IMG/VR virus record: IMGVR_UViG_3300043426_000133 | Coordinates: 1-32,648 of that record | Length of the DNA: 32,648 bases | Strand: one strand, 5' to 3' | Source: a virus | Part shown: in pieces, positions 1 to 32,648 of the stretch | Layout of the letters: each line of letters starts with the position of its first letter | How positions within the stretch are numbered: position 1 is the stretch's first letter | The notes under the pieces: generated by a model | The model's database searches: none | The model's input: only the letters and a program-made list of their open reading frames with translations | Told to the model about the DNA's origin: nothing | Program-made: the position numbers and the translations under genes

Positions 1-124
1 CGGCAAACATTCCAAGTTGTTTTACTACGGCGTACTGGCTCTCAAGTAGCTGAACTCTCTGTCGGAGAAATTCAATCTCTTTGTTCGCTTTTGCAAGTGC
101 GGACTTGTGGCGCGCTGAACTCAT
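1..124 (-). CDS. Partial coiled-coil-like small protein (C-terminus outside window)
   Basis: Reading leftward, an ATG at 122-124 opens a frame that stays open to the window edge (41 codons visible). The ATG overlaps the TGA of the upstream gene in an ATGA arrangement, which is typical of translational coupling and repeated throughout this cluster. The visible peptide begins MSSARHKSALAKANKEIEF and continues with a heptad-like mix of Leu, Val, Glu, Gln and Arg, suggesting a helical or coiled-coil segment. No family is recognised and the C-terminus is missing, so no function is proposed. The start is supported by the overlap rather than by a strong ribosome binding site. Confidence 0.6.
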   Translation of the reverse strand, partial: MSSARHKSALAKANKEIEFLRQRVQLLESQYAVVKQLGMFA

Positions 125-462
125 TTCGCTTCTCCCTCGTCCAGAGCAAGTGCAGCTGCAGCGCGAACAATTGCACGGCGAGTGGCTGCGAACGGATCAC
201 CATCAGCGGGCTGTTCTTCCTCGGCAATATTCCGCATGCAGTCGAAAGCCACCGCATAGGGGAAGGTAGTCAGGCACCCGTGCATTTCCACATCGAGCCC
301 TAGCTTCACAGCTAACCGCAGCGCATCGCCGTCGTCTTTAAGCGGATTCCAATAGATAGGCTGCCCGTCGATGTCTCGGCGTACAACTTTTCCGTCATAA
401 AAAGTTTCGATTTTGAACCCAGCAGCCTTCGCAGCAAGTTCCAACAGTTCACGGTCATTCAT
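121..462 (-). CDS. Small phage protein, possible phage ABA-sandwich-like family
   Basis: A 113-residue protein starting MNDRELLELAAKAAG. The N-terminal 'DRELLELAAKAAG', followed by a central 'WNPLKDDGDALRLAVKLGL', is a layout I recognise from many small phage proteins of Gram-negative hosts, sometimes grouped as a phage ABA sandwich domain. Function is unknown. The C-terminal third is Ala/Glu-rich and probably helical. The start overlaps the preceding stop (ATGA, 459-462), and an AGAGGGG tract lies just upstream. The family assignment is from memory of the motif order; that it is a real gene is much surer. Confidence 0.75.
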   Translation of the reverse strand: MNDRELLELAAKAAGFKIETFYDGKVVRRDIDGQPIYWNPLKDDGDALRLAVKLGLDVEMHGCLTTFPYAVAFDCMRNIAEEEQPADGDPFAATRRAIVRAAAALALDEGEAK

Positions 463-737
463 CTCATTCCCCTCTCAACAATAACATCCCAATTACGTTC
501 AACAAGTTCTTCAATGATGTTAGTGTAGGATACATTCCCTTGCTTGTCAACACATTTTACGAACAAATGATCGAAACATTCTGTGACATCTGTTTCCCCA
601 ATCACCACTTGCTCTACATCAAATACGGCATCCCCTCGCTTTGTAGGATCATGCCCGTCTCCTGCTATGAATGTGCCGTACAGATAGATGTCTGTGTCTC
701 CGTACATCACTTTCACCTCAATTGGCTTCAGGATCAT
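459..737 (-). CDS. Hypothetical phage protein, 92 aa
   Basis: The frame can be extended upstream to a TTG at 749, but the ATG at 735-737 is preceded at good distance by GGAG (ending about 7 bases upstream) and is preferred. This gives a 92-residue acidic protein starting MILKPIEVKVMYGDTDIYLY. It looks like a small beta-rich domain followed by a helical C-terminus (IIEELVERNWDVIVERGMR). I do not recognise a family. The stop overlaps the next start by four bases, so it is co-translated with the downstream gene. It is the third gene of the unit driven by the promoter at 1517-1545 or by read-through. Confidence 0.7.
   Translation of the reverse strand: MILKPIEVKVMYGDTDIYLYGTFIAGDGHDPTKRGDAVFDVEQVVIGETDVTECFDHLFVKCVDKQGNVSYTNIIEELVERNWDVIVERGMR
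522..550 (-). promoter_or_regulatory. Possible sigma-70 promoter inside a coding region
   Basis: On the minus strand TTGACA (545-550) is followed after exactly 17 bases by TACACT (522-527). The same hexamer pair and spacing occur at 5203-5231. The -10 matches consensus at only four of six positions and the site lies inside the 92-aa gene, so it may be chance. If real, transcription would start near 515 and feed the genes at the left edge. Confidence 0.3.
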
Positions 738-767
738 TATTGTCTCCAAAAATTTGAAATCTGGTTT

Positions 768-1484
768 TTATTTGACACTATCGCTTTGTTTTGTGAACTT
801 TACGCCGCCTGAAATCATATCAAACTCTTGCTGAGTGATGCTACTAAAAGCCTTCACTGCTACAGGGTCTGTAAAGCGATTCCCATCTAGGAGGCTAATC
901 AATGACACTTTGTTGACCTCAAATTGTGCCAAGATTTGAGGCCCATATACATCGCTGGCAAACCTGTCTCCAATCTGGTAGGTAACTTCTTTTTCTTCGT
1001 AGGGGAGGATGATACAGTAGATAGACTCTTTCATGTTGTAAGCCATAGTTCCACTCCTTGTTTTAATATTGAAACCCCCGTCCGGATGCTTTCCTACAAT
1101 CTTACCACGAGCGCCATAGAGGAACAGGACAACATCCCCAACCTTAATCTCTGTCCACTCCTCAACAATAATCTTCCGCTCAGGGCGTGTTCCCTTGATG
1201 GGCTTAGGGCGAGGCTTACGTGGAGTGAATGCAGAACCGCCTTTGGAGAGGGGGCGGAGGTTGGATAGAGCTACATCAATAATCACCCCATCGTTAGTTT
1301 CTGCTATCACAACTTTATCAACACCCCCGCTGTTGTCAGCCAGTGTGTCTTGGATATGCCATGCCAAGTCTTCATGTACCTTTTTTCCGTGAACTTTCCA
1401 ATCAATAAACCCATACATCACATCCTCTTTCAGCGCCCCTGCTCGTTGTGCTTCTTCAACATCTTGAATTGTGGCATTTCTCAT
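768..1484 (-). CDS. Hypothetical phage protein, 238 aa, with SH3-like segments
   Basis: A 238-residue protein starting MRNATIQDVEEAQRAGAL, preceded by AAGGAG at good spacing (ACAAGGAGAATAAACATG). Two segments look like small SH3/KOW-type barrels: 'EIKVGDVVLFLYGARGKIV' around residues 112-130 and 'YQIGDRFASDVYGPQILAQF' around 169-188. They are joined by a proline/lysine-rich basic linker (residues 85-104). This suggests a modular nucleic-acid- or protein-binding protein, but I recognise no named family. It is the first gene after the promoter at 1517-1545, so it heads a transcription unit with the two genes downstream. Confidence 0.75.
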   Translation of the reverse strand: MRNATIQDVEEAQRAGALKEDVMYGFIDWKVHGKKVHEDLAWHIQDTLADNSGGVDKVVIAETNDGVIIDVALSNLRPLSKGGSAFTPRKPRPKPIKGTRPERKIIVEEWTEIKVGDVVLFLYGARGKIVGKHPDGGFNIKTRSGTMAYNMKESIYCIILPYEEKEVTYQIGDRFASDVYGPQILAQFEVNKVSLISLLDGNRFTDPVAVKAFSSITQQEFDMISGGVKFTKQSDSVK

Positions 1485-1516
1485 GTTTATTCTCCTTGTG
1501 GCTAATGTGTGAATGT

Positions 1517-1545
1517 AATATAGCCCTCTTTCGAGGGCTTGTCAA
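1517..1545 (-). promoter_or_regulatory. Sigma-70 promoter whose spacer is an inverted repeat
   Basis: On the minus strand TTGACA (1540-1545), a 17-base spacer and TATATT (1517-1522, five of six to consensus) lie upstream of the 238-aa gene, with a predicted start near 1510 and a leader of about 25 bases. The spacer is almost entirely the hairpin AGCCCTC-GAAA-GAGGGC, so the terminator-like stem of the preceding thyX unit and this promoter are physically the same DNA. Confidence 0.7.
1522..1539 (-). terminator. Compact hairpin after thyX, overlapping the next promoter
   Basis: AGCCCTC (1522-1528) and GAGGGCT (1533-1539) form a perfect 7-bp stem. Read on the minus strand the loop is a GNRA-type GAAA closed by C-G, which should be very stable, and it starts only a few bases after the thyX stop. 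The following bases are ATATTACATT rather than a clean U-run, so termination efficiency is uncertain. The stem may instead, or also, act as an operator in the promoter spacer. Confidence 0.5.
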
Positions 1546-1548
1546 GAG

Positions 1549-2223
1549 TTATTTCAATGGGAAGGCTTTGTTAATCTGCTCTGCAATAAGAGTAGCAAGG
1601 ATGACATGCTCCTTCTGCGTAACACCTGCTTCCATTCTTACTTCAAGATAATGAAGCCAGCTACGAATTGTCCCATTCACATACAGACGAGACATAGTGA
1701 GCCCTTCTGGGAGAATTACACGAGCCACTTCCTTAGCTATCCCTGCTTTGATAGCCCACTTGTATCTCTCCTTCACAAGAGACAAAATTTCTTCTTGAAT
1801 ACTCTTCCACTCAGCGTTGATAAAACGTTCTTCTTCGTTGTCAGGTTTGTCCAAGTCAATCTCTAAGCTATTCTGACGATTCTTCGTATCTTGGATACGA
1901 CATTCACGAATACAGAAGGAATTCTCTAACGCAGAAACATCTTGATACCTTTGACTAAACTCTTGAAAGCTGAAGGAACGATGTCGCAAGAGCTGGCGGG
2001 CAATATCTCTTGGAGCTTCCACTTCAACAACCGCATTCGCCATCTCCAGCGGACTCCAGTGCTTATACTTGACGAGATAACTCAGGAGCTTGTCTGCTGT
2101 ATCCATGTTCAATTGATTAGACGGATTGCTCACTCTTGCGCAATAGGCTACAAGTTCTTTAGCATCATCAATCCCCTCTACAACAGGAGTTGTCACTGCA
2201 ATTAGTTTTGCTTTAAATGTCAC
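1549..2223 (-). CDS. thyX: FAD-dependent thymidylate synthase ThyX
   Basis: A 224-residue flavin-dependent thymidylate synthase, which makes dTMP from dUMP using methylenetetrahydrofolate and NADPH/FAD. The diagnostic ThyX motif is complete: RHRSFSFQEFSQRY at about residues 80-93 matches RHRxxSxxxxSxRY (consensus NE reads QE here). 'RSWLHYLEVR' near residues 185-194 fits the C-terminal substrate and flavin region, and the length is normal. The start is GTG at 2223, preceded by AAAGGAAAGGAT; no ATG is available without losing the conserved N-terminus. It follows the 63-aa gene by two bases. With nrdJ it belongs to the phage deoxynucleotide supply set. A stem-loop follows the stop. Confidence 0.95.
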   Translation of the reverse strand: MTFKAKLIAVTTPVVEGIDDAKELVAYCARVSNPSNQLNMDTADKLLSYLVKYKHWSPLEMANAVVEVEAPRDIARQLLRHRSFSFQEFSQRYQDVSALENSFCIRECRIQDTKNRQNSLEIDLDKPDNEEERFINAEWKSIQEEILSLVKERYKWAIKAGIAKEVARVILPEGLTMSRLYVNGTIRSWLHYLEVRMEAGVTQKEHVILATLIAEQINKAFPLK

Positions 2224-2225
2224 GT

Positions 2226-2417
2226 CTAATCCTTTCCTTTATCCAATACATCAACATCTGATGCCAACACCGAGAACATATTAACCACCTTCTTCTCATA
2301 GTGCTTCCCAGAGCTGCGCTCAATAGGCAGCAAATCCAACACTACACTCTTTGTGTAAGCTAGCTTGCTTCTGCCTATAATCTGACATGGCACCATGACA
2401 ATATCCCCTATCTCCAT
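2226..2417 (-). CDS. Hypothetical phage protein, 63 aa
   Basis: The open frame extends upstream, but the ATG at 2415-2417 sits one base after the TGA of the upstream gene (TGA-G-ATG) and has a GGGGG tract at good distance, so this start is chosen. The 63-residue product begins MEIGDIVMVPCQIIGRSK and looks like a single small beta-barrel (GDIV opening typical of SH3-like domains) with a basic centre and acidic end. No family is recognised. It is translated immediately before thyX, with two bases between them, so the pair is probably coupled, but nothing in the sequence ties its function to thymidylate synthesis. Confidence 0.65.
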   Translation of the reverse strand: MEIGDIVMVPCQIIGRSKLAYTKSVVLDLLPIERSSGKHYEKKVVNMFSVLASDVDVLDKGKD

Positions 2418-2418
2418 C

Positions 2419-2601
2419 TCAGCCCCCGTATCCGTCCCATTGAGGGGATAACTTACTAATCTTCCCTGTGCCCAATACACCCCATTCACTGTAAGGTTTT
2501 GGCACTCTCTTCTGTGCATTCTGTATTGTATCAGAGATTACATACACAAATTCAACAGTGTATGGAACGTGATCTGAGCAGCGGAACTCAAATAGGAACA
2601 T
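2419..2601 (-). CDS. Hypothetical phage protein, 60 aa
   Basis: Start chosen at the ATG 2599-2601 (MFLFEFRCSDHVPYT), preceded by GAGAG; an alternative in-frame ATG lies at 2613. The product is about 60 residues with a beta-rich first half and 'SDTIQNAQKRVPKPYSEWG' in the middle, a pattern I associate with small phage proteins of unknown role. The start overlaps the 3' end of the 125-aa gene, and the stop lies one base before the next ATG, so three genes are chained tightly. That chaining is the main evidence that this frame, not the longer overlapping one, is translated here. Confidence 0.6.
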   Translation of the reverse strand: MFLFEFRCSDHVPYTVEFVYVISDTIQNAQKRVPKPYSEWGVLGTGKISKLSPQWDGYGG

Positions 2602-2965
2602 TGTAGCTCTCATTCATTGTGTTCCAAGCAGCACACAACATACGTTCAATCCTATCAAACTCTGGTGCGTCTGTAAGCTGCTCTGGAGAAATTCCAGCTT
2701 GTACACGGGGCCAAAGATCACCAACAATCTGCCCACCCAACTCCACTTCACAATGAATAGCATCCACAGCGTGTGGAAATACAAGGCGCATATTGCTAAA
2801 CCTTACCCAAAAAAGAGGCGGCTTATCGTTACACGTACAATCATAGTTGCTATACTTTGGTATACGGCAAACGTAGTATTTGTATTTGTAGTCTAGCGCA
2901 AGGGGATCATTATACACCTTCCACCCCTGCCCTACAAGAATGTCTTTCAATTGGTCGAATCTCAT
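2588..2965 (-). CDS. Hypothetical phage protein, 125 aa
   Basis: Starts MRFDQLKDILVGQGWKVYND with a clear AGGAGAG ribosome binding site six bases upstream. The 125-residue product mixes aromatic-rich beta segments (YKYYVCRIPKYSNYDC) with a helical C-terminus (PEFDRIERMLCAAWNTM). A Cys-x-Cys pair is present (DCTCND), but no clear metal-binding set. I do not recognise the family. It is separated by nine bases from the upstream gene and overlaps the downstream 60-aa gene. Confidence 0.7.
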   Translation of the reverse strand: MRFDQLKDILVGQGWKVYNDPLALDYKYKYYVCRIPKYSNYDCTCNDKPPLFWVRFSNMRLVFPHAVDAIHCEVELGGQIVGDLWPRVQAGISPEQLTDAPEFDRIERMLCAAWNTMNESYNVPI

Positions 2966-2974
2966 CTTTCTCTC

Positions 2975-3208
2975 CTAAAACAGCCAATAAGCAATCTTGT
3001 TCGTAATCGTCTTTGCTACATTTGCACCAAACACTTTACGAATCAGTTTGTACAGCTTGCCCCCTTTAGAAGCATTCTGCCTTCCCTCAAACGATGCCAT
3101 TTGCCAAGCATCCTTCGATGCACGATAGCAAGTAGCCTTGAGAAAAGGAGTGGGGCAGTCGCCAAGCATGTTGCTTCCTTTTGTTTTCCACCATTCATTG
3201 TATTTCAT
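2975..3208 (-). CDS. Hypothetical basic phage protein, 77 aa
   Basis: Starts MKYNEWWKTKGSNMLGDC; the ATG overlaps the TGA of the upstream gene (ATGA at 3205-3208) and is preceded by AAAGGAAAG. The 77-residue protein is basic and probably helical, ending in a hydrophobic stretch (AKTITNKIAYWLF). The first 20 residues resemble the 'WW...KG' openings of small phage proteins, but I cannot name a family. Role unknown. Confidence 0.65.
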   Translation of the reverse strand: MKYNEWWKTKGSNMLGDCPTPFLKATCYRASKDAWQMASFEGRQNASKGGKLYKLIRKVFGANVAKTITNKIAYWLF

Positions 3209-3555
3209 GGTTTCTTTCCTTTCTTTGGTAGTACAACACGCTCCACTTTGTCGTCAATGTAATGGAGGCGAGCTTCCTCGATAAAAAGGCTAGCCGCCAT
3301 CTCGGAAAGAGGGATGCCTGCATATTGTGGCACATCCTTCCCATCCTCTATGCTTAAATAAGAGTACCACCGCTCTCCGCAACACTCACACCAATCCTCC
3401 CCTGATTCCTCTAAAATTGAGGCAGACCTTGCAATAGCGTCTTCTGCATTTTCGCCTTGTATAAATACAAGGTGTGCAACATTGTCATCGACAATAAAAT
3501 AGCCACCACTATTGTTTTGATGGAAACAGAACCATTTCAAGTTGTTTTTGCTCAC
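3205..3555 (-). CDS. DUF7296-like phage protein (CxCCGxRW motif)
   Basis: The start is GTG at 3555 with AGGAGG five bases upstream (AGGAGGAAATTGTG). The 116-residue product shows the arrangement of a widespread small phage family I know as DUF7296: an N-terminal 'FCFHQNNSGGYFIVDD', then 'VFIQGENAEDAIARSASIL' and 'DWCECCGERWYSY'. The clustered cysteines around residues 54-58 could bind a metal. The family has no established function. Neighbours are coupled (ATGA to the downstream gene). The family name is from memory; the motif order is directly visible. Confidence 0.75.
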   Translation of the reverse strand: MSKNNLKWFCFHQNNSGGYFIVDDNVAHLVFIQGENAEDAIARSASILEESGEDWCECCGERWYSYLSIEDGKDVPQYAGIPLSEMAASLFIEEARLHYIDDKVERVVLPKKGKKP

Positions 3556-3564
3556 AATTTCCTC

Positions 3565-3750
3565 CTATTTCTCAACAATAAAACAACGAACACATGACTG
3601 CCCTTGCCCTGCAAAAGCTGTCAACACATCCTTGATGATGAATTCATTCGTTAGATGGTCTTCAGCATCATATTCTACAAGGCTTGTTGCTGGCCTACCA
3701 TTCTTTTTCTTCTTATCCTTGTATTGCACCACCACTTGTTTTGTAATCAT
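3565..3750 (-). CDS. Hypothetical small basic protein, 61 aa
   Basis: Starts MITKQVVVQYKDKKKKNGRP with a strong AAAGGAGG ribosome binding site close to the ATG. The N-terminal third is very lysine-rich, followed by 'EFIIKDVLTAFAGQGQSCVRCF', which contains a CxxC pair near the end. No family is recognised. It sits nine bases after the gene for the exported protein and nine bases before the DUF7296-like gene, so it belongs to the transcript started at 4247-4274. Confidence 0.65.
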   Translation of the reverse strand: MITKQVVVQYKDKKKKNGRPATSLVEYDAEDHLTNEFIIKDVLTAFAGQGQSCVRCFIVEK

Positions 3751-3759
3751 ATTCCTCCT

Positions 3760-4215
3760 TTAGAAGCTCATCCCAAAGCCAACAGAAACAAACCCACTGC
3801 TCTTGCCCACTGTAGGTACTACAATCACCTCTACGTGATGTGTCTTAGTGGCCTGCCAGAGAATGCTTCCAGCCCCAAGCAACGGAGCCTTAGTGGGCAT
3901 CTCCTTGCTGTTATATCCACTCACTAACCCAACCAAAGCCCCTGCAGAGACGTTCCCGATCTTCAATGGACGAGCTGTATAGCCCGCAAACGTTGATTGC
4001 TTGAAGTGGCTGTTCTTCATTGTGCCAAATGTGAGGCCATTGTCAAGAACAATCTTCACACAATTCGTCTCGGTGTTCCAATCATGCCCATAGCGATTTT
4101 TCTCTTGGAAATGCTTCACTGTAGGGAAATATGTTACATCACCAAGGGTGATGTTTTCTGCAGCGAACGTCAGTGAACTACAGAGAACAAGCATGGAAGC
4201 GATAAGTGTTTTCAT
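3760..4215 (-). CDS. Exported protein with signal peptide, probable outer-membrane beta-barrel
   Basis: A 151-residue protein with a textbook Sec signal peptide: MKTLIASMLVLCSSLTFA then AENI, with likely cleavage after Ala18. The mature part has no further hydrophobic helix but alternating beta-like strands (GLTFGTMKNSHFKQSTFAGY, ALVGLVSGYN, VEVIVVPTVGKSS) and ends in Phe (SVGFGMSF), the signature end of outer-membrane barrels. It has its own strong promoter and AAGGAG ribosome binding site. An envelope protein from an individually promoted gene could alter the infected cell surface (for example superinfection exclusion), but that role is inference. No named family is recognised with certainty. 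Confidence 0.75.
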   Translation of the reverse strand: MKTLIASMLVLCSSLTFAAENITLGDVTYFPTVKHFQEKNRYGHDWNTETNCVKIVLDNGLTFGTMKNSHFKQSTFAGYTARPLKIGNVSAGALVGLVSGYNSKEMPTKAPLLGAGSILWQATKTHHVEVIVVPTVGKSSGFVSVGFGMSF

Positions 4216-4246
4216 GGAAGGCTCCTTAGAAAGAGTGTGTAATGTG

Positions 4247-4274
4247 ATTATACATACAATTCCTAAGGAGTCAA
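4247..4274 (-). promoter_or_regulatory. Sigma-70 promoter for the exported-protein gene
   Basis: On the minus strand TTGACT (4269-4274), a 16-base spacer ending in TG and a perfect TATAAT (4247-4252) lie upstream of the exported-protein gene. Transcription would start near 4240 and give a leader of about 25 bases containing AAGGAG. This is one of the best promoter matches in the window. Confidence 0.75.
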
Positions 4275-4305
4275 GAAATACCTCAGAAATTTCAATTCAG
4301 CTTCT

Positions 4306-5172
4306 CTACAAATCAACAATCACAAAATTGGGATTAAAGTTTTCATATCCCACAGGATAGCACACCACCCTTGTCTTGTCAATCTCGTAATCGCTAACAT
4401 TGTGTGTATGCCCATGCACCCACAGAGGTAGATTATCCCTGTCAAACATCAATTCTGTTAGGTCTGACCAATAGTAGGCGCTGGAGGAGCTTGCCCTATA
4501 ATGCTGCGAAATACTATTATAGCACGGAGCATGATGTGTTACAACCACGCATTTCTTATCTGCGGAGTTATCCAGCACATGCTTGATGTAATCCCGGCTA
4601 CGTTGATGCTCTCGTAGCCACACGTTAGGCGTCAGCTTCTTGATGTACTGAAAATCATTCATTGCACGCGTGCTATCCATAATAGCGAATGGGCTGTGCT
4701 TGTTCATGTCTGTCCACAGCGTAGCTCCTATGAAGCGTAAGCCTTCCAGATCAACGAAAGAGTTCTCAAGGATGTGCAGGTTGTACAGCCCTTGTTCCTG
4801 CTTCAAGCGTTCAGCCTTGGCGTGCCATGTGCCATAGAGGGTGTGCCATGACTCGTGATTTCCGATTACCACAACAGCGTGCTTGAACAAAGAGCAAACG
4901 TGCGTAATCCAAGAGCAGCTGTGAAAGCCAAACATCTTGTGCTCTGTCCAGAGGTCTCCTGCAAGAATAAGGATTCCTTCTGGATCAGGCGGGGGAATGG
5001 ACTTGAACATCCCTTGCAAGAATAGAGCATTGATGGCTCTCTGATGCCATACCCCTTCCTCCTTAGCTAGCTTGACAGCATTGCGAGTGGAAGGACGAGT
5101 GTATGTCCCTCCAAAGACGTGATGCACGATGGAATCAAGGTGTAGGTCAGAGGTGATGTATAGGCGTGGCAT
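4306..5172 (-). CDS. Calcineurin-like metallophosphoesterase
   Basis: A 288-residue phosphoesterase of the calcineurin-like superfamily. All metal-ligand motifs appear in order: D-L-H near the N-terminus (ITSDLHLD), LAGDLW, VVIGNHESW, VTHHAP and VHGHTH near residue 255. Such enzymes hydrolyse phosphomonoesters or phosphodiesters with a two-metal centre; the phage substrate cannot be read from sequence. The ATG at 5170-5172 has AAGGA six bases upstream. It is a single-gene unit: a terminator (5254-5279) and a promoter (5203-5231) lie upstream, and another promoter lies just downstream. A second, divergent member of the superfamily is encoded at 24990-25955. Confidence 0.9.
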   Translation of the reverse strand: MPRLYITSDLHLDSIVHHVFGGTYTRPSTRNAVKLAKEEGVWHQRAINALFLQGMFKSIPPPDPEGILILAGDLWTEHKMFGFHSCSWITHVCSLFKHAVVVIGNHESWHTLYGTWHAKAERLKQEQGLYNLHILENSFVDLEGLRFIGATLWTDMNKHSPFAIMDSTRAMNDFQYIKKLTPNVWLREHQRSRDYIKHVLDNSADKKCVVVTHHAPCYNSISQHYRASSSSAYYWSDLTELMFDRDNLPLWVHGHTHNVSDYEIDKTRVVCYPVGYENFNPNFVIVDL

Positions 5173-5202
5173 TAGGCTTCCTTTGTTGAGGACATGCTGC
5201 GG

Positions 5203-5231
5203 AGTGTATATGAGGAAATTGTGTGTGTCAA
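5203..5231 (-). promoter_or_regulatory. Sigma-70 promoter for the phosphoesterase gene
   Basis: On the minus strand a perfect TTGACA (5226-5231) is followed after 17 bases by TACACT (5203-5208); an alternative TATACA with a 15-base spacer overlaps it. It lies directly after the nrdJ terminator and gives a leader of about 25 bases to the phosphoesterase ATG. Confidence 0.55.
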
Positions 5232-5253
5232 GTGGAATGTTGATGCAAGAGGG

Positions 5254-5279
5254 AAAAGCCCCGCCTAACGGCGGGGCTT
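5254..5279 (-). terminator. Intrinsic terminator after nrdJ
   Basis: AAGCCCCGCC (5256-5265) and GGCGGGGCTT (5270-5279) form a perfect 10-bp GC-rich stem with a 4-base loop. On the minus strand it is followed by TTCCC after CTT (four Ts in all). It begins 14 bases after the nrdJ stop codon and separates that gene from the phosphoesterase unit. Confidence 0.85.
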
Positions 5280-5292
5280 GGGTTAAATTATA

Positions 5293-6875
5293 TCATCCAC
5301 ACTTACTGGTGCCACAATTGGTGCATTTCTGGCAGCCTTCCTCGTACACCACCTTTCCCCCGCACTCTGAGCATGCAATACCTTTGGCTACCTCCCCGTT
5401 CTTGATGAACGTGCTCAAGTACTTACGAATAGCAAACAAGAAGCTACCAATGAACACATCTTCCACTTGCTCAAGGGTGGACACTACGCTTGTCACCTTC
5501 ACACCGTGCCGTAGGTTAAGGCTAATTGCTCTAGCAATCTTGCTTGGGTTATTGTCCCCAACAACTTTCTGCTCAATCTCCTGCACAAACTTCTCAGGAA
5601 CTCCTTTTGTACGTGCCAGATTGAACAACAAGTCTACTGCGTTTTGTGTTGTCACCCCCTTCTCTGAGTGATTGGTGTGTACAAACAAGGCCACGGGTTT
5701 GCTGTTATCTTCCGTTAAGATGGCTGTAACGTACCACTTCTTACCTTCTGCTTTCAATCGCTTTACGACAGCAGGAAGGCTATCAGGGAGCTTTACATCA
5801 TCAAGGATAATTTCCTCATCTTCTTGTTGATCGTCCTTTGCCGATAGAACACTTGCCATAGTACCAGACCGATAAGTAGTGAATCCCTTGATGAAGCCGG
5901 TGTTGTAGACATCAAGATACAAGTCCTTGAACTGTTCATAGCCATACTCATACGGCAGATTCACAGTTTTGCTACAAGCGGAGTCGGTGTATTTAGCAAA
6001 CACCTTCAGGCTTTCAACGTGGTCAGAAACACCTAGTTGCGTTGTGGTTGCTGCCCACTCAGCACTTGCATCCCATTCTCCACGCTCCTTCAGCCAGCGT
6101 ACAGCGTAGTCCTCGCAAGGAACTTCTTTTAGTAGTCCTCGGTTCTTGTCTATCTTGTACGTCACACCATTAAATACACCCTTCAGGATTGGTTCATCCC
6201 CTTCCTTCGTCTCCTTGAAGATTTCTGTCTCATACCACTGCCCCTCAAACCAACGAGGACATGCGTGAGCAATCTCCTCCGGCATCACTGGAACAATAAC
6301 TGTACGGATGTATTCCGGCATGAAGACAGGTTCAATACCTCCAGACACAATGTTTGCAAGGATACTTGTATTTCCAGTTGGTTGCTGAGACAGCAAGCTT
6401 GAGTTACGGATGCCCGTTGTACGCAGCTTCTGCATGTAGTCCTCATTCAGTCCGAGATTCTGGATGAATGGGGCTTTAGCGTGTTCTTCAGGGTTACAAT
6501 ACTTGAACATCCCTTTCTCAATAGCCAAGTCAATAGATGCTTCGTAGGCTGCAATAGCGTAAGCCTTGGAAACTTCCTCACACAGCCGGTTAGCCTCTTT
6601 AGAACCAAAGCGCACCTTGAGCATGAACAGGGCACTACCAACGCCCATCAAGCCAACTCCTACACGACGCTTATTGCGCATTGAATCAATGTACTGAGGC
6701 AGCGGGGCATTTGAGTATTCATTCACATTATCCAAGAACCTTACCATGTACTTCGTGTGCTTCTTGATGCCTTCGATATCGAACTTACGAACGCCATTTT
6801 CCTCTGTCACAAATTGTGTGAGGTTGATACTACCCAAGCAGCATATACCGCCCGGGGCTAAAACCTGCTCTCCAC
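5293..6875 (-). CDS. nrdJ: Ribonucleotide reductase, adenosylcobalamin-dependent: exon 2
   Basis: Second exon of nrdJ. It begins with the last two bases of the catalytic Cys codon (GT) followed by GGEQ-type residues G-E-Q-V-L-A-P-G-G-I-C-C-L-G-S-I-N-L, the core of class II reductases, and runs 526 codons to a stop. Later landmarks are 'QQPTGNTSILANIVSGGIEP' and a C-terminal cysteine-rich tail (CSECGG ... CQKCTNCGTSKCG) of the type that shuttles reducing equivalents in NrdJ. An apparent upstream extension of this frame (to 7041) is intron sequence and should not be translated. Spliced product with exon 1 is about 841 residues, normal for the family. Class II enzymes need vitamin B12, so the phage depends on host cobalamin. 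Confidence 0.92.
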
Positions 6876-7150
6876 CGCTTATGTTACGGATACATCGTTT
6901 CCATGTACCCTCTGCATGTCCCCATGCAGGCCAGACTATATCACAACCCGCGAGGGGTTTCTCCCATTTCGAGGTCACTTGGCCCCTACGGCTTTCGCCT
7001 AGTCGTTGCACGTTCTCCACTGCCATTACTTTCGCATACAAACGGTACTCGTGTTTGTGGAGCTTCGCTCAGGATTGACTGTTCTAGTCTTCCCCTGAAT
7101 TAGAGAGATTGTTCAAAAGCAATCGCTTGCTTAGGCCGCTAGTTTTGTTA
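6876..7150 (-). ncRNA. Group I self-splicing intron in nrdJ, 275 nt, no ORF
   Basis: Exon 1 ends ...ACAAACCCGT and exon 2 starts GTGGAGAGCAG; joining them recreates T-N-P-C-G-E-Q. The 5' splice site follows U and the intron ends in G (AAGCG), as group I chemistry requires. P1 is visible: exon CCGU plus intron UA pairs with UAGCGG, with a U-G wobble at the cut. The P and Q elements (AAUUCAGGGGAAG, and AAUCCUGAGC), R (GCAACGACUAG) and S (GAUAUAGUC) are present, giving P4 (CAGG/CCUG), P5 (GACU/AGUC) and P7 (GACUA/UAGUC). Two hairpins follow S: CUGCAUG/CAUGCAG and a UACAU/AUGUA stem. No homing endonuclease gene is inside. Unspliced RNA would hit a stop after six intron codons. Confidence 0.93.
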
Positions 7151-8093
7151 ACGGGTTTGTGGACTTTATATTTTCTTGGTACTTTGCAGGATTGTAGTAA
7201 TTCGCCCGATCAAGGAACAACACTCCCGGTTCTGCACGATTGTATGTGGATTCCATCACAAGGTTCCACAGTTGAAGAACAGAAATTGTGTCATACACAA
7301 CAACAGGATATCCTTTAGCTTTCCAATCCTTGATATTGCCATTCCATTTTGCTTTATACGACGGGTGCTCAGTATCCGGGAACACCAAATCCCATTTATC
7401 TAAGTCTGCAAACTTTACAGGGTCTTCTTTGAGTTTGTTCAATCGCTCCATAAACTCATCGGAGAAATTCACAGAGATGTTAAACTTAGTTAGGCGCCCG
7501 TGTTGTTGCTTTGCAGTGATGAATTCTATGACATCCGGGTGCCAATCATCCAAGCAGCCCATCATGGCACCTTTGCGAATCTTACCCTTGGCCTTGCTAT
7601 TGCTCTTCGTTTTACCAGAGCCTGATGTGACAATCTCAGATGACTTATCAAATAACTCCATAAACTTCACAGCCCCCGGGGTATCTACGCCGATCCCCTT
7701 GATATAAGCACCACGTGGGCGAATGTAAGAGAAGTTCTCGCCGTAGCCTCCTTCCGACGCCAGTGTTTTTGCCTGCCAGTCCAGCCGCTGCATAATGCCC
7801 TGCAGGGAGTCAATGTCGTCGACTGTGTCTGGTCCAACAAAACAGTTTGCAAGTGTTGTATTCTTGAAATCAGTGCCTGCGTTGCTATAGATACGCCCGC
7901 CTGTGGTAGATTTAAAATCTGCAAGCATGTCTCCAAACTTCTCAGTCCATTCTTGAACTTTCTCTGGTGTTTTCTCCACACTTGCAAGTGCTCTTGCTAC
8001 ACGAGACAGTGTATCATCGATAGTGACATCTTCATGAAACTTATACGTACTCTCCCAAACGTCTTTAGAAAAACTATCCTGAAATTTTGTCAT
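7151..8093 (-). CDS. nrdJ: Ribonucleotide reductase, adenosylcobalamin-dependent: exon 1
   Basis: First exon of nrdJ (class II ribonucleotide reductase), making deoxynucleotides for phage replication. It encodes 314 complete residues plus the first base of Cys315. Typical N-terminal features: 'DSFSKDVWESTYKFHEDVTI', 'GGRIYSNAGT', 'TTLANCFVGP' (redox-partner Cys) and 'ANYYNPAKYQENIKSTNP'. Two adjacent ATGs (8094-8096 and 8091-8093) follow AAAAGGG; the second has the better spacing. The frame stays open upstream to 8126, but that region codes the end of the 58-aa gene in another frame, so the longer start is less likely. Adenosylcobalamin dependence is inferred from family resemblance and from the absence of a radical-generating beta subunit gene nearby. 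Confidence 0.9.
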
Positions 8094-8250
8094 CATTTCC
8101 CTTTTCTTGTTGTTGTAGGCCATCAATCAGCCCTTGTTGATAAATACGCTGCGAGACTTTGTACAAAGCTGTATCGAAGCTATACCTGACGTTCGATGTA
8201 GCAGCCATTTCCTCCGCAAACATCTTACGAATTTCATTCAAATCAATCAT
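8074..8250 (-). CDS. Small unknown protein, 58 aa, overlapping the nrdJ start
   Basis: The ATG at 8248-8250 overlaps the upstream TGA (ATGA) and is preceded by GGAGGGGAG, one of the strongest ribosome binding sites here. The frame encodes 58 residues starting MIDLNEIRKMFAEEMAATSN and ends at TAG 8074-8076, about 20 bases inside nrdJ exon 1 in a different frame. A second internal GGAGGAAATG also precedes Met15. The protein is probably helical with a Gln-rich, hydrophilic C-terminus. No family is recognised. Its position between a coupled upstream gene and nrdJ suggests coupled translation into nrdJ. Confidence 0.75.
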   Translation of the reverse strand: MIDLNEIRKMFAEEMAATSNVRYSFDTALYKVSQRIYQQGLIDGLQQQEKGNDDKISG

Positions 8251-8435
8251 CTCCCCTCCAATATCCTTAGCATCACTTCCGCTCTACCCTCTTTCAGTTT
8301 ATCCCTTCCATTATCACAAACATGGAACGAAAGTTCCCCGCTTCTAGCAACCCTCTCAGCAAACGTCTCTGGATACAGCAAATTGATGTTGAGAAGATTG
8401 ATTGGATCAAGCCGCAGCAAATATGGGTTGAACAT
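8247..8435 (-). CDS. Hypothetical small protein, 62 aa, first gene of nrdJ operon
   Basis: Starts MFNPYLLRLDPINLLNINLL with AAAAGGAGAG two bases from the ATG, about 25 bases downstream of the strong promoter at 8465-8493. The product is 62 residues, with a hydrophobic N-terminal third and charged C-terminus (GRDKLKEGRAEVMLRILEGR). It ends by ATGA overlap with the 58-aa gene. No family is recognised. It heads the three-gene unit that leads into nrdJ. Confidence 0.7.
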   Translation of the reverse strand: MFNPYLLRLDPINLLNINLLYPETFAERVARSGELSFHVCDNGRDKLKEGRAEVMLRILEGR

Positions 8436-8464
8436 ATCTCTCCTTTTCTATTCGTTAGATATCT

Positions 8465-8493
8465 ATTATACCACACGATTAGCGCATTATCAA
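8465..8493 (-). promoter_or_regulatory. Strong sigma-70 promoter of the nrdJ operon
   Basis: On the minus strand TTGATA (8488-8493), a 17-base spacer and a perfect TATAAT (8465-8470) with an extended -10 TGG. The start would be near 8458, giving a leader of about 22 bases. It lies between the DUF1937 gene and the 62-aa gene. Confidence 0.8.
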
Positions 8494-8512
8494 TTGCGGA
8501 ATCCCCTAATTG

Positions 8513-8908
8513 CTATTCGTTAATCACAAGCTCGAAATTCTCGTTGAAATCGACAAGGAGTATATTCAAATTGTGACGCTTTGCATAGTTAATCTCGTAG
8601 GCCACCCCTTTAGACTTCTCCCATCCTGCCAGCTTCAGCACATATAGGGTGTGGCTATTATCAAGGAAAGCGTCACAGCTTCGCATCCAATTGCTCCAAT
8701 CATCTGCCACTGTGGGGTCCATGTGATCCTCAAGGGCAGCCCCATGTGTGATTGGAGAATACACAGCAGACTCCACTTGAAAGAGCTGTGCAGCCGCAGC
8801 ATCTACAAGAGCACGTCGACGCTGACGCAGAGCATAACGCTCTTTGTAGGAAAGACCTTCATCAATCCCTGTTGAATAGGGACATGCTAAATATGCAAGG
8901 TTTCTCAT
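8513..8908 (-). CDS. DUF1937-family protein (nucleoside deoxyribosyltransferase-like fold)
   Basis: A 131-residue protein with the DUF1937 pattern: 'YLACPYS' at the N-terminus, an Arg-rich helix (YALRQRRRALVDAAAAQLF), 'VYSPITHGAAL', 'WMRSCDAFLDNSHTLYVLKLAGWEKSKGVAYEI' and a C-terminal beta/helix end. The family belongs to the nucleoside 2-deoxyribosyltransferase-like superfamily; a role in nucleotide salvage or modification is plausible but unproven. The ATG overlaps the upstream stop (ATGA, 8905-8908). It is the last gene of a long unit that ends before the nrdJ promoter. Confidence 0.85.
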   Translation of the reverse strand: MRNLAYLACPYSTGIDEGLSYKERYALRQRRRALVDAAAAQLFQVESAVYSPITHGAALEDHMDPTVADDWSNWMRSCDAFLDNSHTLYVLKLAGWEKSKGVAYEINYAKRHNLNILLVDFNENFELVINE

Positions 8909-9267
8909 TTTACTCTCCGAATGTCAACAGACTCAGAATAATATCCGTTACTTGTGCCATACCAACGGATATCAACATACCCCTTGATTGTAGCAAGTTT
9001 ATAGAATGTCCATGTCTCAGAGTCCCCGTGAGGCTTCTCGTTCTCGTTAGTCACCTCTTCTGCTAACAGAATAGGGCTTCCAACAAGATCATTCAAATCT
9101 CCACAGATATCTTCAATAGATACATACTCACAACAATCCTGCCTGTGGAACATTTCATATTGTTCCAAGCTCTCTGCTGTAAATACGATGTAGTCCTCCC
9201 CGTTACGATCTTCTCTCACTACACTAAGGAACGTCTTACCAAGAAATTCTTCAATTGATACCATCAT
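8905..9267 (-). CDS. DUF7448-like phage protein
   Basis: A 120-residue acidic protein with the hallmark order of a common phage family (DUF7448 as I recall): 'LGKTFLSVVREDRNGEDYIV', 'YEMFHRQDCCEYVSIEDICGDLNDLVGSPILLAEE', 'SETWTFYKLATIKGYVDIRWYGTSNGYYSESVD'. The HxQDCCE block is the most conserved. Function is unknown. Two ATGs are adjacent; the first overlaps the upstream TGA (ATGA at 9264-9267) and GGGGGG lies just upstream. Coupled on both sides. Confidence 0.85.
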   Translation of the reverse strand: MMVSIEEFLGKTFLSVVREDRNGEDYIVFTAESLEQYEMFHRQDCCEYVSIEDICGDLNDLVGSPILLAEEVTNENEKPHGDSETWTFYKLATIKGYVDIRWYGTSNGYYSESVDIRRVK

Positions 9268-9566
9268 TGCCCCCCAAGTTCTTCATACGTGGATACGTCG
9301 CCATTCTCTTCCTTCTTCTCGTCTTCGTATCCTGCAGCAGCACGACGATACAGCTCCATCTTAACACAATCCAGCACGCCTACAAGCATGTTAATCTTGC
9401 GGTAGGAGACGCCATTGCGTAGATGTGCCCCGAGAAGGGACGTGATGACGTAGTTGAGGTCACCAGCTTCCCCTTCTGTTCCTACAGAATACAAATGGAG
9501 AGTGGTACGCAAGTTGCGTAGGCTGTCTTCAAGGTTGTTACGTTGTTCTTGCTTGATGTATGGCAT
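9264..9566 (-). CDS. DUF6899-like phage protein (MPYIKQEQR family)
   Basis: A 100-residue helical protein starting MPYIKQEQRNNLEDSL, with 'GEAGDLNYVITSLLGAHL', 'VSYRKINMLVGVLDCVKMELYRRAAAGYEDEK' and 'ENGDVSTYEELG'. This order is highly characteristic of a small family found in very many phages (DUF6899 as I recall), of unknown function. The position next to the DUF7448-like gene and the DUF3310 gene is a recurring neighbourhood in phages. The ATG at 9564-9566 lies five bases after the previous stop; the ribosome binding site AGAGGATAATAAT is modest. Confidence 0.85.
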   Translation of the reverse strand: MPYIKQEQRNNLEDSLRNLRTTLHLYSVGTEGEAGDLNYVITSLLGAHLRNGVSYRKINMLVGVLDCVKMELYRRAAAGYEDEKKEENGDVSTYEELGGQ

Positions 9567-9570
9567 ATTA

Positions 9571-10293
9571 TTATCCTCTCTTCATCTTTTCAATCTGAAG
9601 CTCACGTTGAGCAAAGAAGATAATCTTTTCAAGATCGTACACACTATCTTCGTACCCCTTCTTAGCTTTACCTTTCTTTGCTGCACAGATGCGCCAGATA
9701 GCCTTGAAAATATTTCCTTCACTGAACGACATATCCAAGGCTTCAATTACATCCTGACACTCTACAGTATATGGATCGCCAGCAGAGACAGGGTTTGATA
9801 CATCCACTTTGTAGTAGCTTGATGACCCTCCTGTATATTCTGGAACAGGCTCCTCAACCACCTCTGGCACTGGTTTATGAGCCATGTTTTTATCATACTC
9901 CCCATTATCTACGCTATCCCAGAAGGCGTAGCCATGCCTTGTTCCGTCCCATGTAAACGCATCTACCAAGTATTCTGCATCGCTGAAGTTGATACCCCTA
10001 TGCTTCTCCGTATCAAGAATCACATTACGCAAGGCAGAGAGAGCCCCCTCATTAAGAACGTCCTTGTAGGCATTCCACAGCTCAGGGGCGATGTCTTCTG
10101 GAGAGGTGGGTTTTGTGGCCTCTTTCACGACACGATAAGCAACTATGTCTCCCCCAAGATTAATGTGATCCCATCGAAGGTCTCCTGCAATTCCTAAACC
10201 GGGACTCCCCGTTCGTGTTTCATATTCAACTCCAGTTTGTTTAGGAACAGGGCATTCCCCGCCTTCCCATTTGATCCATTCACTCTTTTCCAT
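9571..10293 (-). CDS. DUF3310 protein with an N-terminal phage domain
   Basis: The start is the ATG at 10291-10293, preceded by AAAGGAGAAG, rather than the longer open frame. The 240-residue protein has two modules. Residues 1-60 (GGECPVPKQTGVEYETR, RWDHINLGGDIVAYR) match a small N-terminal module common in phage proteins. Residues from about 160 (YYKVDVSNPVSAGDPYTVEC, VIEALDMSFSEGNIFKAIWR, DSVYDLEKIIFFAQREL) match DUF3310, a helical family annotated as nucleotide-kinase-like in phages, with unclear activity. The middle is an acidic/proline linker. The usual GNAxKYxWR of DUF3310 reads GNIFKAIWR here. Confidence 0.85.
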   Translation of the reverse strand: MEKSEWIKWEGGECPVPKQTGVEYETRTGSPGLGIAGDLRWDHINLGGDIVAYRVVKEATKPTSPEDIAPELWNAYKDVLNEGALSALRNVILDTEKHRGINFSDAEYLVDAFTWDGTRHGYAFWDSVDNGEYDKNMAHKPVPEVVEEPVPEYTGGSSSYYKVDVSNPVSAGDPYTVECQDVIEALDMSFSEGNIFKAIWRICAAKKGKAKKGYEDSVYDLEKIIFFAQRELQIEKMKRG

Positions 10294-10372
10294 GTTTCTT
10301 CTCCTTTCGTGCTGCAACCTTGGCAGCCATTTCATTGAGCCTGAGAGCAATACGCTCCCTGTTAATATTCAT
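10280..10372 (-). CDS. Possible 30-aa basic peptide gene
   Basis: Starting at the ATG 10370-10372, preceded by AGGA four bases upstream, the frame encodes a 30-residue peptide, MNINRERIALRLNEMAAKVA then a lysine-rich end. The frame stays open upstream to 10483, but that part overlaps the 58-aa gene. It ends 14 bases inside the DUF3310 gene and contains that gene's ribosome binding site. Its highly charged amphipathic helix looks real rather than random, but the short length makes this a cautious call. Confidence 0.45.
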   Translation of the reverse strand: MNINRERIALRLNEMAAKVAARKEKKHGKE

Positions 10373-10397
10373 TGCATCCTGTGTAGGAGTGTAATCG

Positions 10398-10574
10398 TTA
10401 AGGAAGTGTTTCCATATAAGCCAGCACTTGTTGTAAGTGCTGCTCTGTAAGGACATCATAGGATAAGTAGCACCAACAGTCAAGCTCCAGAGAGATATAA
10501 ATCTCTCCGATGCAGGTGTTGGAGTCAGCCGCCACTATCTCTATGTAATCTTGATTAGGGATGAATTGGAGCAT
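10398..10574 (-). CDS. Hypothetical acidic protein, 58 aa
   Basis: The start is the ATG at 10572-10574 with GAGGAG seven bases upstream; an in-frame extension to 10592 overlaps the previous gene. The 58-residue product starts MLQFIPNQDYIEIVAADSNT and reads as one small beta-rich domain followed by a helix (TEQHLQQVLAYMETLP). No family is recognised. It slightly overlaps the upstream 57-aa gene's stop region and precedes the possible 30-aa peptide gene. Confidence 0.6.
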   Translation of the reverse strand: MLQFIPNQDYIEIVAADSNTCIGEIYISLELDCWCYLSYDVLTEQHLQQVLAYMETLP

Positions 10575-10575
10575 G

Positions 10576-10749
10576 CTATTCTCCTCGCACAATTTCCAAA
10601 AACTGTCCGGGCTTTAAGGTGAATACAGATTGCCAATTATGAACACTTCCGTGTTCAGCGTATACGAAGAATACTCCTGCTTCAAAGCGAATCCCGGCAC
10701 AGATTATATCTGTTACGACGATTCCGTTTTCGGTTATTTGGTAGTGCAT
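10576..10749 (-). CDS. Hypothetical small protein, 57 aa
   Basis: Found by direct reading: the ATG at 10747-10749 lies one base after the primase-helicase stop (TAA-C-ATG), with AAAGGG eight bases upstream. The frame encodes 57 residues, starting MHYQITENGIVVTDIICAGI and ending at TAG 10576-10578. The strictly alternating hydrophobic pattern (GVFFVYAEHGS, SVFTLKPGQFLEIV) predicts a compact all-beta fold. No family is recognised. Tight spacing to the helicase gene and to the next ribosome binding site supports expression. Confidence 0.65.
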   Translation of the reverse strand: MHYQITENGIVVTDIICAGIRFEAGVFFVYAEHGSVHNWQSVFTLKPGQFLEIVRGE

Positions 10750-10750
10750 G

Positions 10751-12490
10751 TTAGAACCCTTTATTGTTATTACTCATCCAATCATCAAAATCATGAAGTC
10801 GGTGTGTAAGGTTATCGTAGAATAAACAGCCAGCAGGGCCAGTTTGTCCAGACCACCGGCATTTCAACAATAAAAGGTATGTTGTATTACGAACAATAGG
10901 GTCTTCATTAGCCTTATCTCGTCCAGCTACTAAAATCCAAGCAGCAGACTTCGAAAGAGTAGATGAGCCATGCAGGCCAGACTCGTTCCCTAGCGCGCCA
11001 GCACTCCCATCTTTCTCTCCTGTCCCGGTTTTACGCTGGTGAGATACGTTAATGATGCAGCAATCGTAACGATTTACAATACTCTTTTGCCATTTCATCA
11101 AAACAGCCTGTTCGTCTGTAGTTAGCCCATCAAACATGTCGGAGATAGTATCAACAACGACCACCTTACACCCACAAGCAATTACCAGTTGCTCAATAGC
11201 TGACTTAAGGCTCTCTACGTCCCCGTCCCGGTCATCCACCACCATCCACCTATCTGTTCCATCCTCATTGAAGAATAGTTCCTTCTGTAACTCTACCGTT
11301 CGTTCAGATCGAAGAACAGTTAACTTGTCTGCTTGAGATAGATTTCCAAGTTTAATCTCAATATGACGGGATAACATAAGCTCTCCATATTGGCCTTTGT
11401 TCTGCTCCATGCTCACAACACCCATCTTATATGGAGAGCTGAATATCCAGTCATAGATGCACTCATTAACAATTGTACTCTTGGACTGCCCTGTAAAAGC
11501 ACTTATCACGCCTACAGTGCCTAATGGAATTCCGTCGGCGGTCATCTGGTTCAGTGTCTTCATGAACGAAGGTAGGCGCAACTTTGGTCGCAGAGCTTCC
11601 TCAATAACCGCGTCGTATAGCTCCCCACTGCCTACAATTCCAGTAGGAAGATGTGGGCGGGCTTTCCAGAAATCATCAATAAATTCGTGCTCTTTGCCAA
11701 GACGGATGTACTCATCAGCATCCTTATATCTCATCTTCATGATGTGCCCCTTACCTGCAGGCAGTACGTTACAAATGTCTTCATTGGCCTTCTTTCCAGT
11801 CTCATCATTATCCATACATACAATGATCTTTGAAAACTGAGAGAAGAAATCATATTGAGCTTGAACTTGTTTGAACGCACCATTTTCGCCAGTAGTGGGG
11901 CAAACTACAGCTACTGTCTCATACTCCTCCTTTCCACGTGCCCTTTGGTTATCAAGAAGCATTTGGTAAGCCGCTCGTTGTTTTATCTCTCCGCCTACAA
12001 TAAGAACTGTACGAGAGTGACTACTGAAACGAAACTGCCCAATAAGGTCGCACTCTTTCCCTACAACACCTATCGGATGCTTGAAGTCTTTTGGGAACAC
12101 CCTGGTCTTATATCCTACCAGCTTACCTCTAATTGTAGTCGGTACAAACTCCTTAATCGGCTCTCCTGTTTCTTCACTGTATTGATACCTAACACCAAAA
12201 AAGACATTTATATCCTTACGAATTCCTCTAAAGCCTTTTCCATCCGTGCCTGTATAGCTTTTAATATCTTCGTTCTGTTCCTCTGTAATTGGATCGCGTG
12301 TTGCCACTTCAACCTCCTTTTCTAATTTATTATCTCCGTTCTCGGCAAGCCACTGTTCAGACGGAATAGTGTACCCGCAAGAGAAACAGTATTTGGAGTT
12401 ATCCTCATATACTACAAGATTGTCACCGCTCCTGTCTGCCCCCTTCCCTCTACACTTAGGGCATACCTCTTTCCTTATGAACTGTCCCAT
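10751..12490 (-). CDS. T7 gp4-like DNA primase-helicase
   Basis: A 579-residue bifunctional primase-helicase, close to T7 gp4 in length. The N-terminal zinc-binding set is C10, C13, C35, C38. A TOPRIM-like core follows: 'LIVGGEIKQ' with Glu168 and 'CMDNDETG' with D227/D229. The RecA-like helicase domain starts near residue 300 with a P-loop AFTGQSKST (residues 331-339) and a Walker B-like 'VVVVDTISDMFDG'. Unusually, the Gly normally before the P-loop Lys is Ser336. It unwinds DNA and primes lagging strands with the polymerase encoded on the other arm. The ribosome binding site is weak (GAGG about 11 bases upstream), two bases after the preceding stop, suggesting coupling. Confidence 0.93.
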   Translation of the reverse strand: MGQFIRKEVCPKCRGKGADRSGDNLVVYEDNSKYCFSCGYTIPSEQWLAENGDNKLEKEVEVATRDPITEEQNEDIKSYTGTDGKGFRGIRKDINVFFGVRYQYSEETGEPIKEFVPTTIRGKLVGYKTRVFPKDFKHPIGVVGKECDLIGQFRFSSHSRTVLIVGGEIKQRAAYQMLLDNQRARGKEEYETVAVVCPTTGENGAFKQVQAQYDFFSQFSKIIVCMDNDETGKKANEDICNVLPAGKGHIMKMRYKDADEYIRLGKEHEFIDDFWKARPHLPTGIVGSGELYDAVIEEALRPKLRLPSFMKTLNQMTADGIPLGTVGVISAFTGQSKSTIVNECIYDWIFSSPYKMGVVSMEQNKGQYGELMLSRHIEIKLGNLSQADKLTVLRSERTVELQKELFFNEDGTDRWMVVDDRDGDVESLKSAIEQLVIACGCKVVVVDTISDMFDGLTTDEQAVLMKWQKSIVNRYDCCIINVSHQRKTGTGEKDGSAGALGNESGLHGSSTLSKSAAWILVAGRDKANEDPIVRNTTYLLLLKCRWSGQTGPAGCLFYDNLTHRLHDFDDWMSNNNKGF

Positions 12491-12492
12491 AA

Positions 12493-12861
12493 TTATGAAG
12501 TTCCTCTACTCATAAACTTCAGCGCCTGCCTCAGCGAATGGATCATCTCGTCTTTCTTCTCAATAGTATCTGCAGCCTCCTTCACAAAATGAAACATCGC
12601 CGCATCAAGGTTAATTGCCTTGAATTCATTAGCCCTTGCAATATCTAATGCCGCTGCTCTGTCACACCAGAAAGCCTTATACTTATCAGTAATAACAAGG
12701 TAATCCCCAAGAATATCATGAAGATTGTCGCCGAATCCCGGATTCCCTTTAACGTGCATGGGCAGTATTCCGTGGGATGATGCAATCTCCCAGAATAAGT
12801 TCTTAATACTGGGCTTAGAGCAGTATTTAGATGTTTTAATCATAATGTATGGCTTACTCAT
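12493..12861 (-). CDS. Hypothetical phage protein, 122 aa
   Basis: The start is the ATG 12859-12861, overlapping the previous TGA by one base (TGATG). The 122-residue protein starts MSKPYIMIKTSKYCSKPSIK. The first 80 residues look globular alpha/beta ('ILPMHVKGNPGFGDNLHDIL', 'YLVITDKYKAFWCDRAAAL'); the last 40 are strongly helical and could be a coiled coil (DTIEKKDEMIHSLRQALKFM). No family is recognised. It lies directly upstream of the primase-helicase and may be co-expressed with it. Confidence 0.7.
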   Translation of the reverse strand: MSKPYIMIKTSKYCSKPSIKNLFWEIASSHGILPMHVKGNPGFGDNLHDILGDYLVITDKYKAFWCDRAAALDIARANEFKAINLDAAMFHFVKEAADTIEKKDEMIHSLRQALKFMSRGTS

Positions 12862-13016
12862 CAACCCCACTCACTTTCCATCTGGGCTTCCGCACTAACC
12901 CCTTCCTCCCAAGCATCCTTGTACAGATTCTTAAGCCTGAACATAATATCTCGTTGCCTCTGTGTCTGTGCAAGAGATAGACATTCTTGCCAATAGTCCT
13001 CAAATGATTGTCCCAT
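12861..13016 (-). CDS. Hypothetical small helical protein, 51 aa
   Basis: Found by direct reading: AAGGAG lies five bases before the ATG at 13014-13016, which overlaps the upstream TGA (TGATG). An adjacent ATG at 13017-13019 is the alternative. The frame encodes 51 residues starting MGQSFEDYWQECLSLAQTQR, hydrophilic and helical, and ends at TGA 12861-12863, overlapping the next ATG by one base. No family is recognised. The double TGATG junctions strongly suggest a translated link in this chain. Confidence 0.7.
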   Translation of the reverse strand: MGQSFEDYWQECLSLAQTQRQRDIMFRLKNLYKDAWEEGVSAEAQMESEWG

Positions 13017-13378
13017 CATTGCTCCTTTTTCATTGAACGAATAGCTTCTCGTAGGTTATTAGCAACAACTCCAAATTGTCCGTCTGGCAGAACACATTCA
13101 AGAGTAGTCTTTCCACTACTCATCTTTCCAATCCAACAAGGGTGTTCTTGCAGAAAATCCAAAGCACTCCTAAGCCTTCCTGCCTCTAAAGTGAATTGCT
13201 GTAGCAAAGCTGTTTGCATTTCATACTTAGATTCAAGCATTTCAATTCTTCTAGCGGCCTCCTCCAACAAATCAGCCAGCCTATCAGGCTTATTCTCCTG
13301 TACAGATTTCCGTGTAGGAATCTGCCTACGAATATAGGCTCGCACTCTGAGACGTTCCACTAAGGATTGTTCTTCCAT
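13016..13378 (-). CDS. Hypothetical coiled-coil protein, 120 aa
   Basis: The start is the ATG at 13376-13378 with GAGGAGA at suitable distance; the longer frame has no such signal. The 120-residue product starts MEEQSLVERLRVRAYIRRQI. A long helical or coiled-coil segment (LADLLEEAARRIEMLESKYE and onward) is followed by 'HPCWIGKMSSGKTTLECVLP', where GKMSSGKTT superficially resembles a P-loop but lies in no ATPase-like context. Similar N-termini (LRxRAxxRRxIPxRKSVQEN) are common in phage proteins of unknown function. Confidence 0.7.
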   Translation of the reverse strand: MEEQSLVERLRVRAYIRRQIPTRKSVQENKPDRLADLLEEAARRIEMLESKYEMQTALLQQFTLEAGRLRSALDFLQEHPCWIGKMSSGKTTLECVLPDGQFGVVANNLREAIRSMKKEQ

Positions 13379-13379
13379 G

Positions 13380-13562
13380 TTAAGTCTCCTCTTCGTCAAT
13401 AGGTAAGGGTAGGTCTTCCCACACAATACTATCATACTCCAGCCCATTAGACGCAGCATCACTTGATCCTGTAAACAAAATCTCTGCCCCGTTTTCCTGT
13501 ATTAAGCGAATAATAGACTCCTGAGCTGGCCTAAAATGATCCCCTACAACAAGAACTCTCAT
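13380..13562 (-). CDS. Hypothetical small alpha/beta protein, 60 aa
   Basis: The start is the ATG at 13560-13562, with AAAGGAG about five bases upstream; the 53 codons of open frame before it overlap the previous gene and carry no signal. The 60-residue product starts MRVLVVGDHFRPAQESIIRL and has one beta-alpha-beta unit like the start of a Rossmann or receiver-like fold (MRVLVVGDH, then a helix, then GAEILFTGSSD), with an acidic end. It is too short for a full enzyme domain. Function unknown. Confidence 0.65.
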   Translation of the reverse strand: MRVLVVGDHFRPAQESIIRLIQENGAEILFTGSSDAASNGLEYDSIVWEDLPLPIDEEET

Positions 13563-13572
13563 ATTTTCTCCT

Positions 13573-13851
13573 TTAAGTGGTCTTTTTAAATTGACGTAAG
13601 AGGAGAGTGGTAACCGCTTCTGTGAAATCAGCTTCTGTCGTCGGCAAGGGGGATTCCTCGATATTACACAGTGCCCACCTGTCAAAATCTTCGTAAGTGT
13701 CCCCGCACTGTAGCATTCCACGATTGTTGATACGCCACACCCTTCCTTGCCCCTTAAGATAAAACCAGTCGTGTTGCCGTCTTCCTCCGAAGTGTGGGCG
13801 GAGGTTGTTTTTCTTGCACCAGTGTTTCCATTGTTTAGGCAGTTTAATCAT
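13573..13851 (-). CDS. Hypothetical basic phage protein, 92 aa
   Basis: Starts MIKLPKQWKHWCKKNNLRPH; the ATG overlaps the TGA of the hydrolase gene (ATGA at 13848-13851). The 92-residue protein has a basic aromatic N-terminus with 'WFYLKGQGRVWRINNRGMLQ' and 'YEDFDRWALCN', an arrangement I recognise from small phage proteins of unknown function. Possibly nucleic-acid binding because of its charge, but that is a guess. It is translated directly after the cell wall hydrolase. Confidence 0.7.
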   Translation of the reverse strand: MIKLPKQWKHWCKKNNLRPHFGGRRQHDWFYLKGQGRVWRINNRGMLQCGDTYEDFDRWALCNIEESPLPTTEADFTEAVTTLLLRQFKKTT

Positions 13852-14321
13852 CGCTTCTCCCTTAAAAATTTATGGTTCCCTATCACCGTCTCCACCATGA
13901 ATGCCTTCATCCAAACTGTCTTCACTTTTACGTTGGTGTAATGTGTGATTCCCTTTAGAAAATCCTGTCTGTTTCCGTTGTACTCATCTCGTAGCAGACG
14001 TACAGCTATTTCCTTCTGTTTGGCGTGGTATTTCCATTGGTAATTACGCGTGTAAAAGGAGAACTGGTAGGGATGTGCCACAACGCTACAAACGTCGCTA
14101 CTTCCTTGGCGCAATCTGTTCAGGATTACGTGTCCGACGGCCTCTTGTCCCTTCGTTGGTTCTCCCCTTGCTTCAGCCCATATGGCCCCTGCGAGGCATT
14201 CAATCTCTGAGCTGGCTATCACTCTACCTCCATGTCCCTTTGGTCGCTCTGGAGAGCCTATAAAGGGTGGGTAGAGGGATAGCCAGAGAATACATCCTAA
14301 GACAACCAATCGCAAGCACAT
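13848..14321 (-). CDS. SleB-type cell wall hydrolase with N-terminal membrane segment
   Basis: A 157-residue protein. The catalytic domain matches the SleB/Hydrolase_2 family: 'LAGAIWAEARGEPTKGQEAV' with predicted catalytic Glu50, 'HVILNRLRQG', 'YQFSFY', 'FLKGITHYTN' and the C-terminal 'ETVIGNHKFL'. Such enzymes cleave peptidoglycan (lytic transglycosylase or amidase-like specificity). Residues 3-20 form a short hydrophobic segment, which could be a signal or signal-anchor-release sequence letting it reach the periplasm without a holin. The ATG follows AGGAGGA closely. It sits among small early-type genes far from the tail genes, not in an obvious lysis cassette, and overlaps both neighbours. 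Confidence 0.88.
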   Translation of the reverse strand: MCLRLVVLGCILWLSLYPPFIGSPERPKGHGGRVIASSEIECLAGAIWAEARGEPTKGQEAVGHVILNRLRQGSSDVCSVVAHPYQFSFYTRNYQWKYHAKQKEIAVRLLRDEYNGNRQDFLKGITHYTNVKVKTVWMKAFMVETVIGNHKFLREKR

Positions 14322-14473
14322 TCCTCCTCGTCATCGTATCGTCGTCGTGGAGAGACGTAGAAGCTGACGTCTGTCTCCTCGAAGCCTTCGGTGCAATGAT
14401 AGCACACAACAACATTGTCCTCAAGCTCATCGAGCGAAAGAGGGGCACGGCAGCATGTACAGGATTTTTGCAT
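14297..14473 (-). CDS. Small zinc-ribbon-like protein, 58 aa
   Basis: The start is the ATG at 14471-14473, overlapping the upstream TGA by one base (TGATG); the open frame upstream overlaps the previous gene. The 58-residue product begins MQKSCTCCRAPLSLDEL and has two cysteine knuckles, CTCC at about residues 5-8 and CYHC at 25-28, forming a likely zinc ribbon, then an arginine/acidic segment and a C-terminal CAC. Function unknown; zinc ribbons of this size in phages often bind host proteins or nucleic acid. It overlaps the start of the hydrolase gene by 25 bases. Confidence 0.7.
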   Translation of the reverse strand: MQKSCTCCRAPLSLDELEDNVVVCYHCTEGFEETDVSFYVSPRRRYDDEEECACDWLS

Positions 14474-14910
14474 CAGACTGCCTTTTTCTTGGGGATGAGG
14501 AGTTGTGCTATAGCGTAATCTTCGGAAGGGAACCCTACTTCTTCCAACCAACTGTTCAGAGCCTTCTTGGCCTCTTTCTTTGTTTTAGCTACGAACGTAT
14601 TTCCCCCGTACCCTCCGCCAATTATATCTCCGCAGGGTTGCATAGCATGCCAGTGCCAAACACAATACCGTACATCATGGCTACATACAATCTCATAATC
14701 TTCTTGTTTGTTAGAAGCCCTTGTGTACGAGTCAGCTGCCCACTCAGTGCTACACAGATAATCAATCAACTTCTGTGCATCCTTCTTCTTGTAGAATACA
14801 GCATAGCCATCTTTGTCCTCCTTATCCTGATGGATGTAAGAGGGGTCAATGCACAGGGAGCCTTCTGGATACTCTGCACATGGCTTAAGGAACACTTGAT
14901 ACGTTTTCAT
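14473..14910 (-). CDS. Hypothetical phage protein, 145 aa
   Basis: Starts MKTYQVFLKPCAEYPEGSLC; the ATG overlaps the previous TGA (ATGA at 14907-14910) with AAAGGAG upstream. The 145-residue protein is alpha/beta with 'YAVFYKKKDAQKLIDYLCST', 'YEIVCSHDVRYCVWHWHAMQ', a glycine-rich turn (GDIIGGGYGG) and a helical, lysine-rich end. No family is recognised. It is the second gene of the leftward operon starting at 15231-15259. Confidence 0.7.
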   Translation of the reverse strand: MKTYQVFLKPCAEYPEGSLCIDPSYIHQDKEDKDGYAVFYKKKDAQKLIDYLCSTEWAADSYTRASNKQEDYEIVCSHDVRYCVWHWHAMQPCGDIIGGGYGGNTFVAKTKKEAKKALNSWLEEVGFPSEDYAIAQLLIPKKKAV

Positions 14911-15197
14911 TTGGGTTCTCCTTTATTCAGATATTGCCTCAAAGCATCACAAGCTTCTGTCAAGTAGTGCTCACGTTCGTCGTCCATAAAGATTCCATCA
15001 CCTTTTGGACTAGCTTGATACACAGTGTAGCCTCCAGCATCAGGGCTGTCAACATAGAACCTTCCGTGCCGTAGCCGGAAGTAGCCTACTTGCCCTTCTC
15101 CGATGTAGGCATCGTATTGCTCGGGGCATGCGTAGCATGTTAGTACGAGGGTGAACTCCCCTATCTTGATGCAAGGCGCTTCGTATTCTTCAGACAT
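14907..15197 (-). CDS. Conserved phage protein (ACPEQYD family), 96 aa, first leftward gene
   Basis: A 96-residue protein with a pattern I know from many phages: 'KIGEFTLVLTCYACPEQYDA', 'QVGYFRLRHGRFYVDSPDAGG' and a C-terminal 'GDGIFMDDEREHYLTEACDA'. Function is unknown. The ATG is preceded by AAAGGGATAAC, and the promoter at 15231-15259 starts its mRNA about 28 bases upstream. It heads the long leftward operon through the zinc-ribbon, hydrolase and primase-helicase genes, all linked by overlaps. Confidence 0.8.
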   Translation of the reverse strand: MSEEYEAPCIKIGEFTLVLTCYACPEQYDAYIGEGQVGYFRLRHGRFYVDSPDAGGYTVYQASPKGDGIFMDDEREHYLTEACDALRQYLNKGEPK

Positions 15198-15230
15198 TGT
15201 TATCCCTTTCTCTTTTAGTACAGTACATCC

Positions 15231-15259
15231 ATTCTATAACACGTATTCCAGTTTGTCAA
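15231..15259 (-). promoter_or_regulatory. Leftward sigma-70 promoter of the main minus-strand operon
   Basis: On the minus strand a perfect TTGACA (15254-15259), 17-base spacer and TAGAAT (15231-15236). Its start near 15225 gives a short leader with AAAGGG. It is back-to-back with the rightward promoter at 15300-15327, 40 bases away, so the two arms diverge here. Confidence 0.8.
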
Positions 15260-15299
15260 TCTCTTTGTAACTATTTCTGTGGTTTACTTTGATAGCCTA

Positions 15300-15327
15300 T
15301 TGACTTCTTGTGTTTTAGGGGTATAAT
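15300..15327 (+). promoter_or_regulatory. Rightward sigma-70 promoter of the leader region
   Basis: TTGACT (15300-15305), a 16-base spacer and a perfect TATAAT (15322-15327). Transcription would start near 15334, more than 500 bases upstream of the first rightward ATG, so it makes a long untranslated leader or a separate RNA. Confidence 0.8.
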
Positions 15328-15333
15328 AGAGGT

Positions 15334-15720
15334 ATGGAGTGGAAGATGCCTTGTAGGCATTCCCCTTCTTCTTGATGTGTGTGTCGGATTGCTTACGCTT
15401 CGCACATCTCGTAGCCGTAAAGGAAACCTACATAGCGGCAAGGCTGGGTATCGGGATAAGTGGCTGAGTTTTCGGTGATGACTTTTTGTTAGTCTGATCT
15501 TCACAGTATATCGTGGGCTACGTCCTCTGCAATGAGCCTGTAGGAAGTGGATTGAGAGTTCCATAAACATTGCGGATTGTTGTTGATAGGTCTCAGCCTT
15601 GATATGACCACATTCTGGCTCCGGGGATGATACGGAAAAGGAAATGCAAAGACACTGCTCCTGCCCTCTGCCTATACGGCTTTGGGTAGGGGCATCTTTG
15701 CATTTCTTTCACCAAAGATG
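15334..15720 (+). ncRNA. Candidate structured leader or small RNA, about 370-390 nt
   Basis: This gene-free stretch follows a strong promoter and holds no ORF with a ribosome binding site on either strand. It contains several inverted repeats: ATGCC-TTGTA-GGCAT (15347-15361 region), GATGTG with CACATC (about 15374-15409), AGCCG with CGGC flanking 15412-15438, TGAGA with TCTCA (about 15553-15595), and at its end a 12-bp arm pair GAAATGCAAAGA (15641-15652) and TCTTTGCATTTC (15695-15706). A CCTACA (15427-15432) could pair with the TTGTAGG of the first hairpin loop. GC content is close to coding DNA, unlike the AT-rich stretch that follows. I do not recognise a known riboswitch or large phage RNA class, so this is an inferred structured RNA. 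Confidence 0.45.
15641..15720 (+). promoter_or_regulatory. Two mutually exclusive hairpins (possible attenuator)
   Basis: Hairpin A pairs GAAATGCAAAGA (15641-15652) with TCTTTGCATTTC (15695-15706), extended inside by TGCCC (15662-15666) with GGGCA (15690-15694). Hairpin B pairs CATCTTTG (15693-15700) with CAAAGATG (15713-15720) around a 12-base loop. Both use bases 15693-15700, so only one can form. A short TTTC run follows A; B has no U-run. Confidence 0.5.
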
Positions 15721-15747
15721 ATATGTAAAGTAATGATTATAAAGAAC

Positions 15748-15765
15748 TATTAAGTATACTTAATA
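15748..15765. repeat. 18-bp perfect palindrome, operator or origin candidate
   Basis: TATTAAGTATACTTAATA is a perfect 18-bp palindrome in an AT-rich stretch between the leader hairpins and the second rightward promoter (-35 at 15793). Its two-fold symmetry suits a dimeric DNA-binding protein. No second copy was noticed in the window. Confidence 0.55.
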
Positions 15766-15792
15766 AGTAAACAATAAAGAGTTTCTTAAAGG

Positions 15793-15820
15793 TTGACAAA
15801 CAAGAAAAAGAAGATAGAAT
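15793..15820 (+). promoter_or_regulatory. Second rightward sigma-70 promoter
   Basis: Perfect TTGACA (15793-15798), a 16-base A-rich spacer and TAGAAT (15815-15820). The start near 15827 lies about 27 bases before the ATG of the first rightward gene, so this is the direct promoter for the plus-strand operon. Confidence 0.75.
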
Positions 15821-15853
15821 GGGTACATGCCTTAACGAAGAAGGGATTTCCCA

Positions 15854-16081
15854 ATGACCCTCCAACAACACCAAGCCTTACGTGCCTCTCTCCAGCAGAG
15901 AGGGTTTTCCTCATTACAATCCTATCGTGACAGCTTGTGTGCTCAGTACGGGCTGTCTGAAGACACAGCAGCATTCTATTTTAGTTGTTGCACAACGCCA
16001 GATGATGTGCTAACATGGATACATGAGATTATGATTCAGCACATGATTAACTGGAAAGTAAAGGAGAAGAATAATGGCTAA
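15854..16081 (+). CDS. Hypothetical phage protein, 75 aa, first rightward gene
   Basis: Starts MTLQQHQALRASLQQRGFSS with AAGGG nine bases upstream, directly after the promoter at 15793-15820. The 75-residue protein is helical, Gln-rich at the N-terminus, with two adjacent cysteines (FSCCTTPDDVLTWIHEIMIQ). First genes of phage replication arms are often regulators or host-takeover proteins, but nothing in the sequence identifies which. It overlaps the next gene by eight bases. Confidence 0.65.
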   Translation: MTLQQHQALRASLQQRGFSSLQSYRDSLCAQYGLSEDTAAFYFSCCTTPDDVLTWIHEIMIQHMINWKVKEKNNG

Positions 16082-16664
16082 ATTCAAGGTCGGTGATAAG
16101 GTGAGGTGTGTTGAGGCAGAAGACTGCGACTACGAGATTGTCGAAGGAGAGGTTTACACTGTCACCGACACGCATGAAAAAGGCGTTGAAATTGGAGGAG
16201 AGTTTAAACGTTTGGGGTGTTTCTTCAAGCCAAATCGCTTCGAGCTTGTAGAAGAAGCCCCTGTCGATGCCAAGCCGCCAACATTTGATCTTCGGAACAC
16301 AAAGATCGATGTGAAAGCCTATTCTAAGAAGCACGGGATTACGCTGGAAAAGGCGCACGAAGAGATTCAAAGTTGGTTGCTTGAGAATGGTGCTAGCTGG
16401 GACGTGTACCCAGAGCATGGCATCCGTAATGACGAAGCTGAAGCCCTGTTTGTTAATAGATTTCTACATCTTAGTTATTACTATGAAGTTGATCTTAACT
16501 TCTATGCAATGTACACAGAAAAAGAAATCACCCTCTCTCGCCAAGTGGTGCTCACCCCGTCTTATGTTGAAGAAGAGCTTGTAGAGTTTTGCGGGAAGAT
16601 GTATAATAAGCGAGAGTTCTTGTCTGCTATTGCTAATGTGAAGGAGAAAACAAATGAGTGTTAA
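16074..16664 (+). CDS. Hypothetical phage protein with N-terminal SH3-like domain, 196 aa
   Basis: Starts MAKFKVGDKVRCVEAEDCDY with AAAGGAGAAGAAT upstream. Residues 1-60 form a KOW/SH3-like module common at the N-terminus of small phage proteins (KVGDKVRCVEA, EGEVYTVTDTHE, FFKPNRFELV). The remainder (ITLEKAHEEIQSWLLENGAS, and a beta-rich C-terminus with EITLSRQVVLTPSYVEEEL) is unfamiliar. It may bind nucleic acid or protein; no activity is evident. It overlaps the nucleotidyltransferase-like gene by 11 bases. Confidence 0.75.
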   Translation: MAKFKVGDKVRCVEAEDCDYEIVEGEVYTVTDTHEKGVEIGGEFKRLGCFFKPNRFELVEEAPVDAKPPTFDLRNTKIDVKAYSKKHGITLEKAHEEIQSWLLENGASWDVYPEHGIRNDEAEALFVNRFLHLSYYYEVDLNFYAMYTEKEITLSRQVVLTPSYVEEELVEFCGKMYNKREFLSAIANVKEKTNEC

Positions 16665-17265
16665 CAAACAGAAGAAACTTGCTGACAAGATTCTTGATAA
16701 ATTGTTTCTTATTGACCCCTACTCAATTGTAGCAGGCGGGGCACCCCGTGATTGGCATTTTGGAGAGATGGCTACCGATATCGATGTGTTTTTCTGTGTT
16801 GGAAGAACCGCCACCCGCGGTACAGTAGAACAGATGTTATCTTGCTTCCTCCCCGAGCCAGATAGTTTTGTAAGTGAGGATGATCTCCCGGTCTCGTACG
16901 AGAAAAACAGCGCGCTACGTTGCGTCAGGAGCTATACTGTTGAGGAAACAAGTGTTCAGTTGATTGAGCTGCACACCCCCTCTTTTGATATTGTTGGCAC
17001 ATTCCCAGTAAATATGTCTAAGGTTTGGTACAAAAATGGAAGAATAACTCTTGAAAGAGATTTTATGATCGGAGAGAAAACAAAGCTCCTGTATCTTACA
17101 AATCCTTTGTATGCAAAGGCGGATAAGTATGTGAAGAAAATTACTGAGAAGTTTGTAGTAGGCAAGGGGTATAGCTGGTGTCAAACCAGAGAGTTTGCTG
17201 AAGAGCGCCTGATCAAAGAAGCGCTAGGCTATAACATTACTGGTAACGAAGGAGAAAACAAATGA
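16654..17265 (+). CDS. Nucleotidyltransferase-like protein (pol-beta superfamily)
   Basis: A 203-residue protein with the pol-beta nucleotidyltransferase signature: 'VAGGAPRDW' (Gly28-Gly29) followed by 'TDIDVFF' (Asp42, Asp44), matching the GG...DxD metal-binding core of poly(A) polymerase and tRNA nucleotidyltransferase relatives. 'SFDIVGTFPVNMSKVWY' further on could supply the third carboxylate. Such enzymes transfer a nucleotide to RNA, protein or small molecules; the target here is unknown. The start follows AAGGAGAAAACAA; the stop overlaps the next ATG (ATGA). Alternatives such as a toxin-like minimal nucleotidyltransferase cannot be excluded, but no antitoxin-like partner is evident. 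Confidence 0.75.
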   Translation: MSVNKQKKLADKILDKLFLIDPYSIVAGGAPRDWHFGEMATDIDVFFCVGRTATRGTVEQMLSCFLPEPDSFVSEDDLPVSYEKNSALRCVRSYTVEETSVQLIELHTPSFDIVGTFPVNMSKVWYKNGRITLERDFMIGEKTKLLYLTNPLYAKADKYVKKITEKFVVGKGYSWCQTREFAEERLIKEALGYNITGNEGENK

Positions 17266-17639
17266 ATGAAACACTGCAAAAAACGCTTGCCGTAATGATT
17301 GAGAAGGCCATCTCTGGGATTGACACAGCCACAAATTTCCTTGCTGCTGAGATTCCTGATGTGATTCATCAGTTGTTGATGTGGAATCTGACATATAGTT
17401 TTTTAAAAGCATCCCTCTGTTTTGCGATTGTTGTCGCTATTGTGTATTTTGCCTACCATGGCGAGAAGAAACTACACGCCGAGGGGGATCATGTATCAAA
17501 AGGATATCCTACATTTGTTGCAGCAGTTCTTATTGCAGGGCCTTTTTGTGGGTTGTGTTCTTCAGTTACAGAAGCATTGAAGATTTGGATTGCCCCTAAA
17601 GTGTGGTTGATTGAATATGCAGTAGAGTTGGTGAAGTGA
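17262..17639 (+). CDS. Small membrane protein, two predicted helices
   Basis: A 125-residue protein starting MNETLQKTLAVMIEKAISGI after GGAGAAAACAA. Residues about 44-66 (SFLKASLCFAIVVAIVYFAY) and about 82-115 (FVAAVLIAGPFCGLCSSVTE then a hydrophobic helix) are hydrophobic, separated by a charged lysine/histidine-rich stretch. The topology fits an inner-membrane protein; a holin-like role is possible but unsupported, since the cell wall hydrolase is on the other arm. It overlaps the nucleotidyltransferase-like gene by four bases. Confidence 0.7.
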   Translation: MNETLQKTLAVMIEKAISGIDTATNFLAAEIPDVIHQLLMWNLTYSFLKASLCFAIVVAIVYFAYHGEKKLHAEGDHVSKGYPTFVAAVLIAGPFCGLCSSVTEALKIWIAPKVWLIEYAVELVK

Positions 17640-17640
17640 T

Positions 17641-17871
17641 ATGGAATACAGACTCCCTAACTGGGACACTACGTTTGATGTCAACGACTTCTACGCAGCA
17701 TGGGATGCCTTGAGTGTTCCATTTGAGAAAATGGGATTCAAACTGGTTTCTTACAGCCCGGGGCTTTGTTTCTCTTATGGACAGTATGGGAGAACGTTTG
17801 AGATTCCTGCTTGTGTGGCGGCTATTATTGTAGAAAGATTACAGGGTGTTGTGGATGTGAAGGAGGGGTGA
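17641..17871 (+). CDS. Hypothetical phage protein, 76 aa
   Basis: Starts MEYRLPNWDTTFDVNDFYAA one base after the membrane-protein stop, preceded by GTTGGTGAAGTGAT, a weak site, so translation may be coupled. The 76-residue acidic alpha/beta protein ends VVDVKEG. It is unrelated to any family I recognise. Its stop TGA overlaps the start of the homing endonuclease gene by one base; the GAAGGAGGGG inside its last codons is that gene's ribosome binding site. Confidence 0.65.
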   Translation: MEYRLPNWDTTFDVNDFYAAWDALSVPFEKMGFKLVSYSPGLCFSYGQYGRTFEIPACVAAIIVERLQGVVDVKEG

Positions 17872-18545
17872 TGGCAAAAGACTCTGGATTGCGTAAAGGC
17901 GACAGATTTGGAAGACTTGTGGTTGATTCATGGGTGAAAGAGAAGCAAGGATGGAGGTGCTTCTGTGATTGCGGTAGTGTTGTTTTTAAACCAGCCAGCC
18001 ACCTAAAATGTGGGAGTGTCCTATCTTGTGGATGCTATCGCAAGGAGTGTGATACCTTTAATGGCGGAACAATGTCTTACGAGTTCTCCTCCTTTATAGC
18101 AATGCACTCCAGAGCTGGCGATAAGCTCCAAGAAGGAAGGGTTAAGAGACAATACTACGACCAAGGAATAAGAGTTTGTGAAAGGTGGAGTTACTCCCTT
18201 GAAGGCTTTCAGAATTTTATTACTGATCTTGGAGAAAGACCGGAAGACTACACACTGGAAAGGAAAAATACAAATCTTGGTTACTGCCCTGAAAATTGTT
18301 GTTGGGAAACTAAAACAAACCAAGCATTTAACAGAACAAAATTCAGGAACAACAAGTCTGGAGTAACAGGTGTATCGTTCGACAAGAGTAAAGATAAATG
18401 GGTTGCATATATCCATAAGAATAAGGTAAAGTATCTACTCGGGTGTTTCAATTCTTTTGAGGATGCAGTTTCAGCCAGAAAATCTGCAGAACTTGAAATT
18501 TATCCTGAGAAGATTCAGGACTATATTAGCACACAGGGGGAATAA
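17871..18545 (+). CDS. Free-standing HNH/AP2-type homing endonuclease
   Basis: The start is the ATG at 17871 (GGAGGGGTGATGG); the longer frame is Cys-rich shadow sequence. The 224-residue protein has three parts. The first is a zinc-binding N-terminus (FGRLVVDSWV, WRCFCDCGS, SVLSCGC). The second is an HNH-type core (GIRVCERWSYSLEGFQNFIT, DLGERPEDYTLERKN, GYCPENCCWETKTNQAFNRT). The third is a C-terminal AP2-like DNA-binding domain (NNKSGVTGVSFDKSKDKWVA, YLLGCFNSFEDAVSARKSAE). Such genes are selfish elements that cut specific DNA sites. It is wedged by one-base overlaps between a small gene and DNA polymerase and looks more AT-rich than its neighbours, consistent with insertion. Confidence 0.88.
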   Translation: MAKDSGLRKGDRFGRLVVDSWVKEKQGWRCFCDCGSVVFKPASHLKCGSVLSCGCYRKECDTFNGGTMSYEFSSFIAMHSRAGDKLQEGRVKRQYYDQGIRVCERWSYSLEGFQNFITDLGERPEDYTLERKNTNLGYCPENCCWETKTNQAFNRTKFRNNKSGVTGVSFDKSKDKWVAYIHKNKVKYLLGCFNSFEDAVSARKSAELEIYPEKIQDYISTQGE

Positions 18546-20650
18546 TGGAAGGCTACGTGTTCGATCTAGAGGGGGACAATCTGTACTTGGGTTGTAAGAA
18601 GATTTGGTATGGGAATTTCAAATCATTAGACGGCACACGTTCCCTTTCAGTTCATCCGTTCCAAGAAGGAAACGAAGAAGCACAAGGTAAGATTTTGGAG
18701 TGGATTCATAGCTTCTCTGACAAAGCCTTGTGTTGCTCCTTTAATGGTTTATCTTACGACCACTTTGTCTTGTGGAGACTTCTGGGCCTTAAACCAACTG
18801 TTGGTAAAGGTGGTAAGGATTATTTTGCAGATAAAGAAGTTATATTTTTTGATGCTTTCTACAATGCTCAGTTTCTTAATCCGAACTTGCCAGAGTTCTC
18901 TCTTGCTGCGTTGTCGCGTGGATCAAGTGCAGAGAAGATTGATTATCGTGAAAGGCTTGTTCAAGCAGGAGCAATGATTGGAAATGAGGTCAAGGGTTTC
19001 GAATTTTCTTTCTACAATCCTTTAATGGATGAATACTGCGACGCAGACGTTGAAGCAACACGCGTACTTGTTTTGAAACAACTTGCTGAGCTTAAAGAGT
19101 TATATGGGGATGTTCGCCCCCCATCGCTGAGAATGGGTACAAAAGCCCAATTCCTCATGAAAGCCCAAGAACACACAGGGCACGGCTTTGATGAAAAATT
19201 GGCAGCAGAGGTAATGATCAGTTTGAACAAGGACATGGAAGAACTTGAGTCAGAGGTTCTCCCTAAGCTTCCGCCACGCCCTTTGAAGAAAGGGGAGGAA
19301 GCAGAGTACTCAATGCCCGCAAAACCTTACAAGAAGGATGGGTCTTTTAGTAGTCATATGGAGAACTTCATTTCCAAGCACTCCGGTGTGGTTAAGTCTA
19401 AAGACACTGTTGAGTTCTTCGGTAAGGACTATAAGGTTGAGGCAAAGAAGATTTTAGATATAAAGCTTCCAATGGTTATTGGGGATCAACAGCATTTCAA
19501 AGAGTGGCTTCTCAGTCAAGGGTGGGTGCCTACTTTCTATAATTTTCAACGTGGCCCAGATGGTAAGCCTGTTAGGGACGACAAAGGTAACTACATCGAA
19601 ACATCTCCGAAGTTGCAGGAACAAGGGGTGATCTGCCCAAATCTTCTTGAATTAGAGGGCGACGTAGTTAAGGAGGTTGTTAAGTTTTTATCTTTAAGGA
19701 ATCGCAGGTCTGTGCTGCAAGGTTGGTTGGATAATCCCCGTCTAAAATACGATGGAAGACTGCCAACAGCTTCCTCAAAAATTGCCAACTCTCACAGGCA
19801 ATGTCACGCAGTGGTTTGTAATGTTCCTCGTGCTGGGGGTCAGAGTCTGTATGGGGACGAGTTTAGGAGCCTGTTTTGTGCAGAGGGAGAGAACCTTATC
19901 GCTGCTGCTGATGCAAGTGGGCTAGAGCAGCGTGTTGCTGGACACATGACTTTTAAGTATGATGAAGGCAAGTACGCGGAGGAGTTGCTGAAAGGGGATG
20001 TACACTCCAAGGTTGCATTTGCAATGTTTGAAAGAGAACTGGCTGCCTTAGGGTTCTCCCCAGACAAGTTTGACAAAGAGGACAGAAGATTTAAGCCATT
20101 TAGAAGCAAAGCTAAAACAGCAGGATATGCTATACTGTATGGTTGTTCCCCAGCAAAGCTAGCCAAAACCCTCAACAAACCAGATAAGGACGGAAAACGC
20201 CTGCACAAAGCATTCTGGGACGCAAATCCCGCAATGGCGCAGTTGGTTGAGAATATTGGAAAGTATTGGGAAACAAAAGGTAAAAAGACATTTGTGCCTG
20301 CTGTGGACGGTAGGTTGCTGAGAACTCGTTCAAAGCATTCTCTTTTAAATAATATCCTACAGAGTTTGGGGGCAATCGTAATGGACTTAGCTTGTTGTTT
20401 CATGGATGCAAAACTTGGTGAAATGTTTATTGATGAACTTGGGAGACCATATTACCTGTACAAAGGCAAACAGGTCAGGCGTGTCGTCTACTATCACGAC
20501 GAGTATTCTTTTGAGTGTGCCCCAGAGGTAGCGGAGGAAGTGAAGAAAATGGCAGAAAACAGCATTGCTGAAGCTGGAAGATTCTTTAAACTAAACGTAG
20601 AGTTGGCTGGAGAGGGGAAGGTGGGTAAATCATGGCAAGCGGTGCATTGA
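18545..20650 (+). CDS. T7-like family A DNA polymerase with 3'-5' exonuclease
   Basis: A 701-residue replicative polymerase, near T7 gp5 (704). Exonuclease motifs are intact: D7/E9 (FDLEGDN), N67/D72 (FNGLSYDHF) and Y164/D168 (YCDAD). Polymerase motif A is ADASGLEQR with Asp456, motif B RSKAKTAGYAILYG, motif C YYHDEYSFE with His651-Asp652-Glu653. It copies phage DNA with the primase-helicase and SSB also encoded here; a processivity factor may come from the host, as thioredoxin does for T7. The ATG overlaps the endonuclease TAA (TAATG) with GGGGG just upstream. No intron or intein interrupts it. Confidence 0.96.
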   Translation: MEGYVFDLEGDNLYLGCKKIWYGNFKSLDGTRSLSVHPFQEGNEEAQGKILEWIHSFSDKALCCSFNGLSYDHFVLWRLLGLKPTVGKGGKDYFADKEVIFFDAFYNAQFLNPNLPEFSLAALSRGSSAEKIDYRERLVQAGAMIGNEVKGFEFSFYNPLMDEYCDADVEATRVLVLKQLAELKELYGDVRPPSLRMGTKAQFLMKAQEHTGHGFDEKLAAEVMISLNKDMEELESEVLPKLPPRPLKKGEEAEYSMPAKPYKKDGSFSSHMENFISKHSGVVKSKDTVEFFGKDYKVEAKKILDIKLPMVIGDQQHFKEWLLSQGWVPTFYNFQRGPDGKPVRDDKGNYIETSPKLQEQGVICPNLLELEGDVVKEVVKFLSLRNRRSVLQGWLDNPRLKYDGRLPTASSKIANSHRQCHAVVCNVPRAGGQSLYGDEFRSLFCAEGENLIAAADASGLEQRVAGHMTFKYDEGKYAEELLKGDVHSKVAFAMFERELAALGFSPDKFDKEDRRFKPFRSKAKTAGYAILYGCSPAKLAKTLNKPDKDGKRLHKAFWDANPAMAQLVENIGKYWETKGKKTFVPAVDGRLLRTRSKHSLLNNILQSLGAIVMDLACCFMDAKLGEMFIDELGRPYYLYKGKQVRRVVYYHDEYSFECAPEVAEEVKKMAENSIAEAGRFFKLNVELAGEGKVGKSWQAVH

Positions 20651-20732
20651 TTAATGAAGGGCAATAAAACGATGTTGTCAGCCAGCACCACAACACAAAA
20701 TTATCCGCCTGCCCACTGATGAAAGGATAACC

Positions 20733-21413
20733 ATGACCGAAGAACTAACAGAACCCCCAGACATCCCCGCCCACTCAGCAGGACAGTCTTTAGACAACTT
20801 CCCGCAGCCCTTCCTTGATAGCTTCCATGAGGAAGACTCAATATATCGTGGCCTGTCCATCCGGGAGCAACTAAGGCTTGGGAAGCTCCGCAGGGGCAAC
20901 AAGAAACCCCCTGCAGCCATCCTGCAGCGGTTGAAGAAGGCTACAGACGTCGACTACGGCAGAATCCTTGCCCATTGCACCAAGGCAATCCTCATGGCTT
21001 TTGAACGCAGCGATGTGTATAGGATAGATCGTATCAACATCTACATTAGAGTGTATTTCAAGTACCGCCTGCTGTTCAACAAGGGATGGCCCAAGGGGCG
21101 TGTTGTGTCAGCAGATGATTGGAGTGTTACAATTCAATATAAGGCTGATGGGATTGTTGACTACCTGCACAAGATTGGAAAATCCTATTACGATTCAAAA
21201 TCTCTTAGGAAGGCTGTGCATGCAATCCGCAGGGAATCAGATCATCTTGATTGGCTGGAAGACTTCTCGATTGACTTGTGTTACACTGAGGGCGTTAATG
21301 ATGTTGTAACACGCTGGAAGCGTGAAGACGGGCGCAAAGGGAATGCAAAGAATTTCACTAAGAATGTTGACAAGATAGTGAAAAAAGAGGATAATGCTGT
21401 TTTGGAGATATAG
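20733..21413 (+). CDS. Hypothetical basic protein, 226 aa, in replication cluster
   Basis: Starts MTEELTEPPDIPAHSAGQSL after AAAGGATAACC. The first 45 residues are acidic and probably disordered; the rest is helical and basic with 'LRLGKLRRGNKKPPAAILQR', 'INIYIRVYFKYRLLFNKGWP' and 'LRKAVHAIRRESDHLDWLED'. I do not recognise the family. Its place between DNA polymerase and SSB suggests a replication or recombination accessory role, as inference only. An 82-base gap precedes it, and a promoter for SSB lies inside its 3' end. Confidence 0.75.
   Translation: MTEELTEPPDIPAHSAGQSLDNFPQPFLDSFHEEDSIYRGLSIREQLRLGKLRRGNKKPPAAILQRLKKATDVDYGRILAHCTKAILMAFERSDVYRIDRINIYIRVYFKYRLLFNKGWPKGRVVSADDWSVTIQYKADGIVDYLHKIGKSYYDSKSLRKAVHAIRRESDHLDWLEDFSIDLCYTEGVNDVVTRWKREDGRKGNAKNFTKNVDKIVKKEDNAVLEI
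21367..21395 (+). promoter_or_regulatory. Internal sigma-70 promoter for the SSB gene
   Basis: Perfect TTGACA (21367-21372), 17-base spacer and GATAAT (21390-21395, five of six), inside the last codons of the preceding gene. The start near 21402 would give a leader of about 110 bases before SSB, containing a 7-bp stem GCACAAT/ATTGTGC (21418-21424 with 21447-21453). Confidence 0.6.
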
Positions 21414-21513
21414 GGTAGCACAATACCCTACAACAGAAGCAAGTGCATTGTGCAAGTTAATCTGGTGATGCGGCACCTTATCCGCTTAATTTCAACTTAG
21501 AAGGAGAAACATT

Positions 21514-22515
21514 ATGGCATTTGATACTTATGGTGAAAAGCAAAACGATAACACTTCTGCGACCAAAATTGATTGGGATGCTCTGCAGATGTACACTGTG
21601 ACAACAGCAAATCTACAGCAACGAGAAACCCTTGTAGGGTATATCGCCGGTATTGTAGATTTGGGCACACAAGCCTTGGAGGATGCAGAAGTACAGTTTG
21701 ATGGTTCTCCTGAGAAAGAAGCAGAAATCATTGCAGATAAGCCCAACACATATTTCAAGGATGGGATTGATCCTGTTTCCAAGAAACCTGTGCGGCTCAA
21801 ATGTTGGCCTCAAGACCCTGCACAGTGTGTAACACTGGCGATTGATTTCCCAGATGTCATGTTGGACAAGGGGCAGTTCTTCGGAGATGAAGATGCTGAA
21901 CCTAAGCCTCTTCGTTTGTGGCTTGGCGGTCAGTTCTACCTGAAGGATGTAGGTATGGTGGTAGGTCGTCCTATTCCACTTAAGTTTGGCAACATTGCTC
22001 CGAAAGGTAGTAAGGCTGTGTGGAGCTTTAAGCCTAATCACACACTCTACAAAATGGCTGTGGGTGCTAAACTGGTGGAAGCAGGTAAGCCGTTTATGCC
22101 GAAGGATATCGACAGTTTGATTGGAGTTGCTCTCCAGTTTGAAGCCCAAGTGTTCTTCAAGGAGAATAAAGGTAAGCAGTATTACAATGAGTATGTAGCA
22201 TACAAGACTGGCCTTGGTCGTGGTCAAGTGGCTCCTACCCCTGTTACTCCTGCGTTTATGATTCAGATGAACAAGACTAACGTGAAGGAAGCTGTTGCAG
22301 AGCTTCGCTCTCATGTTATCAATACAGTGAAGCGAGCAAGCAACTATCCGGGGTCTGTGTTGGAGAAGGAGCTGAATGAGCTTCGTCCTCCGAAGCAAGA
22401 AGATAATCCACAAGAGCAGGGTGAAGCTCCGAAGGCTGAGACTAAGAAGGTTGTTGCTCCAAAGAAAGTGGTAGCTCCTGTGGTAGATGATTTCGATGAC
22501 CAAACTCCGTTTTAA
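21514..22515 (+). CDS. Single-stranded DNA-binding protein (gp2.5-like role)
   Basis: A 333-residue acidic-tailed protein starting MAFDTYGEKQNDNTS after GAAGGAGAAACATT. It shows the hallmarks of phage ssDNA-binding proteins: a beta-rich core (CWPQDPAQCVTLAIDFPDVM, PLRLWLGGQFYLKD), a linker with lysine/proline repeats (ETKKVVAPKKVVAPVV) and a C-terminal acidic tail ending in Phe (DDFDDQTPF), as T7 gp2.5 and bacterial SSB use to recruit polymerase. It is larger than T7 gp2.5 (232). It has its own promoter and a terminator after it, consistent with high expression. The identity rests on tail, size and neighbours, since SSB folds are poorly conserved in sequence. Confidence 0.85.
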   Translation: MAFDTYGEKQNDNTSATKIDWDALQMYTVTTANLQQRETLVGYIAGIVDLGTQALEDAEVQFDGSPEKEAEIIADKPNTYFKDGIDPVSKKPVRLKCWPQDPAQCVTLAIDFPDVMLDKGQFFGDEDAEPKPLRLWLGGQFYLKDVGMVVGRPIPLKFGNIAPKGSKAVWSFKPNHTLYKMAVGAKLVEAGKPFMPKDIDSLIGVALQFEAQVFFKENKGKQYYNEYVAYKTGLGRGQVAPTPVTPAFMIQMNKTNVKEAVAELRSHVINTVKRASNYPGSVLEKELNELRPPKQEDNPQEQGEAPKAETKKVVAPKKVVAPVVDDFDDQTPF

Positions 22516-22527
22516 GTAATTAACAAC

Positions 22528-22555
22528 GCCCTCCCCGGAAGGGGAGGGCTCTTTA
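22528..22555 (+). terminator. Intrinsic terminator after SSB
   Basis: GCCCTCCCC (22528-22536) and GGGGAGGGC (22541-22549) form a perfect 9-bp stem with a GGAA loop, followed by TCTTTAT. It begins 12 bases after the SSB stop; downstream genes therefore depend on read-through or internal promoters. Confidence 0.8.
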
Positions 22556-22568
22556 TCAGGAATCACCA

Positions 22569-23063
22569 ATGAAGAAATGTAAGCAATGTGGAGCACTACT
22601 CCCTTTATCAGAGTACTATGACACAAAGGCAGGGAAGTTCAGTAAGTGCAAAGAGTGTGTTAGAGAAAATGTTAAGAAAAACAGGGCAGATAAAGAAGAG
22701 TACTACAAAGCTTATGATAGAAATCGCCCTGACAAAGAAGAACGTAATAAAGCCACATTAGATCGACAAAAGACTCCAGAAGGAAAACAGGCACACAATA
22801 AGCGGAATAAAGAGTGGGCGGACAGGAATACTAAACAACGGGCAGCAAATTATGCCGTATCTAATGCAGTTCGCGACGGAGTGCTGAAGAAGCTCCCCTG
22901 CTTCGTATGTGGAGATCTAGAGGTTGAAGGGCACCACCCTGATTATGACACACCTCTCGATGTTGTCTGGCTATGTACTGCACACCATAAAGAGATTCAC
23001 AGGAAATACGATGCAGACAAGGACGCTCGTATTTTGTTCGAGAAGGTAAGAAGGGAGGGATAA
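22569..23063 (+). CDS. HNH endonuclease with N-terminal zinc finger
   Basis: A 164-residue protein. The N-terminus MKKCKQCGALLPLSEYY, with 'CKECVRENVKKNRADK', is a four-cysteine zinc finger common to phage HNH proteins. A basic helical linker follows. The C-terminal HNH core is 'LPCFVCGDLEVEGHHPDYDT' and 'VVWLCTAHHKEIHRKYD', with the two CxxC-type metal ligands and the HH/H catalytic residues. It is probably a free-standing homing endonuclease. It starts 20 bases after the SSB terminator stem with a weak ribosome binding site (AGGAATCACC), and its stop overlaps the exonuclease start (TAATG). Poor expression signals and insertion between replication genes fit a selfish element. Confidence 0.85.
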   Translation: MKKCKQCGALLPLSEYYDTKAGKFSKCKECVRENVKKNRADKEEYYKAYDRNRPDKEERNKATLDRQKTPEGKQAHNKRNKEWADRNTKQRAANYAVSNAVRDGVLKKLPCFVCGDLEVEGHHPDYDTPLDVVWLCTAHHKEIHRKYDADKDARILFEKVRREG

Positions 23064-24103
23064 TGCCACAACTTGTATTTGATTATGACCCTCTACTGTA
23101 TTCCTGCGGTCCTCTGGCAGAAGAGCGTTATGTTCTCGTAGAGAACAAATCAACAAAGGAGCAGTGGAAAGTAAAGAGCCGTACTGAGTGGTACGGACAC
23201 TGGAAGAAGAAACAAGGAGGAATGCTCGCAGAGATTAACAAGGGTGCTCTGAGCCCTCTTGACCCTGAGGGTGACTTCACCTACACAGATGTGCAGGAGC
23301 CTACAAAATTCAAATGGGCAACAAACGGGGTAGATGCCTATATTGAGCGTATCTGTGCTCACCTTGGCTCGGCGGACTATTACGGATACATTGGCAAGGG
23401 GAAAGTGTTTAGGCATGATATTGCTACATTGCATCCTTACAAGCATGGGCGAGATGATGCTATCAAACCATTGTTCATCAACGAGCTTCGGGAGTATCTG
23501 TTAAAGCGCCACAACGCAGAGTTGGCGTCTAAGTTGGAGTCGGACGACAGGGTTGTGATGGACTCACATATCGCTTTCAAGGAATGGAAACAAGGGAAGA
23601 GAGAACCCTTAATTGTTGTAGGCGTTGACAAGGATTACAGATGCGGCCCAATCCACTTGTACAATCCCAACGAAGATACGCTTGATACAATTGATGGGTT
23701 TGGTAAGTTATGGGTGCAGACAAACGTATCAGCCTCGGGTGTTCAAACTCGCCAAGTGAAAGGTGAAGGACGTATCTGGCTGGTGCATCAAGTCCTCAGC
23801 TCTGATGATGCTGACACGTACTACGCTAACTCTGGATGCCTTGAGAAGAAGTGGGGAGAGATGTCATCGTATAAACTGCTGTGCGAGTGCAAGAACGATA
23901 AGGAGGCGTTTGAGGCACTAAAGCAAGGCTATGTTCATCTGTACCCAGAGCCTAAGCAATTCACAAACTGGAGAGAGGATACCTTTGAGATTGATTGGTT
24001 ATACTGCGCCAATGAGAACTTCCAGCTGGCAAGAATGCGTCGTTTTGAAGAGGATGAGTTTCACTTAAGTGCTGTACTTGACAAACTCGGAATAACATAC
24101 TAA
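23063..24103 (+). CDS. T7 gp6-like 5'-3' exonuclease (flap/FEN family)
   Basis: A 346-residue nuclease. The acidic and basic landmarks of the 5'-3' exonuclease/PIN-like family appear in order: 'LVFDYDPLLYSCG' (first acidic site), 'VFRHDIATLHPYKHGRDD' (the conserved YK.xR block), 'LESDDRVVMDSHIAF' and 'IVVGVDKDYRCGPIHLYNP' (the DKD site). T7 gp6 removes RNA primers and supplies nucleotides from host DNA; a similar role fits the neighbours. The TAATG overlap with the HNH gene sets the start, with AAGGGAGG just upstream. Confidence 0.85.
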   Translation: MPQLVFDYDPLLYSCGPLAEERYVLVENKSTKEQWKVKSRTEWYGHWKKKQGGMLAEINKGALSPLDPEGDFTYTDVQEPTKFKWATNGVDAYIERICAHLGSADYYGYIGKGKVFRHDIATLHPYKHGRDDAIKPLFINELREYLLKRHNAELASKLESDDRVVMDSHIAFKEWKQGKREPLIVVGVDKDYRCGPIHLYNPNEDTLDTIDGFGKLWVQTNVSASGVQTRQVKGEGRIWLVHQVLSSDDADTYYANSGCLEKKWGEMSSYKLLCECKNDKEAFEALKQGYVHLYPEPKQFTNWREDTFEIDWLYCANENFQLARMRRFEEDEFHLSAVLDKLGITY

Positions 24104-24113
24104 GGAGAAACAA

Positions 24114-24401
24114 ATGGAAAAACTAACACTCGTAATTGGTGCTTTGTTAGGCGCTGTCGCTCTCGGAGCGTTGTATGCTTTCACAGGGACTCTTCTTTGG
24201 TGGTGGTTTATTTACCCGCTCATCGGAATCGGAGCTCCGTCTCTTGTTACAATGTATGGGCTGTTCATGTTTGTTAGCCTATTCAACGGGAGTACTCCTG
24301 ATAACAAAGAGGGCACAGATATAAAATCCAAGGTAGTATACTCTGTAGTTAAACCCTGTATTCTTCTCTTATTTGGCTTCATTCTGAGAGGGTTTGTGTG
24401 A
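24114..24401 (+). CDS. Small membrane protein, three predicted helices
   Basis: Starts MEKLTLVIGALLGAVALGAL after AAGGAGAAACAA. The 95-residue protein has hydrophobic stretches at about residues 5-25, 28-55 (WWWFIYPLIGIGAPSLVTMY) and 76-94 (VVKPCILLLFGFILRGFV), with one polar loop (GSTPDNKEGTDIKSK). It is an inner-membrane protein of unknown role. Small phage membrane proteins can be exclusion factors or holins, but nothing here distinguishes these. Confidence 0.7.
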   Translation: MEKLTLVIGALLGAVALGALYAFTGTLLWWWFIYPLIGIGAPSLVTMYGLFMFVSLFNGSTPDNKEGTDIKSKVVYSVVKPCILLLFGFILRGFV

Positions 24402-24416
24402 GCAACAAGGACATCT

Positions 24417-24977
24417 ATGAGTAAACTGAAAGAGATGTTGGAGTGTGTTCCTTCTGTATGGAAAACTGAAGCAGCCTTCTGGGCATGGGTAAAGGGAGGC
24501 ATTAGGAAATCCCTGTGGAACAGACACCCGGTAAAAATTTCCTTCACACGAGAACGGAGATTGAAAATCCCCAATCCTAATCCAAGGGGAAAGGCAAAGG
24601 AAGTGTGGGGTGGTAGGTGCGAGATATGTGGAGATCTTTTTGTTGAATCGCAGCTTCAATGTGACCACAAGAGCGAAGAAACTGCACACTTGACAAAGCA
24701 AGAACACTTGCAGGGATGCTTCGAGAAGCTGTGTATTATCGTACCAGACGATTTACGATGGGTTTGTAAGGGATGCCACTCTATTCACAGCTACTCGCAG
24801 AAATCTGGATTATCTTTTGAACAAGCAGCCCTTGAAAAGCAAGTGATATCCTTCAAGAAGAATTCAGCTACCAAGCAAAAGGAAATATTGACAGAACTTG
24901 GAATTGAGGGTATAATGCTTACAACATCTGAGAAGCGAGCAAATGCTTATCGTGAGCATCTTAACCGTGCAATTTGA
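24417..24977 (+). CDS. HNH/endonuclease VII-like phage protein
   Basis: A 186-residue protein starting MSKLKEMLECVPSVWKTEAA. The N-terminal 'AFWAWVKGGIRKSLWNRHPV', then 'RRLKIPNPNPRGKAKEVWGG', 'CEICGDLFVESQLQCDHKSE', 'DLRWVCKGCHSIHSYSQKSG' and 'SFEQAALEKQ' match a recurrent phage family annotated as HNH endonuclease, found next to 5'-3' exonuclease genes of T7-like replication modules. Metal ligands are the CxxC and CxxCH pairs and the DH site. It may be a true replication nuclease rather than a homing enzyme, because it is conserved in this position. A perfect promoter lies in its 3' end. The ribosome binding site (AACAAGGACATCT) is modest. Confidence 0.8.
   Translation: MSKLKEMLECVPSVWKTEAAFWAWVKGGIRKSLWNRHPVKISFTRERRLKIPNPNPRGKAKEVWGGRCEICGDLFVESQLQCDHKSEETAHLTKQEHLQGCFEKLCIIVPDDLRWVCKGCHSIHSYSQKSGLSFEQAALEKQVISFKKNSATKQKEILTELGIEGIMLTTSEKRANAYREHLNRAI
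24888..24916 (+). promoter_or_regulatory. Consensus sigma-70 promoter inside the HNH-like gene
   Basis: TTGACA (24888-24893), exactly 17 bases, TATAAT (24911-24916): both hexamers match consensus perfectly. The start near 24923 lies about 65 bases upstream of the phosphoesterase start codon, so it probably drives that gene and those following. Confidence 0.65.
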
Positions 24978-24989
24978 AAGGAGCCGCCA

Positions 24990-25955
24990 TTGAATAATTG
25001 GAAAGAACAAGCCCTGCAGCTATTCATGGCAGGCACGTCTAAACGGGAGATATCCCGTAAGCTGGATGTCCCTTATTCCAGCTTGTGGGAGTGGCTCGAT
25101 AAGAATGTTGAAGGGAAGGAGGCTGTTATTGATGACTCGGCGCATGACTTGTTTGTAAGTGATGCTAAAATCAAACCTGTAATCACTGATCCGACAAAGC
25201 AGGGGCCAACCATCATCTTTCTTCCAGATGCTCAAGTGAAGCCCGGTGTTGATCTGACATACCTACGATGCCAAGGTGAGTACATTGCGCACAAGAAGCC
25301 AGACGTGATTGTATGTGCAGGAGACTTTGCTGACATGGAGAGTTTGTCAAGCTACGACAAAGGGAAGAAGAGTGCTGAAGGGAAACGTGTAGCCAAGGAC
25401 ATTGAGGCTGCTATTGCAGGGATGAATGCACTTCTTAGTCCTGTCCGTAAGGCACAAGCACAAGACTCGGAATGGAAGCCTCGCATGGTGCTCACATTAG
25501 GGAACCACGAGGAAAGAGTACATCGTCATATAGAAGCTAATCCAGAGCTTCATGGGTTCCTTTCTTACGATAGCCTACGATACAAGGAGTTTGGTTGGGA
25601 GGTGTATGACTATCTCGTTCCTGTCGTAATCGGTGGGGTTATGTTTATTCATTACTACCCAAACCCATTTACAGGAAAACCCCTTGGAGGGTCTGCTGCT
25701 AACATTCTTCAGAAGGTGGGGGCTTCAGTTGTGCAAGGGCATAAACAAACGCTTGACGTAGCCACAAGAACGTTGCATAATGGAGTACAGCAATGGAGCA
25801 TTGTAGCAGGAGCTTCGTATGATTTTGATGAAGATTACAAAGGCTTCACTGGTAACAAGCATCACCGAGGAATTGTTGTAATGCACAATGTCGAGAATGG
25901 AGGATTTGACCCCTTATTCATCAACATTGAATATCTTAAAAAACGCTTTGCTTAA
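24990..25955 (+). CDS. Metallophosphoesterase with N-terminal helix-turn-helix
   Basis: The start is a TTG at 24990-24992 with AAAGGAG six bases upstream; no ATG retains the N-terminal domain. The 321-residue product has a helix-turn-helix at residues 5-40 (ALQLFMAGTSKREISRKLDV, PYSSLWEWL), then a phosphoesterase domain: 'IIFLPDAQVKPG', 'VCAGDFADMESLSS', 'LTLGNHEERVHRHIE', 'MFIHYYPNPF' and 'VVQGHKQTLDVATR'. Two usual metal-ligand histidines are Gln here (DxQ for DxH, GHKQ for GHxH), as in a phage subfamily of predicted DNA phosphodiesterases. DNA binding is likely; nuclease activity is inferred, not seen. Confidence 0.83.
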   Translation: MNNWKEQALQLFMAGTSKREISRKLDVPYSSLWEWLDKNVEGKEAVIDDSAHDLFVSDAKIKPVITDPTKQGPTIIFLPDAQVKPGVDLTYLRCQGEYIAHKKPDVIVCAGDFADMESLSSYDKGKKSAEGKRVAKDIEAAIAGMNALLSPVRKAQAQDSEWKPRMVLTLGNHEERVHRHIEANPELHGFLSYDSLRYKEFGWEVYDYLVPVVIGGVMFIHYYPNPFTGKPLGGSAANILQKVGASVVQGHKQTLDVATRTLHNGVQQWSIVAGASYDFDEDYKGFTGNKHHRGIVVMHNVENGGFDPLFINIEYLKKRFA

Positions 25956-25966
25956 AGGAGAAACAA

Positions 25967-26143
25967 ATGTATAAATTTTGGGCAATTGAAGTGAAGGATG
26001 TTGACGGTGTATATGCTCCGTCTGTTGTTGTAGCAAGCCGTGACGAAGCACGACGCACACAGCGGGCCTACAAGCTGCTTGGTCAAATCACTGCTCCAAG
26101 CCGTATTCGTCGTTATGAGCGTAATGACAATACGCGCGGATAA
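25967..26143 (+). CDS. Small basic protein, 58 aa
   Basis: Found by direct reading: AAAGGAGAAACAA precedes the ATG at 25967-25969, the same initiation cassette as other genes on this arm. The frame runs 58 codons to TAA 26141-26143. The product starts MYKFWAIEVKDVDGVYAPSV, a beta hairpin-like opening, and ends with an arginine-rich stretch (SRDEARRTQRAYKLL, RIRRYERNDN). It could bind nucleic acid. A terminator starts nine bases after its stop. No family is recognised. Confidence 0.7.
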   Translation: MYKFWAIEVKDVDGVYAPSVVVASRDEARRTQRAYKLLGQITAPSRIRRYERNDNTRG

Positions 26144-26152
26144 TGAACAACT

Positions 26153-26175
26153 CCCCTCCTTAACGGAGGGGCTTT
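26153..26175 (+). terminator. Intrinsic terminator
   Basis: CCCCTCC (26153-26159) and GGAGGGG (26165-26171) form a 7-bp stem around a TTAAC loop, followed by CTTTT. It closes the unit containing the phosphoesterase and the 58-aa gene. Confidence 0.85.
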
Positions 26176-26190
26176 TAGCATAGGGACAAA

Positions 26191-26466
26191 ATGATAGCTG
26201 AAGACGTATTGCCAGCTCTCGGAATACACATTGCTCTGCAGAACACTCCTAAGAGTTGTGCTTTCCTAAGAGAGAAAAGACTTCCTGCTTTAGTGGATGA
26301 AACAGAAGGAAATAGGGTTGTGTGGGATAAAGGGTTTCTACAGATTGGAGAGAAGCAATATTCGTATCAGCAATTCCATATTCTTGATGAGGGTGACCCT
26401 GTATTCTTCAATTACATTCGAGATTTGATTACAGCACACAGACAACAACCGCACTTTGGATTTTAA
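26191..26466 (+). CDS. Hypothetical phage protein, 91 aa
   Basis: Starts MIAEDVLPALGIHIALQNTP; GGGAC is the only, weak, ribosome binding site, and the terminator stem lies just upstream, so expression must come from read-through or an unrecognised promoter. The 91-residue product is alpha/beta with 'NRVVWDKGFLQIGEKQYSYQ' and 'FFNYIRDLITAHRQQPHFGF', ending in Phe. No family is recognised. Confidence 0.6.
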   Translation: MIAEDVLPALGIHIALQNTPKSCAFLREKRLPALVDETEGNRVVWDKGFLQIGEKQYSYQQFHILDEGDPVFFNYIRDLITAHRQQPHFGF

Positions 26467-26477
26467 TAGGAGGAACG

Positions 26478-26975
26478 ATGGACTTAAACGCACGATTTGT
26501 AGAGGTGGTGGAATTCAACACAATGGCTGGATTTCTCACGGACGTTAGCAGCGAAAGCCTCTTGGCCCAAGCACGTAACGTAAGGGAGGAAGCCAATGAG
26601 CTGTTCGATGCAATCAACAACAATGAGCCTCCAGAGAATGTTCTGAAGGAGCTGTGTGACACCCTTGTAACGTCCTTTGGCATGCTGGCAGCTCTGACGA
26701 AGAAAGGGTTTGATACAGATAAGGCATTCAAGTTGGTTAATGAGAACAACATGTCAAAGTTTTGTGATACGCCAATGAATGCTTATTACACGTCAGCAGG
26801 TTACAACGCCACAGAAGGGGTAAATACAGCAGTGAAGCCATTGGTTGGAGGGCTGTATGGTGTATTCGATGAGAATGGAAAGCTACGAAAACCTATTGGA
26901 TATGAGCCTGTAGACAAGAAAGAGTTGTGTAAGTGCTGCCCGCCTAAAGATGGAATTTGCTGCAAGGAGGAATAA
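26478..26975 (+). CDS. MazG-like nucleotide pyrophosphohydrolase with cysteine-rich tail
   Basis: A 165-residue protein starting MDLNARFVEVVEFNTMAGFL after AGGAGGAAC. The helical core carries the all-alpha NTP pyrophosphatase signature: E37-E38-x-x-E41 (NVREEANELFDAI) and E58-x-x-D61 (VLKELCDTLVTSFGM), followed by 'KGFDTDKAFKLVNENNMSKF', typical of phage MazG/PRA-PH-like enzymes that hydrolyse (d)NTPs or related alarmones. The last 20 residues contain five cysteines (CKCCPPKDGICC), an uncommon tail that could bind zinc. It fits the phage's nucleotide-pool genes. Confidence 0.85.
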   Translation: MDLNARFVEVVEFNTMAGFLTDVSSESLLAQARNVREEANELFDAINNNEPPENVLKELCDTLVTSFGMLAALTKKGFDTDKAFKLVNENNMSKFCDTPMNAYYTSAGYNATEGVNTAVKPLVGGLYGVFDENGKLRKPIGYEPVDKKELCKCCPPKDGICCKEE

Positions 26976-26976
26976 C

Positions 26977-27249
26977 ATGAAATACTACAAACTTTGTGGA
27001 AACTCTCTCGATTCTATTTATGCCCTTGATCGAGAGAATAATGTTTGCAGCGTTATTGAGTTCTGGAAGAACAACGGGACAGTGACAACAGTGAACATGG
27101 CCCTCTTCTCTGCCGCATTAGCAAGCTACGATGTACAAGCTGCAGGGGAGATTGAAACATACGAGAAGATTTACAAATCCGAATGGGAGTTCTTCAAGCG
27201 TACAGCACGAGACTTCCTGAAGATCATGGGAGAAGTGGATGCGGAATAA
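26977..27249 (+). CDS. Hypothetical phage protein, 90 aa
   Basis: The ATG at 26977, not the longer frame, follows AAGGAGGAATAAC, the best spacing. The 90-residue product starts MKYYKLCGNSLDSIYALDRE, with a beta-rich first half and a helical C-terminus (WEFFKRTARDFLKIMGEVDA). It follows the MazG-like gene by one base and overlaps the next by 11 bases. No family is recognised. Confidence 0.65.
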   Translation: MKYYKLCGNSLDSIYALDRENNVCSVIEFWKNNGTVTTVNMALFSAALASYDVQAAGEIETYEKIYKSEWEFFKRTARDFLKIMGEVDAE

Positions 27250-27769
27250 GGGTGTTGTACGCGTCTCTACGCGTGATTTGAAGCGGGTTGATAAGCTGGC
27301 CCACCTGAGTGAGTTTGAATTGATTTCTCCTGCGAACCAAGGGCTTGTAGAGGCATTCCTGTTCGTGATGGGCATTGATGTAGACCGTGTTGTACACATT
27401 CAGGCATGTAACCATCGTGACCTGTCCAATAAAACTGGAATCGGCTATAGCTTTGTTGGGCATGAACGTACAGACAGACTGTGGCTGTCTCGAACACAAT
27501 CAACACTGGAGGCGCGTATCGAGGCTGCACGAGACCCCGATCTGCAAGGGGATATGATTTACATGAGCACAGAAGGGATTCCTTGGAACAAATTCCGAGA
27601 GATGTGCGACAAGGCACGAGGGCAAGAAGGGACAACTAAGAATGTTGCCCCAATGGAGCCTGTAGAAGATTTTGCAGAGAGTCTGCAAATGATGAAGCTG
27701 CTACGAGATATTCAGATTGAAATTCGTGGTGGAATCAATACAATCGAAGAAGACATGTTGTTTGTCTAA
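27239..27769 (+). CDS. Hypothetical phage protein, 176 aa
   Basis: The ATG at 27239 follows GGGAGAAGTGG. The 176-residue protein starts MRNKGVVRVSTRDLKRVDKL, with 'LAHLSEFELISPANQGLVEA', 'VVHIQACNHRDLSNKTGIGY', 'RLWLSRTQSTLEARIEAARD' and a helical acidic end. The His/Cys/Asp residues near 55-62 could be catalytic or metal-binding, but I recognise no family. It overlaps the previous gene and precedes the DsbA-like gene by 21 bases. Confidence 0.7.
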   Translation: MRNKGVVRVSTRDLKRVDKLAHLSEFELISPANQGLVEAFLFVMGIDVDRVVHIQACNHRDLSNKTGIGYSFVGHERTDRLWLSRTQSTLEARIEAARDPDLQGDMIYMSTEGIPWNKFREMCDKARGQEGTTKNVAPMEPVEDFAESLQMMKLLRDIQIEIRGGINTIEEDMLFV

Positions 27770-27790
27770 ACATTAATTTAAGGAGAATCT

Positions 27791-28036
27791 ATGACTGTAA
27801 ATATTACATCACAACAGCGCGACCTTTTGGCTGGCTACACAAAGGAAGCCTACGGCCTGTATACAGAGATTGAAGCTGCTAACGAGAACATCAAGGATAT
27901 TGTAGACGCTGCAGCAGAAGCCACAGGCTTGGATAAGGCTGTTGTGAAGAAGCATTTCGCCACACAATACAAGGATGATCTGGAGAAGCAAGAAGAACTT
28001 GTTGCCAAGCTGCGCTTCTTGAAGGGAGATGAATAA
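27791..28036 (+). CDS. Small helical protein, possible DsbA-like DNA-binding protein
   Basis: An 81-residue acidic helical protein starting MTVNITSQQRDLLAGYTKEA after TAAGGAGAATCT. The pattern of two helices and an end 'VKKHFATQYKDDLEKQEELV' resembles T4 DsbA, a dsDNA-binding protein linked to late transcription, and similar proteins in other phages. The resemblance is at the level of length, helices and a few residues, so the call is tentative; a generic coiled-coil protein is the alternative. It overlaps the last plus-strand gene by one base (TAATG). Confidence 0.6.
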   Translation: MTVNITSQQRDLLAGYTKEAYGLYTEIEAANENIKDIVDAAAEATGLDKAVVKKHFATQYKDDLEKQEELVAKLRFLKGDE

Positions 28037-28191
28037 TGGATGAAGAAGTGATCCCCTCCTCTGATACGATCCCCATTCCTGTTGACCTTGTGCAAGCAAT
28101 TGCTAACGTGCTTGGATCAGTACCGAGCAGTGTAGGTGCCGAGGTGTTCTTAGCTCTTCGAAACTACCTGCAGAGTATTAAACGAGTATAA
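28036..28191 (+). CDS. Small hypothetical protein, 51 aa, last rightward gene
   Basis: Found by direct reading: the ATG at 28036 overlaps the TAA of the previous gene (TAATG), with GAAGGGAG upstream. The 51-codon frame ends at TAA 28189-28191. The product starts MDEEVIPSSDTIPIPVDLVQ and has one predicted helix (AEVFLALRNYLQSIKRV). No family is recognised. The bidirectional terminator starts seven bases after the stop. Confidence 0.65.
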   Translation: MDEEVIPSSDTIPIPVDLVQAIANVLGSVPSSVGAEVFLALRNYLQSIKRV

Positions 28192-28197
28192 CAACAA

Positions 28198-28221
28198 AAG
28201 CCCTCCCTTGCGGGAGGGCTT
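28198..28221. terminator. Bidirectional terminator between convergent arms
   Basis: AAGCCCTCCC (28198-28207) and GGGAGGGCTT (28212-28221) form a perfect 10-bp stem with a TTGC loop. On the minus strand it is followed by TTGTTGTT after CTT; on the plus strand by ATTG. It lies between the last rightward gene and the stop of the leftward tail fibre gene. Confidence 0.85.
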
Positions 28222-28225
28222 ATTG

Positions 28226-29887
28226 CTATTGTAGAACACCTTTAGTTTTTAGCTCATTCTGCAGGTGGCCGAATGATTGATACAACGTTCTTAGTAGACC
28301 AAACAGTGTAGCATTATCATTCGGCCAACCTGACAAACTTGCATCGTAGCTTCCACCAGCAGCTGTGTTTGTTGCGGTTCCCCATGAAGAATACCCAGAG
28401 CCAAACGTTATCTTCTGCCCGTACGCCAGCTTAATAGCTACGCCAGAATTAAAGGTAGCGCTATCAAAGTCAATGCCTATTGAAGTTTCTCCCACACTTC
28501 GTATAATAGCTGTGTCACCTGCTCCTGCCGCTGGAGTGCCTTGGTAATAAAGCACGCTATCAACAATCTTCGTTGAAGAATGCACTTCCATGATTCTCCT
28601 GATACGAACACTCGTACCACAACTAATATAGAAGATTCTTCCCCACTCTGCATCTGCCGCTGCTTCGTTCTTCACTACCGCAAAGTGGATAGCATTACGG
28701 TTGTAGTAGATGTCATTGCCGTAACCTTCACAACCCATCTCCAAACCAATCTGTCCAACAGTTGGGTTAGGATTAGCGTCCGAGATAACAGCCCAAGATG
28801 CCCATGTAGCGGCTGTAGAGTGGTTATAAGCATGGTAGGCCAAGCCTACGTTCTGTGGACCCGCTGCAAGCGGACCTGTACCGTCTGTGTAGAGCGGTGT
28901 GTAGTTGTGCAACAGACACAGAACATTATACTCGGTTGTTTGACTGTTCACGCCCGTAGTTGTGCTAAACACTACGTTCTGGCCGACAGTGCTCTTCCCG
29001 CCTGCAGTGGATTCGGTACTCTTGTGCACCTGCATCGTCGCATAATCAGATGGTGCGGATATTGGTTTGGATATCATAAACCTGCCATCTGGAGGCACTG
29101 TTAAGAATCCAATACCGCTCCCTAGATCACCAAACTTAGGAATGTTCCCCGGAGCCACCTCTGTCGATGTAGGCACAGACAACACACTTCCTGCAGCGTA
29201 GTAGGGATATTCACTCTCGTTAGACCAAGTTACCTTGACGTTAGTGAACGAGATAGACCAAGCCCCAAGATTATCTGCAAGGACATACCCAAATGTTATT
29301 CCCGTTTTAGTGGAATCAAAGTATGTGTTAGTATCCGCTACGTTGCCTGTGTCAAGCATCAGGTAATACTGGTTATCAGATGAGCTATACTTCCAAATAG
29401 CGTAACGAAGTTCTCTGTTCCCTGTTTGATTTACAATAGACTCCACCAGCACCCTATAAGTGGTTCCATCAGTTAGCAGGGTATCCTGAGGGAGGGTAGT
29501 TGTTTTCCATACAAAATTATCTCTTGGTGGAATACCATTTTGCCAAGACTCTAGGGTAGATGTCGGGAAATGGTCGATGCCTAGAGCGGTGAATTTACCA
29601 AACACAAACCCTTGACCACGAACAGCAATCCCATCTAGTGCCGGATCAGAGCGTAGCACCACTGCTGTGTGTGATGTAGGACAGTTTGCAAAGTAGTTGG
29701 TAGGGAGCATGTCGAACATAATCGACAACGTTCCTGTGCCTGTGTTATACCCCCCAGCGTCAACAGCGTTGAAATTAACTCTCTGATTAGGGGTGGAGTT
29801 GTTCAAGCTAAAATTTGCTATCGTGGTTGTAACAGGGGTTGATGTAGTAAGCCCCTCAATCATTGAAACTGGTACTTTTGTTGTCAT
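28226..29887 (-). CDS. Tail fibre or receptor-binding protein
   Basis: A 553-residue structural protein, last gene of the leftward tail module. The N-terminus MTTKVPVSMIEGLTTSTPVT carries the VPVSMIEG motif seen at the start of many phage tail fibre and spike proteins. The middle is Gly/Ser/Thr- and aromatic-rich beta structure with a lectin-like look (GLDHFPTSTLESW-type repeats, 'AWSISFTNVKVTWSNESEYP'). The C-terminus ends in a helical stretch (LFGLLRTLYQSFGHLQNELK) that may trimerise. It probably contacts the host surface. No catalytic spike motif was recognised, so whether it only binds or also degrades polysaccharide is open. It overlaps no neighbour; AGAGGATAACCA precedes the ATG. Confidence 0.82.
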   Translation of the reverse strand: MTTKVPVSMIEGLTTSTPVTTTIANFSLNNSTPNQRVNFNAVDAGGYNTGTGTLSIMFDMLPTNYFANCPTSHTAVVLRSDPALDGIAVRGQGFVFGKFTALGIDHFPTSTLESWQNGIPPRDNFVWKTTTLPQDTLLTDGTTYRVLVESIVNQTGNRELRYAIWKYSSSDNQYYLMLDTGNVADTNTYFDSTKTGITFGYVLADNLGAWSISFTNVKVTWSNESEYPYYAAGSVLSVPTSTEVAPGNIPKFGDLGSGIGFLTVPPDGRFMISKPISAPSDYATMQVHKSTESTAGGKSTVGQNVVFSTTTGVNSQTTEYNVLCLLHNYTPLYTDGTGPLAAGPQNVGLAYHAYNHSTAATWASWAVISDANPNPTVGQIGLEMGCEGYGNDIYYNRNAIHFAVVKNEAAADAEWGRIFYISCGTSVRIRRIMEVHSSTKIVDSVLYYQGTPAAGAGDTAIIRSVGETSIGIDFDSATFNSGVAIKLAYGQKITFGSGYSSWGTATNTAAGGSYDASLSGWPNDNATLFGLLRTLYQSFGHLQNELKTKGVLQ

Positions 29888-29890
29888 TGG

Positions 29891-30367
29891 TTATCCTCTC
29901 ACACGAAGCCTAACTCCTACTGGAGGAGGACTTGCGAACGTTATTTGCTTCAGGGTATTGTTATAAGTGAAATCTACAGTAGCAGCTTGCCCCACACCGC
30001 CGAGATTGACATCCAATGCGTCTATATCATTTGTTGTGACATTAGTGAGTTGATAGGTGGAGGCAGACGTTGTTGTAAGGTTGTCTGTCCCCACTTCAAA
30101 CGTTGTATTGACGTTAGCTACAAAGGTGTTTGTTGAAGTGTTGAAGGTTCCAATAACAATGTCATCTGCGCCGTCGTAGTAGCACAACTGATTCTCGTTG
30201 GTTCCAGTACCTGTCTTCACCCACAGCATGTGCTGTAGAACATAAGACGGTCTTGCTGTGGAGCTGTGAGAGCTGTGCAAGGCATTACGCCATGTATTCA
30301 AATCAGCAGCAAGCCCAACTCCGTCTTTTACGTTCGGATCAATCGTTCCAAAATCAAACTGTGACAT
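29891..30367 (-). CDS. Tail-associated protein, paralogue A
   Basis: A 158-residue protein starting MSQFDFGTIDPNVKDGVGLA. Its first 75 residues parallel those of the next gene: a MSQ...GT..P start, then L..W..A-HS-HSS..RPSYV...M.W, then YYDGADDIVIG. This module is common in proteins near phage tail fibres. The C-terminal half is beta-rich and Thr/Asn-rich (TFEVGTDNLTTTSASTYQLT) and ends VGVRLRVRG. It probably forms part of the tail tip or fibre attachment. It lies between the tail fibre and its paralogue, with three bases to the former and none to the latter. Confidence 0.78.
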   Translation of the reverse strand: MSQFDFGTIDPNVKDGVGLAADLNTWRNALHSSHSSTARPSYVLQHMLWVKTGTGTNENQLCYYDGADDIVIGTFNTSTNTFVANVNTTFEVGTDNLTTTSASTYQLTNVTTNDIDALDVNLGGVGQAATVDFTYNNTLKQITFASPPPVGVRLRVRG

Positions 30368-30913
30368 TTAGATTCCCCTCGCATGCCAATCAATACTGAA
30401 GGGCAAATAAATAGTTCCAGCCACAGTGATTGTGAATCCGGTTTGGCTGTACGCAGTAACTCCGTAGAAGATGTCTGGATTCAGACCGCCGAGATACGAC
30501 AACGTGAACAAGATGCCCGTAGTTGAGTAACTTCCGTAAGGGAACGTCACAGTGACGGTGTGGCCGTTTCCAGCAGGAATAGCCGCACGACCAAACTGTT
30601 CTGTCAAACCGCTCGGATGTACAATCCTGCCGGGAACTGCCCCCTCGTAAACGCTACTCCCCGGGTATGCCTTATTATTCACTGTATCAACCTGTGCTTC
30701 AAGGATGTCTTGAGCCCCGTCGTATCTATACACCTTCCAGATGGGACCGCTTGTATCTATCCATTGCATCCCTGCTGTAACATAGGATGGTCTGCTCCCC
30801 AAGGCACTACTGTGCCCTGAGTGAACAGCTTCCTGCCAATTAACCAAAAGGGTGCTAAGTTGCGTCCCTGATGTTGTACTTGGGGGTAGCGTCCCCAAAC
30901 TTGCTTGACTCAT
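30368..30913 (-). CDS. Tail-associated protein, paralogue B with H-type-lectin-like end
   Basis: A 181-residue protein starting MSQASLGTLPPSTTSGTQLS. Residues 1-75 share the HSGHSSALGSRPSYV...YRYDGAQDIL module with paralogue A. The C-terminal half (TVTVTFPYGSYSTTGILFTL, then AYSQTGFTITVAGTIYLPF and DWHARGI) resembles the small beta-sandwich domain at the ends of phage tail proteins (gp53-like or H-type lectin), whose final strand carries W-x-A-x-G. It overlaps the gpJ-like stop (position 30913). It probably decorates the tail tip or binds a carbohydrate receptor. Confidence 0.78.
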   Translation of the reverse strand: MSQASLGTLPPSTTSGTQLSTLLVNWQEAVHSGHSSALGSRPSYVTAGMQWIDTSGPIWKVYRYDGAQDILEAQVDTVNNKAYPGSSVYEGAVPGRIVHPSGLTEQFGRAAIPAGNGHTVTVTFPYGSYSTTGILFTLSYLGGLNPDIFYGVTAYSQTGFTITVAGTIYLPFSIDWHARGI

Positions 30914-32648
30914 TACTCATACCCCCAAGCCGGTTTACCCGGTATATATTTAGTTCCGCCCGGCCCGTAAGAATAGCCGTACCCTTTTGCAATCCAATCA
31001 AATGTGCGCTGTACAGGTGTCCCAGAAGAATTCTTGAATATAATTGTAAACCCATTCAAGTCTTTATCCAGCACTTCGTAATAGTCACCCGTGCTCATAT
31101 TCTGCGCAATAATTGCCACAGCAGGCTGCCTATAGAAACTACGAGCATACTCAATGACTGCAGTTCCTGTTAGGGAGTTAGTGACAATATCCTCACTCCC
31201 CTCGACCCTGTTTCTTCCCTCGACAACGATAGACAGAGAAGAAACTACTGGAGTTACTCCAGCCCTTAGGCTTTTCAACACAATCTTGAACTCAGCGTAC
31301 TGAAGAGTGGCCTCCGTAGAAGACAAAGGAATCCACTCAGACCAAGGGTCTTCTGTTTTATTCCGCCACCTATAATATACAATGGCGCTCCAATCAGCCG
31401 CTACCGCCCCGCCTATGTTAGCCACGTCGGACAGGTTGTCCCATTTTCCAATGTAGTTTAGGAAGTTTGACCCCTCTGCAACCATGTTGGCAGTAAGTCG
31501 CACAGTGTTTGTCTCGGTAAGCCCTAGAGGGGTTAGATAATAAGTGCCCTCTGATAACTCCCCTATGCCTATGTTCAAAGGGACGGCATCTGCCAACGGC
31601 GTCCAATCTGCCATAACCCCGGCTGCAATGAACAGCGTACCTCCGCCTACATTAACATGGTCCTTCGCACCAGAGTAGTATGGGTGCTCAGGAACAGCTC
31701 TTATTAGTGAATAATCATCTGATCCGTCTAGACTGTTAATTATCGCTGTGGCATTAACTGACTCAAGACCTGCTTTAGATACAGCCTTAATAAGATACGT
31801 CCCTCTACGGCACGTCAGATTAATGTGGTTGGTTGGATATGCAATCTTGTCAGCAACGACAACAGCACTTCCCCAATCAACACTGCTTGACTCTGTGGTT
31901 GAGTGCTTGATTACAAAGTGACTGATATTCTTACTTGATGTGACGTTAGGCACTTCCCATGAGAAATACGCAGAGGCTCCTTGAATGCTAATCAAGAAGT
32001 TACTCACGTCAGGAGGAATGCCCGGATTACCAGTTATCGTTGCTGTAGCATAAGCCTTGTTGCTGTATATTCCATACTGGCTTACATGCTGCACACTCAC
32101 TTCAATATCGCCAACCTTCGCTAGATGAATATCCTTGAATGCATCCGTAAATGATCCAGCATCCTGCCATTGCTCTCCAGCATACCTCCACCACAGCACA
32201 GAGTGACTGAATGAAGAAAACGTAGGGCGTGTGAAGCTCACAAGGGCTGTGTAGCGAATGTTTCCAAGCTCGTCTAGGTAGGACGCATCCGTTACAACAA
32301 GTCTCGCCGGAGAGGGTGTATACCACCTGTAAGGGGTGGAGATAGGGCGCTCAATAAATGCAGCATCTTCGTCTACAGCAGCGTACTTGGACTCATTATA
32401 TTCAAGCCCTGTAATCTCGTACTGATTCACTTCCTTCTCAGAGATGGACACAACACGGAACAACTGAGATTGAATCGTATTCGATTCCAGCATCCACATT
32501 GCCATTCTGGCAGGAGCTTGGCTGAGTGCTGTAACAAGATTAATGACAGTGAATGTGCTGCTAAGAACGTATGCACCAATGACATCACCAGAGGAGTCAA
32601 CAATGGCCAAGTATTGTAGCCCCACATCTTTTTCCCCATCGCCTATTG
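30913..32648 (-). CDS. Partial lambda gpJ-like tail tip (host specificity) protein, C-terminal part
   Basis: The frame is open to the right edge, so the N-terminal part lies outside the window; the GTG at 32625 is internal. The visible 578 residues begin with 'SQLFRVVSISEKEVNQYEIT' and 'GLEYNESKYAAVDEDAAFIE', the pattern at the end of the central gpJ/phage tail protein region. Fibronectin-like beta domains follow (residues about 100-300, including 'PPDVSNFLISIQGASAYFSW'), then a C-terminal receptor-facing part ending 'FDWIAKGYGYSYGPGG', which resembles the end of paralogue B. In lambda, J caps the tail and contacts the receptor. Its presence marks a long-tailed siphovirus-type tail. Confidence 0.88.
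   Translation of the reverse strand, partial: IGDGEKDVGLQYLAIVDSSGDVIGAYVLSSTFTVINLVTALSQAPARMAMWMLESNTIQSQLFRVVSISEKEVNQYEITGLEYNESKYAAVDEDAAFIERPISTPYRWYTPSPARLVVTDASYLDELGNIRYTALVSFTRPTFSSFSHSVLWWRYAGEQWQDAGSFTDAFKDIHLAKVGDIEVSVQHVSQYGIYSNKAYATATITGNPGIPPDVSNFLISIQGASAYFSWEVPNVTSSKNISHFVIKHSTTESSSVDWGSAVVVADKIAYPTNHINLTCRRGTYLIKAVSKAGLESVNATAIINSLDGSDDYSLIRAVPEHPYYSGAKDHVNVGGGTLFIAAGVMADWTPLADAVPLNIGIGELSEGTYYLTPLGLTETNTVRLTANMVAEGSNFLNYIGKWDNLSDVANIGGAVAADWSAIVYYRWRNKTEDPWSEWIPLSSTEATLQYAEFKIVLKSLRAGVTPVVSSLSIVVEGRNRVEGSEDIVTNSLTGTAVIEYARSFYRQPAVAIIAQNMSTGDYYEVLDKDLNGFTIIFKNSSGTPVQRTFDWIAKGYGYSYGPGGTKYIPGKPAWGYE

Follow-up and report, generated by a model that had tools for sequence, protein, structure and literature searches.

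A group I intron in the predicted thiyl-radical cysteine codon of a viral class II ribonucleotide reductase gene

Introns and inteins in reductase genes

Introns and inteins have a known preference for sites that are conserved (PMC2814812) and for reductase genes (PMC3653736). We describe here a group I intron in nrdJ on a 32,648-nucleotide stretch of viral DNA (the window; positions 1 to 32,648 of IMG/VR record IMGVR_UViG_3300043426_000133). The introns of phage T4 nrdB and Staphylococcus phage Twort have cores 73-79% identical to that of the window intron (blastn). T4 provides another group I intron in a phage reductase gene, but nrdB encodes the small subunit. Twort differs in that its SNLC-type motif (SNLCCE) carries no insertion; its two nrdE introns lie elsewhere, one close to the region of the first redox cysteine and the other towards the C terminus. 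Since their positions differ, the Twort nrdE introns are ruled out as same-site homologues.

The NrdJ-1 split intein, whose native flanks are NPC and SEI (PMC13123727), sits in the same motif as the window intron. It acts by protein splicing and is inserted after the Cys, whereas the window element is an RNA intron inside the codon. An intein in nrdA of Pectobacterium phage CB7 (L372, CB7_201) is located exactly before the thiyl Cys (SNL[C...Q]CMEI), differing from the window element in being an intein and in belonging to a class Ia enzyme; CB7 nrdA also has a separate HNH intron, with splicing detected by RT-PCR (PMC7344957). Finally, Pseudomonas phage SPA01 has an 865-nt insert directly after the thiyl Cys codon of nrdA (L369:2848-3712), annotated merely as hypothetical proteins. 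This insert is similar to the same-site introns described below in its 3' end (GAGTAACAAATTG) and in its LAGLIDADG_2 ORF, the endonuclease family of the large same-site introns, but it interrupts a class Ia gene and is offset 2 nt downstream from the site in the window. It shows group I features and scores weakly with Rfam (32 bits, E 5e-6), and the sibling phage PAK_P1 has the empty (intron-minus) allele. In Pseudomonas phage FBPa8 (L370:2558-4338), we also observed that nrdB is divided in two by an ORF with a relationship to the LAGLIDADG family of SPA01. Our literature search, with subscription papers mostly outside its reach, found no group I intron in this Cys codon.

The window intron and its host gene

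The initial annotation had placed an ORF-less group I intron at 6876-7150, and these boundaries proved exact. The intron occupies 275 nt on the minus strand, from its first base at 7150 to a terminal G at 6876; the strand of nrdJ, which the annotation had left unstated, is likewise minus. The covariance-model search that it had proposed was positive, with a match to Rfam Intron_gpI (RF00028) at 7160-6912 (-) scoring 64 bits (E 3.3e-14) over a gathering score of 50. Families other than Intron_gpI, riboswitches included, were not matched within the window. Translation of the 275 nt gave stop codons in all three frames, confirming the lack of an ORF and ruling out an intein, which would be an insert open in frame. 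The G+C content is 0.49 for the intron vs 0.45 for the window. Direct inspection of the sequence confirmed the U-G pair of P1 at the cut and the terminal G that had been described, and also showed the internal guide sequence. Excision joins ACAAACCCGT to GTGGAGAGCAG, and the fused exons read ...STNPCGEQVLAPGG... in frame and without a stop, restoring TNPCGEQ as claimed. The Cys codon is thereby divided between its first and second base (T↓GT).

The intron is not an assembly artefact, because it is also present in an 80-kb contig (L002) and other viruses have homologues of it at the same codon. L002 is the same virus as the window, the compared stretch being identical over 14,123 bases.

Table 1. 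Positions of the nrdJ exons and of intron elements in the window.
Feature	Position	Strand	Basis or remarks
nrdJ exon 1	7151..8123	-	ATG at 8123; ends ...ACA AAC CCG T
nrdJ exon 2	5293..6875	-	starts GT GGA GAG CAG; C-terminal CxxC motifs
P1 5' strand CCGU↓UA	7149..7154	-	sequence; U at -1; 5' splice site falls between 7151 and 7150
Internal guide sequence UAGCGG (P1 3' strand)	7136..7141	-	G opposite U at cut
P2 hairpin AAGCAA-GCGA-UUGCUU	7117..7132	-	two-sided changes in 6/6 pairs among relatives
P4 (UCAGGG/UCCUGA) around P5 (GACU/AGUC)	7069..7098	-	Rfam match and covariation
P7 5' strand GACUA (R element)	7000..7004	-	Rfam match and covariation
P7 3' strand UAGUC (S element)	6934..6938	-	Rfam match and covariation
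P9 hairpin CUGCAUG-GGGA-CAUGCAG	6912..6929	-	Rfam match and covariation
Extra 3' hairpin, P9.1-like, GGGUACAU...AUGUAUCC	6888..6910	-	sequence only
Terminal G	6876..6876	-	sequence; relatives share 3' end pattern GUAACA...G

The predicted intron elements are listed in Table 1. P1 is only 6 bp long, the GC before the terminal G is able to pair with the GC after P7 as P9.0, and a search of the window intron for P10 found no convincing candidate. Stems between P7 and P3, seen by eye, resemble P7.1/P7.2 of phage IA2 introns and are at the expected place, suggesting a group IA-like subclass. We examined covariation in 11 ORF-less same-site introns, including that of the window, counting 35 base pairs, with P3 and P8 outside the counted structure. 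RNAalifold on this set recovered P1, P2, P4, P5, P6, P7 and P9. Compensatory (double) changes occurred in 21 of the 35 pairs, standard pairing was found in 95.1% of pair cells, and there were 74 double-change cells, compared with 22.2 +/- 3.8 after shuffling and at most 19 when slid. P1 and the 5' exon were part of the search pattern, which makes their invariance in the family a product of construction; the near-invariance of P1 carries no weight as support. Overall, the element is, as far as its sequence tells, an ordinary ribozyme at an unusually informative site; the intron belongs to an already known kind, and the insertion site is the interesting part.

The two exons fuse into an 851-aa class II reductase that scored over the cut-off of NCBIfam TIGR02504, adenosylcobalamin-dependent reductase NrdJ (438.3 vs 399.95 bits). 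In a phmmer alignment, the NPCGE Cys of the split codon is opposite residue 322 of Thermotoga maritima NrdJ (1xje), the thiyl-radical Cys. The product is thus a predicted class II ribonucleotide reductase NrdJ with the catalytic NPCGE Cys present, and the prediction that the intron splits the thiyl-radical codon held up. The earlier numbering of this residue as Cys315 agrees if translation starts at an alternative ATG at 8093, the second Met of MMTKF, which is preceded by an AGGGAA-like ribosome site; the first ATG, at 8123, gives Cys325. Comparison with the two nearest relatives indicated purifying selection on both exons (pN ~0.2, pS ~0.83; dS is saturated and the direction of selection alone is clear), with exon 2 constrained about as much as exon 1. 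Because both exons are similarly constrained, nrdJ is presumably functional. The unspliced RNA reads STNPLTKLAA and then a stop; lacking the catalytic Cys codon, it would have to be spliced for reductase activity. The annotation's argument that precise loss of the intron would be selected and imprecise loss would be lethal to the enzyme is sound reasoning.

Elsewhere, the window encodes ThyX (1549-2223, -), Toprim/DnaB-like primase-helicase (10751-12490, -), family A DNA polymerase (18545-20650, +) and MazG (26478-26975, +) domains, which together make up a set of phage nucleotide and replication genes.

Same-site introns and other elements in the catalytic motif

To sample the site without bias, we selected genes by the protein sequence upstream of it only. 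The Cys codon was interrupted in 15 of 78 informative viral genes, if an intron 5 nt downstream (L144/L169) is counted, and in 9 of 79 cellular genes; the other 63 viral relatives were uninterrupted. Among the 78 are the window's own virus and some pairs that are nearly identical. Homologous ORF-less introns at T↓GT were found in L170 (337 nt) and L230 (230 nt). A scan with a pattern that combined P1 with the 5' exon and was restricted to the CCG codon matched 41 viral contigs. In at least 26, which include the window's own virus and some members near-identical to one another, both exons meet at the Cys codon with the intron between its first and second base. Four further matches (L334, L335, L349 and L364) had no second exon in the DNA stretches examined, and 11 were rejected as not being reductase introns (L329, L341, L343-345, L348, L357, L362, L363, L366 and L368). 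All of the rejected matches other than L341 represent a common non-reductase sequence that fits the P1 pattern and has an in-frame stop upstream.

The host genes of this family encode both dimeric (NrdJ, TIGR02504) and monomeric (RTPR, TIGR02505) class II reductases. For TIGR02505, L331 scored over the cut-off, while L332, L333 and L367 had their best match there but remained below it. Twelve examined family members are ORF-less and 190-337 nt long; others measure ~660-860 nt and have an ORF, and the two ORFs scanned both matched LAGLIDADG families (PF03161 in L328, PF14528 in L332). The enzyme tree splits three dimeric from eight monomeric reductases with full support, whereas the intron tree does not. 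A single clade of introns from dimeric enzymes was rejected (AU p 0.00038; the grouping was chosen after the resemblance had been noticed, and the p value is indicative). An example is the intron of L230, in a dimeric enzyme, which is 80% identical to that of L358, in a monomeric enzyme. The conflict between the intron tree and the enzyme tree means that the intron was transferred from one enzyme family to another.

The window intron, with stops in all frames, has no homing endonuclease gene, whereas same-site relatives do encode LAGLIDADG ORFs. The window copy would be either a derivative that lost its endonuclease or one dependent on an endonuclease in trans. Three window ORFs (17811-18545, 22569-23063 and 24417-24977, +) appear HNH-like by eye; none is near nrdJ, and none had a supported Pfam match.

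The same motif is interrupted by other types of element. Inteins directly before the Cys were found in viral loci (L006, L038, L037/L243, L077, L216, L227, L231, L240 and L241) and in cellular loci that include L249, L254 and L271; Pfam intein splicing or LAGLIDADG/HNH domains were present in the scanned insertions. Split inteins in the motif were recognised by their reading frames in L051/L157, L064 and L054. The halves in L054 (2468-4040) are ~1.6 kb apart, and the ORF between them looks by eye like a Vsr-like endonuclease and had no Pfam match. Another group I intron, distinct from that of the window and 234 nt long, lies 5 nt downstream (...TGT GGT-intron-GAG) in L144, whose enzyme is among the nearest to that of the window (72% identity in the best segment). 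In one gene (L214:6402-7132), a split intein precedes the Cys, and a separate group I intron follows within the motif, a few bases further downstream. Additional insertions in genes of this enzyme family (L036, L077, L085, L137, L141, L214, L216 and L227) cluster near codons 97, 193, 493 and 629.

Judged from these sequences, the catalytic motif hosts group I introns in two or more positions as well as inteins and split inteins, and the Cys codon has the appearance of a preferred insertion point for genetic parasites. The many separate insertions at the motif fit with a target that is conserved and unmutable. We consider it probable that one group I intron lineage has become a specialist of the thiyl-radical Cys codon and passes from one reductase family to another although these have little sequence in common beyond the motif, with inteins and split inteins competing for those few bases, sometimes next to each other in one gene.

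Proposed mechanism, alternatives and significance

The element is very probably a group IA-like self-splicing intron of a mobile lineage that targets the Cys codon of class II reductases, the window copy being endonuclease-free. It would excise itself from the nrdJ mRNA through the standard pair of guanosine-driven transesterifications, so that T and GT reunite as the thiyl-radical Cys codon and the junction reads ACAAACCCGTGTGGAGAG. The guide sequence of the lineage matches the Asn-Pro-Cys codons of class II reductases, and members bearing an endonuclease may have spread to this Cys codon across separate reductase families. Its splicing, its homing and the way in which the ORF-less state arose are inferred.

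The initial annotation had also suggested that splicing could couple dNTP synthesis to infection conditions, a claim left unsupported by a sequence in which no regulatory element was found. In its general form, the idea is that the spliced intron doubles as a control point, with splicing efficiency setting the reductase level during infection. Splicing would indeed be obligatory for activity, as unspliced RNA cannot encode the catalytic Cys, but no riboswitch or Rfam family besides the intron was matched in the window, 63 of the 78 viral relatives do without any insert, and the inteins and split inteins at the same codon argue for targeting of the site rather than control at the RNA level. We regard such a role as quite unlikely. 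Because introns, inteins and split inteins are all found in one motif, the site pattern is better explained by selfish elements targeting conserved sequence than by regulation.

A gene in pieces, in which splicing has been lost and the enzyme is put together from two protein halves, has a precedent in NrdA of Aeromonas phage Aeh1 (PMC3653736, PMC7344957). Such an arrangement could draw on the stop within the intron that ends the exon 1 reading and on an ORF with a TTG start that opens at 7041, also within the intron. However, the split falls inside the Cys codon, neither half would have the thiyl-radical residue, and the core pairing is intact and covarying. With the Cys codon itself divided, an Aeh1-like split gene is ruled out, and we give the broader reading very little credence. 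A dead gene with a decaying intron or a chance fold, to which the absence of an endonuclease gene might point, is barely credible given the Rfam E value of 3e-14, the purifying selection on both exons and the occurrence in other viruses of homologous introns at this codon.

A mobile intron aimed at the Cys codon remains our preferred reading. In three reductase types (dimeric class II, monomeric class II and class Ia), a single catalytic codon, give or take a few bases, is the insertion point of both RNA- and protein-based elements. Together they provide a natural test system for how an intron changes its host gene, for whether intron and intein exclude each other, and for whether unmutable residues shield selfish elements from resistance and loss.
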